DNA of 56,806 nucleotides. Source: Flavobacteriales bacterium (GTDB taxonomy: Bacteria; Bacteroidota; Bacteroidia; Flavobacteriales; Flavobacteriaceae). The translations under genes were made by a program, and so were the position numbers. The stretch spans positions 1 through 56,806 of the forward strand of contig JAMOMQ010000013.1 in NCBI GenBank assembly GCA_027066995.1, given 5' to 3'. The notes below the pieces were generated by a model, which did not search any database, was not told the DNA's origin, and saw nothing but the letters and a program-made list of their open reading frames with translations. Positions 1 through 56,806 of the stretch are shown here, one piece after another (within the stretch, counting starts at the first letter, position 1; each line of letters opens with the position of its first letter).

Positions 1-175
1 GCGCTTCAACGACAAAAGGGTCAGTAAAATGATTCCTTCGGATAAAGAAATAGTCAAGATTGAATTAGATCCGGAGAATTTGACCGCAGATATTGATATG
101 TCTAACAATGTGTGGCCCAAGCAAAAAGAAAAATCGGAATTTGAAAAGCTCAAAGCCAAAGTTATACCAAATTGA
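1..175 (+). CDS. C-terminal fragment, probable M1-family metallopeptidase
   Basis: This is an open frame entering from the left edge (first full codon at 2) and ending at TGA 173-175. The 57 visible residues are hydrophilic. They include the stretch DPENLTADIDMSNNVWP, which resembles the extreme C-terminus of Bacteroidota M1 (gluzincin) aminopeptidases, where a 'DP..ETADID..NN.WP' pattern is common. The catalytic domain lies outside the window, so the assignment rests on family memory and one motif. The last codons and the stop lie inside the left terminal repeat of the element at 164-326, so the original C-terminus may have been altered by the insertion. Confidence 0.5.
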   Translation, partial: RFNDKRVSKMIPSDKEIVKIELDPENLTADIDMSNNVWPKQKEKSEFEKLKAKVIPN

Positions 176-326
176 TTTATAAAATAGTCCAAAAAATTTT
201 GAGTTATTTTTGGTTTGGTCAAGGAGAAAAACGCAGTAGTAGCCATAGCTACAGTCGAGTATTTTCGACGATGAGAAAGCCAAAAAGAAACGAAATATTG
301 GACTATTTTGTATGTCGTTTTGGTAT
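164..326. repeat. MITE-like inverted-repeat element (copy A)
   Basis: A 163-bp element bounded by compound inverted repeats. The left end is ATACCAAA (164-171), a 9-bp spacer and AAAATAGTCCAA (181-192). The right end is TTGGACTATTTT (298-309), a 9-bp spacer and TTTGGTAT (319-326). Both the 8-bp and 12-bp blocks are perfect inverted matches with equal spacing. The interior has a small hairpin GTAGC-CATA-GCTAC. No transposase is encoded. The stop codon of the preceding gene is inside the left end. Related copies lie at 33721-33802 and 40770-40831. That this is a mobile or formerly mobile element is inferred. Confidence 0.75.
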
Positions 327-340
327 TAAATATTAAATTG

Positions 341-373
341 TTGACGAGGCTTATAAAATAATGCGTAACTTTG
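341..373 (+). promoter_or_regulatory. Bacteroidota-type promoter for tatA
   Basis: TTG (341-343), a 22-bp spacer and TAACTTTG (366-373) match the phylum consensus TTG-N17-23-TANNTTTG. The tatA ATG is at 389, which gives a very short leader. The promoter starts 15 bp beyond the repeat element at 164-326. Confidence 0.5.
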
Positions 374-388
374 TAAAAAATACGTCTC

Positions 389-667
389 ATGTTATTGTTT
401 ATCAGTTATAGCGAAATGTTTGTGGTTTTTTTTGTGATGTTGCTGGTATTTGGCCCGGAAAAGTTGCCTGAAATAGCCCGCAATTTGGGTAAAGGTATTC
501 GCCAACTGCGTGATGCCAGTAATAGTGTCAAAAAAGAAATTATCAAAGAAACGCAAAAAGCCGGTTTGGATACCGAGGCTATAGAAAAACTGAAAAAGGA
601 CATCAAAGACACTAAAAAGGTAATGAACATCAAAGAAGAAATTACCAATACCGTTAAACGTCAGTAA
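389..667 (+). CDS. tatA: Sec-independent protein translocase TatA/E-like subunit
   Basis: A 92-aa protein with the TatA layout: a short hydrophobic N-terminal helix (about residues 2-21), the Phe-Gly hinge in VFGPEKLPEIARNLGK, an amphipathic helix, and a charged lysine-rich tail. TatA oligomers form the pore that exports folded twin-arginine proteins across the inner membrane together with TatC. No tatC is visible in the window. The ATG at 389 puts the hydrophobic helix at the very N-terminus, as the family requires. Its TAA overlaps the ATG of the following PAP2 gene (TAATG), so the two are probably translationally coupled. Assignment is firm for the TatA/B family; TatA rather than TatB is inferred from length. 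Confidence 0.9.
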   Translation: MLLFISYSEMFVVFFVMLLVFGPEKLPEIARNLGKGIRQLRDASNSVKKEIIKETQKAGLDTEAIEKLKKDIKDTKKVMNIKEEITNTVKRQ

Positions 668-1206
668 TGCACGATATACTACAGTGGGATAAAGAAATTT
701 TTCTGTTTTTTAATCGCTTGGGATCAGCAGACTACGATGCCTTTTGGCTCTTTGTTACCAATCAGCGCCAGTGGATATTTTTATATATTATTGTAGTTTT
801 GGTTTATTTTTATTATTTGGGATGGCGCAAAGCCTTGCTAACCATTGTTATGCTGGCCATAGCTTTGGGTATATGTGATCAAAGCACCAATTTTTTCAAG
901 GCCTTCTTTCATCGTTTGCGACCCTCACAAGATCCTTTGTTGAGAGGTCAAATTCGTGATTTGATTCATCCCGGAAATTATAGTTTTATTTCGGGACATG
1001 CTTCCAATTCCACCTTATTTGTATGGTTTACCATTTATGTTTTAAAAAAATATACCAAATGGGTCTATCTTTTGGTTATTTGGTGGTTGTTTTTTATGTA
1101 TAGCCGTATTTATGTCGGGGTGCATTATCCTCTGGATATTATTTTTGGCAGTTTATGGGGCTTTTTGTTAATGTATGTTTTGATTAAGATTTATAGGCGT
1201 ATTTAG
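667..1206 (+). CDS. PAP2-family phosphatase, undecaprenyl-diphosphatase-like
   Basis: A 179-aa multi-spanning membrane protein carrying all three parts of the PAP2 (type 2 phosphatidic acid phosphatase) signature. These are K-x6-RP in KAFFHRLRPSQDP, SGH in FISGHASNST, and SRxxxxxHxxxD in YSRIYVGVHYPLD. Hydrophobic helices fill most of the remainder. Such short PAP2 proteins usually dephosphorylate undecaprenyl pyrophosphate or other lipid phosphates on the periplasmic side. The exact substrate cannot be read from the sequence. The ATG overlaps the tatA stop by one base, indicating a two-gene operon. A hairpin (1217-1246) separates it from the convergent gene. Confidence 0.88.
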   Translation: MHDILQWDKEIFLFFNRLGSADYDAFWLFVTNQRQWIFLYIIVVLVYFYYLGWRKALLTIVMLAIALGICDQSTNFFKAFFHRLRPSQDPLLRGQIRDLIHPGNYSFISGHASNSTLFVWFTIYVLKKYTKWVYLLVIWWLFFMYSRIYVGVHYPLDIIFGSLWGFLLMYVLIKIYRRI

Positions 1207-1216
1207 CAATAAAAAA

Positions 1217-1246
1217 AGAGGCTGTGCACATATAGGGACAGCCTCT
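1217..1246. terminator. Hairpin between convergent genes
   Basis: Arms AGAGGCTGT (1217-1225) and ACAGCCTCT (1238-1246) form a 9-bp stem. A run of seven A at 1211-1217 becomes a U-tract for transcripts on the minus strand, so it best serves the gene ending at 1268. It probably also blocks read-through from the PAP2 gene. Confidence 0.75.
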
Positions 1247-1267
1247 GAATGATTAATGAATGTTTTT

Positions 1268-1891
1268 TTATTTGAAATAATATCCAATACCAAGTTTTAG
1301 GGCACTGTTTTTCATTTCTACGGCATCATTCAATTTATTTATATTTTTCAAACCTTGATAAAATCTTATGTCTATAAGCATGCCGTTTTTTAATTTAAAA
1401 CCTACACCTAAATTTAAACCGTAATCTAATGATTCGTAATCTGATTTTGCATCACTTGAATCACTGGAATCAACATCTTCTATGGTTAGCTTAAATTTAT
1501 TTTCAGCAGAAAGTAATGATCCTGCTTGACCGCCAACATTAATGCTCAAATTTGGTATAATATAATATTTAAAAATTAAGGGAACTTCAATATAAGTCAA
1601 ATTGTATTTTGTTTCAAATGAAGTTTGATCAGCAGTTTTATAAAATCTGTCGCCTAAATTATCATAATTTATTTCGACACTTAAACCTATTTTTTTATTA
1701 ATACTATATTCTGCCATTATGCCTGCTTCAATGTTGAATTTGCCGGTTAAATCATAAGCAATATCTTTTTTAACATTTCCTGATAAATCAAAAAATGAAT
1801 AATTACCGCCAATTTTTACACCATAATGAAAATCTTGTGCAAAGGTGCTAATTGCAGGTATTAATAATATAAAAAACAATATTTTTTTCAT
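1268..1891 (-). CDS. Outer-membrane beta-barrel protein (PorT-like fold)
   Basis: A 207-aa protein with a Sec signal peptide (about residues 1-18, ending ISTFAQ). Mature sequence has alternating hydrophobic/polar strands typical of an eight-stranded barrel, opening with FHYGVKIGGNYSFFDLSG and ending in a strand LKLGIGYYFK with a terminal aromatic region. This matches the widespread Bacteroidota 'porin family / outer membrane beta-barrel' group (PorT/OMP_b-brl_2 type), whose members are mostly of unknown function. It is encoded 80 bp downstream of the SusD-like gene on the same strand and may share its transcript. A specific role as T9SS PorT cannot be claimed. Confidence 0.75.
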   Translation of the reverse strand: MKKILFFILLIPAISTFAQDFHYGVKIGGNYSFFDLSGNVKKDIAYDLTGKFNIEAGIMAEYSINKKIGLSVEINYDNLGDRFYKTADQTSFETKYNLTYIEVPLIFKYYIIPNLSINVGGQAGSLLSAENKFKLTIEDVDSSDSSDAKSDYESLDYGLNLGVGFKLKNGMLIDIRFYQGLKNINKLNDAVEMKNSALKLGIGYYFK

Positions 1892-1971
1892 TGTTAATAA
1901 TTTTTGTTTCGAGCCTACTTCAAATATTTATAGTTGGTGGTTCGGCTTATTCCCAACTTTTTACCTGTTTA

Positions 1972-3447
1972 TTATTGATCCCACCACACTGGTGCAGACA
2001 CGGGTGCAAATGTGTTATTAAGTTTAGGGTTTTTACTTAATTCGGAGATTGGATAAATGGCTCGTCTAAACCATTGTCCATTCATATCCGGATCTTGATT
2101 TGCAGGTAATTCTAATCCTTTGTATACATCTATGGAAAAATTATAACGTCTTAAATCGGTGAAAATTTCGGGATTTAAAAGAAGTGCTATGTATTTCTCT
2201 TTCATAATATGTTCTAATCTCAAATTAGCCGGTGTAACATCAATAGCAGGGTCAGATAGATAGTCATCCCTTAATGTAGGATTAATACCAATTTTATCCA
2301 TATTGGTTTGAATCCCCATTTTATAAGCATCATAAGCAGCCTGTGTTGAGCCTGTAGAAGTAGCATTACCGCCATTTACCAAAAATTCAGCTTCTGCTTT
2401 CAAGAATAAAGTTTCTGCATAGGTGACTAAAACCAATGGCGAATTTTCTTTAAAATAATAACTGTTTCCGTTAAAAGTAGTATTGGCAGAAGTTCCTGCT
2501 GCGGTATTTCCTTCATTGCCGTTTTGTGCGCCTTCAAAGGTTGCTGCGCCACCATTATCGATATAATCATAAATACGAGGATCATATGCAGCTGTTGGGT
2601 ATATTGTGCTATTCATGAAATTGACTAATTGTTCTGAGAATAGTACAGACAAATTACCGGTATTTGATGAAAGTACCACAGAGGTATGCCAAGGATTTTT
2701 ATTTTTATCATTAAAGAATAATTGAAAATCATCATCATTGGAGATAAAGCCGTTTTGCAAATAATTTAAGGCTTCGGTAGCCGCTTGCACAGAACCGTTA
2801 CGTTTGGTTAAGTGCATGGCATATCGAGCTTTTAAAGTATAGGCCAATCGCTTCCATTTTCCAATATCACCATTATAAATACCATCACCTTTAAGATTTC
2901 CTAATCCGGAATTATCCACTGCATCAAAATTGGCAATGGCTTCTGTTAATAAATTTTGAATTTCTTCATACAGGATTTCTTGATTATCCACATTAGGTTG
3001 TAATATATTTGATCCTTGAGAAGCTTCAAAGTAGGGAATATCGCCATATAAATCGGTGGTCATCCCCAAAGTTAAGGCTTTTAAGGTATATATGGCTCCT
3101 TTATAATGGGTCGCATTTTTTTCGTTGGCTAAATTCTCCATTTTATTTAAAACATACAGCGCTTTTGTATAATATTTTGTCCAAGCAGAACTGACAGAAG
3201 ATTCATAATGTTGATCTATGCCATGGTCAAAATAGGATGCAATATGTTGTTGTACCTGTCCAATCGAAAAAGCTTTGTTAAATTGAAGTGTTGCAACGTA
3301 ATATTCTACACTGGGCATTAACAAATTCAACTGTATGTCATCGTCAGAAACGACATCCGAAGGGTCGTTAACATCGAAAAAATCTTTACAACTTGTAACA
3401 CCGGTTACAAGGATTAAAGAGATTATAAATATTTTTATATGTTTCAT
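1972..3447 (-). CDS. SusD/RagB-family nutrient-binding outer-membrane lipoprotein
   Basis: A 491-aa lipoprotein. A short signal sequence ends in a lipobox with Cys20 (GVTSC), followed by acidic residues. The body resembles the SusD-like subgroup with TPR-like helices in the N-terminal half (YYTKALYVLNKMENLA, NYLQ-type repeats) and a conserved ending with Arg-Arg-x-x-Tyr-Pro (WFRRAIYPISE). SusD proteins sit on the cell surface as lids on SusC transporters and bind the incoming oligosaccharide or peptide. The gene starts 17 bp after the stop of the SusC gene, so the two form a pair. No carbohydrate-active enzyme or regulator is adjacent, so the substrate is unknown. Confidence 0.9.
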   Translation of the reverse strand: MKHIKIFIISLILVTGVTSCKDFFDVNDPSDVVSDDDIQLNLLMPSVEYYVATLQFNKAFSIGQVQQHIASYFDHGIDQHYESSVSSAWTKYYTKALYVLNKMENLANEKNATHYKGAIYTLKALTLGMTTDLYGDIPYFEASQGSNILQPNVDNQEILYEEIQNLLTEAIANFDAVDNSGLGNLKGDGIYNGDIGKWKRLAYTLKARYAMHLTKRNGSVQAATEALNYLQNGFISNDDDFQLFFNDKNKNPWHTSVVLSSNTGNLSVLFSEQLVNFMNSTIYPTAAYDPRIYDYIDNGGAATFEGAQNGNEGNTAAGTSANTTFNGNSYYFKENSPLVLVTYAETLFLKAEAEFLVNGGNATSTGSTQAAYDAYKMGIQTNMDKIGINPTLRDDYLSDPAIDVTPANLRLEHIMKEKYIALLLNPEIFTDLRRYNFSIDVYKGLELPANQDPDMNGQWFRRAIYPISELSKNPKLNNTFAPVSAPVWWDQ

Positions 3448-3464
3448 AATTCTTGATTTATATA

Positions 3465-6400
3465 TTAAAATTTAACTTTTAGTCCTAAACTATAAGTTTG
3501 GGTTAAAGGAATGTTTAAACCTGTAAAACCATAAGTATTTGAACCGGCTGCAAATTGACTGCCTTCGGGGTCAAAGCCTCTAAATGGCGTCCAAATTAAG
3601 AAGTTACTTCCTGACGCATTAACTTGTATTTTTTTAACAAATGAATTTTTAAATAACCTGTCAGGAAAAGTATAGGTTAATGAAATGTTTCTAAGTTTTA
3701 CCCAAGAAGCATCTTGAATAAGAACACCGGCAGCACGGTTATAATGGCTTGAGCTTCTATAATAATTTTCGTCAATATAATAGGGAGTGTCATTGGGTTT
3801 CCAACCGCCGTGTCCGTCGTCTTGAACACCGTCTAAAATAACATTTGTATATCTTTGTTCGGTAATTTTTATCGTTCCGTTTCTAATTGAATTTCTTTGA
3901 CCTGCATCATAAACATCTCCGCCTTTCTTATATTCAAACATAAAACTAAAATTAAGACGGCCATAATTAAAACTATTAGTTATAGATCCTACCCAGTCGG
4001 GAAAAGCATGTCCTACTATTACTTTTTCACTGGTATTAATAATTGGTAATCCATCACTATTTAATATGCGATCCCCTTTATTTATAAAATCACCAAGTCC
4101 GGTGGTTAGTATATCGGCATCATCGTTGGTATATTTCCACTTGTAGCCATATAAAGTGCCGGGGGCATCTCCTTCTTTAACCATAGACATTACACCGGCG
4201 TAGCCACTGTTAGCATATATAATAAAAGGAATTTCATCTGGTAAATCTTCAACAACACCATGATTTGTAGACCAATTAACAGTTGTTGTCCAGCTGAAAT
4301 CAGTGTTTTCAATCCAACGGCCACTCAATAAAATTTCGTGTCCTCTGTTTCTTAATGTTCCGACATTTTTCCATATGCTAGTTTTACCTGATGTGTAAGA
4401 CACCGGTACTTTAGCAATAAGGTCGGTATTCAAATTATCATAATAAGTATAATCAACTCTGATGCGATTGTTCCAAAATCTGAAATCGAAACCGAATTCC
4501 GTAGTTCTTTGATTTTCGGGTTTCAAATTTATGTCTCCTTCAATGGTAGAAGGATAAATACCACCTGCTGAACCATTATTGGTAGGATAGTTATATATTT
4601 TCCATTTGGTTCCTAAAATCCCTTCGGGGGCATCTTTTCCGACATTGGCCCACGAAAAACGTAATTTGGCAAAGGATAATATTTTGTTTTCTTTGTCTAT
4701 TAAATCGGTTGCAATATATGATACATTAACTGATGGATAGAAAAATGAACGATTTTGTTTGCTCAAAGTCGAACTCCAGTCATTTCTGCCGGTCATCGAT
4801 ACAAATAATTTATCTTTCCATGCAATATCTATTTCGCCAAAAACACCTAAACGGTTTTTTCCCAATTCTTTACTATAAGTATAGAAATTTTCGCCATTGG
4901 AAATATTATTAAAATAAGGTAAAATTAATGTTTCTGCTCGTTGACTTTCTATAATTCTATTTTGGGTTGTCACTTCATTTCCTGCCAAAAAAGTTATCTT
5001 AAAATCTTTATTTATATTATAATTATAACTTGCTAACAATAATGAATTTAATGAATTAAAACGGATGTTTTGGTCTATAATAAATCCTTTAACTTGTGTG
5101 CCTACATCCAAATCAGCCGGTACAAATCTGTTTCGTGCATCAACATAATGATCATTTGATACACGGTAATTAATATTAAATTTGTCACTGATATTCCATT
5201 TGGCATTGGCACTGGTAATAATTCTACTTACTTTGGTTTGTAAATTGCTTTTTTCTGCAAAGTATCTGGGATTGTCAATCCAATAGGGTGTATAATTTTT
5301 TTGACTGCCGTCAGGTAATAAATAATCATTGACGTCAATAGAAGGCGACCAGTATGACATAGAACTCATTATGGATTTATCGCCATTATTGGGTAATTTT
5401 CCATTAGAGTTGGTATAAGCTGACGATACTTCCAAATTGAATTTTTTTGTAAATTGATAATCGGCTTTTAACCGTACATTTATTTTATTAAAATCTGTAT
5501 TGGGAACAATGCCAGAACTGCTGTTGTTGCCTAATGACAGGTAATAATTATATTTATCGGCACCACCTCTCACACTTAAATTAATATTATTATTGACGCC
5601 GGTTTCAAAAAAATCACGATATATATCATGAAATTTTATGGTGGGATCATCACCGTATTCCGGTCCCCAAGTATGGAAACTATAAGTTGCCCCATTAATC
5701 AACCAATAACCTTTGGCTTCACCATAGTTACCTGTTTGTGTCGGATTGATATTTGGATTATTAGGATCCATGGTTATTTTTGAGGTTCCAAAACGTCCTT
5801 CTCGCCATTTATCTTGCAATTCTAAATATTTGTTTACTTTACTGGCTGATACTTTTGTAGTAAATGTAAATTGAGGTTGTCCTCTAATACCTTTTTTAGT
5901 TGTGATAATAATGGCGCCGTTTGCTGCGTCAATTCCATATAAAGCTGCTGCGGCTGCACCTTTTAAAACATTGATATTTTCAATATCATCGGGGTTTAAG
6001 TCGATAGCTCTATTTGAAAATGAAAATTGTTCTGAACTACTAGGGGCATTACTTCCGGTGCTCGGCAAAACATTACCTGCGACTATATCATTGCTGATAC
6101 GTATACCATCTACTATGATTAAGGGTTGATTACTAACACTCGGATCCAGTGATTTTACGCCACGTATTAAAATATCTACACCACCACCAACAGCACCTGA
6201 CGATTGTGTTATCTGAACACCGGATATTTGTCCTTGAATATTGGCTAAAGCATTTTGGTTGATTTGCTTTAAATCATTTATTTTTATTTGTTGGGATGAA
6301 TAACCGAGGGCTTTTTCTTTTCTTTTAACACCCATAGCCGTTACTATGACTTTATCAAGTTGTGAGGTGCTTTCTTTAAGCACTACATTTATAGTCCCGC

Positions 6401-6659
6401 TTTTGTGTACCGGTTTTTCCACCGTTTGGTACCCGATAGATGAGAAAACCAATACATCTCCCGGGTTTACTTTAATGGTATATTTACCGTCAAAGTCTGC
6501 AACGGTTCCTTTGTTTTGTCCTTTGATAACGACATTAGTGCCGGGGATAGGTTCCCCATTACTATCCGTTATCGTTCCGGATACGCTTAGCTCTTGCGCA
6601 GATATGGTTTGCGTAAAAACTAAGCCTAACATCAAGAATAATAATCCAATTTTATTCAT
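3465..6659 (-). CDS. SusC/RagA-family TonB-dependent outer-membrane transporter
   Basis: A 1064-aa protein. A signal peptide (about residues 1-21) is followed by a carboxypeptidase-regulatory-like beta domain (about 23-105, SGTITDSNGEPIPGTNVVIK). Next comes a plug domain (about 120-255) with the ILIRGVKSLD and LYGIDAANGAIIITTKKG motifs typical of SusC, then a long 22-strand barrel ending in LKVKF. It imports a SusD-captured ligand using TonB/ExbBD energy. It is first in the minus-strand transcript, followed by susD and possibly the barrel gene at 1268. No hybrid two-component, ECF sigma or anti-sigma gene is next to it, and no STN domain is seen, so it is unlikely to be an ECF-signalling SusC. 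Confidence 0.92.
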   Translation of the reverse strand: MNKIGLLFLMLGLVFTQTISAQELSVSGTITDSNGEPIPGTNVVIKGQNKGTVADFDGKYTIKVNPGDVLVFSSIGYQTVEKPVHKSGTINVVLKESTSQLDKVIVTAMGVKRKEKALGYSSQQIKINDLKQINQNALANIQGQISGVQITQSSGAVGGGVDILIRGVKSLDPSVSNQPLIIVDGIRISNDIVAGNVLPSTGSNAPSSSEQFSFSNRAIDLNPDDIENINVLKGAAAAALYGIDAANGAIIITTKKGIRGQPQFTFTTKVSASKVNKYLELQDKWREGRFGTSKITMDPNNPNINPTQTGNYGEAKGYWLINGATYSFHTWGPEYGDDPTIKFHDIYRDFFETGVNNNINLSVRGGADKYNYYLSLGNNSSSGIVPNTDFNKINVRLKADYQFTKKFNLEVSSAYTNSNGKLPNNGDKSIMSSMSYWSPSIDVNDYLLPDGSQKNYTPYWIDNPRYFAEKSNLQTKVSRIITSANAKWNISDKFNINYRVSNDHYVDARNRFVPADLDVGTQVKGFIIDQNIRFNSLNSLLLASYNYNINKDFKITFLAGNEVTTQNRIIESQRAETLILPYFNNISNGENFYTYSKELGKNRLGVFGEIDIAWKDKLFVSMTGRNDWSSTLSKQNRSFFYPSVNVSYIATDLIDKENKILSFAKLRFSWANVGKDAPEGILGTKWKIYNYPTNNGSAGGIYPSTIEGDINLKPENQRTTEFGFDFRFWNNRIRVDYTYYDNLNTDLIAKVPVSYTSGKTSIWKNVGTLRNRGHEILLSGRWIENTDFSWTTTVNWSTNHGVVEDLPDEIPFIIYANSGYAGVMSMVKEGDAPGTLYGYKWKYTNDDADILTTGLGDFINKGDRILNSDGLPIINTSEKVIVGHAFPDWVGSITNSFNYGRLNFSFMFEYKKGGDVYDAGQRNSIRNGTIKITEQRYTNVILDGVQDDGHGGWKPNDTPYYIDENYYRSSSHYNRAAGVLIQDASWVKLRNISLTYTFPDRLFKNSFVKKIQVNASGSNFLIWTPFRGFDPEGSQFAAGSNTYGFTGLNIPLTQTYSLGLKVKF

Positions 6660-6757
6660 AGCTTAAGTTTTGGTTAATATTATGGTTAAATTTTAATTTG
6701 ACTATAAATATATGACTATTTTTTTATTTTATAAAACCATAATAAAAAAAATGATTT

Positions 6758-6809
6758 AAATTCATAAAAAAAACCAATCTTGTAACAGATTGGTTTTTTT
6801 TATGAATTT
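6758..6809. terminator. Perfect bidirectional terminator hairpin
   Basis: Two perfectly complementary 23-nt arms (6758-6780 and 6787-6809) surround a 6-nt loop. The core stem is ACCAATCT/AGATTGGT and is flanked by A8 on one side and T8 on the other, so it works on either strand. It lies just beyond the stop of the minus-strand gene at 6823-7470 and about 100 bp upstream of susC, insulating the Sus pair. Confidence 0.85.
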
Positions 6810-6822
6810 GGTTAAGAAAAAA

Positions 6823-7470
6823 CTATTTTTTTAGCCAGGCTTCTTTAACAAAACCTTCGTTTTTAAGTTCTTCCAATTCGTAATTGTCAAATTGTGACAG
6901 TATGGCTTGCATTAACCAAGGTTTGCGTTTGCGGGCATAAACCCAAAAATATAGGTCTCCCATTTTAGATTTGGGTTGAAACCATTTTTTATCCGGATTT
7001 AGCTTGCGGTTGTATCTAAACTGTTTCCACTTATAGACTCTTGTTAACACATCGTCGCGTTTGCGCCAAGGCCGATCTTCACCAAATTTGTGTTTCCAAA
7101 CAATTTCCAATTCTTGTTTAGTTTGTTTTTTCAAAATGTCCTTTTTGGGTAAAATACAAGTGTTAAATCTGGTGATATAATTACCTTTGTTAGGGTTGGG
7201 ATTATTCCATAATTCTTTGATGAATCTTTGTAAATAATCTTCCGGTTTGTTACTATGATCTCTAAAATCAAGTCCCATTTTTTTAATGGTTTCTTTAAGT
7301 TCAGGGCTACCACGGCGTTTGGCTTCAACTAAAAAGGTACCTAAATTTTTACCTTTATACTTAAAGCGGTGATTGACCTGTAATTTTACACCTTCGTCTA
7401 TGGCTTCTTGTAACAATTGAAGCCAACGTTGTCTAGCTAATTGATGTTTGTTTGTTGTTTTTGTTTTCAT
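6823..7470 (-). CDS. Basic protein with two helicase-associated-like repeats
   Basis: I do not recognise a named family with certainty. The 215-aa product is lysine/arginine-rich with no signal peptide or membrane segment. It appears to contain a degenerate internal repeat. Residues about 14-70 have W-x-LLQ...G...KGKNLGTFLVEAKRRG...GLDF. Residues about 147-208 have W...F...SKMGDLYFWVYARKRKP...LKNEGF. Both echo the helicase-associated (HA, PF03457) pattern of a tryptophan, 'G..LG.W....R' and a terminal 'GF', a small helical domain thought to bind nucleic acid. A nucleic-acid-binding role is therefore inferred. It is a single gene bounded downstream by a strong terminator. Confidence 0.6.
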   Translation of the reverse strand: MKTKTTNKHQLARQRWLQLLQEAIDEGVKLQVNHRFKYKGKNLGTFLVEAKRRGSPELKETIKKMGLDFRDHSNKPEDYLQRFIKELWNNPNPNKGNYITRFNTCILPKKDILKKQTKQELEIVWKHKFGEDRPWRKRDDVLTRVYKWKQFRYNRKLNPDKKWFQPKSKMGDLYFWVYARKRKPWLMQAILSQFDNYELEELKNEGFVKEAWLKK

Positions 7471-7589
7471 AATTTATTTTTTTGTTTCCCTTTCTAATGT
7501 TCCATAAAGCACTGTTTTATTAATTGTAAATTGTTTGTCAAATTGAACTGAAGTTCTTAATATGTTATAACTGCAAAAAAATAAAAATA

Positions 7590-7910
7590 TTATTCGTCAA
7601 GCCATAAATCTCTTTCAATATGTTCAAATTCAATAATATCTGCAGCTTCTTCTTCTGTTGGAGCTACCGAAACAAAATCCGGCAAATTGTCATATTGATA
7701 CGTTAGTATAACAATGGATTTGTTTTTTTTATAACGTTCAATTTCTTTTTGAAATTTAGTTAAAATCTCATTTAAGTCGTCCGGATTAATGTAATTATCC
7801 AAAATTTTTATAATTACATTTTTAGGTTTAGATTTAAACAGTTCTAAAAGACGACCTTCAAGTTGCGATTTAGATTTCGGTAATAATACTTCATATTTCA
7901 ATTTTGACAT
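7590..7910 (-). CDS. Small conserved protein, RNase Z-companion-like
   Basis: A 106-aa cytosolic acidic protein. The tail SVAPTEEEAADIIEFEHIER closely resembles the C-terminus ('..VPTLQEA.DIIEMEEIERDLGF') of a short Flavobacteriia protein usually encoded next to ribonuclease Z (rnz) and folding like a STAS domain. That link is from memory of the family. No rnz is present here. An alpha/beta pattern is consistent with a small STAS-like fold (strands VLLPK, KNVIIKIL, SIVILTYQYD, helices between). Function is unknown. A possible -7 box TACTTTTG lies at 7933-7940 on this strand, but no matching -33 TTG was found. Confidence 0.65.
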   Translation of the reverse strand: MSKLKYEVLLPKSKSQLEGRLLELFKSKPKNVIIKILDNYINPDDLNEILTKFQKEIERYKKNKSIVILTYQYDNLPDFVSVAPTEEEAADIIEFEHIERDLWLDE

Positions 7911-8056
7911 AATCTAAACAAATACTTTGCAGCAAAAGTAAAATTTTTTTTTAAAAATTCGACATACATTGCATTGTTTTTGTCAAATTGTTAACTATCT
8001 CATTTTTTTATAAGGTTTTTTTGAGATTTTTTTGTTAATAAAACTAAAAAGTAATT

Positions 8057-10471
8057 TTAATTTAAATAGTTCATAACTATACGCAACTCGTCCCAACTAT
8101 ATTGCTCTCCGGCTATAACTTTTAATTCGCCTAAACCTTCAAATTGATTGTTTTTAATGATTTGCTTGATCTTATTAAAACGTTCGGGAGTTATCAAATC
8201 GGTTATTTCTATTTTTCTTGTTGAAATGTAGTGAGATAAATGTTTATATATGGTTTGGACGGTTAGTTGACGTTCTTTCGCAATTTCTTCAACGGTTTTG
8301 CCCGATTGAAACATTTTCAAAGATATTTCTTTGGTATTTTTTTTGGTTTTTTTCTTTTCTGTGACATCATTATTCAGACTGATATTGTTGGCAATGCAAT
8401 AAGCTAATATAGTGTCAATTATTTGGTCGCCGTAATTGTTTAATCTTACTTTACCTATTCCATGTATTTTTTTAAGTTGTGCTTTGGTAACAGGCAATTT
8501 TTCACAAAGTTGGTATAATGTTTCTTGGGTAAAAATCTGAAAATGTGGCACATCTTCGGCATAGGCCAATTCGCTTCTCAAGTCTTTTAGAGCATCGAGC
8601 AAATCGACATGTTCTATTGACTTGGCATACGTACGTTTGTTTTTCTTTTTTTCGGGCTGGTGCAGTATGGCTTTGGCGCGGACTTGTAAGTAGTCTTTTA
8701 GTTGAAAGGGTAGGTTTAAATTTTCAAAAATTAAATCCTTTTGTGTTAATTTGAGGTGTACTTCATCATAGAATTTTGAAAAATCTTTTAGCACTTTCTT
8801 GTTATCAATATCAAAAACCATGTTTTTAAAAACAGGCCATAAGGCTGTATTTTGTTGTGTTTTATAGTAATTTAGAGCTTTTGCAATCCGTTCTTGTATT
8901 TTTTTATCATTTTCCGGATGTGAAATTGTCCGGCTCATTTGTTTTAGTTGCAAATCAAATTTTTGTTGAATATCAATCAATTGATTAATAAGTGATTTTA
9001 ATTGCTCTAAAGGTTGTTTTACTTCACCTTGTATGCTTGAAGTATTTTGTTGATAAATGCTTATTAAACGGTTGACGGCATATCTCACTGATGTATAATC
9101 AAATAACTCTTGCAAACTGTCTAAGAAAAAGATTTTTTGAGATGCTTCCAACTGTTGTTTGTCAGGTTGGTTGGCACTGATTTCTCCGGTAAAACCGGTA
9201 ACGCGGCTGTCGTTGATAATACTTTGAGGTTGTATAGGGGTTTTGAGCACCAAACCTTCAAGGGTTTTGCAACGGCTCAGAGCCACATAGGTTTGTCCGT
9301 GTGCAAAGGATAGTTCGGTATCAATAATGGCCTTGTCAAAGGTAAGTCCTTGACTCTTGTGTATGGTAATGGCCCAAGCCAAGCGCAAAGGTATTTGCGA
9401 AAAACTACCTTGCGTTTTTTCTTCTATTTGCTGTGTTTGCGGATTAATTTCGTAAGTGATATTTTCCCAAGTTTCGCGGGTGACTTCTATTTCTTGATCG
9501 TCTCCCGGACATTTAACAAAAATATTTTTATCATCTATAAAGGTGATTTGCCCTATTTTACCATTGTAATACCGTTTATCAAAACTACTGTCATTTTTGA
9601 TAAACATGACTTGTGCGCCTTTTTTTAATGCCAGTTTTTCATCGTTTGGATAGGCATTTTCTGGGAATTTGCCTTCTATATAGGCATGAAAATAATAATT
9701 TTTTCCGGGTAAATTTTCCAATTTTTCACGATTAATTTTTTCAGCCTTATAATTATGTGTGGTCAGTAAAATATATTCTTCTTCGGCTTTGGGCTCAAAC
9801 CCCGGTATGTGTCTTTCATTTAAGAGCCGGGCAGATTTTTTTGTTAATCGATTATTTCTAACTTGGTTTAGAATATTTATAAATGTAGGATCTTCTTGCC
9901 GGTAAATATTTTTTAACTCAATACCGACGGCATTGGCTTGTTGAAAGGCTTTGCTGCTAAAAAAATAAGGTGTTTGATAATATTCTTTAAGCAATTCCCA
10001 TTCTTGTGGTTTTACTACGGGAGACAACTGTTGTAAATCGCCAATCATCAAAACCTGTACACCGCCAAATACTTTATCTCTTTGTTTGTGTCTTCTTAAA
10101 ACCTGATCGATAGCATCAAGCAAGTCGGCACGTACCATACTGATTTCATCTATAATAAGTAAGTCGAGAGACTTGATGATGTCTATCTTTTTTTTACTGA
10201 ATTTTTGCTTAAAGTCACGTTTGATTTTAAATTGAGATCCATCTGGCAAAATGGGACCAAATGGCATTTGAAAAAATGAATGAATAGTGACGCCGCGGGC
10301 ATTAATGGCTGCTACACCGGTAGGGGCAACTACGGCTAAGCGTTTGGGACTTTCGGCTTTGAGCTTGTGTAGAAAGGTGGTTTTGCCGGTGCCTGCTTTG
10401 CCGGTTAAAAAAACATGCCTGTTGGTATGATTGACAAAATCCCAGGCCAATTGCAATTCATAATTTTTCAT
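8057..10471 (-). CDS. PIF1/RecD-type DNA helicase with HRDC and C-terminal HTH
   Basis: An 804-aa SF1 helicase. Near the N-terminus, FLTGKAGTGKTTFLHKL is Walker A (about 20-36), and LLIIDEISMVRADLLD is Walker B (about 104-119). QLSPV, the UvrD_C-like TIHKSQGLTFDKAII and the VALSRCKTLEGL motif VI lie around 370-405. The C-terminal third carries an HRDC-like helical domain (about 600-680, with HIGIGKVRLNNYGDQII-type sequence) and then a helix-turn-helix 40-like domain (about 700-804, SGKTVEEIAKERQLTVQTIY). This architecture is common in Bacteroidota. It probably unwinds DNA 5'-3' in repair or replication-fork processing. It is monocistronic with its own promoter at 10510-10538. Confidence 0.88.
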   Translation of the reverse strand: MKNYELQLAWDFVNHTNRHVFLTGKAGTGKTTFLHKLKAESPKRLAVVAPTGVAAINARGVTIHSFFQMPFGPILPDGSQFKIKRDFKQKFSKKKIDIIKSLDLLIIDEISMVRADLLDAIDQVLRRHKQRDKVFGGVQVLMIGDLQQLSPVVKPQEWELLKEYYQTPYFFSSKAFQQANAVGIELKNIYRQEDPTFINILNQVRNNRLTKKSARLLNERHIPGFEPKAEEEYILLTTHNYKAEKINREKLENLPGKNYYFHAYIEGKFPENAYPNDEKLALKKGAQVMFIKNDSSFDKRYYNGKIGQITFIDDKNIFVKCPGDDQEIEVTRETWENITYEINPQTQQIEEKTQGSFSQIPLRLAWAITIHKSQGLTFDKAIIDTELSFAHGQTYVALSRCKTLEGLVLKTPIQPQSIINDSRVTGFTGEISANQPDKQQLEASQKIFFLDSLQELFDYTSVRYAVNRLISIYQQNTSSIQGEVKQPLEQLKSLINQLIDIQQKFDLQLKQMSRTISHPENDKKIQERIAKALNYYKTQQNTALWPVFKNMVFDIDNKKVLKDFSKFYDEVHLKLTQKDLIFENLNLPFQLKDYLQVRAKAILHQPEKKKNKRTYAKSIEHVDLLDALKDLRSELAYAEDVPHFQIFTQETLYQLCEKLPVTKAQLKKIHGIGKVRLNNYGDQIIDTILAYCIANNISLNNDVTEKKKTKKNTKEISLKMFQSGKTVEEIAKERQLTVQTIYKHLSHYISTRKIEITDLITPERFNKIKQIIKNNQFEGLGELKVIAGEQYSWDELRIVMNYLN

Positions 10472-10509
10472 TTATATAATATATAATGTATAGAAAATGC
10501 TTATTGCAT

Positions 10510-10538
10510 CAAATTTATGAAAAAACCTTGAATTACAA
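10510..10538 (-). promoter_or_regulatory. Bacteroidota-type promoter for the helicase gene
   Basis: On the minus strand, TTG (10538-10536), 18 bp and TAAATTTG (10517-10510) fit the phylum consensus. The start codon lies about 40 bp further on at 10471. Confidence 0.5.
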
Positions 10539-10582
10539 TTCTGTTTATTAATGTTTGATAGAAATGCCGGGCTTATTCATGT

Positions 10583-11431
10583 TTATTTGATGTGTTTATG
10601 GGCATGATATGACGACCGCACCAAGGGGCCGCTTTCTACAAAACGGAAGCCCATGTTCAATCCTATACTTTCGTATTTTTTAAATTCGTCGGGATGTGGG
10701 TAACGCACAACAGGCAAATGCTTGGGGGATGGTTGCAAATATTGTCCAATGGTCATTACATCAACACCAACACCTCTCAGGTCTTTCATAGTTTCGATTA
10801 CTTCGGATTCGGTTTCACCCAGCCCCAACATAATACCGGATTTTGTCCGGTTAATTCCACGATCTTTAAGATATTTAAGAACTTCTAAACTACGGTCATA
10901 TTTGGCTTGTTTGCGTACTTGTTTTGTAAGACGTCGCACGGTTTCCAAATTGTGAGAGACCACTTCGGGTTTTTCTTTGATGATAATATCCAAAAGATTT
11001 TCTTTACCCTGAAAATCCGGAATCAGCGTTTCCATGGTAATACCGGGATTGTATTCCCTTATTTTACGAATGGTTTCGGCCCAAATATTGGCGCCACCAT
11101 CGGACAAGTCGTCACGATCTACAGAGGTTATTACGGCATGTTTGACACCCATCAATTGTATAGACTCGGCCACTTTTACAGGTTCTTTCAAATCGGCAGG
11201 CAGAGGTTTGCCGGTCAACACATTACAAAAGCCGCATGAACGCGTACAAATATTGCCTAAAATCATGAAGGTAGCCGTTCGGTCGCCCCAACATTCTCCC
11301 ATATTGGGACAACGACCGCTACTGCAAATAGTATGTAATTTATGAGTTTCAACTATATCACGCAGCTCTTTAAAGTTATCGCCACTGGGCAATTTTACTT
11401 TGAGCCAATGCGGTTTTCTGGTAGTTTGCAT
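10583..11431 (-). CDS. lipA: Lipoyl synthase
   Basis: A 282-aa radical-SAM enzyme that inserts two sulfurs into protein-bound octanoyl groups to form lipoyl cofactors for pyruvate and 2-oxoglutarate dehydrogenases. Two cysteine sets are visible. The auxiliary 4Fe-4S cluster motif is C-x4-C-x5-C in CSSGRCPNMGEC, and the radical-SAM C-x3-C-x2-C is in CTRSCGFC. Further family blocks are VITSVDRDDLSDGGA, ETLIPDFQG, and the C-terminal SGPLVRSSYHA with its cluster-liganding serine. Length is normal. The gene is monocistronic, divergent from the rhomboid gene and has its own promoter. No lipB lies nearby. Confidence 0.97.
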   Translation of the reverse strand: MQTTRKPHWLKVKLPSGDNFKELRDIVETHKLHTICSSGRCPNMGECWGDRTATFMILGNICTRSCGFCNVLTGKPLPADLKEPVKVAESIQLMGVKHAVITSVDRDDLSDGGANIWAETIRKIREYNPGITMETLIPDFQGKENLLDIIIKEKPEVVSHNLETVRRLTKQVRKQAKYDRSLEVLKYLKDRGINRTKSGIMLGLGETESEVIETMKDLRGVGVDVMTIGQYLQPSPKHLPVVRYPHPDEFKKYESIGLNMGFRFVESGPLVRSSYHAHKHIK

Positions 11432-11475
11432 ATTTTGTTTTAATTTTATAGCCTAAAATATTAAATTAGGAAAGA

Positions 11476-11504
11476 CAAAGTTACGAACTTATACTGAATA
11501 GCAA
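11476..11504 (-). promoter_or_regulatory. Bacteroidota-type promoter for lipA
   Basis: On the minus strand, TTG (11504-11502), 18 bp and TAACTTTG (11483-11476). The -33 element directly abuts the ATG of the divergent rhomboid gene at 11505, so polymerase bound here could affect the start region of that gene. Confidence 0.5.
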
Positions 11505-12191
11505 ATGACTAAAAACGACAAGTCGGAAAAAAAACTGGCCTATTACTTATTTTACCCTTTGTTGATTGTATTTTTTATGTGGTTGGTTTTTTGGGTTGAA
11601 GACACTTTTCATTTTAATTTTAACCGGTTTGGTATTTACCCGCACCGGATGTCCGGCTTACGTGGTATTTTATTTTCACCTTTTATTCATGCCGGATTTA
11701 AGCATATTTTTAACAATACCATTCCGCTTTTTGTTTTGTTGTCGTTTTTGTTTTATCACTACCGACGTGTTGCTTGGCAAGTGCTTTTTTGGGGTTTTTT
11801 AATGACAGGATTTTTGACATGGCTTACCGGTCGGCCGTCTTATCACATAGGTATGAGCGGTATCAATTATATGTTGATATCATTTTTGTTTTTTACCGGT
11901 GTTTTTATCGGATATTACCGGTTGATTGCCGTTTCACTTATTATTGTGTTTTTGTATGGAAGCTTGGTCTGGTTTATGTTCCCCATTGTAGAGCGTATGT
12001 CGTGGGAAGGACATTTATCCGGTTTTGTTACCGGGGTGGTATTGGCTTATCTTTTTAGTAAAAAACTAAAGAAACAATATGATATTGAAAAATCTGTAAA
12101 AATATACCCCGAGGATAAAGTCTTTTTAAGTCATTTTGATGAAAACGGTAATTTTATAGAAAAAGATGAGAATAATTCTCAAAATACGTAA
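11505..12191 (+). CDS. Rhomboid-family intramembrane serine protease
   Basis: A 228-aa, roughly six-helix membrane protein. Rhomboid landmarks are present: the loop/first-helix region around FIHAGFKHIFNNTIPLFVL with its conserved His-Asn, the catalytic-serine motif GMSG in HIGMSGINYM, and the second catalytic residue, His, in EGHLSGFVTGVVLAY. Rhomboids cleave transmembrane substrates inside the bilayer, and the natural substrate is unknown. A charged cytoplasmic tail of about 45 residues follows the last helix. The gene is divergent from lipA with only 73 bp between start codons, and 203 bp separate it from gldJ. Confidence 0.88.
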   Translation: MTKNDKSEKKLAYYLFYPLLIVFFMWLVFWVEDTFHFNFNRFGIYPHRMSGLRGILFSPFIHAGFKHIFNNTIPLFVLLSFLFYHYRRVAWQVLFWGFLMTGFLTWLTGRPSYHIGMSGINYMLISFLFFTGVFIGYYRLIAVSLIIVFLYGSLVWFMFPIVERMSWEGHLSGFVTGVVLAYLFSKKLKKQYDIEKSVKIYPEDKVFLSHFDENGNFIEKDENNSQNT

Positions 12192-12240
12192 AACTTTAAA
12201 TGGATTATGCAATAATAAATCAAAAAAAAAGTTTGTATAG

Positions 12241-12270
12241 TTGCAACATTTAAAATTAATATTATCTTTG
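12241..12270 (+). promoter_or_regulatory. Bacteroidota-type promoter for gldJ
   Basis: TTG (12241-12243), 19 bp and TATCTTTG (12263-12270) fit the phylum consensus exactly. The gldJ ATG lies 125 bp downstream at 12395, leaving a long leader of about 115 nt in which no clear structure was recognised. Confidence 0.6.
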
Positions 12271-12394
12271 CATTTGTGATTCTATATAATGTTCAAAAGA
12301 ATCAAAAGAGTTAAAATGAATTGGATGTTTTTAATTACTTGTTGAAAATCAAGTATTTAAGTTATAAATAAGACATAATAAATTAAGTAATAAT

Positions 12395-14050
12395 ATGAAA
12401 AAAAGATTTTTATTTGGTATCTTTTCCTTGCTCATGTTGGGCTTTTTAGTAACCGGTTGTTCTACACAATCTAACGACTTTAAGGTATCTCGAGGTACGG
12501 GTCGTAGTATGAATGGTAAAGAAGGTGGTTACAAGTTTAATCCCAGATTTAAAAACCAGATTACGGCACCGGGCTTGGTTTTTGTCGAAGGTGGCACTTT
12601 TACTTTCGGCGAAGTGCAAGATGATGTGATGAATGATTGGAATAATGTGCCTAATCAACAGCATGTCCGGTCTTTTTATATGGATGAAACAGAGGTTACC
12701 AATTTAATGTATCTGGAATATTTGGATTGGTTAAAAAAGGTTTTTCCTGCCGACGATCCAAAATATAGAAACATATATAAAGGTGCTTTGCCCGACACTA
12801 TGGTTTGGCGCACCCCCTTAGGGTTTAATGACGATTTGGTTAATAATTATTTGCGTCATCCTGCTTATGCACTGTATCCGGTTGTTGGTGTTAATTGGAT
12901 ACAAGCCGTGCAATATTGTAACTGGAGAACAGACAGGGTGAATGAATACCAATTATATAAAGCCGGAAAATTAAACATTGAGGCGTTGGATCATCCCAAT
13001 GCGGACGCTTTGTTTAGTACCGAAACCTATTTAACCGCACCCGAGTTGGCTTTTGACGGTGATACAGAAATGTTTTACAGAAGCAGTAAAAGAAAGAAAA
13101 ACGATACCATGTTGAATGTGGTCAACCGCTCGTCGGGTATTATTTTACCTTCTTACAGATTACCCACCGAAGTAGAATGGGAATATGCCGCTAAAGCCGA
13201 TATCGGTTTAAGAGAATTTAATACGCTTAAAGGCCGCAAAATTTACCCGTGGAAAGGCACTTCTACCAGAAATTTGAAGAAAGGCAAAAACAGAGGTAAA
13301 GAAATGGCTAACTTTAAAATAGATGATGGTAATTATGACGGTTTGGCCGGTTGGGCTGACGATGCAGCTGATATTACCGCACCGGTTAAAACATATCCGC
13401 CGAATGATTTCGGTTTGTATGACATGGCGGGTAATGTTAATGAATGGGTAGCTGATGTTTACCGTCAAATTATAGATGATGAAGCCAATGATTTTAACTA
13501 CTACAGAGGTAATGTTTATACCAAGCAAGCATTTGATGAAAACGGTGAGTTAATTATTATCACTACCGACTCCATACCTATGGATACTTTGCCCAATGGT
13601 AAAATCATAGTAAGTCAATTACCAGGTTCTCCCGGAAAAAAACTGATTGATGACAATGAATTATATTTAAGACAAAATTTTGATCGGGCAGATAACAGAG
13701 ACTTTAGAGATGGTGATATTGAATCTTCAAGAAGCTATTTGAAAGAAAAAGAAGATATAGAATCGGATCCTTCCTTAAGAATGTATAATGCTCCTAAGCA
13801 TGAAGTTTATGCTGATTCTACCAGTTTGGTCAAAAACTATGACAAATCTAACAATCGATCTACTTTGATTGACAATGAAGTTAGAGTCATTAAAGGAGGT
13901 TCATGGAGAGATAGAGCTTATTGGTTAGACCCTGCTCAACGACGTTTTTATCCGCAATATTTGTCTCGCAACGATATTGGATTTAGATGTGCTATGTCAA
14001 GGGTGGGAAATAAATCTATTAAAAAATCCTTTAGAAGACCGGTTAATTAA
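12395..14050 (+). CDS. gldJ: Gliding motility/T9SS lipoprotein GldJ
   Basis: A 551-aa lipoprotein: signal peptide with lipobox LVTGC (Cys22), then an FGE/SUMF1-type sulfatase-modifying fold. That fold is marked by FVEGGTFTFG, YMDETEVTN, YPVVGVNWIQAVQYCNWR, LPTEVEWEYAAK, MAGNVNEWVADVY and the final IKGGSWRDRAYWLDPAQR...IGFRCAMS. GldJ is an outer-membrane-associated lipoprotein needed for gliding and for stability of other Gld proteins, and is a paralogue of GldK. Length (551 aa against about 560 in Flavobacterium) and the insert between the two FGE halves separate it from GldK. It is monocistronic with its own promoter and a terminator at 14072-14103. Sitting directly beside topA-gldKLMN is unusual compared with F. 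johnsoniae. Confidence 0.92.
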   Translation: MKKRFLFGIFSLLMLGFLVTGCSTQSNDFKVSRGTGRSMNGKEGGYKFNPRFKNQITAPGLVFVEGGTFTFGEVQDDVMNDWNNVPNQQHVRSFYMDETEVTNLMYLEYLDWLKKVFPADDPKYRNIYKGALPDTMVWRTPLGFNDDLVNNYLRHPAYALYPVVGVNWIQAVQYCNWRTDRVNEYQLYKAGKLNIEALDHPNADALFSTETYLTAPELAFDGDTEMFYRSSKRKKNDTMLNVVNRSSGIILPSYRLPTEVEWEYAAKADIGLREFNTLKGRKIYPWKGTSTRNLKKGKNRGKEMANFKIDDGNYDGLAGWADDAADITAPVKTYPPNDFGLYDMAGNVNEWVADVYRQIIDDEANDFNYYRGNVYTKQAFDENGELIIITTDSIPMDTLPNGKIIVSQLPGSPGKKLIDDNELYLRQNFDRADNRDFRDGDIESSRSYLKEKEDIESDPSLRMYNAPKHEVYADSTSLVKNYDKSNNRSTLIDNEVRVIKGGSWRDRAYWLDPAQRRFYPQYLSRNDIGFRCAMSRVGNKSIKKSFRRPVN

Positions 14051-14071
14051 TCATTAACATAACATTATTTT

Positions 14072-14103
14072 AAAGTCGGGGTTTTTGCTCCGGCTTTATT
14101 TTT
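14072..14103 (+). terminator. Rho-independent terminator after gldJ
   Basis: Arms AAAGTCGG (14072-14079) and CCGGCTTT (14090-14097), with one G-U pair, enclose a T-rich loop and are followed by TTTATTTTT. It lies 21 bp after the gldJ stop. Confidence 0.85.
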
Positions 14104-14143
14104 ACCTATTATTTTTTATCTTACCTTTGCAAAAAAATTATTT

Positions 14144-16579
14144 ATGAGTAAAAAGTTAGTCATCGTTGAGTCACCAGCCAAAGCCAAAACAATCAAAAAA
14201 TTTCTTGGAAAAGATTATGATGTTGAGTCCAGTTACGGGCATGTAGCTGATTTGCCTTCTAAAGAAATTGGTATAGATTTGGAAAGTTTTACGCCAAAAT
14301 ATATAGTTTCAAAAGATAAAAAGGATGTCATTAAAAAACTTAAAAAATTATCAGATAAAGCCGAAGAAGTTTTACTGGCAAGTGATGAGGACCGTGAAGG
14401 AGAGGCTATTGCTTGGCATTTAAAAAATCAATTAAAACTCAAAGACGACAAAACCAACAGGATTGTTTTTCATGAAATTACCGAGAAAGCGATTAAAAAT
14501 GCCATAGAAAATCCCAGAGATATTAACTATAATTTGGTCGATGCACAGCAAGCCCGGCGTTTGTTAGACAGATTGGTGGGATATGAACTATCTCCCATTT
14601 TATGGAGAAAAATTAAAAAAGGTTTATCTGCGGGAAGGGTTCAGTCTGTAGCCGCACGCTTGATAGTTGACCGTGAAAATGAAATTCGTTCACATCAATC
14701 GAAAAGCACTTTTAAGGTTACCGGTAATTTTTCCAATCAAGATAATCATAGTTTTGATGCTACTTTAGAAAAAGAATTTGTGTCGGAGAAAGAAGTTGAG
14801 CAATTTCTTGAAGACATTAAATCGGCACATTACAAAGTTGCGGATATATCGACCAAAGCCGCCAAAAAATCACCGGCGCCCCCTTTTACCACTTCAACGC
14901 TGCAACAGGAGGCGGCCAGAAAATTAGGGTTTAGTGTATCCAAAACCATGATGCTGGCTCAAAAACTTTACGAAAACGGTTTTATTACTTACATGAGAAC
15001 CGATAGTGTTAATTTATCTCAAGAGGCCAAAAAACAAGCCGTTGAAATGATTACCAAAACTTTTGGTAAAAATTATAGTAAAACACGAAATTATAAAACA
15101 AAGTCAAAAGGTGCACAAGAAGCACATGAGGCCATTCGTCCGACCTTAATATCAAGACGCGAAATTAATGCCGATTTTGACTCAAATCGTTTGTATGACC
15201 TGATTTGGAAACGTACTGTTGCTTCTCAAATGACCGAAGCTAATATTGACCGTACCACCGTTAAAATAGAAAACGATAAAGTAAAGCATCTGTTTGTTGC
15301 CAAAGGAGAAGTTATTGTTTTTGACGGTTTTTTGCGTCTGTATCAAGAGTCCAAAGATCAAAACGACGAGTCAGAGTTTAAAGGACATTTGCCCAAACTT
15401 AAAAAAGGTGAGGGCTTAAAAGAAAATTATATAGAAGTTACTCAAAAATTTTCACGCCCGCCGGCACGTTACAACGAGGCAGCGCTGGTTAAAAAAATGG
15501 AAGAACTCGGTATAGGACGTCCTTCTACTTATGCTCCCACTATTTCAACCATACAAAAAAGAGGTTATGTGGAGAAAAAAAATATAGAACCACAACAACG
15601 TAAAGTTACCAAATGGTATTTGGAAAACGGTGTTATATCAAAAAAAAATGTAACGGAAACATATGGTAATGAAAAAAATAAATTGGTGCCTACTGACATA
15701 GGCATAGTGGTGAATGACTTTTTAATTCAACATTTTGATCATATTCTCGATTATAACTTTACCGCCAGTATAGAAGCGGAACTTGATAAAATAGCCGAAG
15801 GTAAAAAAGCTTGGAAGAAAACATTGAAAGAATTTTATCAAGAATTTCATCCCGTAGTAGAAGACGTTGCCAAAAATGCAGTTAGAGCCAGAGGAGAACG
15901 TTTGTTAGGAAAAGATCCTAAAACCGGTAAAAATGTTTATGTCAAAATCGGGCAATATGGCCCTTTAGTGCAGATTGGTGAATCTAATGAAGAAGAAAAA
16001 CCGGTATTTGCAGGGGCACCTCAAGGTGTCAGCTTAAGTGATATCACTTTGGAACAGGCATTAGCTATGTTTCAATTTCCCAAAAATATAGGTCGTTACC
16101 AAGATAAGGACGTAGTTATTGCAACCGGCAGATATGGTCCGTATATAATTTACGACTCAAAATTTATATCCATTCCTAAAAACATGGATCCATTGAGTAT
16201 TACCTTGCCGCAAGCCATTGATTTGATACAAAAAAAACAAAAAGCAGATGAACCCATAGCTACCTATGACGGTAAGCCTGTCTATAAAGGTAAAGGACGG
16301 TTCGGACCATTTATCAAATGGAATGAACTGTTTATTAATGTGCCTAAAAAATATAATTTTGACCAGTTGACAGAAGATGATATCACTACATTGATTAAAA
16401 ACAAAATCAAAAAGGAAAAAGAAAAGATGGTCAAAGTTTGGCCGGAAGAAGGAATCAGCCTTCAAAAAGGAAAATGGGGACGATTGGTTATTGTTAAAGG
16501 CAAAAAGAAAGTAATGCTGCCAAAAGGAACAGATCCTGAAACCATTACACTAGAAGTGGCTAAGAAAAATATAAAATAA
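14144..16579 (+). CDS. topA: DNA topoisomerase I (type IA)
   Basis: An 811-aa enzyme that relaxes negative supercoils by single-strand passage. The N-terminal Toprim domain starts LVIVESPAKAKTIKKFLG and contains the metal-binding SDEDREGEAIAWH. The active-site tyrosine is Tyr283 in GFITYMRTDSVNLS. The C-terminal third lacks zinc-finger cysteines. Instead it carries several repeats of the 'topoisomerase C-terminal repeat' type (KIGQYGPLVQIG, ATGRYGPYIIYD, GKGRFGPFIKWN, KGKWGRLVIVKG), as is usual in Bacteroidota. A -7-like box TACCTTTG lies at 14122-14129, but without a well-spaced -33. The next gene starts 8 bp after the stop, so topA and the arginase-fold gene are co-transcribed. Confidence 0.97.
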   Translation: MSKKLVIVESPAKAKTIKKFLGKDYDVESSYGHVADLPSKEIGIDLESFTPKYIVSKDKKDVIKKLKKLSDKAEEVLLASDEDREGEAIAWHLKNQLKLKDDKTNRIVFHEITEKAIKNAIENPRDINYNLVDAQQARRLLDRLVGYELSPILWRKIKKGLSAGRVQSVAARLIVDRENEIRSHQSKSTFKVTGNFSNQDNHSFDATLEKEFVSEKEVEQFLEDIKSAHYKVADISTKAAKKSPAPPFTTSTLQQEAARKLGFSVSKTMMLAQKLYENGFITYMRTDSVNLSQEAKKQAVEMITKTFGKNYSKTRNYKTKSKGAQEAHEAIRPTLISRREINADFDSNRLYDLIWKRTVASQMTEANIDRTTVKIENDKVKHLFVAKGEVIVFDGFLRLYQESKDQNDESEFKGHLPKLKKGEGLKENYIEVTQKFSRPPARYNEAALVKKMEELGIGRPSTYAPTISTIQKRGYVEKKNIEPQQRKVTKWYLENGVISKKNVTETYGNEKNKLVPTDIGIVVNDFLIQHFDHILDYNFTASIEAELDKIAEGKKAWKKTLKEFYQEFHPVVEDVAKNAVRARGERLLGKDPKTGKNVYVKIGQYGPLVQIGESNEEEKPVFAGAPQGVSLSDITLEQALAMFQFPKNIGRYQDKDVVIATGRYGPYIIYDSKFISIPKNMDPLSITLPQAIDLIQKKQKADEPIATYDGKPVYKGKGRFGPFIKWNELFINVPKKYNFDQLTEDDITTLIKNKIKKEKEKMVKVWPEEGISLQKGKWGRLVIVKGKKKVMLPKGTDPETITLEVAKKNIK

Positions 16580-16587
16580 CTTTTGCC

Positions 16588-17727
16588 ATGTTTTCATTGT
16601 TAAAGCCGTTAAATCTTCAATATGATTTTGAAGCCGCTGACGCATATGCGCAAATTGGAAGTTTGATTGATGTATATACCATTGATTATCAACCGGATTT
16701 GTCAGCAGCTGATTTGGTTATAATAGGAGTGGAAGAACAGCGCAATGCCATTAATAATGACGGCGTAAAGTATGCCCCTGATGTTATAAGGACAGCTTTT
16801 TACAATTTATACCCCGGAGAATGGCATCTTAAAATAGCAGATATTGGCAATCTTGTTATATCCGATAATATAAAGGAGACATATGAACATTTACACCAAA
16901 TATTAGATGGATTACCTCAAGATACAAACATCATATTATTAGGAGGATCACAAGATTTGACGGTAGCGCTTACAAATTTTTATGATCAAAACAATAAACC
17001 TTATAATTTGTCCGTTATAGATGCGTTTATTGATAGTTCTTTATTGGATCAGGATATTGATAATGAAAATTATTTAACCTATATTTTAGGCAAGCCGGAT
17101 GTGTTATTACATAATTTGAGTTTATTTGGTATTCAAACCTATTACAATCATCCGTCAAAATTTAAAATGTTTGATCAGTTATATGTCGATTATTATAAAT
17201 TAGGCGAAATACAAAACAACATACAAGAACTGGAACCTGAAATAAGAGAAGCAGATATTGTCAGTATTGACATTAGAAGTATAAGATATGCCGATATGCC
17301 GGCACATGTCAGCAGTCAGCCTAACGGTTTGACGGGATTGGAAATTTGTAAAATAAGTAGAATGGCCGGTATTGCTAGTAATAACAGAATTTTAGGAATG
17401 TTTGAATATAACCCTATGTATGACAAAAACAATACCGGTGCAAATTTGGCGGCACAAGTATTATGGTATTATGTAGAAGGAAAAAATATTTATCAGAACG
17501 ATTATCCTAAAATATCCAAAGAAACATTGTTGAAGTTTTATGTGGAAAATGAAGTGTTGAAATTGGTGTTTTATAAGAATCCGGAAACTAACAGATGGTG
17601 GGTGGAAATTCCAAAAATAACACCACAATCTTTGTTGTTTGCTTGTTCAGAAACAGATTATCAAGCAGCTTTGAAAATGAAGATGAGCTCCCGGCTTTAT
17701 AGAATTATTAATAAAATGTCCGTATGA
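16588..17727 (+). CDS. Arginase/formimidoylglutamase-fold protein, probably inactive
   Basis: A 379-aa protein with the overall ureohydrolase layout, usually annotated as formimidoylglutamase next to gldK in Flavobacteriia. The manganese-ligand motifs are broken. The GGxH motif is GGSQD (His replaced by Gln122). DAHxD is DAFID (His replaced by Phe147, with Asp145 and Asp149 kept). SxDxDxxDP is SIDIRS (Asp228 kept, second Asp replaced by Arg230). Three of six canonical ligands are gone, so hydrolysis of guanidino or formimino substrates is unlikely. The family also has an extra C-terminal segment. It is co-transcribed with topA, and gldK follows after 191 bp with its own promoter. A structural or regulatory role linked to gliding/T9SS is inferred. 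Confidence 0.8.
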   Translation: MFSLLKPLNLQYDFEAADAYAQIGSLIDVYTIDYQPDLSAADLVIIGVEEQRNAINNDGVKYAPDVIRTAFYNLYPGEWHLKIADIGNLVISDNIKETYEHLHQILDGLPQDTNIILLGGSQDLTVALTNFYDQNNKPYNLSVIDAFIDSSLLDQDIDNENYLTYILGKPDVLLHNLSLFGIQTYYNHPSKFKMFDQLYVDYYKLGEIQNNIQELEPEIREADIVSIDIRSIRYADMPAHVSSQPNGLTGLEICKISRMAGIASNNRILGMFEYNPMYDKNNTGANLAAQVLWYYVEGKNIYQNDYPKISKETLLKFYVENEVLKLVFYKNPETNRWWVEIPKITPQSLLFACSETDYQAALKMKMSSRLYRIINKMSV

Positions 17728-17839
17728 TACGTGAATTTTAAGAAATATCCGAGAGTTCTAAAAATTTTAATTAAATATGACATAAAACACTTTAAATATT
17801 GATAAAAAAGAACACAAGTGAATAATAATTGAGAAAAAT

Positions 17840-17871
17840 TTGTTTTTGAACTTATTTTATTTTTATATTTG
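17840..17871 (+). promoter_or_regulatory. Bacteroidota-type promoter for gldKLMN
   Basis: TTG (17840-17842), 21 bp and TATATTTG (17864-17871). The gldK ATG is at 17919, about 40 nt beyond the expected start site. gldK, gldL, gldM and gldN follow without terminators, so this probably drives the whole operon. Confidence 0.6.
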
Positions 17872-17918
17872 TGCGCTAGAAATTATATTATAGTAATACG
17901 ATTAAATTTAACATATTT

Positions 17919-19292
17919 ATGAAAAGAATCATAGCTTTTTCTGCTATCATTGCAACATTATTAACAGGATGTGGAAATAACTACCAAAGAGGAGAGATTG
18001 TCGGTGTAAAAGGGCACTCTTGGCACCCTTATCAGCCTTATGGCATGAGTTTAATACCGGGCGGTGCTTTTGTCATGGGTAAACAAAATGAAGACAAGGA
18101 GTATGCCATTAATGCGCCTACACGAACCGTTACAGTCCGTGCATTTTATATGGATGAAACGGAAATTACCAATGCCGAATACCGTGAGTTTGTTAATTAT
18201 GTGCGTGATTCTATCATTCGCTACCGTTTGGCTGTTTTGGCCGAAGAGATGGAGGCTACACCTAAAAAAGGAATCGGCAAATATATGTTCAAAAGTTTAG
18301 ATACAGCCAAAAATGCCTATAATAAGTATATGATGAATACTTACGGCAGTTTGAGCAATCCCGATGATGAAAATGCAGGCAAAATGCTCAATTGGAAAGT
18401 GCCTTTGATTTTTAATATCAATAAATTTCCGGATGAGTATTACGCTGAAGTAATGGATTCTATGTATCTGCCTATAGAGGAGACCGGTGATGCCGAACGC
18501 ATGTTTGATGTTAATAAATTTGTCTATAAACTTAGAAGATATGATACCGGAGAAGCAGCACGAAAAGGCGAAAAACGTTCGCAACATATAAAAGACACTA
18601 TTATTCAAGTCTATCCGGATACTACCGTTTGGGTCAAAGATTTTTTATATGCTTATAATGAGCCGATGCATGACGATTATTTTTGGCATGACGCTTATAG
18701 TGATTATCCGGTTGTAGGTGTTAATTGGTATCAAGCAACAGCCTTTGCCGACTATAGAACCAAAAAAATGACATGGTTCTTAAGAAGTAAAAAACGGGCA
18801 CCTTTACATCATTTTAGATTACCTACGGAAGCCGAGTGGGAATATGCTGCAAGAGGTGGCATGGAAGGTAATGATTATCCTTGGGGCGGCCCTTATACAA
18901 TGAATGAACAAGGTTGCTTCTTGGCCAATTTTAAACCTTTACGTGGTGATTATGGTTCGGATCAAGCGGTTTTTACAGCCAGAGCCAAATCATATAATCC
19001 CAATGGTTATAACCTTTATAACATGGCCGGTAACGTAGCCGAATGGACCAATTCATCATATTACCCTGACTCGTATTATTTCGGAGCTTCATTTAACCCG
19101 ACTACCGATGCCTACAATAATAAAAGAAAAATTATTAGAGGCGGTTCTTGGAAAGATGTAAAATATTTCATTCAGGTACATTCAAGAGCTTATGAATATG
19201 CAGATTCTGCCCGTAGCTATATCGGCTTTAGATGTGTGCAAGATTTTATGGGAGTGAATGCAAGAAAAGTATCTCGAAAAGGACAAAATTAA
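17919..19292 (+). CDS. gldK: T9SS/gliding ring lipoprotein GldK (PorK)
   Basis: A 457-aa lipoprotein: signal peptide with lipobox LLTGC (Cys18), then a formylglycine-generating-enzyme fold with MSLIPGGAFVMG, YMDETEITNAEYREFVN, YPVVGVNWYQATAFADYR, LPTEAEWEYAARGG, YNMAGNVAEWTNSSYY and IRGGSWKDVKYFIQ...IGFRCVQD. GldK forms the periplasmic ring under the outer membrane with GldN, part of the T9SS core complex. Size matches other Flavobacteriia GldK proteins and gene order K-L-M-N confirms identity. It is first in the operon, and gldL starts 57 bp after its stop. Confidence 0.96.
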   Translation: MKRIIAFSAIIATLLTGCGNNYQRGEIVGVKGHSWHPYQPYGMSLIPGGAFVMGKQNEDKEYAINAPTRTVTVRAFYMDETEITNAEYREFVNYVRDSIIRYRLAVLAEEMEATPKKGIGKYMFKSLDTAKNAYNKYMMNTYGSLSNPDDENAGKMLNWKVPLIFNINKFPDEYYAEVMDSMYLPIEETGDAERMFDVNKFVYKLRRYDTGEAARKGEKRSQHIKDTIIQVYPDTTVWVKDFLYAYNEPMHDDYFWHDAYSDYPVVGVNWYQATAFADYRTKKMTWFLRSKKRAPLHHFRLPTEAEWEYAARGGMEGNDYPWGGPYTMNEQGCFLANFKPLRGDYGSDQAVFTARAKSYNPNGYNLYNMAGNVAEWTNSSYYPDSYYFGASFNPTTDAYNNKRKIIRGGSWKDVKYFIQVHSRAYEYADSARSYIGFRCVQDFMGVNARKVSRKGQN

Positions 19293-19349
19293 AATAACAT
19301 ATAAAACTAATTAAATCGTAAACAATACTAACTATTAAAAATTATTATT

Positions 19350-20003
19350 ATGGCACTAAAAAAATCTAAAAAACTAAAGACTTTTTTCCACATGGCATAT
19401 AGTATCGGAGCATCTGTTGTAATTCTCGGTGCTTTAGGTAAAATTTTACATATGCCTATTTTCGGTATTCCCGGCGATATCTTATTAATGATAGGTTTGG
19501 GAGTAGAAGCATTCATTTTCTTTATGTCTGCTTTTGAACCTCAAGATGAAGAATTGGATTGGTCCTTAGTTTATCCCGAATTAGCCGGAGGTGCACCTCG
19601 CAAAAGAAAGGATAAAACAGAAGCTGAATTAGAAGCCAGATTGTCTGAAAAATTAGATAAAATGCTTAAAGAAGCCCAATTGGATTCCAATCTTATGAAA
19701 AGTTTGGGCGAAAGTATCAATAAATTACATAATGCAGCCAAAAGTATGGATGTTGCTGCCGACGCTGCCAGTTCAACTAAAAAATATGCGGAAGAATTAT
19801 CTTTGGCATCTGCACAATTGGAAAGTTTAAATTCATTATATAAAGTACAATTGGAAAGTGTCAATAAAAATGCCGCTGCCAACGAAGAAACTGCTGCTTA
19901 CGCAGAAGCTTTAAAAGAAAATATGGCTAAATTAAAAGATAATTTGGCTAACTTAAATGACGTATACGGCGGAATGCTTTCAGCCATGAATGTTAAGAAA
20001 TAA
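19350..20003 (+). CDS. gldL: T9SS/gliding motor inner-membrane subunit GldL
   Basis: A 217-aa protein with two transmembrane helices (about 16-35 and 43-62) and a long, alanine-rich coiled-coil cytoplasmic tail (about 90-215). With GldM it forms the proton-driven rotary motor of T9SS and gliding. The charged residues expected in the motor helices are present: Lys31 near the end of helix 1 and Glu53 in helix 2 (LGVEAFIFF), equivalent to the Glu shown to be essential in F. johnsoniae GldL. His34 follows helix 1. gldM starts 49 bp downstream. Confidence 0.96.
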   Translation: MALKKSKKLKTFFHMAYSIGASVVILGALGKILHMPIFGIPGDILLMIGLGVEAFIFFMSAFEPQDEELDWSLVYPELAGGAPRKRKDKTEAELEARLSEKLDKMLKEAQLDSNLMKSLGESINKLHNAAKSMDVAADAASSTKKYAEELSLASAQLESLNSLYKVQLESVNKNAAANEETAAYAEALKENMAKLKDNLANLNDVYGGMLSAMNVKK

Positions 20004-20052
20004 TATTTCTAAAACAAACATCTTAATTATTAACTATTAAAAAAATTAAATA

Positions 20053-21627
20053 ATGGCAGGAGGAAAATTATCGGCAAGACAGAAGATGATCAACTTGATG
20101 TACTTGGTTTTTATAGCCATGTTGGCACTGCAGATGTCCAAAAAAGTCTTATCGGCTTTTGGAAAATCATCTGAAGAGGTATTGGCAGCTGCAGAAATGA
20201 AAACCAAATCAAATGAGTATCTTTTAAAAACTTTGGCTCAAAATGCTAAAGAACAACCCGCAAAATACGGTGAAAAATATAAATTGGCTACCCAGTTGGA
20301 ATCTAAAACCAATGAATTTAAAAACTATATCAACAACCTGAAAACTGAAATTCTTAAAAAGGAATTTAAAGGTAAAATTCCCGAAAAACTCGATTATGAG
20401 AGTATGGATAAGTCGGGTACAGTTGATAATATGTTCTTTTTAAACGGTAAACCGACAAAAAAAGCCAAAGAGTTTCAACAAAAAATAGAAGATTACAAAA
20501 ATTATCTTTTAAATTTAAAAATTGACGGCAAACCATTGTCTTCTCAAATGAAGAAAAATATTGAAGCACGTTTTGATACCAGCGATGAAAAACACGGTAA
20601 AAAAGGCAAACGTGTTGAACCTTGGTTAATGGCCAATTTCGAAGGTTTTCCTACGGTTTCAACTATGTTCAAATTAGACAATTATGTGAACAAAGCCAAG
20701 GAGACCGAAAACGAGATATTATCTAATATGCTTCGGGGACAAATGGCATCGGATGTTTCCGTAACCAATTATGAGCCTGTAGTTGTATTGGATAAATCAG
20801 CTTATTTCCCCGGAGAAAAAGTAACCGGTAAAGTAGCTTTGGGACGTGTTGATAGCACTATGTCTTTTAAAGAAGTTTTGATAGATGGTAAACAAGTTCC
20901 TAAAGAACTGTTAACCAGTGGATATGTACATTTGGACTTGCCGGCCGGTAATGTTGGCGAAAAAGAAGTTAAAGGTGAAATAGTCTTTAATGAAAACAAT
21001 AAAGATGTCAAATTACCTTTTGTGGTTAAATATGCCGTTATTCCCATTCCTAACAGTGCCGTAATTTCAGCTGACAAAATGAATGTGGTGTATCGTGGCG
21101 TTGACAACCCCTTATCCATCTCTATCCCCGGTGTGCCGGATAATAAAATTTCTGTTTCTGCGCCGGGACTCAAAAAGGTGGGAAGAGGCAAATATATCAT
21201 GAATGTAACCCGTTACAAAGGTAAAACCGTTCAAATTAAAGTGAGTGGTAAAGTTAATGGAAAGACTGTGTCTGACAGTAAAACTTTCCGGGTTAAGAAC
21301 ATTCCGCCACCTGTTGGAACAGTTAGAGGTGAAAGTGGTGTGATTAAAATGCCTAAACGTAATTTGGAATTATCTACTATTGGAGCTACATTACCTGACT
21401 TTGACTTTGATGTAAAATTAGGCGTTAGAAGCTTTGATTTTAAAGTTCCCGGTCAACCTACACAACGTGTAAATGGTACCCGTTTAGATGCTAAAGCCAA
21501 ACAGTTGTTGCGTCGTGTTAAGCGTGGACAAAATGTTCAAATTTATAACATCAGAGCTTTCTTGAAGGGTAATTCCGGTTATCAAATCAAAAAAGTTTCG
21601 CCTGTAATTGTTGAAATTATTAATTAA
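20053..21627 (+). CDS. gldM: T9SS/gliding motor periplasmic shaft GldM
   Basis: A 524-aa protein with a short cytoplasmic N-terminus (MAGGKLSARQKMINL), a single transmembrane helix (about 14-32, YLVFIAMLALQMS) and a long periplasmic part. The first periplasmic section is helical and lysine-rich (about 40-220), followed by beta-sandwich domains with GKVALGRVD, AVIPIPNSAVIS and FKVPGQPTQRVNG. GldM dimers traverse the periplasm from the GldL ring to the GldK/N ring and transmit torque. Length and N-terminal signature are standard. gldN follows after 52 bp. Confidence 0.96.
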   Translation: MAGGKLSARQKMINLMYLVFIAMLALQMSKKVLSAFGKSSEEVLAAAEMKTKSNEYLLKTLAQNAKEQPAKYGEKYKLATQLESKTNEFKNYINNLKTEILKKEFKGKIPEKLDYESMDKSGTVDNMFFLNGKPTKKAKEFQQKIEDYKNYLLNLKIDGKPLSSQMKKNIEARFDTSDEKHGKKGKRVEPWLMANFEGFPTVSTMFKLDNYVNKAKETENEILSNMLRGQMASDVSVTNYEPVVVLDKSAYFPGEKVTGKVALGRVDSTMSFKEVLIDGKQVPKELLTSGYVHLDLPAGNVGEKEVKGEIVFNENNKDVKLPFVVKYAVIPIPNSAVISADKMNVVYRGVDNPLSISIPGVPDNKISVSAPGLKKVGRGKYIMNVTRYKGKTVQIKVSGKVNGKTVSDSKTFRVKNIPPPVGTVRGESGVIKMPKRNLELSTIGATLPDFDFDVKLGVRSFDFKVPGQPTQRVNGTRLDAKAKQLLRRVKRGQNVQIYNIRAFLKGNSGYQIKKVSPVIVEIIN

Positions 21628-21679
21628 TAATAAGTTATTAAATACTTAATTGTATTTAGATTAAAATAAAGATTATCAA

Positions 21680-22567
21680 ATGAAAAAAGTATTTCTATTT
21701 TTGGCCTTTGTCGTAGTAGCCAATAGCGGGTTTTCCCAGTTTAATATCTTAAATGCCAAAGATCCCTCTGAGATTGGTTTGAAAAATGCCGAACAAAAGA
21801 AAATGGATTTTAGTTTGCCTTTACCTTATCCCTATACAGAAGACAGGGATATCTTATGGGGTAAACAAGTTTGGGAGAGAGTTGATTTGGATGAAAGATT
21901 CAATCTGCCCTTATATTACCCGACGGATACTTTGGCTTCTATGCCCAACGTCAGATCCTTATTTGATGCCTTATATACCGGCATAATGAATGGTGATATA
22001 ACTAAGGTTTATGCCGACTCTTATTTTACCCAAAAATTAACGTTGGATGAAATAAAAGAACGCATGACCGCAATTGATACTACCGATGCCGGCCGTGATC
22101 AATTTAATGATGAAGGCATTGTCGATGCTCAATATATTAACGAGTATCATGTCAATTCCGAAACCATTGAAGAATTTCACTTTAGAGGTATTTGGTATTT
22201 TGACGCCAAATACGGTGAATTAAAATACCGTTTATTAGGTATTGCTCCCGTTGCCGTTGACCCCAAAGGGATGGCTGCAGGTGTGACACCTGATATGGTT
22301 GAAGTATTTTGGGTGTTTTTCCCCGATGCACGTTTAACATTGCATGAATATTACGCTTTTAATCCACGAAACACGACTCACCCGATAGATTATGACCATC
22401 TGCTTAATGCACGCCGATTTAGTGGTGTCATTTATAAAGAAGATAATGTCTATGGCGATCGTGAGATAAAGGAATATATACATGACAATGCTTTGCGGCA
22501 ATTGTTAGAGTCGCAACGTATCAAAGAAAAAATTCGTGAATACGAAGAAGATATGTGGAATTACTAA
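21680..22567 (+). CDS. gldN: T9SS/gliding ring protein GldN
   Basis: A 295-aa periplasmic protein with a cleavable signal peptide (about 1-19, ANSGFSQ). Hallmarks are the aromatic DRDILWGKQVWERVDLDERFNLPLYYP stretch in two overlapping parts near residues 50-80, and a conserved DUF-type core with FRGIWYFDAKYGELKYRLLG and MVEVFWVFFPDARLTLH. GldN pairs with GldK to form the ring at the outer membrane. Only one gldN is present here (F. johnsoniae also has gldO). The operon ends with the terminator at 22590-22620. Confidence 0.95.
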   Translation: MKKVFLFLAFVVVANSGFSQFNILNAKDPSEIGLKNAEQKKMDFSLPLPYPYTEDRDILWGKQVWERVDLDERFNLPLYYPTDTLASMPNVRSLFDALYTGIMNGDITKVYADSYFTQKLTLDEIKERMTAIDTTDAGRDQFNDEGIVDAQYINEYHVNSETIEEFHFRGIWYFDAKYGELKYRLLGIAPVAVDPKGMAAGVTPDMVEVFWVFFPDARLTLHEYYAFNPRNTTHPIDYDHLLNARRFSGVIYKEDNVYGDREIKEYIHDNALRQLLESQRIKEKIREYEEDMWNY

Positions 22568-22589
22568 TACTTTTTTCAAACATTTTTAT

Positions 22590-22620
22590 AACATCCATCT
22601 TGTAAAAGGTGGATGTTTTT
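22590..22620 (+). terminator. Rho-independent terminator after gldN
   Basis: An 11-bp stem (22590-22600 with 22607-22617, one G-U pair, e.g. ACATCCAT/GGTGGATGT) is followed by a T run. It closes the gldKLMN operon before prfA. Confidence 0.88.
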
Positions 22621-22675
22621 ATTTTAATAAGCCGCTATTATATTATTATTTTATATTTTTGTATTAAACCAATTG

Positions 22676-23755
22676 ATGATGAGAGATAAATTACAATTAA
22701 TTAAAAACAGATTTGACGAAGTAGCCGATTTAATCATTCAACCTGACATTATTTCCGACCAAAAAAGGTATGTTGCCATCAATAAAGAGTATAAGGATTT
22801 GGAAAAAATGATGGTCAAAATCAAGGAATATGAGTCATTATTGGAAAATATTGATGAAGCTAAAGAAATATTGACTTCTGAGACTGATCCGGAAATGATT
22901 GAAATGGCAAAAATAGAATTGGAAGAGGCACAGGCACGAATTCCCGAAATTGAAGAAGAAATCAAGTTTATGCTAATTCCTAAAGACCCCGAAGATGCCA
23001 AAAATGTCATAGTAGAAATAAGAGCAGGCACCGGTGGAGATGAAGCTAGTATTTTTGCCGGTGATTTATACCGCATGTATACCAAGTATGCCGACAAAAA
23101 ATCATGGCGTACCGAAATTGTTGATTACAACGAAGGCACTTCCGGAGGTTTTAAAGAAATGATTTTTAAAATTACAGGTGACGATGTGTATGGTACCATG
23201 AAATACGAAGCCGGTGTGCATCGTGTGCAACGTGTGCCTAAAACCGAAACCCAAGGGCGCGTACATACTTCTGCCGCTACCGTAATGGTATTGCCCGAAG
23301 CAGAGGAATTTGACGTTGAAATCAATCCCAATGACATAAGAAAAGATTTGTTTATGTCGTCCGGTCCCGGGGGGCAATCCGTAAATACGACCTATTCGGC
23401 TGTGCGTTTAACACATATACCTACGGGTATAGTAGCACAATGTCAAGATCAAAAATCGCAACATAAAAATTATGAAAAAGCTTTGGCGGTTTTACGGTCC
23501 CGTTTATATGAAATTGAATTGAAAAAAAGACAGGAAGCCGATGCACAATTCAGAAAATCAATGGTTTCCAGTGGTGACCGTTCTGCCAAAATACGCACTT
23601 ATAACTATCCACAAGGCCGTGTAACAGATCATCGTATCAATTTGACATTATATGATTTGCAAAATATTATTAATGGAGATCTTGATAAAATTATAGATGC
23701 TTTACGTTTGGCCGACAATACCGAAAAATTGAAAGCGGCCGGCGAACAATTATAA
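22676..23755 (+). CDS. prfA: Peptide chain release factor 1
   Basis: A class-I release factor of about 359 aa that reads UAA/UAG and hydrolyses peptidyl-tRNA. The GGQ motif is in [11 protein letters not shown] with Gln234. The stop-codon-recognition tripeptide is of the RF1 P-x-T kind ([10 protein letters not shown]) rather than the RF2 SPF. An in-frame TTG at 22673 precedes tandem ATGs at 22676 and 22679; the first ATG is chosen because TTG is rare as a start, and the true start may be 22679. A weak -7 box TATTTTTG lies at 22654-22661. The next gene begins 3 bp after the stop, forming an operon with the receptor and mazG. Confidence 0.95.
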
Positions 23756-23758
23756 ATC

Positions 23759-24583
23759 ATGTATCCTTATCTGGAAATAGAAGATCAATTAGGACATACT
23801 ATTGTCTTGCCACAAACACCACAACGTGTGGTGTCGTTGGTGCCGTCAATTACTTATACACTCTACAAGTTGGGTTTAGACCAACAAGTGGCCGGTATAA
23901 CAAGATTTTGCAAATGGCCGGCTCACTGGAAAAAACAAAAAAGAGTCGTAGGAGGTACCAAAGATTTTAAACCGGAACGTATTGCAGCCTTGCAACCTGA
24001 TTTGATTTTAGCCAATAAAGAAGAAAATACCAAAGATTTGGTTTTGGCTTTGCAATCATTGGCACCGGTCTATGTTTCGGATGTGGTTGATATGGCAACC
24101 AATAATCAATTTATAGCTGATTTGGGGCGGATATTTAACCGGATACCGTCTGCCGAAAAGCTGAATGACGAGATTACAATACAACATCAAATGTTACAAG
24201 CCGGATTGGGTGCACGTCCATTAAAAGCGGCCTATATGATTTGGAAAAATCCTTGGATGAGCATTGGCGGTGATACTTTTATAAATTATATGATGACACA
24301 AGCCGGATTGGACAATGTTTTTAATTCACAAAAAAGATATCCCACCCTAAGCTTGGATATGCTCAAAACCATTAATCCGGAAGTGATTTTATTATCATCA
24401 GAGCCTTATCCGTTTAAAGAGCAAGATAAATCTTATTTGCAAGAGATATTTCCGGATACTTGCATTTTATTGGTGCAAGGCGAAGCTTTTACTTGGTTTG
24501 GAGCTTATCCGGCACAAGCTTTTTCTTATATTTTTCAATTACTCAAACAACTCAATCAATGCATACAAAACAAGAAAAATTAA
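23759..24583 (+). CDS. Helical-backbone metal receptor (BtuF/cobalamin-binding-like)
   Basis: A 274-aa member of the periplasmic-binding-protein class III fold: RVVSLVPSITYTLYKLGLD at the N-terminus, ERIAALQPDLILANKEEN in the first lobe, a long linker helix, and PEVILLSSEPYPFKE in the second lobe. Relatives bind cobalamin, haem or siderophores for ABC import (BtuF-like). No signal peptide is visible from the ATG at 23759 and no permease or ATPase is adjacent. This is typical of the soluble Bacteroidota version, whose ligand is not established. It is sandwiched between prfA (3 bp) and mazG (25-bp overlap). Confidence 0.82.
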   Translation: MYPYLEIEDQLGHTIVLPQTPQRVVSLVPSITYTLYKLGLDQQVAGITRFCKWPAHWKKQKRVVGGTKDFKPERIAALQPDLILANKEENTKDLVLALQSLAPVYVSDVVDMATNNQFIADLGRIFNRIPSAEKLNDEITIQHQMLQAGLGARPLKAAYMIWKNPWMSIGGDTFINYMMTQAGLDNVFNSQKRYPTLSLDMLKTINPEVILLSSEPYPFKEQDKSYLQEIFPDTCILLVQGEAFTWFGAYPAQAFSYIFQLLKQLNQCIQNKKN

Positions 24584-25329
24584 AAGCCATAGAGCGCTTA
24601 TTAGATATTATGGACGATCTGCGAGTCGGTTGTCCTTGGGATAAAAAACAAACTTTTGATACTTTGCGGCATTTAACCATTGAAGAGGTTTACGAATTGG
24701 CCGATGCCATTATTGAGCAAGACACCGAAGAAATAAAAAAGGAGTTGGGAGACTTGCTCTTACATATTGTTTTTTATGCCAAAATAGGTTCCGAAACCGG
24801 TGCTTTTGATATCGCCGATGTGGCCAATGCCATCAGTGATAAACTTATTCACAGACATCCTCATATTTACGGCGATGTGCAGGTTAAAGATGAAAAAGAA
24901 GTGAAAGAAAACTGGGAAAAGCTCAAACTTAAAGAAGGCAAAAAATCTGTTTTGGAAGGAGTTCCCAAGTCGTTGCCGGCAATGATTAAAGCCATGCGAA
25001 TGCAAGAAAAAGCCAAAGGCGTTGGCTTTGATTGGGATAATGCCGGTCAAGTTTGGGAAAAGGTTCAAGAAGAATTAGCTGAGTTTGAAGCTGAAGTAAA
25101 AGCTGGTAATCGGGACAAAATGGAAGAAGAGTTTGGTGACGTATTGTTTTCTTTGATTAATTATGCTAGATTTGTAGGAATAAATCCTGAAACTGCCTTG
25201 GAAAAAACCAATAAAAAATTTATCAAACGTTTTCAATTTTTGGAAGAAAAGGCAAAAAAAGAAGGAAAGGATTTAAAAAATATGAGTCTGGACGAAATGG
25301 AACAGTATTGGCAAGAGGCTAAAAAATAA
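24559..25329 (+). CDS. mazG: Nucleoside triphosphate pyrophosphohydrolase MazG
   Basis: A 256-aa all-alpha NTP pyrophosphatase that removes aberrant NTPs and can affect (p)ppGpp-linked survival. The first MazG domain has VGCPWDKKQTFDTLRHLTIE followed by the metal-binding EEVYELADAI and ELGDLLLHIVFYA (ExxE...ExxD). The second has EELAEFEAEV and EEFGDVLFSLINYAR. The start at ATG 24559 is preferred because family members begin close to 'RLLDIMDDLR'; a longer in-frame extension upstream lies over the preceding gene. The overlap of 25 bp with the receptor gene indicates coupled translation. Confidence 0.95.
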   Translation: MHTKQEKLKAIERLLDIMDDLRVGCPWDKKQTFDTLRHLTIEEVYELADAIIEQDTEEIKKELGDLLLHIVFYAKIGSETGAFDIADVANAISDKLIHRHPHIYGDVQVKDEKEVKENWEKLKLKEGKKSVLEGVPKSLPAMIKAMRMQEKAKGVGFDWDNAGQVWEKVQEELAEFEAEVKAGNRDKMEEEFGDVLFSLINYARFVGINPETALEKTNKKFIKRFQFLEEKAKKEGKDLKNMSLDEMEQYWQEAKK

Positions 25330-25353
25330 ATAGTTTTTCTATAACGAAATATC

Positions 25354-27279
25354 ATGTTTAAGCTTAAAGGTTTTTTATGGTTTGTCTGGGTTATGGTTTT
25401 TGCCATAATGCCTGCGCAAACAAAAAAAACGGATAGTTTGTTTAGAATCGCTCTTAGCAATAAATACCCATCTTTTGATTTAGGTAAATTATTATCAGAT
25501 ATTGCTTATGATTCTATCCAGCTTAAGCATCTGTCTATTTTGAGTCATGATAACAATTATCCGCAAGGAGAAATTTTTGCTTACAATAGTTTGGGAAAAA
25601 TATACCGGATTAAAGCCGATTATCCCAAAGCTATTTATTACCATCAAAAAGCTTACAATTTAGCTAAAGAAACAGGTGATTTGCCGGCTCAAATTTACAG
25701 TTTGAATATGCTGGGTGTGATTTATCGCCGAATGGATGCTGTCAAATCGGCTTTAGAATATCATAACAAAGCTTTGGACTTAGCCCGATCTGCTCCTGTA
25801 AAAACCAAAACCATAATCGAAAATATTGCTATCTCTCATAATAGCATTGGTAATATTTACTTACTGTTACAGCGGGATGATATGGCACTAAAACATTTTC
25901 TAAAAGCTTTAGAAATTGAAAAAAAATTTCAAAACCGTTTAGGCTTGGCCATTAATTATCAGAATATTGGATCCATATACGAACGCCAAGGTGATTATGA
26001 CAAGGCATTGGAGTATTATCAAAAATCTTTGGAATATAATCATCAAATTAATTCAAAATTAGGTAAAATTATATGTAATACCAGTATTGGCAATGTGTAT
26101 TTAAACCAAGGAAAAGTGGATTTGGCCTTAAAAAAAATGATTCCCAATATAACATTGGCTCACGAGTTAGGTGATGCTTATTATATGGCAGACATATATG
26201 TCAATCTGGGAAAAGCTTATCTACATGCCAAACAATATAGAAAAGCGGAAGATTTTTTGGTCAAAGGTTTAGCCATTGCTTTGGATAAAAATCTGCCTTC
26301 GGTAGCTCAAGAAGCCTATAAAAACTATTCTATTTTAAAAGAGCGTCAAGGTGATTATAAGGAGGCCTTGTTTTTACACAAAAAATATAATGAAAAGCAA
26401 AATGAAATATTAAATGAAAAAAACCGCCAATTGGTAGCCGATATTATTATCAAACAAATAAAATTGGAAAATAAAGAGAAAATAGAAGCCTTGGGAGAAG
26501 AAAATCTCATGGTAAAACAAAAACTCAACCGCACCAAAAAATCTTTTTATTATAGTTTGTTTTTGACTTTATTAGTATTGATTTTAGGCTTTATTTTTTA
26601 TAAACAATACCAATTGAACAATGAAAGAAAATTGATGAATTTGGAGCAAAATTTACTACGGGCTCGTATGAATCCGCATTTTATTTTTAATGCGCTAAAC
26701 TCATTAAAAATGTTTATCATTCAACAACGTCCCAAAGAGGCGGTGGCTTATTTGAGCACTTTTTCAAAATTGGTACGCACAATTTTACAATCTACTATTG
26801 ATAAAGAGACCTCTTTAAAAGAAGAGATTGATACTATTAAAAAATATGTCTCAATAGAGAACACCCGTTTTTCTGATAAAGTGGATTTTTCAATAGAAGT
26901 TTCCGGTGATTTGGATTTGGAAGCTATAAGTATACCGCCATTGCTCATACAGCCTTTTATAGAAAATGCTCTATGGCACGGGTTGTCTCCCAAACAAGGT
27001 CATAAAGAATTAAAATTGAAAATTTATCCAAAAAACGAAAGATATTTTATCATAGAAATTATTGATAATGGTATCGGCCGGCAACGTGCCGCTGAAATAA
27101 AGCAAGCAAGAACTTTTAAACGTGAATCGGTCGGCATTAAATTATCTGAGGAACGGTTACGGCATTTTACAAAAAATTTTTCGGGTGATTACCGCATAGT
27201 TTTTAAAGACCTTTTTGATAGTCAAGGGCAACCTGCCGGCACCAAAGTAATTATAGAAATCCCATATAAAAGAAAATGA
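25354..27279 (+). CDS. TPR sensor histidine kinase (LytS/HisKA_7TM-less type)
   Basis: A 641-aa protein. A signal peptide (about 1-24) is followed by a periplasmic array of about six TPRs (about 65-350, e.g. AIYYHQKAYNLAKE, ALEYYQKSLEYNHQ), a coiled coil and one transmembrane helix (about 397-417). The cytoplasmic part is a His_kinase (PF06580) domain with the H-box ARMNPHFIFNALNSLK (His442) and an HATPase domain with N-box FIENALWHGL and G-box DNGIGRQRA. Relatives pair with LytTR response regulators, but none is adjacent, so the partner must lie elsewhere. It overlaps coaX by 4 bp (ATGA). The signal sensed is unknown. Confidence 0.9.
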   Translation: MFKLKGFLWFVWVMVFAIMPAQTKKTDSLFRIALSNKYPSFDLGKLLSDIAYDSIQLKHLSILSHDNNYPQGEIFAYNSLGKIYRIKADYPKAIYYHQKAYNLAKETGDLPAQIYSLNMLGVIYRRMDAVKSALEYHNKALDLARSAPVKTKTIIENIAISHNSIGNIYLLLQRDDMALKHFLKALEIEKKFQNRLGLAINYQNIGSIYERQGDYDKALEYYQKSLEYNHQINSKLGKIICNTSIGNVYLNQGKVDLALKKMIPNITLAHELGDAYYMADIYVNLGKAYLHAKQYRKAEDFLVKGLAIALDKNLPSVAQEAYKNYSILKERQGDYKEALFLHKKYNEKQNEILNEKNRQLVADIIIKQIKLENKEKIEALGEENLMVKQKLNRTKKSFYYSLFLTLLVLILGFIFYKQYQLNNERKLMNLEQNLLRARMNPHFIFNALNSLKMFIIQQRPKEAVAYLSTFSKLVRTILQSTIDKETSLKEEIDTIKKYVSIENTRFSDKVDFSIEVSGDLDLEAISIPPLLIQPFIENALWHGLSPKQGHKELKLKIYPKNERYFIIEIIDNGIGRQRAAEIKQARTFKRESVGIKLSEERLRHFTKNFSGDYRIVFKDLFDSQGQPAGTKVIIEIPYKRK

Positions 27280-28046
27280 AGTTAGTTGTAGATATAGGTA
27301 ATACAAATATAGTTGTCGGGCTAAAAAAACAGAAACAATGGGTGCATATCTGGCGTATGCATACTAGCAAACAAGCCACAGAGTTAGATTATAATATGAA
27401 ATTACAAAGTGTTTTGTGGGAGTTGGGAGTGTCGCCGGATGAAATTGAACACAAAGTTTTGAGCACCGTTGTCCCGGAATTAAAAGATAGATTTTCAGAT
27501 TTGTTAAAAAAAATTAATTCTAATCCGGTTATAGTTTTAGATAAAAATATTTTTAAATTTCTTGATATTTATATTCCCAGTCCGGATGAAATTGGTTCTG
27601 ATTTGGTAGCCAATGCCTTGGCAGCCCATCATATTTATCATCAGGATATGATTATTATTGATTTTGGAACAGCTCTAACTTTTACGGTGATAAATAAAAA
27701 CGGAAAAATTTTGGGTGTTAATATTGCTCCGGGACTTAAAACGGCTCTCAATGCTTTGGGAGATAAAACAGCGCAATTGGACACCGTGCCTTTGGTTTTG
27801 CCCGAAAATCCGTTGGGAACAAATACCGAAACGGCCATGCAAAACGGTGTATTATTGGGGTATATAGGTTTAGTTTCTTACATGGTCGAAACCATAAAAA
27901 ATGAGGTCGGACAATCCTATAAAGTGTTGGTAACAGGAGGTTTGGTAAATGTTTTAAAACATAAAATACCGGTAATCGATTATCTTAATCAAAATTTGAC
28001 TTTGGAAGGTTTGGCTTTAATACCGGATTTGCTCAAAAATAATTAG
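27276..28046 (+). CDS. coaX: Type III pantothenate kinase
   Basis: A 256-aa ASKHA-fold kinase catalysing the first step of CoA synthesis (pantothenate to 4'-phosphopantothenate) with a monovalent cation and no feedback by CoA. Motifs are the phosphate-1 DIGNTNIVVG at the N-terminus, PDEIGSDLVANALAAHH, and the phosphate-2 IIDFGTALTFTVI, then PGLKTALNAL. Size is typical. It shares ATGA with the preceding kinase gene, so both lie on one transcript. Confidence 0.95.
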   Translation: MKLVVDIGNTNIVVGLKKQKQWVHIWRMHTSKQATELDYNMKLQSVLWELGVSPDEIEHKVLSTVVPELKDRFSDLLKKINSNPVIVLDKNIFKFLDIYIPSPDEIGSDLVANALAAHHIYHQDMIIIDFGTALTFTVINKNGKILGVNIAPGLKTALNALGDKTAQLDTVPLVLPENPLGTNTETAMQNGVLLGYIGLVSYMVETIKNEVGQSYKVLVTGGLVNVLKHKIPVIDYLNQNLTLEGLALIPDLLKNN

Positions 28047-28122
28047 TAAAATTGATGTTTAAATTAATTTTAATTTTTAAAACTAATAACTTATCTTTGC
28101 AGTCAGCTAAATAAATTTGACT

Positions 28123-28890
28123 ATGGCAGTTTATAAAAAGAAAGGGTATAAAAAAGAGAAAAAAAACAACAACGATTTGGCACATTTGACCAAAGAAAGT
28201 ACTACCGCTGAGGTGTTTACTTCTTTAGATGAGGGTGCTTCCAAGTTAGAAAAGTTTTTAGAAAAAAATCAAAAATGGATTTTCACAGGTTTAGCGGCTA
28301 TTATAGTATTGGTAGCCGGTTATATGTGGTATGATCAAAATGTAAAAATTCCGCATGAGCAAGAAGCCATAGATAATCTTTCTACCGCACAGATTTATTT
28401 TGATAAAGGCATAAACGAAAGCGATGACAAATTGATGAAGGAAGATTTTGATAAAGCTTTAAACGGAGCCGACGGTAAATACGGATTTTTACAAGTCAAT
28501 GAAAAATACAGTGGTACCAAAGCTGCTAATTTGGCTAACTATTATATCGGCATGATTTATTATAAAAACGGGGATTATAAAAATGCCGTTTCTTATTTGT
28601 CAAAGTTTAAAGGTAACGATGATATTTTGCAACCTACAGCTTACGGCACTATAGGTGATGCTTTTGTAGAGTTGGAACAACCGGACGAAGCACTTAAATA
28701 TTATGAAAAAGCAGCCAAAGCATCAGACAATGAATATACGGCCCCCTTATATTATTTTAAAGCCGGAAAATTAGCCTTGGATAATGGTGACAAAACAAAA
28801 GCTCATAAATATTTCTTAATTATAAAAGAAAAATATCCAAAATCAAAAGAAGCTAAAAACATTGATGTTTATTTAATACAGGCCGAATAA
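28123..28890 (+). CDS. Tetratricopeptide-repeat inner-membrane protein
   Basis: A 255-aa protein: a basic lysine-rich cytoplasmic head (KKKGYKKEKKNNN), a single transmembrane helix (about 51-68, WIFTGLAAIIVLVAGYMWY) and a periplasmic TPR domain of four to five repeats (e.g. LANYYIGMIYYKNGDYKNA). Architecture resembles YfgM-type chaperone-associated proteins. In many Flavobacteriia this gene immediately precedes ribH and mutL. The start is ATG 28123; an in-frame TTG six bases upstream is less likely. A -7-like box TATCTTTG lies at 28092-28099. A strong terminator follows. Confidence 0.85.
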   Translation: MAVYKKKGYKKEKKNNNDLAHLTKESTTAEVFTSLDEGASKLEKFLEKNQKWIFTGLAAIIVLVAGYMWYDQNVKIPHEQEAIDNLSTAQIYFDKGINESDDKLMKEDFDKALNGADGKYGFLQVNEKYSGTKAANLANYYIGMIYYKNGDYKNAVSYLSKFKGNDDILQPTAYGTIGDAFVELEQPDEALKYYEKAAKASDNEYTAPLYYFKAGKLALDNGDKTKAHKYFLIIKEKYPKSKEAKNIDVYLIQAE

Positions 28891-28910
28891 AAAATATTTT
28901 CTTTATGATG

Positions 28911-28936
28911 AAGCCCTGTTTTTCAGGGCTTTTTTA
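28911..28936 (+). terminator. Rho-independent terminator
   Basis: An 8-bp perfect stem AAGCCCTG (28911-28918)/CAGGGCTT (28924-28931) with a T-tract to 28936. It lies 20 bp after the TPR gene. Confidence 0.9.
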
Positions 28937-28972
28937 TTACAATAAATTTGATGATAAGTATTTTATTCCGGC

Positions 28973-29004
28973 TTGACAAAACCCGCATAACTTTTGTATT
29001 TTTG
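28973..29004 (+). promoter_or_regulatory. Bacteroidota-type promoter for the 29020-mutL-holA transcript
   Basis: TTG (28973-28975), 21 bp and TATTTTTG (28997-29004), 15 bp before the ATG at 29020. It probably serves the small membrane protein, mutL and holA. Confidence 0.5.
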
Positions 29005-29019
29005 TAAAAAGTCCGTATT

Positions 29020-29289
29020 ATGAAATCATTTTTTAAATTGCAGAAGAATAAAAAATTCGGATACACACCGCGTTATTACGATGAACGAAAAGAACGATTG
29101 GAAAATCTGAAAAAACAATACAATCAAGAAGAAATATCCGTGGAGGAACGTATGCGCGGCAAATTTAAACGTCCACAAAAACAAACTATGCCCGGCTTGT
29201 TTTCAGGCGCCACATTACGCACTTTTTTAATCCTCGGCATTTTAGTTTTAGTCGTATATTATTTACTTAAAAAATACCAATTGATTTAA
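29020..29289 (+). CDS. Small C-terminal-anchored membrane protein
   Basis: An 89-aa conserved protein, basic and hydrophilic for about 65 residues (KKFGYTPRYYDERKERLENL, KFKRPQKQTMPG), with one hydrophobic helix at the C-terminus (about 68-85, TFLILGILVLVVYYLL). It matches the short protein that in many Flavobacteriia sits between ribH and mutL and has been misnamed 'riboflavin synthase subunit beta'. No enzyme motif is visible. ribH itself is absent here. Its stop overlaps the mutL start (TAATG), so translation is coupled. Function unknown. Confidence 0.8.
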   Translation: MKSFFKLQKNKKFGYTPRYYDERKERLENLKKQYNQEEISVEERMRGKFKRPQKQTMPGLFSGATLRTFLILGILVLVVYYLLKKYQLI

Positions 29290-31115
29290 TGACATCCGGA
29301 AGAATTAAATTATTACCTGATCACGTAGCCAATCAAATAGCAGCCGGAGAAGTGGTGCAAAGACCGGCTTCTGTAGTCAAAGAGCTGATGGAGAATGCTT
29401 TGGATGCCGGCGCAACTGACATAAAACTGATTGTTAAAGACGGGGGCAAAAGTTTGATACAAGTGGTGGATGACGGTCAAGGAATGAATGAATTGGATGC
29501 GCGTATGGCTTTTGAACGTCATGCCACCAGTAAAATAGCCGATGCCAAAGACTTGTTCAATTTACAAACCAAGGGGTTTAGAGGCGAAGCTTTGGCGTCA
29601 ATTGCTGCAGTAGCACATGTCGAAATGAAAACAAAACCCGAAGATGCCGAATTGGGAACACTCATCAAGATAGAGGGTAGCAAATTGGTGCAACAAGTGC
29701 CGGTGGCTACTGCGAAAGGTACTAGTATAGCCGTTAAAAATTTGTTTTATAATATACCCGCACGACGCAAATTTTTAAAATCCATACAGGTCGAAATGCG
29801 TCATGTCAATGAGGAGTTTTTTAGACTGGCTCTGGCACATCCCAACATTTCGTTTAGTTTGATACATAATGGTAATACGGTTTTTCAATTGCCAAAATCG
29901 AACCGTTTGCAGCGTATCAGTAATTTGTTTGGCCATAATATTTCAAAAAAACTGGTGCCGGTAAAAGAAGAAACGGATTATATCAAAATACACGGTTTTA
30001 TAGGCAAACCGGAATTTGCCAAATTAAGAAGAGGCGAACAATACTTTTTTGTCAATAACCGTTATATCAAGAGTCCTTATTTACATCATGCTCTGATGAC
30101 AGCCTATGACGGCCTAATAAAAGATAAAACTTATCCGTCTTATTTTTTATATTTTGATATTGATCCGCAACATATTGATGTTAATATTCATCCGACCAAA
30201 ACCGAAATAAAGTTTGATGATGAACAAACGGTTTATTCCATTTTAAAAGTAGCCGCCAAACACAGCTTGGGACAGTTTAATTTGTCACCTTCCATTGATT
30301 TTGACCACCGTCCCGATTTAGATGTTCCTTATAATTATCAAAAAAAATCGCCTGCTATGCCGCAGATTAATGTCGATCCTGATTTTAATCCCTTTAAGGA
30401 AGACGATTTTGGACAACCGGCCAAAATATCGCCCAAACGGATGGAAAAACAATTGGCCTACTGGGAAAATTTGATGCATGAAACCCGGGATTTGTCCGAT
30501 GATTTAACAGAGCAAACAAACAGGTCAACACCATCATTGGATATAGAAAGTCGTATTAATTATAAGACTTTTCAACTGAAACAAAAATATATAGTAACCA
30601 ATCAAAACGGCCATTTACTGATTATTAATCAACACAGGGCACACCAACTGGTTTTATATCATGATTTGATGCGACACCTACAAACCGGTAAAATGCCAAT
30701 GCAACAATTGATGTTTCCGGTTGAAATACAATTAAACCCTTTGGACTTGGACAGGCTAAAAACATTTCAACCAAAAATAAGCCGGATGGGATTTGAAATA
30801 CTTATTGAAAAAGACAAAGTGCTTATTAAAGCTGTGCCGGCACCGCTCAAAACGGCTGCCATTACGGAGGTTGTTGAATCCGTTTTAAAGGAATTGAGTT
30901 TTGAAAACACCGGAGAATTGTCGCATATAGAAACTCTAATGGCGCAGATTATTGCAGAACAATCGGCTGTCAAAACCGGCCAAACACTCGAAGAGTCCGA
31001 GATGCAAAATCTGGTGCAAGCCTTATTTCGTCTTGAAGAGTCCCGTTACACACCCAAAGGTAAAAAAGTTTTTGTTGAAATATCATCCACAGATATTGAC
31101 AGGCGCTTTTCATAA
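29289..31115 (+). CDS. mutL: DNA mismatch repair protein MutL
   Basis: A 608-aa GHKL ATPase that links MutS mismatch recognition to strand removal. The N-terminal ATPase motifs are intact: IAAGEVVQRPASVVKELMENALDAGAT, DDGQGM and ATSKI...TKGFRGEALASI. A linker of about 90 residues leads to the C-terminal dimerisation domain (about 420-608). At the place of the MutL endonuclease motif DQHA-x2-E-x4-E this protein has NQHRAHQLVLYH, so the nuclease signature is not conserved. Overlaps the upstream gene by one base, and holA follows after 17 bp. Confidence 0.95.
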   Translation: MTSGRIKLLPDHVANQIAAGEVVQRPASVVKELMENALDAGATDIKLIVKDGGKSLIQVVDDGQGMNELDARMAFERHATSKIADAKDLFNLQTKGFRGEALASIAAVAHVEMKTKPEDAELGTLIKIEGSKLVQQVPVATAKGTSIAVKNLFYNIPARRKFLKSIQVEMRHVNEEFFRLALAHPNISFSLIHNGNTVFQLPKSNRLQRISNLFGHNISKKLVPVKEETDYIKIHGFIGKPEFAKLRRGEQYFFVNNRYIKSPYLHHALMTAYDGLIKDKTYPSYFLYFDIDPQHIDVNIHPTKTEIKFDDEQTVYSILKVAAKHSLGQFNLSPSIDFDHRPDLDVPYNYQKKSPAMPQINVDPDFNPFKEDDFGQPAKISPKRMEKQLAYWENLMHETRDLSDDLTEQTNRSTPSLDIESRINYKTFQLKQKYIVTNQNGHLLIINQHRAHQLVLYHDLMRHLQTGKMPMQQLMFPVEIQLNPLDLDRLKTFQPKISRMGFEILIEKDKVLIKAVPAPLKTAAITEVVESVLKELSFENTGELSHIETLMAQIIAEQSAVKTGQTLEESEMQNLVQALFRLEESRYTPKGKKVFVEISSTDIDRRFS

Positions 31116-31132
31116 TAAATTATGTTAAACTT

Positions 31133-32146
31133 ATGAATGAAGCACATTTAATCATAGAAGATCTTAAAAACGGTGTTATCAAACCTGTATATTTTTTATC
31201 GGGAGAAGAACCCTTTTTTATTGACCAAATCAGTCAGTATATTGAAAATCATTTGCTGCCCGAAACTGCTAAAGGTTTTGATCAAATGATTGTATACGGA
31301 CTCGATGTTAATTTGCCCGATTTGATTTTACAAGCCCGCCGTTTTCCCATGATAGGGGATAAGCAGGTTATTATTGTCAAAGAGGCACAACATTTATTTA
31401 AGAAAAAATCGGATCATGAAGCTTTGGAATCTTATTTAAACAATCCGGCAGACACTACTGTTTTGGTGTTCAATTATAAGTATAAAAAACTTGATAAACG
31501 CAAAAAGATTTATAAGCAAATATTAAAACAGGGCGTTTATTTTGAAAGCAAAAAACTATATGAATCGGATACTTTAAAATGGATTGTGGCTACTGTCAAA
31601 CAAATGGGACACAGTATCGATATGAAGAGTGCTCAAATGCTGATTGATTTTTTAGGCACTGATTTGGCCAAAATTTATAATGAACTCAATAAATTAAATA
31701 TTATCATTTCGCCAAACACAGCCATTACGCCGGAAATTGTTGAAAAAAATATAGGTATCAGTAAAGACTACAATAATTTTGAATTAAAATCGGCTATTGC
31801 TACCGGCGATTATATCAAGGCACAAAAAATAATCAATTATTTCTCGGCCAATCCTAAAGAACATCCCATAGTGGTAACTGTGGCTATTTTGTATAATTTT
31901 TTTAGAGATTTGTTTGTTTATCACAGTCTAAATGACAAGTCGCAATATGCGGCAGCCAAAGCCATGGGAGTAAATCCGTATTTTGTTAAAGAATACCAAA
32001 CGGCAGCCCGCAGATATCCAATGAAAAAAGTAACCCGCAATATAGCCGCTCTAAAATCTGCTGATCTCAAAAGTAAAGGGCTTTCTTCGGGTAGTATGAC
32101 CCAAAAAGATATACTTAACGAATTGTTATTTGTCTTAATGCACTAA
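31133..32146 (+). CDS. holA: DNA polymerase III subunit delta
   Basis: A 337-aa clamp-loader delta subunit that opens the beta sliding clamp. N-terminal signature YFLSGEEPFFIDQI, then QARRFPMIGDKQVIIVKEA in the AAA+ domain, and C-terminal helical domain with SAIATGDYIKAQKIINYF and KEYQTAARRYP. Length is typical. Its stop codon (32144-32146) overlaps the stop of the convergent gene at 32143, leaving no room for a terminator between them. Confidence 0.93.
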   Translation: MNEAHLIIEDLKNGVIKPVYFLSGEEPFFIDQISQYIENHLLPETAKGFDQMIVYGLDVNLPDLILQARRFPMIGDKQVIIVKEAQHLFKKKSDHEALESYLNNPADTTVLVFNYKYKKLDKRKKIYKQILKQGVYFESKKLYESDTLKWIVATVKQMGHSIDMKSAQMLIDFLGTDLAKIYNELNKLNIIISPNTAITPEIVEKNIGISKDYNNFELKSAIATGDYIKAQKIINYFSANPKEHPIVVTVAILYNFFRDLFVYHSLNDKSQYAAAKAMGVNPYFVKEYQTAARRYPMKKVTRNIAALKSADLKSKGLSSGSMTQKDILNELLFVLMH

Positions 32147-32700
32147 AAACGGCCGCCTTTATGTTCGTCTTGCCATTTTTTAAGGGCATCCCATTCACCG
32201 TTTAAAGCCATTTTGGCTTGAAAAGGCCAACTTTCGGGATTATGAACTTTGTAGTTGGGGCCGGCTTTGTCCAAAACAGCTTGTATATATGAAATTTCTG
32301 CTTTTGATAAATCATCCCAAGTATAAATACGGGCTTCATATAACAGTTGTTCTATCTTGGGGCCGATACCTTCCACTATTTTCAAATCGTCTTTTTTGGC
32401 AGGCTCTTGGTTTGCTTTAAAGGTTAATAGCGCTTTCTTTTGATTGTTTTTACAATCATCCAATTCTTTTTGTAGTCGTTTTAATTCATTCTTATTGATA
32501 TCCAATTGATTCTCTAAAAGCGTATTTTTATGAGAGAGGTCATCTAAACGAGCTTGATTGTTGTTGTTTTTTGATAGAAAATAACGTAATAAATAGCCTA
32601 AGATAAAGGCTATCAAAAGCATTAAAATAATTTCAAATGTTGCAGTGCCTTTGCCGTAAGAATCTGCGGCACTGAATAAACCGCTGACTAATAAATTCAT
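32143..32700 (-). CDS. Membrane-anchored helix-hairpin-helix-like protein
   Basis: A 185-aa protein. An N-terminal hydrophobic helix (about 20-42, IILMLLIAFILGYLLRYFL) is followed by a coiled coil (about 50-85, LLENQLDINKNELKRLQKEL) and a C-terminal domain beginning DDLKIVEGIGPKIEQLLYEA. That last motif is a helix-hairpin-helix of the COG3743 'predicted flap-endonuclease-like' group, although no nuclease residues are visible. The end (NPESWPFQAKMALNGEWDALKKWQDEHKGG) occurs in many Bacteroidota proteins. It is encoded 4 bp after the OmpA-like gene. Function unknown; tethering or protein-protein contact is as plausible as DNA binding. Confidence 0.75.
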   Translation of the reverse strand: MNLLVSGLFSAADSYGKGTATFEIILMLLIAFILGYLLRYFLSKNNNNQARLDDLSHKNTLLENQLDINKNELKRLQKELDDCKNNQKKALLTFKANQEPAKKDDLKIVEGIGPKIEQLLYEARIYTWDDLSKAEISYIQAVLDKAGPNYKVHNPESWPFQAKMALNGEWDALKKWQDEHKGGRF

Positions 32701-32704
32701 AATA

Positions 32705-33565
32705 TTAATTTTTTATTAAACTGATTTCAACTCTTCTGTTTTGTTGCCTGCCTTCTTTGGTATTGTTATCTGCGACAGGTTCAGTATCACCGGCAGATTT
32801 TACAATAATTCTATCGGCGTCAATACCATTATTAATCAATACTTTTTTAATACGATTGGCACGTTTGAGTCCTAAAATTTTATTGGCTTTGGGGCTACCG
32901 CTATTGTCGGTATGTCCCACAACCAAAATGTTATATGCCGGATTGGATTTAATTTTTTGACTCAATCCTTTTAAATAATTTATAATGGTTTTGTTTTTAA
33001 TTTCTTTGGTTGAATTTAAAGGGAAATGGATGGCTGTTTTGCCGTTGTCTTGTTCTTGAACAAAGTTATTATATGTTATCCACCGGATATGATTTTTATA
33101 AGCATTGATATAATAAGGATGAGGGGTGGGCGAGCCTTGTAATAATTGACCACGCGTCATTACCAAGTTGGTATCTATGTCTTTTGAAATTAATTTTTTA
33201 ATAGCTTCGGCACGTGCCAAGCCCAAATTGTCATAAGTAGTATTATTGGGTTCATTGTTATAATATGGCGATTCAATACGTAATTTTTTACCTTCTGCTT
33301 GCAGCTGTTTAATTGATTTTATTTCGGCTTGCCACCGGGTGGTATCTGCTATTTTGACCTTAGACTGTCCCCATAAAAAATAAAGCAAATCATGTTTGAT
33401 GGTTTTTTTAACGGCACTCGTAGTATCTGTTGATTTTTCAGGGGTTTTTATGGCTGTATTTGGCTGATTTTGACAAAATCCTTTTATTTTACATACATAC
33501 CAATAAGTGCTGCCGCTACCCCATAATAAAAAGAGAAAAATGACCCCGATAGATCTGGCATTCAT
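32705..33565 (-). CDS. OmpA-family protein with inner-membrane anchor
   Basis: A 286-aa protein with an N-terminal hydrophobic helix (about 7-24) and a C-terminal OmpA-like peptidoglycan-binding domain (about 185-286: ILVVGHTDNSGSPKANKILG, LKRANRIKKVL, and the final GRQQNRRVEISL). The middle (about 80-140, LRIESPYYNNEP...NLGLARAEAIKKLI) looks like a second, degenerate OmpA-type module. It probably links the envelope to peptidoglycan. It is first in a two-gene minus-strand operon with the helix-hairpin-helix-like protein. Confidence 0.85.
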   Translation of the reverse strand: MNARSIGVIFLFLLWGSGSTYWYVCKIKGFCQNQPNTAIKTPEKSTDTTSAVKKTIKHDLLYFLWGQSKVKIADTTRWQAEIKSIKQLQAEGKKLRIESPYYNNEPNNTTYDNLGLARAEAIKKLISKDIDTNLVMTRGQLLQGSPTPHPYYINAYKNHIRWITYNNFVQEQDNGKTAIHFPLNSTKEIKNKTIINYLKGLSQKIKSNPAYNILVVGHTDNSGSPKANKILGLKRANRIKKVLINNGIDADRIIVKSAGDTEPVADNNTKEGRQQNRRVEISLIKN

Positions 33566-34002
33566 AGATTAAATTTTAAGTTAATATAATAATGATATTA
33601 TAATCTTACGGTAAAAATATTAAATTTTAATTAAAAATAAAAACATTTGGATTGTTTTTTTATTATTAAATGTTAATTTTATATGAAAATCTCGTTAGCA
33701 AGCCCTACTTAATTAAGATTAAAACGTAGTGGAAGTTGTAGCTACAAGTGAGTATTTTGGATGTGGCGTAAGTGAAACAGAAACAGAACATTAGATTAAT
33801 TTATATTTGTATTTAGTTTTAGTTGCTGATATATAATGTTCGTTTAAAGTAAATTGATTATCAATAAATTATTATAATTTAAGAAATTAAATTGTTTGAT
33901 TTATGGCTAATCGGCATAAATTTTAACATAAAAAAATAGGGTTTTGATATCGTTTTTATAATTTTGCATCGTATTTTTGCAAACTTCTAATTTTAAATTT
34001 TA
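33566..34002. other. Intergenic region (437 bp) holding a diverged repeat copy
   Basis: No convincing ORF or RNA gene is seen. It lies between the divergent OmpA-like gene and aat and must contain both promoters. TATTTTTG at 33972-33979 is a possible aat -7 box, with the nearest TTG 25 bp away, which is a little too far. A diverged copy of the 164-326 element is at 33721-33802. Confidence 0.6.
33721..33802. repeat. Diverged copy (B) of the MITE-like element interior
   Basis: This aligns without gaps to 228-309 of copy A, sharing blocks AAAACG-AGT, TAGCTACA, GAGTATTTT and a GAA-rich end before ATT-GA-TA. Roughly 70 percent of positions match by eye. The central hairpin is here a perfect 12-nt palindrome, TTGTAGCTACAA. 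The left terminal repeat is not recognisable. Confidence 0.5.
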
Positions 34003-34647
34003 ATGTTTCAGTTAAATCAAAATTCTTTTGTATTTCCTCCCGTTACTTTAGCTAACAGTTCCGGTTTATTGGCTTATGGAGGGGATTTGTCGGTAGAAAG
34101 ACTTTTGGTAGCTTACCGTAATGGTATTTTTCCTTGGTATGAAAAAAATGAGGAAATATTATGGTGGGCACCCAATCCGCGAATGGTTTTATTTCCTGAT
34201 GAAATTAAAATTTCAAAGAGTATGCGAGCTTTTCGTCGAAAAAGCAATTATAAAATTACACAAAATCAGAATTTTGAAGCTGTTATCAAGTCTTGTGCTC
34301 AAGTTCATAGAGGAGGACAAAAGGGCACTTGGTTACATGATGAAATGATTGAAGCTTATATCAAATTATATAAAATGGGCAAAGCCTTTTCTATTGAGGT
34401 ATGGAATGATAAAGATGAATTGGTCGGTGGGCTTTATGTTGTTATATCCGCCAAGCGCGTATGGACCGGTGAGAGTATGTTTCATTTAGAACCCAACACG
34501 TCAAAATTGGCTTTTATCCATTTGGCGGAAACCGCTCAAGAAAAAGATGTCAGTATTATAGACTGCCAATTATATACCGATCATTTGGCCAGTTTGGGGG
34601 CACGTGAAATACCGCGTGACGAATTTATGCTGTATTTGACGGACTAA
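34003..34647 (+). CDS. aat: Leucyl/phenylalanyl-tRNA-protein transferase
   Basis: A 214-aa enzyme that adds Leu or Phe to N-terminal Lys/Arg of proteins, making them ClpS/ClpAP substrates in the N-end rule pathway. Family blocks: FPPVTLANSSGLLAYGGDLS, AYRNGIFPWYEKNEEILWWAPNPRMVLFP, HRGGQKGTWLHDEM, VWTGESMF and ASLGAREIPRDEF. The usual GGLYGV block is slightly changed here (GGLYVVISAKRVW). Monocistronic, with a bidirectional hairpin before the convergent DUF1573 gene. Confidence 0.95.
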   Translation: MFQLNQNSFVFPPVTLANSSGLLAYGGDLSVERLLVAYRNGIFPWYEKNEEILWWAPNPRMVLFPDEIKISKSMRAFRRKSNYKITQNQNFEAVIKSCAQVHRGGQKGTWLHDEMIEAYIKLYKMGKAFSIEVWNDKDELVGGLYVVISAKRVWTGESMFHLEPNTSKLAFIHLAETAQEKDVSIIDCQLYTDHLASLGAREIPRDEFMLYLTD

Positions 34648-34696
34648 TATTAAAATATAAACCAATTTGGTATAATTCTGAAAGTGCCTATAAAAA

Positions 34697-34731
34697 AAGC
34701 CGCCTTAAAAAAAGCGGCTTAAAATTTTTTT
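34697..34731. terminator. Bidirectional terminator between aat and the DUF1573 gene
   Basis: Stem AAGCCGC (34697-34703)/GCGGCTT (34714-34720), preceded by seven A and followed by AAAATTTTTTT. It serves both convergent genes. Confidence 0.82.
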
Positions 34732-34743
34732 ATTTGATAATTC

Positions 34744-35163
34744 TTATTTTAATACGGGGCTGGCACTTTTTCTTTGCAAGTTGACCGCATTGGGATCTAC
34801 CACTTTTCCTTTTATTTTTAATATAACGACGTTGTTGCTGGCATTAGAATAAACGGTGATGGTTTTTCTAAAAGGGCCGGCACGGTGTGTGTTGTATTTA
34901 ACTACAATCTTGTCGGATTTGCCCGGCATAATAGGTTTGGTAGGTTTACTGGGCACTGTGCAACCGCAAGACGATTTAACACGATTGATAATAAGTGGTG
35001 CATCACCGGTATTGGTAAATTCAAATACGCGGGTGCCATCGGCATTTTTTTCAATAGTGCCGTAGTCTATTTCAGTTTGCTTAAACTCAATTTTAGCCTT
35101 TTTCTCTTGCGAAAAGCCTTGAAAGCTTAATATAATGGCGAATAAGAAAAGTATTTTTTTCAT
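34744..35163 (-). CDS. DUF1573-family periplasmic/surface protein
   Basis: A 139-aa protein with a signal peptide (about 1-18, FQGFSQ) and one Ig-like beta domain of the DUF1573 family: YGTIEKNADGTRVFEFTNTGDAPLII, SSCGCTVPSKP, VKYNTHRAGPFRKTITVYSN. The paired cysteines of 'SSCGCT' are conserved in the family. Members are abundant in Bacteroidota and resemble ASPM-SPD-2-Hydin domains. No biochemical role is known. Expressed from its own promoter at 35190-35218. Confidence 0.88.
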   Translation of the reverse strand: MKKILFLFAIILSFQGFSQEKKAKIEFKQTEIDYGTIEKNADGTRVFEFTNTGDAPLIINRVKSSCGCTVPSKPTKPIMPGKSDKIVVKYNTHRAGPFRKTITVYSNASNNVVILKIKGKVVDPNAVNLQRKSASPVLK

Positions 35164-35189
35164 GGTATTGTTTTTTTCATTTTAAAATT

Positions 35190-35218
35190 CAAAGTTATTA
35201 TTTTTTTTTAATGACCAA
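35190..35218 (-). promoter_or_regulatory. Bacteroidota-type promoter for the DUF1573 gene
   Basis: On the minus strand, TTG (35218-35216), 18 bp and TAACTTTG (35197-35190), then 26 bp to the ATG at 35163. Confidence 0.5.
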
Positions 35219-35369
35219 ATAAAATATTTGATTTTTTTGGTTTCCTTTAAACATTTTGCAAAAGTTATGCCAAAAATAAATATATAATGTGGCGTTTGTT
35301 TATGTCAGTTTGTGTATTGTGTGAAGAATAAAAATAATTATTCTCACACCTTCAAAAAAATCACTCATT

Positions 35370-35477
35370 GTCTTTCTCGACACAACTCCAAAACAAGTTC
35401 GGGGTTACTTGAATAGACATGTGGTATGTCCGTTCGGTGCTGTATTGAAGGACAAAATGCAGTGTGTCGAGAATGAC
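35370..35477. repeat. Imperfect inverted-repeat element in the DUF1573-valS gap
   Basis: GTCTTTCTCGACACA (35370-35384) is matched in inverse at 35463-35477 (14 of 15 positions) and bounds a 108-bp segment. Just inside the left arm lies a palindromic motif CTCCAAAACAAGTTCGGGG (35386-35404) that recurs at 38266-38284 and 52717-52735. No ORF. The rest of the 407-bp gap (35164-35570) holds the DUF1573 promoter and a -7-like box TATTTTTG (35536-35543) before valS. Confidence 0.6.
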
Positions 35478-35570
35478 TTAATATAACATACAATATTTTT
35501 AATCCTTTCCGGCATGACAAATTAAGAATAAATTGTATTTTTGTAACTTAATTAAAAATGCAGTAGTTTC

Positions 35571-38201
35571 ATGAATATTCCCACCAAATATAATCCGTCT
35601 CAAATAGAAGATAAATGGTATGATTACTGGATGAAAAACAGATATTTTCATTCGGAACCAGATGAAAGAGAGCCGTATACCATTGTTATTCCTCCACCCA
35701 ATGTGACCGGTGTCTTACATATGGGACATATGCTCAATAATACTTTGCAAGATGTGCTGATACGTCGCGCCCGTATGCAAGGCAAAAATGCTTGTTGGGT
35801 GCCGGGCACCGATCATGCTTCTATTGCTACAGAAGCCAAAGTTGTAGCCAAACTCAAAAAGGAAGGAATTGAAAAAGACGATTTGTCACGAGACGAATTT
35901 CTTAAACACGCATGGAATTGGACGCATAAACACGGCGGTATTATTTTGGAACAACTTAAAAAATTAGGCGCCAGTTGCGATTGGGACAGGACCAAATTTA
36001 CTTTGGATGATGATATGTATGAAAGCGTTATCAAAGTGTTTGTCGATTTGTATAACAAAGGTAAGATTTATCGCGGTTTTCGTATGGTCAATTGGGATCC
36101 GGAAGCCAAAACAACCGTTTCTGACGAAGAAGTCAATTATACAGATGAACAAGGACATTTGTATTATCTAAATTATCCGATTGTTGGCAGTGAAAACGAG
36201 TTTATACAAATAGCAACCACTCGTCCCGAAACCATTTTGGGTGATACCGCCATTGCCGTCAGTCCTCAAAATGAAAAATATGCCAAATACATTGGTAAAA
36301 AAGCTTTGGTGCCGATAGCCAATCGTGAAATACCGATTATTGCCGATGATTATGTCGATCCGGAATTTGGAACCGGTGCTTTAAAAATCACACCGGCACA
36401 TGATCCTAATGATAAGGAAATAGGCGAACGTCACAATTTGGAAATTATTGATATTTTTAATGAGGATGCCACGCTCAACAGTTACGGTTTGCACTACGAA
36501 GGCAAAGATCGCGATGTGGTCAAAAAAGAAATAGTTGAAGAGTTGAAAGAAAAAGGCTATTTGGATAAAATAGAAAAACACATGCACCGCGTTGGCCGTA
36601 GCGAACGCACCAATGCAGTGATAGAGCCACGCTTGTCTCGTCAGTGGTTTTTAAAAATGAAAGAATTGGCACAACCGGCTATTGATGCGGTGCGCAATGG
36701 AGAGGTGAAATTGATTCCCAAAAAATTTGAAAACACTTATTTTCACTGGATGGACAACGTGCGCGATTGGAATATTTCACGTCAGTTATGGTGGGGACAC
36801 CGTATTCCCGCATATTTTTATGGCGATGGCGAAGATGATTTTGTGGTTGCAGAGAGTCTGGAACAAGCCTTGCCTTTGGCACGAAAAAAATCGGGAAATC
36901 CTGATTTACAATTATCCGATTTAAAGCAAGATGAAGATGCTTTGGACACTTGGTTTTCGTCGTGGCTGTGGCCTATGAGTGTCTTTGACGGTATTAGAAA
37001 TCCCAAAAATAAAGATTTTCAATATTACTACCCGACCAATGATTTGGTGACAGCCCCCGAAATTCTTTTCTTTTGGGTGGCTCGTATGATTATAGCCGGT
37101 TACGAATTTGCCGGACAAAAACCTTTTGACAATGTTTATTTGACCGGCATTGTGCGGGATAAGTTAGGACGTAAAATGTCCAAATCATTGGGTAATTCGC
37201 CCGATCCAATCAAAATGATGGAAGAATACGGTGCCGATGCTGTTCGTGTAGGCATGCTTTTGACTTCGCCGGCCGGAAACGACTTGCCTTTTGATATGGA
37301 TTTGGTCATGCAGGGCCGTAATTTTGCCAATAAAATTTGGAATGGATTCCGCTTGGTCAAATCGTGGGAGATTGACAAAGAAAAACCGCAACCCGAAGCT
37401 GCCAAAACTGCTATTAAATGGTATCAAAACCGGTTTAATCAAGTTTTATCAGAGATAGAAGATGACTTTTCAAAATACCGTATTTCGAATGCCTTAATGC
37501 GTATTTACAAGTTGATTTGGGACGATTACAGCTCATGGTTTTTAGAAATGGTCAAACCGCCTTTTGGTGAAAAAATCGATCAAAAAACTTATGATGAAAC
37601 CATTGCCATTTTAGAAAATAATATGAAAGTATTGCACCCGTTTATGCCGTTTATTACGGAGGAAATTTGGCAATACATCAAACAGCGCAATCCGGAGGAG
37701 GCCATTATCGTATCGGCATATCCCAAAGAAGCTTCTTTTGACACCAATAATCTGAAACAGATGCAACTAGCTCAAGAAATTATTTCGGGCATTAGAAAAA
37801 TACGTAAAGAAAAAAATATCCCGGCCAAAGAGTCTGTCGATTTATTAATTTTGGAAAAAGAACCTTTAAGTCAAGATTATTGGCCGGTGGTTAAAAAATT
37901 GGGACATCTCAAAGACATTAATCCAATAACAACCCCCGACGATCAAGCGGCTGCTTTTAGAGTAGGCGTGAACGAATATTTTGTGCCCTTGGACGGTTTT
38001 ATCAATCCCGAAGAAGAAAAGCAAAAACTCTTGGAAGAATTGGAATATACACAAGGCTTTTTAAAAAGTGTGCAAAAAAAACTCAGCAACGAACGCTTTG
38101 TTAACAATGCCCCCGAAAAGGTAGTGGCTATGGAACAAAAAAAAGAAGCCGACGCGTTGGAAAAAATTGCTTTACTTGAAAAAAGATTAAAGAGTTTGTA
38201 A
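35571..38201 (+). CDS. valS: Valyl-tRNA synthetase
   Basis: An 876-aa class-I aminoacyl-tRNA synthetase. HIGH motif region PPPNVTGVLHMGHM, the editing domain (about 190-340, TTRPETILGDTAIAV), the KMSKS loop as GRKMSKSLGN, the anticodon-binding helical domain and a C-terminal coiled-coil arm (about 810-876). RNDKLGRKM-type spacing and the VNWDPEAKTTVSDEE block confirm Val rather than Ile or Leu. Monocistronic. The 207-bp gap that follows has a 7-bp-armed palindrome at 38266-38284 and no clear T-tract terminator. Confidence 0.97.
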   Translation: MNIPTKYNPSQIEDKWYDYWMKNRYFHSEPDEREPYTIVIPPPNVTGVLHMGHMLNNTLQDVLIRRARMQGKNACWVPGTDHASIATEAKVVAKLKKEGIEKDDLSRDEFLKHAWNWTHKHGGIILEQLKKLGASCDWDRTKFTLDDDMYESVIKVFVDLYNKGKIYRGFRMVNWDPEAKTTVSDEEVNYTDEQGHLYYLNYPIVGSENEFIQIATTRPETILGDTAIAVSPQNEKYAKYIGKKALVPIANREIPIIADDYVDPEFGTGALKITPAHDPNDKEIGERHNLEIIDIFNEDATLNSYGLHYEGKDRDVVKKEIVEELKEKGYLDKIEKHMHRVGRSERTNAVIEPRLSRQWFLKMKELAQPAIDAVRNGEVKLIPKKFENTYFHWMDNVRDWNISRQLWWGHRIPAYFYGDGEDDFVVAESLEQALPLARKKSGNPDLQLSDLKQDEDALDTWFSSWLWPMSVFDGIRNPKNKDFQYYYPTNDLVTAPEILFFWVARMIIAGYEFAGQKPFDNVYLTGIVRDKLGRKMSKSLGNSPDPIKMMEEYGADAVRVGMLLTSPAGNDLPFDMDLVMQGRNFANKIWNGFRLVKSWEIDKEKPQPEAAKTAIKWYQNRFNQVLSEIEDDFSKYRISNALMRIYKLIWDDYSSWFLEMVKPPFGEKIDQKTYDETIAILENNMKVLHPFMPFITEEIWQYIKQRNPEEAIIVSAYPKEASFDTNNLKQMQLAQEIISGIRKIRKEKNIPAKESVDLLILEKEPLSQDYWPVVKKLGHLKDINPITTPDDQAAAFRVGVNEYFVPLDGFINPEEEKQKLLEELEYTQGFLKSVQKKLSNERFVNNAPEKVVAMEQKKEADALEKIALLEKRLKSL

Positions 38202-38265
38202 GCATCCGGTTCTTGTTAGTATGTCTTAAGGTTTTTATAATTGCAATAAACAAGCTCTCTGACTG

Positions 38266-38284
38266 TCCCGAACTTGTTTCGGGA
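38266..38284. repeat. Palindromic motif TCCCGAA-N5-TTCGGGA
   Basis: Perfect 7-bp arms around CTTGT, downstream of valS. The same core (CCCGAACTTGTTT-GG) occurs at 35386-35404 in reverse orientation and, with changes, at 52717-52735. It resembles palindromes scattered between genes in many Bacteroidota genomes. Without a following T run, it is not a typical intrinsic terminator. Confidence 0.6.
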
Positions 38285-38360
38285 TGTATAAAAGTGTTCT
38301 ATATTAGCAGAATTATAGGTGGCTGAGTGTTCTGTAAATGTCAAAAATATTATTGATGCA

Positions 38361-38391
38361 TTGTTGATGCCGTAAAGTTTTGGTATATTTG
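38361..38391 (+). promoter_or_regulatory. Bacteroidota-type promoter for the YceI lipoprotein gene
   Basis: TTGTTG (38361-38366) and TATATTTG (38384-38391); the second TTG gives a 17-bp spacer and the first gives 20 bp. The ATG follows 17 bp later. Confidence 0.55.
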
Positions 38392-38408
38392 ATATAAAAT
38401 ACCGCCTT

Positions 38409-39044
38409 ATGAAAAAAATATTAGTGACCGGTTTGTTGTTGGGTTTATTATTTACTTGTCAAAGTCCTAAGAAAAACAAACAAAAACCTCAAGAAGATAG
38501 TCCAAAGTCCTTACAAACCACAAAATGGGAACTTAATGAAGATGCCTCAAGCATTTATTGGACCGGTTATAAAACTACCGGAAAAATACCTGTAAAGGGT
38601 GTATTTCAAAATTTCAAAATAAAAGGGGTAAAATCTGCAACAAATTTGGCTGAGATTTTAAAAAATGCACAAGTTCAAATCAATGTTTATTCGATATTTT
38701 CTGACAATGAAGACCGTGATAAGAAGTTGATTGGTGATTTGTTTGAATATATGACCGATACTGAAAATATTTATGCACGTGTAGAAAAAATAACCAAAGA
38801 CAGTATTTGGGTCAATATTCATATGAATGCCCACGAAAAAATAGTGCCTATGTTTCTGCAGATGGATAATCAAAAAGGGGTTGTGCAACTAAACGGCCGG
38901 ATTGATTTACTTAAAGATTTTGCTGCTGCTAAAGCTCTAAATAAATTTCATAAAGCTTGTTTTGATAAACATACCGGCAAAGACGGTGTTAGTAAAACAT
39001 GGCCTGAAGTAGCAATTGCCGCCCGGTTGGTTTTTGATAAATAA
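38409..39044 (+). CDS. YceI-family lipoprotein
   Basis: A 211-aa protein with a short signal peptide and lipobox-like LLFTC (Cys17), then a YceI lipocalin-like domain: TTKWELNEDASSIYWTGYKTTGKIPVKGVFQNF, IFSDNEDRDKKLIGDLFEYM and HMNAHEKIVPMFLQ. YceI proteins bind long isoprenoid or other amphiphilic lipids in a barrel. The usual ending ('...KDEV.i....') is modified. It is convergent with the lipoprotein gene at 39051 with only 6 bp between stops. Ligand unknown. Confidence 0.85.
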   Translation: MKKILVTGLLLGLLFTCQSPKKNKQKPQEDSPKSLQTTKWELNEDASSIYWTGYKTTGKIPVKGVFQNFKIKGVKSATNLAEILKNAQVQINVYSIFSDNEDRDKKLIGDLFEYMTDTENIYARVEKITKDSIWVNIHMNAHEKIVPMFLQMDNQKGVVQLNGRIDLLKDFAAAKALNKFHKACFDKHTGKDGVSKTWPEVAIAARLVFDK

Positions 39045-39050
39045 TAAAAT

Positions 39051-39707
39051 CTATTTTTTTGACTTTATTGGCAATTTATTGATTTTTAATTGTTTAATAT
39101 TCTTTTTGAGACGATTAATTTTATTAAGATTGCTTTTTTTATGTTGGATATGGTCGAGCTTGGGCATGCTGTCTTTACGGGCTTGTGCCAAACTGTCACG
39201 GGTCAAAATTTCTTCAAATTCGTCATAACCTGTATTATAGATTTTCATTTTGTCAATCACGGCATTGAGATTTTTGACCACCGTATTCAAAGTTTTTTGT
39301 ATGGTATCTGTTTCTATCTGTTTTTTATGTATAAGAAAACGAAGTTTTTTCAAATTAATTTCCGTTAAGACCAAACGGCTTTTAACGGCTGCTGTATCCA
39401 ACTTTGATTTAAAATGACGCGCTTTTAACTGTTTAAAAAGTTTTAAGTCTTTGTCTGTCAGGTCAATAAGCTCATCTATGCTGTAATTTTCCGGTTTAAA
39501 GCTTTCAACCAATTTGATAAAATTATTATTTTTTTTGACGGCATCCTTTATGGGATCGATAGATTGAAGCGGAATACTTCTTTTTACAATTTGGATATTT
39601 TTTTTAGAAGTTTTTTGCACAGGCTGCACTTTTTGTTTAACATCCTTGTGACAACTTGAATTAATTAATAATAAAAATCCTAATAAATAACCTGTAATAG
39701 CTTTCAT
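39051..39707 (-). CDS. Unknown coiled-coil lipoprotein
   Basis: I do not recognise a family. The 218-aa product starts with a signal peptide and lipobox LLINSSC (Cys19), followed by a strongly basic, mostly helical sequence with predicted coiled coil (about 75-160, e.g. LVLTEINLKKLRFLIHKKQ, TVVKNLNAVIDKMKIYN). The tail is lysine-rich (KKNIKQLKINKLPIKSKK). It is probably an envelope lipoprotein. No near neighbour on the same strand hints at a partner. Confidence 0.7.
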   Translation of the reverse strand: MKAITGYLLGFLLLINSSCHKDVKQKVQPVQKTSKKNIQIVKRSIPLQSIDPIKDAVKKNNNFIKLVESFKPENYSIDELIDLTDKDLKLFKQLKARHFKSKLDTAAVKSRLVLTEINLKKLRFLIHKKQIETDTIQKTLNTVVKNLNAVIDKMKIYNTGYDEFEEILTRDSLAQARKDSMPKLDHIQHKKSNLNKINRLKKNIKQLKINKLPIKSKK

Positions 39708-39761
39708 AGTTGCAAATTACTTAAAAAATCTTTTATTTAATTACAATTTTATGATTTATTT

Positions 39762-39794
39762 TTGATTTTATGATTTATAAAAAAGTTATATTTG
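39762..39794 (+). promoter_or_regulatory. Bacteroidota-type promoter for tdh
   Basis: TTG (39762-39764), 22 bp and TATATTTG (39787-39794), 25 bp before the ATG at 39820. Confidence 0.55.
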
Positions 39795-39819
39795 CTTTGA
39801 TAAAAAAGACAAGTATCTG

Positions 39820-40788
39820 ATGAAAAATATATTGATAATCGGTTCTAACGGACAAATAGGCACGGATTTACTGGCTAAGTTGCGTCAAAAATTCAATAAC
39901 GGACAAGTTATTGCTTCTGACATACGTAATCCAAAAAATCCTGACCCTAAATTTGTGTTGCTGGATGCGACTGATCGTGAGTCTGTTAGAAATGTCCTAA
40001 AAGATTATCAAATTGACGAGGTATATTTGATGGCTGCCATATTATCGGCCAATGCCGAAAAAATGCCCAATAAAGCCTGGGATATAAATATGCAGGTATT
40101 GTTTAATTTGTTAGAATTGGCCAAAGAAGGTTTGTTTAAAAAATTATTTTGGCCCAGTTCTATTGCCGTGTTCGGCCCGCACACCCCGCGCATCAATACG
40201 CCGCAATATGCCGTTATGGACCCTAATACGGTCTATGGTATCAGCAAATTGGCCGGCGAACGTTGGATAGAATACTACCGCGAACATTTTAATGTGGATG
40301 TCCGAAGTGTGCGTTATCCGGGCATTATCAGTTGGAAAACCATGCCCGGTGGCGGTACTACCGATTATGCTGTTGAAATTTTTCATGAAGCCTTAAAACA
40401 CGGTCGATACACATCATTTTTGGCTGCCAATACACGTTTGCCTATGATGTATATGCCCGATGCCATTGATGCCACCATTAAAATTATGGAAGCGGATCAA
40501 GAACGCCTAAGTATTCATAACTCCTATAATATTGCCGGTATTAGTTTTACACCGGAAGAATTGGCCGCAGCTATTCGTCAATACATACCCGGTTTTACCA
40601 TAGACTACCAACCTGATTTCAGACAAGCCATTGCAGAGTCTTGGCCGGAATCTATTGATGACCGTATGGCTTTTAAAGATTGGCATTGGCATCATAAATA
40701 CGATTTGGACAGTATGGTAAAAGACATGTTAAAAAATTTGGAAAAAAAATACCAAGCCGGTAGTTTATTATATCAAATGGATTTATAA
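39820..40788 (+). CDS. tdh: Short-chain (SDR) L-threonine 3-dehydrogenase
   Basis: A 322-aa extended-SDR protein. The NAD motif is IIGSNGQIGTDLL, and the YxxxK catalytic pair is Tyr139/Lys143 (VYGISKLAGERW). Blocks that fit UDP-galactose-epimerase-like threonine dehydrogenase (as in Flavobacterium frigidimaris) are RYPGIISWKTMPGGGTTDYAVEIFHEAL, LPMMYMPDAIDATIKIM and SWPESIDDRMAFKDWHW. It oxidises threonine to 2-amino-3-ketobutyrate, normally followed by a CoA ligase (kbl), which is not in this window. The final codons and the TAA lie in the left end of the repeat at 40770-40831. Confidence 0.9.
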   Translation: MKNILIIGSNGQIGTDLLAKLRQKFNNGQVIASDIRNPKNPDPKFVLLDATDRESVRNVLKDYQIDEVYLMAAILSANAEKMPNKAWDINMQVLFNLLELAKEGLFKKLFWPSSIAVFGPHTPRINTPQYAVMDPNTVYGISKLAGERWIEYYREHFNVDVRSVRYPGIISWKTMPGGGTTDYAVEIFHEALKHGRYTSFLAANTRLPMMYMPDAIDATIKIMEADQERLSIHNSYNIAGISFTPEELAAAIRQYIPGFTIDYQPDFRQAIAESWPESIDDRMAFKDWHWHHKYDLDSMVKDMLKNLEKKYQAGSLLYQMDL

Positions 40789-40831
40789 AATAGTTAGAAA
40801 CATTGGACTATTTTGTATGTCGTTTTGGTAT
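40770..40831. repeat. Internally deleted copy (C) of the MITE-like element
   Basis: A 62-bp copy keeping both ends but not the interior. The left end ATATCAAA + 9 bp + AAAATAGT (40770-40794) and the right end ATTGGACTATTTT + 9 bp + TTTGGTAT (40802-40831) match copy A almost base for base. It separates the convergent tdh and murI genes and supplies the last codons and the TAA of tdh. Confidence 0.75.
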
Positions 40832-40880
40832 AACAGCTATCTGCCATTAAATTTATGGAAGAGCCAACTTTTTTGCCAAT

Positions 40881-41669
40881 TTAAAATTCCAACTTTTTAA
40901 TAAATGCTTCGGGTATGTTTTTAAGAAGTTTCTTTAAAGCTGCAGTAGAATGATTGGCATAGAATTCGTGTTTAGCTTTTTGATTTTCAGGGGCTAAAAT
41001 ATTCAATTTTTCCAATACCCGCTTACTTTGTTTGGCAATGGCCATACTCGGTTCTATAATTTTGACGGACGCACCCAATATTTGTTTCATTTGAGGTATT
41101 AAAAAAGGGTAGTGGGTGCAGCCTAAAACCAAATGATCAATGCCTTGTTCCAGCATCGGGTTGAGATATTTTTGCAATAGCCGGTAAGTTTCCCGGCTTT
41201 CCATCCGGTTATTTTCAACTATTTCTACCAATCCTTGTCCGTAACGGCCTATAATTTCTACATCGTTGACAGGGATAATCTCTTTAAGTTCTTGCAACAT
41301 ATTACTTTGCAAGGTGCTTTGGGTGGCTAACAATCCTATTTTCTTGGTTTGGCTTTGTAGGCTGGCCGGTTTTATAGCGGGTTGAATGCGTATAAACGGC
41401 ACATGATACTTTTGACGCAGGTGTGGTATGGCATTGGTAGAAGCTGTATTACATGCCACAATAATTAATTTTACATTTTTATTGAGCAAAAATTCCGTGT
41501 TTTTTTCGCTTAACGCAATAATCTCATCTTTGGTTTTATGGCCATAAGGTGCGTTTTTGTTATCCGCCAAATAAATGGTATGTTCGTATGGCATCAAAGT
41601 ATTAACGGCCTGCCAAATGCTGATACCGCCTACACCCGAATCAAATAAACCAATGGCTTGACTTGACAT
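40881..41669 (-). CDS. murI: Glutamate racemase
   Basis: A 262-aa enzyme making D-glutamate for peptidoglycan. The acid/base motifs are FDSGVGG (Asp10), VACNTAS (Cys73) and LGCTHYP (Cys184), all intact. The ATG at 41669 is chosen because the family begins a few residues before FDSGVGG; a longer in-frame extension reaches into rluD. It lies 7 bp after the rluD stop, in a minus-strand operon. Confidence 0.95.
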   Translation of the reverse strand: MSSQAIGLFDSGVGGISIWQAVNTLMPYEHTIYLADNKNAPYGHKTKDEIIALSEKNTEFLLNKNVKLIIVACNTASTNAIPHLRQKYHVPFIRIQPAIKPASLQSQTKKIGLLATQSTLQSNMLQELKEIIPVNDVEIIGRYGQGLVEIVENNRMESRETYRLLQKYLNPMLEQGIDHLVLGCTHYPFLIPQMKQILGASVKIIEPSMAIAKQSKRVLEKLNILAPENQKAKHEFYANHSTAALKKLLKNIPEAFIKKLEF

Positions 41670-41676
41670 ATTAAAG

Positions 41677-42705
41677 TTATTCCTTTTTGTGTTTGGCATA
41701 GTGTCGCCATCGTTCAATAGCGGTTTGCATATCGGTGGGAATTTCAGAGTCAAAGCTCATAAATTTACCGGTGCGCGGGTGTGTAAAGCCCAATGTTTTG
41801 GCATGCAATGCCTGTCTTGGCAATACTTTAAAAGTATTATCGACAAATTGTTTATATTTGGTAAAGGTAGTGCCTTTTAGTATCTTGTCACCACCATAAC
41901 GGGCATCGTTAAACAAAGGATGGCCGATGTGCTTCATGTGAGCTCGTATTTGATGGGTGCGACCGGTTTCCAGTTCCAATTCTACAAGGGTAACATAACC
42001 GAAACGTTCCAAAACTTTGTAGTGAGTAACAGCGGGTTTACCATAATCTCCTTCGGGAAAAACGATCATTTGCAGCCGGTTTTTCGGATTGCGTCCCAAA
42101 TTTCCTTCTATGGTGCCTTCGTCGTTTTTTAAGTCGCCCCAAACCAAAGCTACGTATTTTCTCTTAGAGGTTTTGTCGGCAAATTGTTGTGCCAGTTTGG
42201 TAATGGCATTTTCGTTTTTGGCCACTACTAACAGTCCCGTAGTATCTTTGTCAATCCGGTGCACTAAGCCGGGGCGGTTGTCCGAATTTTTCGGCAAGTT
42301 TTCAAAGTGATAAATAAGGCCGTTAAGCAAGGTGCCACTGTAATTGCCATGTCCCGGATGCACTACCATACCGGCTGGTTTGTTAAGCACAATTAAATCG
42401 TCATCTTCGTAAACGATATCAATGGGTATATTTTCGGGCACCAATAGGTTTTCGTAAGGGGCATAGGGCAGCACAATTTTAATTTCATCTAAAGGCTTGA
42501 CCTTGTAATTGGGTTTGACAGGTTGTCCGTTGACTAACACACCGCCGGCTTTGGCAACATTTTGTATTCTGTTGCGGGTCAAATTTTCAATTTTGTCAGT
42601 CAAATACCGGTCGATACGCACGGCACCTTGACCTTTATCAACAATAAATTGATAATGTTCAAAGAGTTTTTCCTCGTCAGGGGTTTGATTAGTTTCCAAT
42701 GACAT
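41677..42705 (-). CDS. rluD: Ribosomal large-subunit pseudouridine synthase (RluD-like)
   Basis: A 342-aa RluA/RluD-family enzyme. An N-terminal S4 RNA-binding domain (about 28-90, RIDRYLTDKIENLTRNRIQN) precedes the pseudouridine synthase domain with catalytic Asp152 in HRIDKDTTGLLVVAKN. Further family motifs are GRTHQIRAHMKHIGHPLFND and RQALHAKTLGFTHP. It is the S4-containing type that modifies 23S rRNA helix 69 (RluD) rather than RluC, though this is inferred. It overlaps the PASTA gene by 17 bp and precedes murI by 7 bp. Confidence 0.93.
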   Translation of the reverse strand: MSLETNQTPDEEKLFEHYQFIVDKGQGAVRIDRYLTDKIENLTRNRIQNVAKAGGVLVNGQPVKPNYKVKPLDEIKIVLPYAPYENLLVPENIPIDIVYEDDDLIVLNKPAGMVVHPGHGNYSGTLLNGLIYHFENLPKNSDNRPGLVHRIDKDTTGLLVVAKNENAITKLAQQFADKTSKRKYVALVWGDLKNDEGTIEGNLGRNPKNRLQMIVFPEGDYGKPAVTHYKVLERFGYVTLVELELETGRTHQIRAHMKHIGHPLFNDARYGGDKILKGTTFTKYKQFVDNTFKVLPRQALHAKTLGFTHPRTGKFMSFDSEIPTDMQTAIERWRHYAKHKKE

Positions 42706-43351
42706 TGTTCAGTGTTTTTTGAAGCGTAGCATCTGCTTGCGGAGCATTTTGATAGTCTTTTCCGGCATCCGAAGTGTCTTCGTCATTATTACTACTTTCA
42801 ACTGAGCGTTTGCCGTCGCCAATCGTTAGATTAATAACGGAATTTTTTGGAATTTTATCTCCGGTTTTTAAACTGTCTTTTTGGTGCATGGCAGTCAATA
42901 CAATTTCGGCAAAATAGGGTTTGGTGGTTATTTTTCCTACTTTTAACCCCGAAGCTTTTATTAAACTCAAAGCCTGACGTTTGGATTTGCCGATGACCGC
43001 CGGAAAAGATACTTTGGCAAAAGCGTTGTTGTTTATTTTGACATAAATTTTACGTCCTACTTTTACTTGGTCATCTTTTTTAGGATTTTGTTCAATAATG
43101 GCATATTTCTTATACTTGGGATTGTAATCCACCGTATCTATTATGACGATATTCATTTGTCGGTCTTCCAATATTTTTTTAGCGTCTTCGTATGATTTAT
43201 TGGTCAAATCGGGAACCAAATGATACTCATTATGATGGGTGTAATTGGCCAAATATAATTTTAAACCGAAAATGATGAGCACTATTAAAACAACAGCGGC
43301 TATCAAATTTTTTAAGAATGTTTTACTGATAAGAAATTTAAAAAAATCCAT
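42689..43351 (-). CDS. PASTA-domain membrane protein
   Basis: A 220-aa protein: N-terminal transmembrane helix (about 13-33, FLKNLIAAVVLIVLIIFGLKLY), then two to three PASTA repeats (VPDLTNKSYEDAKKILEDRQ; FPAVIGKSKRQALSLIKASGLKVG) and a Ser/Asp-rich tail. PASTA domains bind peptidoglycan or beta-lactams in kinases and PBPs, but here there is no kinase or transpeptidase domain. This stand-alone form is common in Bacteroidota. It overlaps rluD, and murI follows, so the operon has a cell-wall flavour. Confidence 0.9.
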   Translation of the reverse strand: MDFFKFLISKTFLKNLIAAVVLIVLIIFGLKLYLANYTHHNEYHLVPDLTNKSYEDAKKILEDRQMNIVIIDTVDYNPKYKKYAIIEQNPKKDDQVKVGRKIYVKINNNAFAKVSFPAVIGKSKRQALSLIKASGLKVGKITTKPYFAEIVLTAMHQKDSLKTGDKIPKNSVINLTIGDGKRSVESSNNDEDTSDAGKDYQNAPQADATLQKTLNNVIGN

Positions 43352-43402
43352 AAATTATTTATTGAACGGTGCTTGCGGCAAAGTTAGTAAAAAATATGCA
43401 GT

Positions 43403-44071
43403 TTAAATGCTGTAATTTCTGGCACCGAAAATGGCTGAGCCCACCCGAATGAGATTACTGCCGTGTGTTATGGCAATTTTATAATCATGACTCATTCCCA
43501 TTGATAGATATTCCATTTCTTTTAATTGCGACTTGGATTTTATATACAGGCGATGCAAATAAGCAAATTCGGAAGCAATTTGTATGGTATCATCTGTATT
43601 GGTTGCCATTCCCATCAGTCCTTTTATACGGACATTTGGAAATTCACCGGCTTGGTATTGAGTAATTATAGTGTGGAGGGTTTCTTCATCCATACCGAAC
43701 TTGGTGTCTTCTTTGGCAATTTTTATTTGCAATAACACTTGTAATTGTCGTTGGTGTTTGGCAGCTTGTTTTTCTATTTCTTTGAGTAGTTTCAGGTTGT
43801 CCACACTATGAATTAAAAAGACAAAAGGCGCTATATATTTGACTTTATTGCGCTGTAAATGACCAATCATGTGCCAGCGGATATCTTGGGGCAATTGTTC
43901 ATGTTTGGCCACTAATTCTTGTACTTTGTTTTCGCCAAAATCCCGTTGATCACAGGCATAGGCTGACATGATATCAGAATTGGGTTTGGTTTTGGATACT
44001 GCTACCAAAAGAACATTTTCGGGTGTTTCGTTTTTTATTTTTTTTAAGTTATCACATATAGTCTGCTTCAT
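43403..44071 (-). CDS. YggS/PLPBP-family pyridoxal-phosphate homeostasis protein
   Basis: A 222-aa single-domain alanine-racemase-like TIM barrel. The PLP lysine is Lys27 in LVAVSKTKP. Other marks: FGENKVQELVAKHEQLPQDIRWHMIGHLQRNK and LSMGMSHDYKIAITHGSNLIRVGSAIFGARN. It buffers PLP and affects amino-acid metabolism, without known catalysis. It starts 5 bp after the second DUF1015 gene, tying it to the serC-serA-DUF1015 transcript, where SerC is also PLP-dependent. Confidence 0.95.
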   Translation of the reverse strand: MKQTICDNLKKIKNETPENVLLVAVSKTKPNSDIMSAYACDQRDFGENKVQELVAKHEQLPQDIRWHMIGHLQRNKVKYIAPFVFLIHSVDNLKLLKEIEKQAAKHQRQLQVLLQIKIAKEDTKFGMDEETLHTIITQYQAGEFPNVRIKGLMGMATNTDDTIQIASEFAYLHRLYIKSKSQLKEMEYLSMGMSHDYKIAITHGSNLIRVGSAIFGARNYSI

Positions 44072-44076
44072 TTTTT

Positions 44077-45291
44077 CTATATTTCGTAAATAAACAAGCC
44101 TTTTAAAGGACGTGGTTCGAGGTATAAACTTTTATAAGGAATGGCTATGCCGAGATCAATGGTTTGTTTGATTTCATCAAAATCCATCGGCCGCACAATA
44201 AAACCGAATTTACAGTTGCCTTTATTCAGTTGATTTTCGACGCATTTGGTGCTGCGTTTACCGTCACAAAATTTTAGTGATTCGTTGCTTAACAAAGTAT
44301 GATTGTCCGAAATTTGAGGTAAAATATAGCGTTCGAAAATAACCGAATCGGGGAGTTGTTTGTCGATATGTGATTTTGGTTTTAGTTTGTATTTGCCTTG
44401 TAATGAATAAAATAGAATTTCGCCTTTTTGGGGAGGGTCATAATTTGTAACCACTTCTATTTCAAAATGTTGTTTAAGGTTTTGATAAACTTCTTCAAAG
44501 GTTTTGGAAAAATCCGGCGAAACCCCTTTTTTGTATTCGTGTATTTTGACTTGGTTTTGACTAATCATAAAAGCCGGAAAGTAATTAAAAGCTTCTTGAC
44601 CGGAAAAAAGATTGTCCGGTTCATTAATTTTTTTCTGGTATATAGCATGTAAAGCTTCAAAATAGTTGTTATCGTCTATGATGTCAAATTGACCGGCTTG
44701 TAAATAGGCATCTTTGATCAATTGAATATCTTCAGGATCCAATACTTGCCAAACTTCGTGAATAAATCCGTTGTTACGGGTAAATTCGTATAAGGGTATT
44801 TTTGATTTATATTTGTTAATAATTTGATTGATAGCTTCAATATTTTCATGAACTACCGTAATAGGTTTGGCTATGAATCCTGTGTGTTCAATTAAATCTA
44901 TTTTTTTTGCAACCATAGCCGGAACCGATTTTTCTATTTTATGAATGAGACCTTCTACAAAATCGGTGTGGGGAATTTGTCCCACAATACCTGCAAATTG
45001 TTTTTTTTCATTATCGATAATACTATAGATATAAAAGCCCGGATTTTCACCGGTTTTGATAATATTGTTTTTTTTAAATTTTAAGTATTGTCGTTTGATG
45101 GCTTTGTATTTTTTTAAGCCTTGTAAACGTTTGATATAGGGCTTGTAAAAAATATTATTAAAAGAATAAGGATTGCGGCGTATTATACTATTGATATCGC
45201 TCGAACTCAATTCGCAATCATCTTCCGTAGGAAATATACAAGCTTTATTGCGTAACGGATGGGTTAATATTGCAGGATAAAAATGTGCCAT
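44077..45291 (-). CDS. Divergent DUF1015 paralogue lacking the signature motif
   Basis: A 404-aa protein co-linear with the DUF1015 protein at 45388-46638. Shared blocks are FAGIVGQIPHTDFVEGLI, SGQEAFNYFPAF, VKIHEYKKG and the final YLEPRPLKGLFIYEI. The signature ADGHHR is replaced by residues 206-210 DDNNY (IIDDNNYFEALHAIY), and the KHELTRP block by HKIEKSVP, so the putative catalytic or ligand site is gone. Start: ATG 45291 is preferred; an in-frame ATG at 45318 would put the start inside the inverted repeat 45306-45373. A product of duplication and decay, possibly a regulatory partner of the active copy. Not a frameshifted pseudogene, since the reading frame is intact. Confidence 0.75.
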   Translation of the reverse strand: MAHFYPAILTHPLRNKACIFPTEDDCELSSSDINSIIRRNPYSFNNIFYKPYIKRLQGLKKYKAIKRQYLKFKKNNIIKTGENPGFYIYSIIDNEKKQFAGIVGQIPHTDFVEGLIHKIEKSVPAMVAKKIDLIEHTGFIAKPITVVHENIEAINQIINKYKSKIPLYEFTRNNGFIHEVWQVLDPEDIQLIKDAYLQAGQFDIIDDNNYFEALHAIYQKKINEPDNLFSGQEAFNYFPAFMISQNQVKIHEYKKGVSPDFSKTFEEVYQNLKQHFEIEVVTNYDPPQKGEILFYSLQGKYKLKPKSHIDKQLPDSVIFERYILPQISDNHTLLSNESLKFCDGKRSTKCVENQLNKGNCKFGFIVRPMDFDEIKQTIDLGIAIPYKSLYLEPRPLKGLFIYEI

Positions 45292-45305
45292 AACTGTATT
45301 TTTAA

Positions 45306-45373
45306 GAAACTGTCTCAAAAGTATTTCTCACTAGGTTTGCAATGAAAGATATTCACTCTTTTGAGACAGTTTC
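45306..45373. repeat. Perfect 16-bp inverted repeat, MITE-like
   Basis: Arms GAAACTGTCTCAAAAG (45306-45321) and CTTTTGAGACAGTTTC (45358-45373) flank 36 bp. The arm sequence resembles the termini of IS1182/IS5-like elements in Bacteroidota, but no transposase is present. It lies in the 96-bp gap between the two DUF1015 genes and could also fold in RNA. Confidence 0.7.
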
Positions 45374-45387
45374 ATGATCAATTTTAA

Positions 45388-46638
45388 TTAAGTTAAGTCG
45401 TGAATAACCAGCCCACTGCGCAACTTGGGTTCAAACCAGGTTGTTTTGGGTGGCATAATATTACCGGTGTCTGCAATGTTGATTAACTGTTTCATAGACA
45501 CGGGATACAAGGCAAATGCTACAGCATAATCACCTGAGTTTACTTTATCTTCTAATGCTTTTAGACCGCGAATACCTCCGACAAAATCAATACGTTTGCT
45601 TGTGCGCAGGTCTTTAATATCCAATACGGGTTCTAAAATATGTTTGGACAGTACGCTGACATCGAGTTGATCAATAGGATCGTTGTCGTTATAGGTGCCG
45701 GGTTTGGCGGTTAACTTATACCAGTCGCCGTCCAAATACATAGAAAATTCGTGCAATTTTTGCGGTTTATAATTTTCGGGACCTATCTTTTGTATATCAA
45801 AACTCCGGCTGATTCTTTCCAAAAATTCTTCTTTAGTCAAGCCGTTCAAATCTTTAACAACTCTATTATAGTCAATAATTTTGAGCTGGTTGTCAGGAAA
45901 ATGCACGGCCATAAAATAATTGTAAGCTTCTTGTCCGGTATGATTGGGATTTTGTGCTTTTTTTTCTTGCATTATACGAGCTGCCGCGGCAGTTCTGTGA
46001 TGACCGTCAGCCACATAGGTATAGGGGACTTTTTCGGCAAACAAGCGTTCTAATTGACGGTTGTCTTTTTCGTCTTCCACCACCCAAAAATGATGTCCGA
46101 AACCGTCTTCGGCCGTAAAGTCGTAAATAGGTTCATTATTATTGACTACTTTTTCTACAATAGCATCAATTTCAGGTACCGCCTTGTAAGAAAAGAATAC
46201 CGGTTCTATATTGGCATTGAGATAACGGGTTAATACCATACGGTCTTCTTCCTTGTCGGGGCGGGTTAATTCATGTTTTTTGATAATGCCGTCAAAATAA
46301 TCTTGCGCAGCAGCAGCACCCACAATACCATATTGGGTGCGTCCGTCCATGGTTTGGGCATAGATGTAATAATGCGGTTGTTCGTCTTGCACCAGCCATT
46401 TATTAGCTTTGAATTTATTATAATTTTCAACCGCTTTATTATAAACCGCTTCCGAATGGATATCGGTGCCTTCAGGCAAATCTATTTCGGCACGGGTAAT
46501 ATGTAGTAATGAGTATTCTTTGCCTTTAGCCATTTCGGCTGCTTCTTCAGAGTTCATTACGTCGTAAGGTAAAGCCGACACATCTTTGGCTATGTCTTTG
46601 GGAGGTCTGTATCCTCTAAATGGTTTTATTGTTGCCAT
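45388..46638 (-). CDS. DUF1015-family protein (ParB/Srx-superfamily-like)
   Basis: A 416-aa protein with the full DUF1015 pattern: KPFRGYRPP and VSALPYDVMNSEEAAE at the N-terminus, KHELTRPDKEEDR (121-133), ADGHHRTAAAA (210-220), TGQEAYNYFMAV and FVGGIRGLKAL. The DGHHR motif resembles that of the ParB/sulfiredoxin fold, to which an archaeal free-serine kinase (SerK) belongs. A kinase- or phosphatase-type reaction on serine metabolites is therefore inferred, supported by position directly after serC-serA. It starts 18 bp after serA. A phosphoserine phosphatase (serB) is not seen locally, so this protein may fill a gap in that pathway. Confidence 0.85.
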   Translation of the reverse strand: MATIKPFRGYRPPKDIAKDVSALPYDVMNSEEAAEMAKGKEYSLLHITRAEIDLPEGTDIHSEAVYNKAVENYNKFKANKWLVQDEQPHYYIYAQTMDGRTQYGIVGAAAAQDYFDGIIKKHELTRPDKEEDRMVLTRYLNANIEPVFFSYKAVPEIDAIVEKVVNNNEPIYDFTAEDGFGHHFWVVEDEKDNRQLERLFAEKVPYTYVADGHHRTAAAARIMQEKKAQNPNHTGQEAYNYFMAVHFPDNQLKIIDYNRVVKDLNGLTKEEFLERISRSFDIQKIGPENYKPQKLHEFSMYLDGDWYKLTAKPGTYNDNDPIDQLDVSVLSKHILEPVLDIKDLRTSKRIDFVGGIRGLKALEDKVNSGDYAVAFALYPVSMKQLINIADTGNIMPPKTTWFEPKLRSGLVIHDLT

Positions 46639-46655
46639 AGTTTTAGGTCTTAATT

Positions 46656-47576
46656 TTAATTTAATTTGTAAGTTTGATCATTGTTTTCAAAGAAATTGAC
46701 TATTTGATTAACCGCTGCCACACCGGCATTGATATTGGCTTCGGCGGTTTGTGCACCCATTTTTTTCGGTGTAAAGAAAATACGATCGGCAAACCGGGTT
46801 TCAAATTCGTCACGTTTATCAGGAGCTATATCCGAAATGTATTTAAAGTCGGGGCGTTCTGCCATCAATTGTAACAAACCGTCTTCATCAATAATTTCTT
46901 TCCGGGCTGTATTGATTAAAACCGCATTATCGGGCATTTGTTTTAATAATTCGTAATTAATGCTTTTGATAGTTTGTGGTGTTGCCGGAATATGTAATGA
47001 AACATATTGGGCGTTTTTATACATATCTTCAACGTTTTCATAGTCTTTGATACCGTCACGTTCTACAATTTCCGATGATACATAAGGATCGTGAGCGACC
47101 ACATTCATATCAAAACCTTTGGCAATGCGTGCCACGTTTTTGCCTACATTGCCATAGGCATGAATACCGATGGTTTTACCTTTGAGTTCGGTGCCGGGCG
47201 TGCCGTTAAATTGGTTGCGTGCCATGAGCACCATCATGCCCAATACCAATTCTGCCACGGCATTGGCATTTTGACCGGGAGTATTCATCACCACGGTTTT
47301 GTTATTAGTGGCAGCTTTTAAATCTATATTGTCGTAACCGGCACCGGCACGAACCACAATTTTAAGATTGGGCGCCTGTTCAAATACTTCCGCATCTATT
47401 TTGTCACTGCGGACAATTAAGGCGTCTACATTTTTAACGGCTTCTATCAAGGCTTTTTTATCCGGATATTTTTCTAATAATATCATTTTATAACCGGCTT
47501 TGTCCAACAAATTTTTCATTTGGTTGATAGCCGCGGGGGCAAAAGGTTTAACTGTTGCTATCAGTACTTTTTTCAT
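46656..47576 (-). CDS. serA: D-3-phosphoglycerate dehydrogenase-like (Bacteroidota type)
   Basis: A 306-aa D-2-hydroxyacid dehydrogenase for the first step of serine synthesis. Substrate-binding VVRAGAGYDNIDL and catalytic Arg in NTARKEIIDE are present. Two canonical sites differ. The Rossmann glycine motif reads GIHAYGNVG rather than G-x-G-x2-G with two hydrophobics, and the catalytic His of 'PHxGA' is replaced by Lys (TPKKMGAQTAEAN). I recall both changes as typical of the Bacteroidota SerA lineage. No ACT regulatory domain is present. Lies 20 bp after serC. Confidence 0.88.
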   Translation of the reverse strand: MKKVLIATVKPFAPAAINQMKNLLDKAGYKMILLEKYPDKKALIEAVKNVDALIVRSDKIDAEVFEQAPNLKIVVRAGAGYDNIDLKAATNNKTVVMNTPGQNANAVAELVLGMMVLMARNQFNGTPGTELKGKTIGIHAYGNVGKNVARIAKGFDMNVVAHDPYVSSEIVERDGIKDYENVEDMYKNAQYVSLHIPATPQTIKSINYELLKQMPDNAVLINTARKEIIDEDGLLQLMAERPDFKYISDIAPDKRDEFETRFADRIFFTPKKMGAQTAEANINAGVAAVNQIVNFFENNDQTYKLN

Positions 47577-47595
47577 GGTATATGTTTAATTTTTC

Positions 47596-48669
47596 TTAAG
47601 ATACTTGTTTTTCAAAATCTTGCATGGCTTTTACTAAAACTTCAACACTTTCTTTAGGCAAGGCATTGTAAGTAGAGGCTCTAAAACCACCGACCGAACG
47701 GTGTCCTTTGATACCGACTATGCCACGTTGGGCGGCAAAATCCAGAAAGTCTTGTTCGTATTGTTTATAATTGTCATTCATAACAAAGGTGATATTCATT
47801 AGAGAACGATCTGCTTCGTTTGGTACCGCAGCCGAAAATAATTTATTACGATCGATTTCATCGTATAAAATTTTGGCTTTTTCTTCATTCCGTTTTTGAG
47901 CTGCCGCTACACCACCGTTATCTTTAAGCCATTTGAGTGTTTGCAAAGCTGAGAAAACCGCTAAAACCGGAGGTGTGTTAAACATTGAGCCTTTGTCAAT
48001 ATGCGTTTTATAATTAAGCATGGTGGGAATATGACGGTTTACTTTGCCGAGTATATCATTTTTGATAATCACAAAAGTGGCACCGGCCGGACCGAGATTT
48101 TTTTGTGCTCCACCATAAATCAAGGCATATTTTGATACATCAACAGGACGGCTAAAAATATCGGATGACATATCTGCAATCAAGGGAACCGGACTGTCAA
48201 TATCTTCTTTGATTTCTGTACCGGCAATAGTGTTGTTGGTCGTGATATGAAAATAATCGGCATCGGTGGGAATGTTGTAATTTTTCGGAATATAATTGTA
48301 GCCTTTGTCTTTGCTGCTGGCTACTACGGTTACGTCACCAAAACCCTTGGCTTCTTTGATGGCTTTGCTGCTCCAAGCACCGGTGTCGAGATAGGCAGCT
48401 TTTTTATTAAGCAAGTTGAAAGGAATCATGGCAAATTGAGTACTGGCGCCTCCTTGTAAAAATAACACTGAATAGTCGTCGGGAATGTTGAGTAATTCCT
48501 TAAACAATGCTTGTGCTTGATTCATCACATCAACAAACTCTTTGCTGCGATGCGAAACTTCCAAAACGGATAAACCGGTGCCGGCAAAATCTTTAATGCC
48601 TTCAATGGTTTTTTCAATGGTATATTGTGGCAGAATGCTTGGTCCTGCATAAAAATTGTGCTTTTTCAT
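47596..48669 (-). CDS. serC: Phosphoserine aminotransferase
   Basis: A 357-aa class-V PLP enzyme converting 3-phosphohydroxypyruvate to phosphoserine. Family blocks: [18 protein letters not shown] at the start, [21 protein letters not shown], the PLP-lysine region [21 protein letters not shown], and [18 protein letters not shown]. The start is placed at ATG 48669 because SerC begins just before NFxAGP; a 15-residue in-frame extension to 48714 is rejected. It is first in the minus-strand run serC-serA-DUF1015-DUF1015'-yggS. Confidence 0.95.
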
Positions 48670-48854
48670 AGCTGAATGTTTTAAGTCTTTATTTGTCATA
48701 TTAAATATTTTCAAAGATTGAAAAAATTTTTTTTAGAAAAACATTTTTCACAATAAATTTAAAGTATAAAAAATGGAAAAAAGTGATATTTGTCAGTTTA
48801 TTATAATTGCTTGAATAAGATTCTTGAAAAGAAAAAAGCAAATTATAATAAAAG

Positions 48855-48917
48855 ATGACACCTGTCATTTTTTTAGGAACCGGGCGGTATAAGATGCCGG
48901 AACATTTCAGCTGGTGT
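48855..48917. other. Possible structured element upstream of serC and lnt
   Basis: GATGACACCTGTCATT holds a short ATGACA/TGTCAT stem followed by seven T. Farther out TGACACC is repeated in inverse as GGTGTCA near 48912-48918, with a CCGG/CCGG pair between. It lies in the 293-bp interval between the divergent serC and lnt starts. No known riboswitch class was recognised. Possibilities are a small terminator, an operator or an RNA leader. For lnt, a -7-like box TACATTTG lies at 48938-48945. Confidence 0.25.
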
Positions 48918-48962
48918 CAATTATTATTTAAAATGTTTACATTTGTGTAATTTTTAAGTGAA

Positions 48963-50537
48963 ATGAAACATTATCTGCTATTAGCTTTATTATCCGGTTT
49001 GTTATTCAGTATAGGTTGGCCGACTTTTGGTCATGCGTTTTTTTTATTTTTTGCTTTTATTCCATTATTGTTTATTGAAGAAAAATTTTTAAAAAACAAG
49101 GCTGATAAATTTTTCTTTTTATATGTTTATTTAGCTTTTTTTATTTGGAATTTGACCAAAACCTGGTGGGTTTATAAAGCGACTGCCGTTGGAGGTGTTT
49201 TTGCCATAGTAGTTAATGCCTTTTTAATGACCTTTACATTTTGGTTGTTTCATTTTGTACGAAAACGATTGCCGCAATCAATGGCTTATGCTTTTTTTAT
49301 TTTTATATGGATTAGCTTTGAAAAATTTCATCTCAATTGGGATTTTTCTTGGCCATGGCTCAATTTGGGCAATGGTTTTTCGGAACAAACAGACTGGATT
49401 CAGTGGTATGAATATACCGGTAATTTTGGAGGAAGTTTTTGGGTGTTGATAGTTAACTTATTGTTTTATAAGGCTTTGTCTAAATATTTGCAGGTGCGTA
49501 ACCTGCGTGGTTTGATGATAAATTCCGGAAGAGCTTTTTTGTGGGTATTCATTCCCGTTCTGTTTTCTTATTATATAAAAGGACATTATACCGAACAAGG
49601 CCCTCAAGCCACTGTTTCTATTTTACAGCCCAATTTAGACCCGTGGACAGAGAAATTTAAATATAACAATACACAATTGGTACAAGATTTTTTAAAATTG
49701 GCCGATCCCAAAGCTGATTTGATCATTGCACCCGAAACGGCCATATCAAGATATATTGAAATCAATGATTTTCGTTTTACCCGGCCTTATTTATTACTGA
49801 AATCTTTTGTTAAAACCTATAAAACGCCGGTATTAACAGGTATTGATTTTATTCATTGGTATCCTAAACATACCAAAAATATTCCAGAAACTGCCAACCG
49901 TTCCAAACACGGCAGATGGTATGATATGTATAACTCGGCCGTTCTGGTCAGTCTGTCCGATAGTTTGCAACTCTATCATAAATCAAAATTGGTAGTAGGT
50001 GCCGAATATACACCTTTTAGAAAAATTTTGGAGCCTTTAATCGGCGATTGGGTTACAAAAACCATAGGGGTCTCTATGGGATCCAACGTTTCACAAAAGG
50101 AACGTAGTGTATTTATTGTACCTGGTACACCCATAAAAGTGGCTCCTATTATTTGTTATGAGAGTGTATACGGCGAATATGTTACGCAATATGTAAAAAA
50201 AGGTGCCAATCTGTTGGCTGTAATTACCAATGACGGTTGGTGGGGCAACACCGAAGGGCACCGGCAACATTTAAGTATCGCCAAATTGCGTGCCATAGAA
50301 AACAGGCGTGATGTAGTCCAGTCCGCCAATACGGGAATTTCTGCTCATATCAATCAACTTGGAGAAGTAACCAAGCAGTTACCTTATAATGTAAGAGGCA
50401 GTTTAACGGTAAAGGTGCGTTTGAATGAACATAGCAGTTTTTATACGCAGCAGGGCGACTATATAGCAAGGGTTTCTGTTTTTATGGCGTTCTTATTATT
50501 TTTTTACAGTTTTGCACGAAAAAAAATGCAATTATAA
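48963..50537 (+). CDS. lnt: Apolipoprotein N-acyltransferase
   Basis: A 524-aa inner-membrane enzyme adding the third acyl chain to lipoproteins. About six hydrophobic helices (residues 5-200) precede a nitrilase-type periplasmic domain with the catalytic triad Glu258 (APETAIS), a Lys near 342 (YHKSKLVVGAEYTPF) and Cys398 (PIICYESVYG), then NDGWWGNTEGHRQHL. A final helix is at about 505-520. It fits with the many lipoproteins encoded in this window (GldJ, GldK, SusD, YceI). Monocistronic. Confidence 0.95.
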   Translation: MKHYLLLALLSGLLFSIGWPTFGHAFFLFFAFIPLLFIEEKFLKNKADKFFFLYVYLAFFIWNLTKTWWVYKATAVGGVFAIVVNAFLMTFTFWLFHFVRKRLPQSMAYAFFIFIWISFEKFHLNWDFSWPWLNLGNGFSEQTDWIQWYEYTGNFGGSFWVLIVNLLFYKALSKYLQVRNLRGLMINSGRAFLWVFIPVLFSYYIKGHYTEQGPQATVSILQPNLDPWTEKFKYNNTQLVQDFLKLADPKADLIIAPETAISRYIEINDFRFTRPYLLLKSFVKTYKTPVLTGIDFIHWYPKHTKNIPETANRSKHGRWYDMYNSAVLVSLSDSLQLYHKSKLVVGAEYTPFRKILEPLIGDWVTKTIGVSMGSNVSQKERSVFIVPGTPIKVAPIICYESVYGEYVTQYVKKGANLLAVITNDGWWGNTEGHRQHLSIAKLRAIENRRDVVQSANTGISAHINQLGEVTKQLPYNVRGSLTVKVRLNEHSSFYTQQGDYIARVSVFMAFLLFFYSFARKKMQL

Positions 50538-50607
50538 TTTTCTTAATTATAATGATTTTAAATAATTTTTTTTTGTAATTTTGTTTACTTTTTAAAACAT
50601 AAACACA

Positions 50608-51738
50608 ATGAGCAAGAAATTAAATAAAGACGAAATATTATCATTATTAAAACAAGTGCATGTTCAGGGTAAAGATACCAATGTGGTTGATGCCGGCATT
50701 ATAAAGGAGGTAAAAGCTAAATCAGATATTTTCGGAAAAAAAATTGAAATTGATGCGGTGATTGATTCTCCGGCGGTGCATATTCGAAAAAAACTAGAAG
50801 ATGATATAATGGAGGCCTTGTCTAAAGATTTTGGCGATGTCGAAACCAAGATTAATGTTAAAGTAGTTATACCTGAAAGTGAAAAAGAAAAACCACTTAA
50901 AAAGATTAAGAATATTATAGCTGTAGCTTCGGGAAAAGGTGGTGTAGGAAAATCAACCGTTACTGCCAATTTGGCAACTTCGTTGGCCAAAATGGGTTTT
51001 AAAGTAGCCATATTGGACACCGATGTTTACGGACCTTCCATTCCATTGATGTTTGGCACTAGTGGCGAGCGTCCTAGAGCTACCAAAGTTGGAGATAAAA
51101 CCATGATTATACCTATAGAAGCTCATGGTGTCAAAAATATGTCCATCGGTTATTTTGCACGTCCCGACCAAGCTGTAATTTGGCGTGGCAGTATGGCCAA
51201 TTCGGCTATTAATCAAATGGTATTTGATACGGATTGGGGCGATTTGGATTTTATGTTGATTGATTTGCCTCCCGGCACCGGTGATATTCAATTATCTGTA
51301 ATGCAAACCCTTCCTGTCACGGGCGCCGTGGTTGTTACCACACCACAAAATGTAGCCATTGCCGATGTGAAAAAATCTATAGACATGTTTAAAAATCCGA
51401 CTATCAATGTACCGGTATTGGGAATTGTCGAAAATATGTCTTATTTTACTCCCGAAGAATGTCCCGAAAATAAATATTATATTTTTGGTAAAGATGGTGG
51501 TAAATATTTGGCCAAAGATTTAGGCGTAGCTTTCTTGGGAGAAATTCCTCTGGTGCAAAGTGTGCGTGAGTCAGGTGATGTGGGACGGCCGGCAGCATTA
51601 CAAGAAAACACGCCGACGCAAAGAGCTTTTGAAGAAATTACAAAAAATGTGGTGGAAGAAACTATGAAACGTAATGAAACATTGCCGCCGACAGAAAAAA
51701 TCAGGATTACAAATCAGGCCGGTTGCAGCGTAAAATAA
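50608..51738 (+). CDS. mrp: Mrp/NBP35-family Fe-S carrier ATPase
   Basis: A 376-aa protein: N-terminal MIP18 (DUF59)-like domain (about 1-90) and a P-loop ATPase of the MinD/Mrp class with a deviant Walker A, SGKGGVGKSTVTANL (109-117), and VWRGSMANSAINQMV, IDLPPGTGDIQLS. The C-x2-C motif that binds the bridging cluster in many ApbC/NBP35 proteins is not seen; the site reads SYFTPEECPENKYYIFGKDGG in two parts. It probably carries Fe-S clusters or assists their transfer. A NifU-domain protein follows after 47 bp. Confidence 0.92.
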   Translation: MSKKLNKDEILSLLKQVHVQGKDTNVVDAGIIKEVKAKSDIFGKKIEIDAVIDSPAVHIRKKLEDDIMEALSKDFGDVETKINVKVVIPESEKEKPLKKIKNIIAVASGKGGVGKSTVTANLATSLAKMGFKVAILDTDVYGPSIPLMFGTSGERPRATKVGDKTMIIPIEAHGVKNMSIGYFARPDQAVIWRGSMANSAINQMVFDTDWGDLDFMLIDLPPGTGDIQLSVMQTLPVTGAVVVTTPQNVAIADVKKSIDMFKNPTINVPVLGIVENMSYFTPEECPENKYYIFGKDGGKYLAKDLGVAFLGEIPLVQSVRESGDVGRPAALQENTPTQRAFEEITKNVVEETMKRNETLPPTEKIRITNQAGCSVK

Positions 51739-51785
51739 TTTTTCATCATATACAGTTATTTTATAGTATTAACCGGAAAATCGAA

Positions 51786-52025
51786 ATGATGGAAGAGAAA
51801 GAAAAATTGATTAAATTAAATCAAGCATTAGACGAGATACGTCCTTTCTTACAAAAAGATGGAGGTGATATCTCATTAATTGATTTTACCGATAAAGAAG
51901 TTGTTGTTCAATTAGAAGGCAATTGTTTTCATTGTAAAATAAATAATTTAACTTTGAATATCGGTGTGAAACAAATAATAAAAAAATACTTACCTGAGGT
52001 AGAGAAGGTGAGAAGTATAGAATAA
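51786..52025 (+). CDS. NifU-like Fe-S scaffold (C-terminal domain type)
   Basis: A 79-aa single-domain protein of the NifU C-terminal (Nfu) family. It has RPFLQKDGGDISLID and the cluster-binding C-x2-C in NCFHCKINNLTLNIG, followed by IIKKYLPEVEKV. Nfu proteins deliver [4Fe-4S] clusters to targets. Tandem ATGs occur at 51786 and 51789; an in-frame TTG at 51723 that would add 21 residues and overlap mrp is rejected. It lies between mrp and the Crp/Fnr regulator in one operon. Confidence 0.92.
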   Translation: MMEEKEKLIKLNQALDEIRPFLQKDGGDISLIDFTDKEVVVQLEGNCFHCKINNLTLNIGVKQIIKKYLPEVEKVRSIE

Positions 52026-52031
52026 CTGACT

Positions 52032-52667
52032 ATGGATAAACAACACAAATTAGAAGAAATATTAGGCGATATTTTTTCAGACAAACTTATTGAAAACTTA
52101 GCGACTTATGGTCGCATTCAAAAATTTGAAGAAGGAACACAAATTATTTCCAGAGGTGATGTCGTCAAAGACATTCCCATTGTTTTATCGGGAACGGCCA
52201 AAGTGGTTAGAACCGATGAAAAAGGAGAGGAACATATTTTATTTTATCTCAATGAAAAAGAAGCTTGTACAGCCACTTTCTCCATTTGTTCCGATTCTAA
52301 AAAAAGTGAAATAGATTTTGTGTTGGAGACTGATGCAGAGTTGCTTATGTATCCTGTGCGTTTAATGGATCAACTGACCAAAGAGTTTCCCAGTTGGCGA
52401 TATTACGTCTGTCGCAATTACAACAATCGTATGAAAGAGTTTCTTAATACCATGGATACCATTGCCTTTATGAAAATGGATCAGCGTATTATGAAATATC
52501 TTGAAAAGGCTTCTGAAGCCCTTCAAACAAAAATGATTAATATTACGCATCAAGAGATTGCCAATGATTTGTCAACTTCAAGAGTGGTCGTTTCGCGTTT
52601 GCTTAAACAACTGGAAAAAGAAGGAAAAATTAATTTATACCGTAACAGGATTAAGTTGTTGGACTAG
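52032..52667 (+). CDS. Crp/Fnr-family transcriptional regulator
   Basis: A 211-aa regulator: cyclic-nucleotide-binding-like domain (about 25-110, FEEGTQIISRGDVVKDIPIVLSG) and a C-terminal HTH_CRP (about 160-205, ITHQEIANDLSTSRVVVSRLLKQ). Three Cys residues (EACTATFSIC, YVCRNYN) lie in the sensor part but not in the Fnr four-Cys arrangement. It starts 7 bp after the NifU gene. Co-transcription with Fe-S assembly genes suggests a redox or metabolic signal, which is inferred. Confidence 0.9.
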   Translation: MDKQHKLEEILGDIFSDKLIENLATYGRIQKFEEGTQIISRGDVVKDIPIVLSGTAKVVRTDEKGEEHILFYLNEKEACTATFSICSDSKKSEIDFVLETDAELLMYPVRLMDQLTKEFPSWRYYVCRNYNNRMKEFLNTMDTIAFMKMDQRIMKYLEKASEALQTKMINITHQEIANDLSTSRVVVSRLLKQLEKEGKINLYRNRIKLLD

Positions 52668-52709
52668 GTTTTTTGTAAGAAGTTATTATAAAAGAGAAAA
52701 TTTTCCGTT

Positions 52710-52746
52710 AACACTACCCTAATCTTGTTTTGGGGTAGTGTTTTTT
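52710..52746. terminator. Terminator after the Crp/Fnr gene
   Basis: A 10-bp stem AACACTACCC (52710-52719)/GGGTAGTGTT (52733-52742) followed by T. The loop region is a variant of the dispersed palindrome CCCGAACTTGTTTCGGG (52717-52735). Confidence 0.85.
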
Positions 52747-52876
52747 AATAACCGGTGATTTATATTGATTTAGAAGCGGCTAATAATTTTATGGCCTTTA
52801 CAAATTAACAATATACAAAATAGTTCAAATTATATTGCTGATTTGCAAAGATTTATACACTTCTGAAAATACCTTA

Positions 52877-53710
52877 TTATTTTTCGGTATTCATTATAAT
52901 AGGTAATCCGTCTTTACCGCCTACAATAATGATTTTTGTATTGGGAGATTCCGAAAGTTTTAAAGTGGCTTCAATGCCTTTCCACCGCAAAAGTTTATCT
53001 GAAATTCCCATTGATACGATATCTTGAAAATCTTTAATACCTTTGGCTTCAATGCGTTTGCGTTCGGCTTCTTTTTTCTCTTTTTGCAGACGGTATTCGT
53101 ATTCCAAAGCCTCCTGTTGTTGTTTGAGTTTACGTTCAATAGCATTTTTGATGGTAGCCGGCAAGGTTACATCACGCACCAAAATGTTTTTGAGATGCAC
53201 AAAATTGTCATTTAATATTTGGTTGGTTTCATCAAAAATTTCTTTGGTAATGGCTTCTCTTTTGGTAGAATAAATTTCTTCGGGGGTATAACGGCCTACT
53301 ACATTTCTGGCAGCCGACCGTATAGAGGGCTTGATAACATCATCAACATAATCCAAGCCCCGTAGTTTTACCAGTTTGGCCAAATCTTTATGACGAGGCT
53401 GAAACCAAACCGTAGCGTCCAGCTGAATGTCTAAACCATTGGAAGACAATACTTTCATACTTTCAAACAGTTGCTGTTGTTTGACATTAACTTTATAAAC
53501 TTTGTTCCAGGGTGCTACAAAATGAAAACCTTCACCAAGAGGTATTTGCGTGGTGTCAACACCATTGCCAAAAGTTTTGTATAAAACGCCTTTGTAACCG
53601 GTTTCTATTGTAGTCATTGACGATATGAGCAAAATAAATAATATAAAAAGCGTAATGCCGGTTATTATGCCGAACTTAATTTTATTATCAACTTTTTGAT
53701 AAGTTTCCAT
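52877..53710 (-). CDS. SPFH/Band-7 (prohibitin-like) membrane protein
   Basis: A 277-aa protein with an N-terminal transmembrane helix (about 12-32) and an SPFH domain: ETGYKGVLYKTFGNGVDTTQIP, EGFHFVAPWNKVYKVNVKQQ, LDATVWFQPRHKD and a coiled coil (about 190-245, LKQQQEALEYEYRLQKEKKEAERKR in two parts). Prohibitin-like proteins form ring scaffolds and modulate FtsH-type proteases. It is monocistronic and divergent from spt. Exact role unknown. Confidence 0.9.
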   Translation of the reverse strand: METYQKVDNKIKFGIITGITLFILFILLISSMTTIETGYKGVLYKTFGNGVDTTQIPLGEGFHFVAPWNKVYKVNVKQQQLFESMKVLSSNGLDIQLDATVWFQPRHKDLAKLVKLRGLDYVDDVIKPSIRSAARNVVGRYTPEEIYSTKREAITKEIFDETNQILNDNFVHLKNILVRDVTLPATIKNAIERKLKQQQEALEYEYRLQKEKKEAERKRIEAKGIKDFQDIVSMGISDKLLRWKGIEATLKLSESPNTKIIIVGGKDGLPIIMNTEK

Positions 53711-53885
53711 ATTTTTTATTTAAAATTTTAGTAAAAATACAAAAAAAGAATTGGTTTGGTGTAATTTTTTTTGATAAGTTATATAAGTCACAGGCTTTGT
53801 TTACGATTTCTTTACGAATTAGAAAAAAAATTGTAGTTTTGTAACTCTTTTCTACTCTTTAATAAGCATAACAATTTAAAAAGAG

Positions 53886-53915
53886 ATGAAGATTTTAATA
53901 GAAAGAAATATATGA
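53886..53915 (+). CDS. Putative 9-codon leader ORF overlapping spt start
   Basis: ATG 53886 opens MKILIERNI and stops at TGA 53913-53915, overlapping the spt ATG (53912-53914) as ATGA. A GAG/AGAG purine run precedes it. It may couple translation to spt or be coincidental. Too short to test for coding bias. Confidence 0.25.
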   Translation: MKILIERNI

Positions 53916-55087
53916 AGCCATTACAAAAAAAACTCGCCGAATACCGTATTCCACAAATGTTTATGGAGCAAGGTATTTACCCTTTTTATCATCCTATAGA
54001 AACCGGTCAGGACACGGAAGTGATTTTGAGAGGTAAAAAAACATTGATGTTCGGATCAAACAGTTATTTGGGATTGACACAGCATCCGGAAATCATAGAA
54101 GCCGGTAAAAAAGCCTTAGATAAGTATGGCACAGGTGCCTCCGGATCCCGTTTAATGAACGGTAATTTGGATTTGCATGAAGAATTGGAAAGCCAATTAG
54201 CAGAGTATGTAGGTAAAGAAGCTGCTACGGTTTTCAGCACCGGATTTCAATCCAATTTGGGAAGTATTGCCGCTTTGGCCGGTCGCAACGACTATATTTT
54301 GTTAGATGAAAAAAACCATGCTTCTATAATCGAAGGCACCCGTTTATCATTTGCCAAGGTCATCAAATACAAGCATAATGATATGGAAGATTTGGAGAAA
54401 AAACTCCAATCTTTAGATCAAGACAGAATTATCCTTATTGTTATGGACGGTATTTTTAGTATGGAGGGCGATATAGCCCCGCTGGATAAAATTACGGACT
54501 TGGCTGATAAATACAATGCATCGGTTTATGTAGACGATGCGCATTCATTGGGTGTTTTGGGTAATAATGGTGCCGGAACAGCCGATCATTTCGGTGTGAC
54601 AGATAAGGTTGATATTATTATGGGGACTTTTAGTAAGTCTTTGGCATCATTGGGCGGCTTTGTTGCCGGTAGCAAAGATGCCATCAATTTTTTGAAACAC
54701 AATGCAAGAGCCTTGTTGTTTAGTGCCAGTATTCCACCGGCATCTGCTGCAACGGTGTTAAAAGCTTTGGAGATAATCAAAAAAGAACCCGAACGTATTG
54801 ATCAATTATGGGAAAACACCAATTATGCTAAAAAAATATTAGTTGAAAACGGATTTGACATAGGAGAAAGTACAACGCCTATTATCCCTATTCATGTCGG
54901 TGATGATATCAAAACTTATCAATTGGCCACTTTGATGTTGCAAGACGGTGTTTATGTCAACCCTGTTGTGCATCCGGCTGTAGAAAAAGGTAAAGCCATT
55001 TTACGATATTCTTTGATGGCCACCCATACCAAAGCACAAATTGACCGGTCTATTGACAGTTTGATTAAATCGGCCAAAAAATTATAA
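53912..55087 (+). CDS. spt: Serine palmitoyltransferase
   Basis: A 391-aa alpha-oxoamine synthase. Closest in sequence feel to the Spt of Bacteroides/Porphyromonas rather than KBL or BioF: LMFGSNSYLGLTQHPEIIEA, YGTGASGSRLMNGNLDLHEELE, LDEKNHASIIEGTRLSFAKV and YKHNDMEDLEKKL. The PLP lysine is Lys242 in GTFSKSLASLGGFVAG, and LMATHTKAQID closes the enzyme. It condenses serine with palmitoyl-CoA to 3-ketodihydrosphingosine, the first step of sphingolipid synthesis. It is followed by a GNAT-like gene after 16 bp and by an Aur1-like gene. Confidence 0.92.
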   Translation: MKPLQKKLAEYRIPQMFMEQGIYPFYHPIETGQDTEVILRGKKTLMFGSNSYLGLTQHPEIIEAGKKALDKYGTGASGSRLMNGNLDLHEELESQLAEYVGKEAATVFSTGFQSNLGSIAALAGRNDYILLDEKNHASIIEGTRLSFAKVIKYKHNDMEDLEKKLQSLDQDRIILIVMDGIFSMEGDIAPLDKITDLADKYNASVYVDDAHSLGVLGNNGAGTADHFGVTDKVDIIMGTFSKSLASLGGFVAGSKDAINFLKHNARALLFSASIPPASAATVLKALEIIKKEPERIDQLWENTNYAKKILVENGFDIGESTTPIIPIHVGDDIKTYQLATLMLQDGVYVNPVVHPAVEKGKAILRYSLMATHTKAQIDRSIDSLIKSAKKL

Positions 55088-55103
55088 TTTAAAAACTTAT
55101 CTC

Positions 55104-56231
55104 ATGTCTGCCATTGAAATCAAAGAGGTGCAATCTAAAAAGGAGCTGAAAAAGTTTATAGCTTTTCCCGATGAATTATACAAAGGCAATCAATATCGTG
55201 TGCCACCATTGCACAGTTTTGAAATATCAACCTTAGACAAAGATAAAAATCCGGCTTTTGAGTATTGCGAAGCCAAATATTGGTTGGCCTACAAAGACGG
55301 TAAAATAGTAGGTCGTATTGCAGGCATACTCAATCCTAAATCAAATGAAATATGGAACGAAAAGATGATGCGTTTCGGTTGGATTGATTTTGTTGATGAT
55401 CCCGAAGTATCCAAAGCTTTAATAGAAACCGTTGAAAAATGGGCTGAAGAAAAGGGTATGGAAGGTGTGCACGGGCCATTAGGATTTACCGACATGGATT
55501 TGGAAGGTATGCTGGTAGAAGGTTTTAATGAGTTGGCAACTCAAGCCGTTTTGTATAATTATCCTTACTATCCCCAACACATGGAGCAGTTGGGTTATGC
55601 CAAGGCAACGGATTGGGTGCAATTGGAATTGAAGATACCTGAGGAAGTGCCCCCTAAAATCAAACGGGTGTCCGAAATTGTCAGAAAAAAATATAATTTG
55701 AAGTTTAAACACTTTAAAAAGTCCAAAGAAGTGAAGCCTTACGCGCGTCAAGTCTTTGAAGTCATTAATAAATCTTATGTCAACCTTTACGGTTTTGTGC
55801 CTTTGACCGAAAAACAAATCGATTATTATACCAATTTATATTTTGATATGGTCAATCCCAAATACGTGGGGTTTGTCGTAGATGAAAATGAAAAGTTGGT
55901 TGGGTTTGGTCTGGGAGTTTTGTCCCTTTCAAAAGCATTTCAAAAAGCCAAAGGCAAACTGTTTCCTTTTGGCTGGTATCATATATTAAAGGCTTTGTAT
56001 AAAAATGATACCATTGATTTATTATTACATGCCGTATTACCAGAATATGCCGGAAAAGGTGTGCCGGCCATATTTTACGAACATATGACACAGGCGTGTA
56101 TTGACAATGGTGTTACTACGGCTATTACCAGTCATATTCTTGAAGACAACAAACCCTCATTACAAATGTTTAACTCGTATGATACCCGTCAACATTTACG
56201 TCGCCGTATTTATGCCAAGGAATTAAAATAG
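55104..56231 (+). CDS. GNAT-fold protein, candidate acyltransferase
   Basis: A 375-aa cytosolic protein. The N-terminal half has YWLAYKDGKIVGRIAGILNP and VHGPLGFTDMDLEGMLVEGF, and the C-terminal half has KYVGFVVDENEKLVGFGLGV and PEYAGKGVPAIFYEHM. These two segments are like beta-4/alpha-3 of the GCN5 acetyltransferase fold, suggesting a tandem or extended GNAT. Located 16 bp after spt, it is a candidate for the N-acyl step of ceramide formation (bacterial ceramide synthase has a GNAT-like fold in Caulobacter), but homology to that protein is not established here. It could also be an unrelated GNAT. Confidence 0.7.
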   Translation: MSAIEIKEVQSKKELKKFIAFPDELYKGNQYRVPPLHSFEISTLDKDKNPAFEYCEAKYWLAYKDGKIVGRIAGILNPKSNEIWNEKMMRFGWIDFVDDPEVSKALIETVEKWAEEKGMEGVHGPLGFTDMDLEGMLVEGFNELATQAVLYNYPYYPQHMEQLGYAKATDWVQLELKIPEEVPPKIKRVSEIVRKKYNLKFKHFKKSKEVKPYARQVFEVINKSYVNLYGFVPLTEKQIDYYTNLYFDMVNPKYVGFVVDENEKLVGFGLGVLSLSKAFQKAKGKLFPFGWYHILKALYKNDTIDLLLHAVLPEYAGKGVPAIFYEHMTQACIDNGVTTAITSHILEDNKPSLQMFNSYDTRQHLRRRIYAKELK

Positions 56232-56242
56232 GCTTTTTACAG

Positions 56243-56806
56243 ATGAATTTTTATAAAAAACTCAGTTTGGTGGATGTGGTTAACTTGATATTTTGGTTAG
56301 CCATTTTCATTTTTTACGTTATCAGTTTCAGCCAATCGCAATACAGATTATATGGTTTTGTATTATTGACAGGTTTGCTTCTTTTTCAGTGGTTTATACT
56401 TAAATTGAGAGCTCGAAAAAACAAAAAAGTTTGGCAAAAATACCTGTTGTTATTTTATCCGGCTATTTATTTGATATTTATTTTTGACAGTATTCATACC
56501 GTATTGCCATATATCAATTCCAAAGTTTATGATAAAGAACTCTATCAAATAGACCGGTGGCTTTTAGGGGTGGATCCTACGGTTTGGATTGAACGTTTTA
56601 TCAATCCATATACAACAGAGTTGCTTTATATCTTGTATTTCTTTTATTTTCCCATGCCACTTATTATTTTGGGCTATTTGTATAAGAAAAAAATGTTTAA
56701 AGCTTTGGATAAGTCCATTGTGTTTTATTTTATCACATATTACGGATCGTATTTGCTGTATTTTTTAGTGCCGGCATTGGGGCCACGTTTTTATCCCGAA
56801 TTGGTT
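56243..56806 (+). CDS. Aur1/PAP2-like membrane protein, N-terminal part
   Basis: ATG 56243 opens a frame of 188 codons with no stop before the window edge. It has several hydrophobic helices, then KELYQIDRWLLGVDPTVW, a tyrosine/proline-rich helix pair (LYFFYFPMPL-like) and YLLYFLVPALGPRFYPEL. The 'IDRWLLGVDPT' and 'PALGPRF' pieces match the Aur1-like (PAP2 superfamily) group that moves head groups onto ceramide. The catalytic SGH and H-x-x-D motifs lie beyond the edge. Starting 12 bp after the GNAT gene, it is probably the head-group enzyme of the same sphingolipid operon. Confidence 0.8.
   Translation, partial: MNFYKKLSLVDVVNLIFWLAIFIFYVISFSQSQYRLYGFVLLTGLLLFQWFILKLRARKNKKVWQKYLLLFYPAIYLIFIFDSIHTVLPYINSKVYDKELYQIDRWLLGVDPTVWIERFINPYTTELLYILYFFYFPMPLIILGYLYKKKMFKALDKSIVFYFITYYGSYLLYFLVPALGPRFYPELV

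Follow-up and report, generated by a model that had tools for sequence, protein, structure and literature searches.

Two adjacent genes of the DUF1015 family (PF06245, presumably the same family as COG4198) lie in a 56,806-nucleotide stretch of a Flavobacteriales genome (contig JAMOMQ010000013.1), hereafter called the window. The upstream copy, CAN, carries the family motif ADGHHR, and the downstream, divergent copy, DIV, has lost it. DIV is the resident gene of this locus and evolves under constraint like an ordinary gene, while sequence comparison strongly suggests that CAN was imported from Bacteroidales. With moderate confidence, we favour a reading in which catalysis passed to the imported homologue, and the resident, though disabled, was retained to serve a second purpose.

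Locus organization and the two DUF1015 proteins

The open reading frames of the locus are arranged on the minus strand in the order serC, serA, CAN, DIV and yggS (Table 1). The family name DUF1015 is that of Pfam, while the gene names serC, serA, yggS, RluD and MurI are putative ones based on homology. Both DUF1015 proteins score above the Pfam gathering cut-off of 25.8 bits, and neither matched an NCBIfam model up to E 1. Their BLASTP alignment covers 353 columns with 27% identity (E 9e-40). The original prediction, made from the letters of the window alone, described the two proteins as co-linear to their C-termini; the alignment does reach both C-termini but leaves the first ~70 residues unaligned. 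The replacement of ADGHHR by DDNNY that it noted in DIV is borne out by the alignment. It also paired KHELTRP with HKIEKSVP, and this second motif is indeed changed, but the correct register sets K-H-E-L-T against K-I-E-K-S.

The predicted coordinates and strand of both reading frames stand, except that DIV almost certainly starts at ATG 45291 and not at TTG 45318, because 10 other copies of the genus begin at that methionine and the TTG lies inside the 16-bp inverted repeat between the two genes. A mobile repeat was considered for this element and rejected: the pair is its sole exact occurrence, with no further exact copy across the window genome, and its 12-base core is absent from the other DUF1015 loci compared. 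A search of the window against Rfam at gathering thresholds returned nothing, hence no riboswitch was seen there.

Table 1. Features of the DUF1015 locus, with positions in the window
Feature	Position	Strand	Basis
DIV, divergent DUF1015 protein (404 aa, start at ATG 45291)	44080..45291	-	PF06245 130.7 bits; orthologues; start by alignment
DIV residues 206-210, DDNNY where DGHHR of ADGHHR is expected	44662..44676	-	alignment
DIV residues 118-122, KIEKS where KHELT is expected, glutamate retained	44926..44940	-	alignment
DIV Cys18 and Cys26	45214..45240	-	Cys in 13/13 DIV copies
DIV Cys342, Cys350 and Cys360 (C-x7-C-x9-C)	44212..44268	-	Cys in 13/13 DIV copies
CAN, DUF1015 protein with ADGHHR, Bacteroidales type	45388..46638	-	PF06245 381.9 bits
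CAN residues 210-215, ADGHHR	45994..46011	-	sequence and alignment
CAN residues 121-127, KHELTRP	46258..46278	-	sequence and alignment
serA-type dehydrogenase, cassette member upstream of CAN	46656..47576	-	ORF
serC, phosphoserine aminotransferase, likely start ATG 48669	47596..48669	-	putative name by homology; SerC matched 51 times in the 80 CAN-like loci
yggS, neighbour marking the resident DUF1015 locus	43403..44071	-	putative name; synteny
Perfect inverted repeat (16 bp) in the CAN-DIV gap	45306..45373	.	sequence

Distribution of the two copies

In a sample of the phylum, DUF1015 is found in 105 of 118 genomes, and two matches occur in the window genome only. In the family sample, 202 of 299 genomes have a DUF1015 match; several of them show double matches, which in G019, G045, G046, G048 and G049, among the matches listed, are two pieces of one gene. 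Sixty relatives were also compared, including 12 genomes of the window genus (g1). Full-length DIV is present in 10 of these 12, at 62-74% identity; in G003 it is a 38-residue piece at which the contig ends, and in G007 the contig end falls inside CAN, where DIV is not assessable. Identities of CAN, where it was seen in the same genus, are 82-89%. In a second genus, g253, CAN and DIV stand side by side in two genomes (G268 and G451), and a third (G452) has only a fragment at a contig end.

DIV is the resident gene

In single-copy relatives from the family and order, yggS directly follows the DUF1015 gene on the same strand in 39 of 44 cases. DIV is found directly upstream of yggS in all 12 loci showing both, and this conserved place makes DIV the resident gene by position. 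The genomes of another genus, g227, have their single copy upstream of yggS in 8 of 9 cases, and the ninth locus stretch ends 529 bases on. The phylogeny gives the same lineage: DIV groups with the g227 single copies at an SH-aLRT of 99 (13 DIV and 9 g227 rows, the grouping having first been seen with one g227 row), while the DIV branch is long (3.06) with an odd letter composition and its exact placement beyond g227 is unsure.

All nine g227 genomes have one DUF1015 match each, invariably with IADGHHR, and no second copy was detected in them; in one of them (G242), the sole SerC match sits on a different contig. Thus, an intact motif without the serC-serA-CAN cassette in g227 stands against a lost motif with the cassette in g1 and g253, and the motif is lost in 13 of 13 copies that adjoin CAN or come from CAN's genera.

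These data bear on the simplest account of a tandem pair, in which CAN was duplicated and one copy then diverged. The physical adjacency of the genes is the sole point in its favour. Synteny, trees and the AU test lead us to reject it: a clade of DIV with CAN is rejected (p 0.023), DIV groups with g227 instead, and the resident yggS locus is occupied by DIV itself. We consider such a duplication very improbable. Accordingly, the two genes are tandem by position, as originally described, but not by origin, since they belong to different lineages.

Probable Bacteroidales origin of CAN

The best segments of CAN share 58-72% identity with 80 loci, most of which carry titles of Bacteroidales or its families, versus 33-42% identity to ten members of the family and order of the window genome. 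In the tree, one branch (SH-aLRT 100) separates CAN and the 30 sampled Bacteroidales rows from the rest, and CAN falls within the sampled Bacteroidales, in smaller sets with some of them (support 99). A constraint uniting these 30 rows to the exclusion of CAN is not rejected by the AU test (p 0.076), and a nested position of CAN inside Bacteroidales is therefore likely but not decisive. The gene order SerC-SerA-DUF1015 is found in 47 of the 80 loci and is the same in the window; in 10 relatives' loci where both genes were measured, SerA and CAN are separated by 0-34 bases on the same strand. A quick SerC tree places the window genus among Bacteroidales, but the AU test does not reject a clade of that genus with its own family (p 0.446). 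These comparisons are best read as an import of CAN from Bacteroidales. The gene order suggests that serC, serA and CAN may have arrived jointly as one cassette, for which the two AU values stop short of proof.

Residues lost, kept and gained in DIV

The reference was a set of 48 columns, each with at least 97% invariance among 136 copies with ADGHHR, invariance being that of the family as sampled and not a curated rule. ADGHHR and the remaining invariant residues are present in CAN, whereas many of them are missing from DIV. In 12 DIV copies, 11 of the columns are kept in all (Y93, G104, E123, F174, W185, D211, D326, G355, P379, P404 and G409), 20 are lost in all and 17 are mixed. The losses common to all 12 include H122, T125, E145, G212, H213 and H214, that is, the GHH of the motif, as well as N258, R259, D343, R345, P397, T400 and K405 (as R). 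Because it is without 20 of the 48 invariant columns, DIV is termed here a divergent homologue and not a functional DUF1015 enzyme, even though it passes the Pfam cut-off as CAN does. At the KHELT site, E123 is kept in 12/12 copies, the histidine is lost in 12/12 and T125 has become S in 11/12. The motif site reads D-D-N-[ND] in the 11 DIV copies of the window genus, ADNKSQ in G268 and LDNRNE in G451. The single copy of G242 retains most of the residues that DIV has lost and is changed at E130, N143, N258, L325, R349 and M395.

The losses are accompanied by gains. K254, K255, P314 and R394 are new invariants in 13/13 DIV copies, and some of the lost positions now hold new conserved residues. 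Furthermore, five cysteines (18, 26, 342, 350 and 360) are invariant in DIV, and they are absent from the 44 relatives, the 80 rows of the Bacteroidales set and 11 CAN rows, with the exception of Cys342 in ~2% of the 44. In g227, cysteines are found at these positions in 9/9, 0/9, 6/9, 9/9 and 8/9 copies, respectively. With three of the five present in the single-copy g227, most of the cysteine set predates the loss of GHH.

The N-terminal part (residues 1-83) is basic, with a net charge of +8 to +12 in DIV and +12 to +15 in g227, versus -1 to +10 in the 44 relatives; the rank test on this charge counts related sequences as independent. Subtracting the charge of the remaining protein from the N-terminal charge gives 17.5 in DIV, 12.8 in g227 and 13.8 in the relatives, and the last two values indicate that the basic signal in g227 is not specific to the N-terminal part.

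Could DIV be a pseudoenzyme subunit that binds and regulates CAN, as the original prediction suggested? CAN and DIV are adjacent on one strand in all 12 loci showing both, with a spacing of 11-327 bases, the genomes examined that have lost GHH are those that carry CAN, and new conserved residues have appeared at some lost positions. Adjacency is also expected, however, if the cassette merely landed at the resident locus, and three of the five cysteines are older than the arrival of CAN, since single-copy relatives, which lack a partner gene, already carry them. A regulator of CAN is thus possible but rather unlikely.

Selection on DIV

The intact frame noted in the original prediction is open in 13/13 full-length copies and is constrained. 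The dN/dS check for decay in relatives, proposed with that prediction, was run and gave no rapid decay: the median pairwise NG86 dN/dS within the genus is 0.122 for DIV and 0.056 for CAN (55 pairs), compared with 0.099 for YggS (66 pairs), 0.055 for SerC (45 pairs) and 0.140 for a PASTA protein (55 pairs) among the neighbours, all rough ratios because dS exceeds 1 in most pairs and is near or over saturation. DIV therefore evolves like ordinary neighbour genes. Its median dN of 0.241, against 0.103 for CAN, means that it changes about twice as fast as CAN, which is what a decaying relic might be expected to do. Against decay are the 13 open full-length frames, the dN/dS of 0.085-0.143 in the eight closest DIV pairs and the conserved blocks of the protein; open frames and dN/dS together lead us to reject it, and a relic is hardly credible to us.

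The notion of an active/inactive pair, as first proposed, holds in part. The contrast between an apparently active CAN, which keeps the invariant motif, and an apparently inactive DIV, which has lost much of it within an open and constrained frame, is well supported by the sequences, but the duplication that the notion implied does not stand.

Predicted fold and known systems

The CAN model has a mean pLDDT of 93.0 and a pTM of 0.89. The DIV model has a pLDDT of 87.2 and was built from an alignment of DIV and canonical relatives only, on whose fold it leans. Foldseek with the CAN model gave nine matches with E <0.001, and all of them are SerK, its Pyrococcus homologue 1vk1 or SbnI. In VIA-align, CAN matches SerK and 1vk1 with Z 12.1-13.1 over 219-227 residues and SbnI with Z 11.4-11.7, against ~2 for other rows; the corresponding values for DIV are 12.8-13.1 and 11.5-11.7. 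Both models thus share the SerK/SbnI fold over the catalytic domain (Z 11.4-13.1, 210-227 residues; unrelated rows Z ~2). A weaker likeness to the ParB-CTPase/sulfiredoxin fold is seen with the sulfiredoxins 3cyi (Z 5.6 with CAN) and 6ky4 (Z 5.4 with DIV).

In the CAN model, the strand 207-211 ends at D211 and a helix begins at H213. Such a strand-turn-helix is the arrangement of the phosphate-binding turn in the SerK-type fold. From their order along the chain, we take E123 and GHHR to be probable counterparts of the SerK catalytic glutamate (E30) and of this turn. The fold match of CAN and DIV extends over most of the length of SerK from Thermococcus kodakarensis (TK0378). PDB sequence searches gave no significant SerK match, one query finding none up to E 10 and others reaching unrelated chains at E 0.8-1.8. 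DUF1015 also differs from SerK by an extra N-terminal part of ~88 residues and by longer insertions.

One may ask whether DIV is still an enzyme, with a changed chemistry or substrate, acting through E123, D211 and the new Lys, Arg and Cys residues. Retention of E123 and D211 in 12/12 copies and the newly invariant K254, K255, R394 and five cysteines would be consistent with this. In the SerK/Srx fold, however, the loss of GHH, R345, D343 and E145, which are gone in 12/12 copies, should cripple nucleotide-phosphate binding, and we regard a changed enzyme as improbable. DIV resembles the inactive partner of a pseudoenzyme-enzyme pair in that catalytic residues are lost while the fold, as modelled, and purifying selection are retained.

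SerK is reported to convert free serine to O-phosphoserine with ADP (PMC5120207), and SbnI of Staphylococcus is described as a serine kinase that doubles as a transcriptional regulator and binds DNA under heme control (PMC7139808). SbnI therefore offers a precedent for an enzyme of the same fold that also binds DNA under the control of a ligand (heme), though its kinase is active while DIV appears to be without the catalytic turn. For tests of nucleotide binding, a 2025 survey included a "DU1015" [sic] fusion in its selection of 50 proteins, and this fusion is not named among the nucleotide binders in the consulted part of that survey (PMC12704722). In the portions of the literature available, "DUF1015" is mentioned without function work and "PF06245" was not found; nothing was found on a divergent second DUF1015 copy. 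The original statement that the family has no firmly assigned function holds for this literature, but the modelled fold clearly points to the free serine kinase family, and SerK-like chemistry may be expected of DUF1015 on that basis.

Serine pathway context

At E 0.001, the window genome has no match to SerB (TIGR00338). Its only match to PF12710 has 20.9 bits, under the cut-off of 27, which all 14 control genomes exceed; the search for such a phosphatase covered these two families. SerC is matched in 14/14 genomes tested and SerB is over cut-off in 1/14, which is not the window genome. Since no SerB-type phosphatase over cut-off is found in the window genome, CAN may handle phosphoserine there.

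Forty further genomes were compared, comprising all 13 DUF1015-negative members of the phylum sample and 27 hand-picked from the 105 positives. SerB is over cut-off in 6 of them, 4/27 positives and 2/13 negatives, and there is thus no simple mutual exclusion of DUF1015 and SerB. A strong SerC match is found in 22/27 positives versus 5/13 negatives (Fisher p 0.011, with 7 of the 13 negatives from one family and hence not independent). In 14 of these 22 positives, both genes are on one contig within ~6 kb. G154 has SerC, and neither DUF1015 nor SerB over cut-off. This context fits a role of DUF1015 in serine metabolism, as circumstance and not as proof of a reaction or of its direction.

A 2007 survey (PMC2211319) reported five COG4198 genes, presumably from Firmicutes, with single-aptamer glycine riboswitches in front of them. 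In a gut survey, the 450 genomes described as lacking SerB are Firmicutes (PMC9026213), so that this survey, as far as consulted, is silent on such a gap in Bacteroidetes.

A proposed history and its meaning

In the reading that we favour, an ancestor would have had one resident DUF1015 gene upstream of yggS, encoding a putative SerK-type phosphotransferase that had acquired cysteines which most of its relatives lack. A serC-serA-DUF1015 set of Bacteroidales type would then have landed directly upstream of the resident, and the imported CAN would have taken over the serine/phosphoserine chemistry. In DIV, the GHH of the presumed phosphate-binding turn would subsequently have disappeared, and purifying selection would have retained the protein for a second function relying on the cysteines and conserved surfaces. 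This function would most likely be sensing or binding, of a metal, redox state, serine or phosphoserine.

A bolder version, drawn by analogy with SbnI, is that the ancestral DUF1015 protein had two jobs, as a phosphotransferase and as a cysteine-based metal or redox sensor whose basic N-terminal part touched nucleic acid, and that the import let the resident shed catalysis and become a sensor-regulator. We offer it tentatively and think it unlikely. If true, the arrival of a horizontally acquired homologue would have divided the two jobs of a bifunctional protein, and in the SerB-less window genome CAN would carry out the phosphoserine-to-serine step.

A traceable history thus takes the place of a conjectured gene duplication, from an active-looking single copy as in g227, through an import, to a disabled but constrained resident. 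A pseudoenzyme arising through takeover by a foreign homologue, instead of through duplication, would be a less usual route. The models and the gene context connect DUF1015, which most genomes of the phylum sample carry, with both the SerK/SbnI serine kinase fold and the serine pathway. The missing phosphoserine-to-serine step is a gap that published surveys report for other bacteria, and the SerB-less window genome may provide a simple test of DUF1015 as the missing enzyme.

DUF1015 AND THE SERINE PATHWAY

In the genome of the window, which is 98% complete, no protein exceeds the cut-off for PF12710, the broader HAD family that contains the phosphoserine phosphatase SerB, unlike in the control genomes, where it is exceeded in all 14 of 14. 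DUF1015 and SerB content also varies within one genus, g147 (genomes G162, G355, G385, G396, and G412): SerB is over the cut-off in both genomes lacking DUF1015 (2/5), two others carry DUF1015 and SerB together, and one has DUF1015 without SerB. A complete-looking relative, G154, encodes the aminotransferase SerC, and in this genome neither a PF06245 (DUF1015) match nor SerB over the cut-off was found. Possibly, G154 represents a third solution for the serine step.

DISTRIBUTION AND SURROUNDINGS OF THE DUF1015 GENES

Four MAGs titled Alphaproteobacteria (loci L090, L097, L099, and L116) harbor DUF1015 proteins with 61–64% identity to CAN, the upstream, ADGHHR-bearing copy of the window, the same level as that of Bacteroidales copies; these are either a further transfer or mislabelled contigs.

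The gap between CAN and DIV, the divergent resident copy, contains a perfect inverted repeat with a predicted fold of -27.6 kcal/mol (z -5.85), covering the TTG start as called for DIV. No further exact pair occurs in the window genome, and its 12-base core has no match among the other loci compared.

Features around the resident DUF1015 gene
Feature	Position	Detail
Inverted repeat, 16 bp	45306-45373	arms 45306-45321 and 45358-45373
yggS and resident DUF1015	43403-45291	window equivalent of the adjoining pair

Of 44 relatives, 39 have yggS adjoining the resident DUF1015 gene, which suggests that DUF1015 and the YggS protein are functionally linked.
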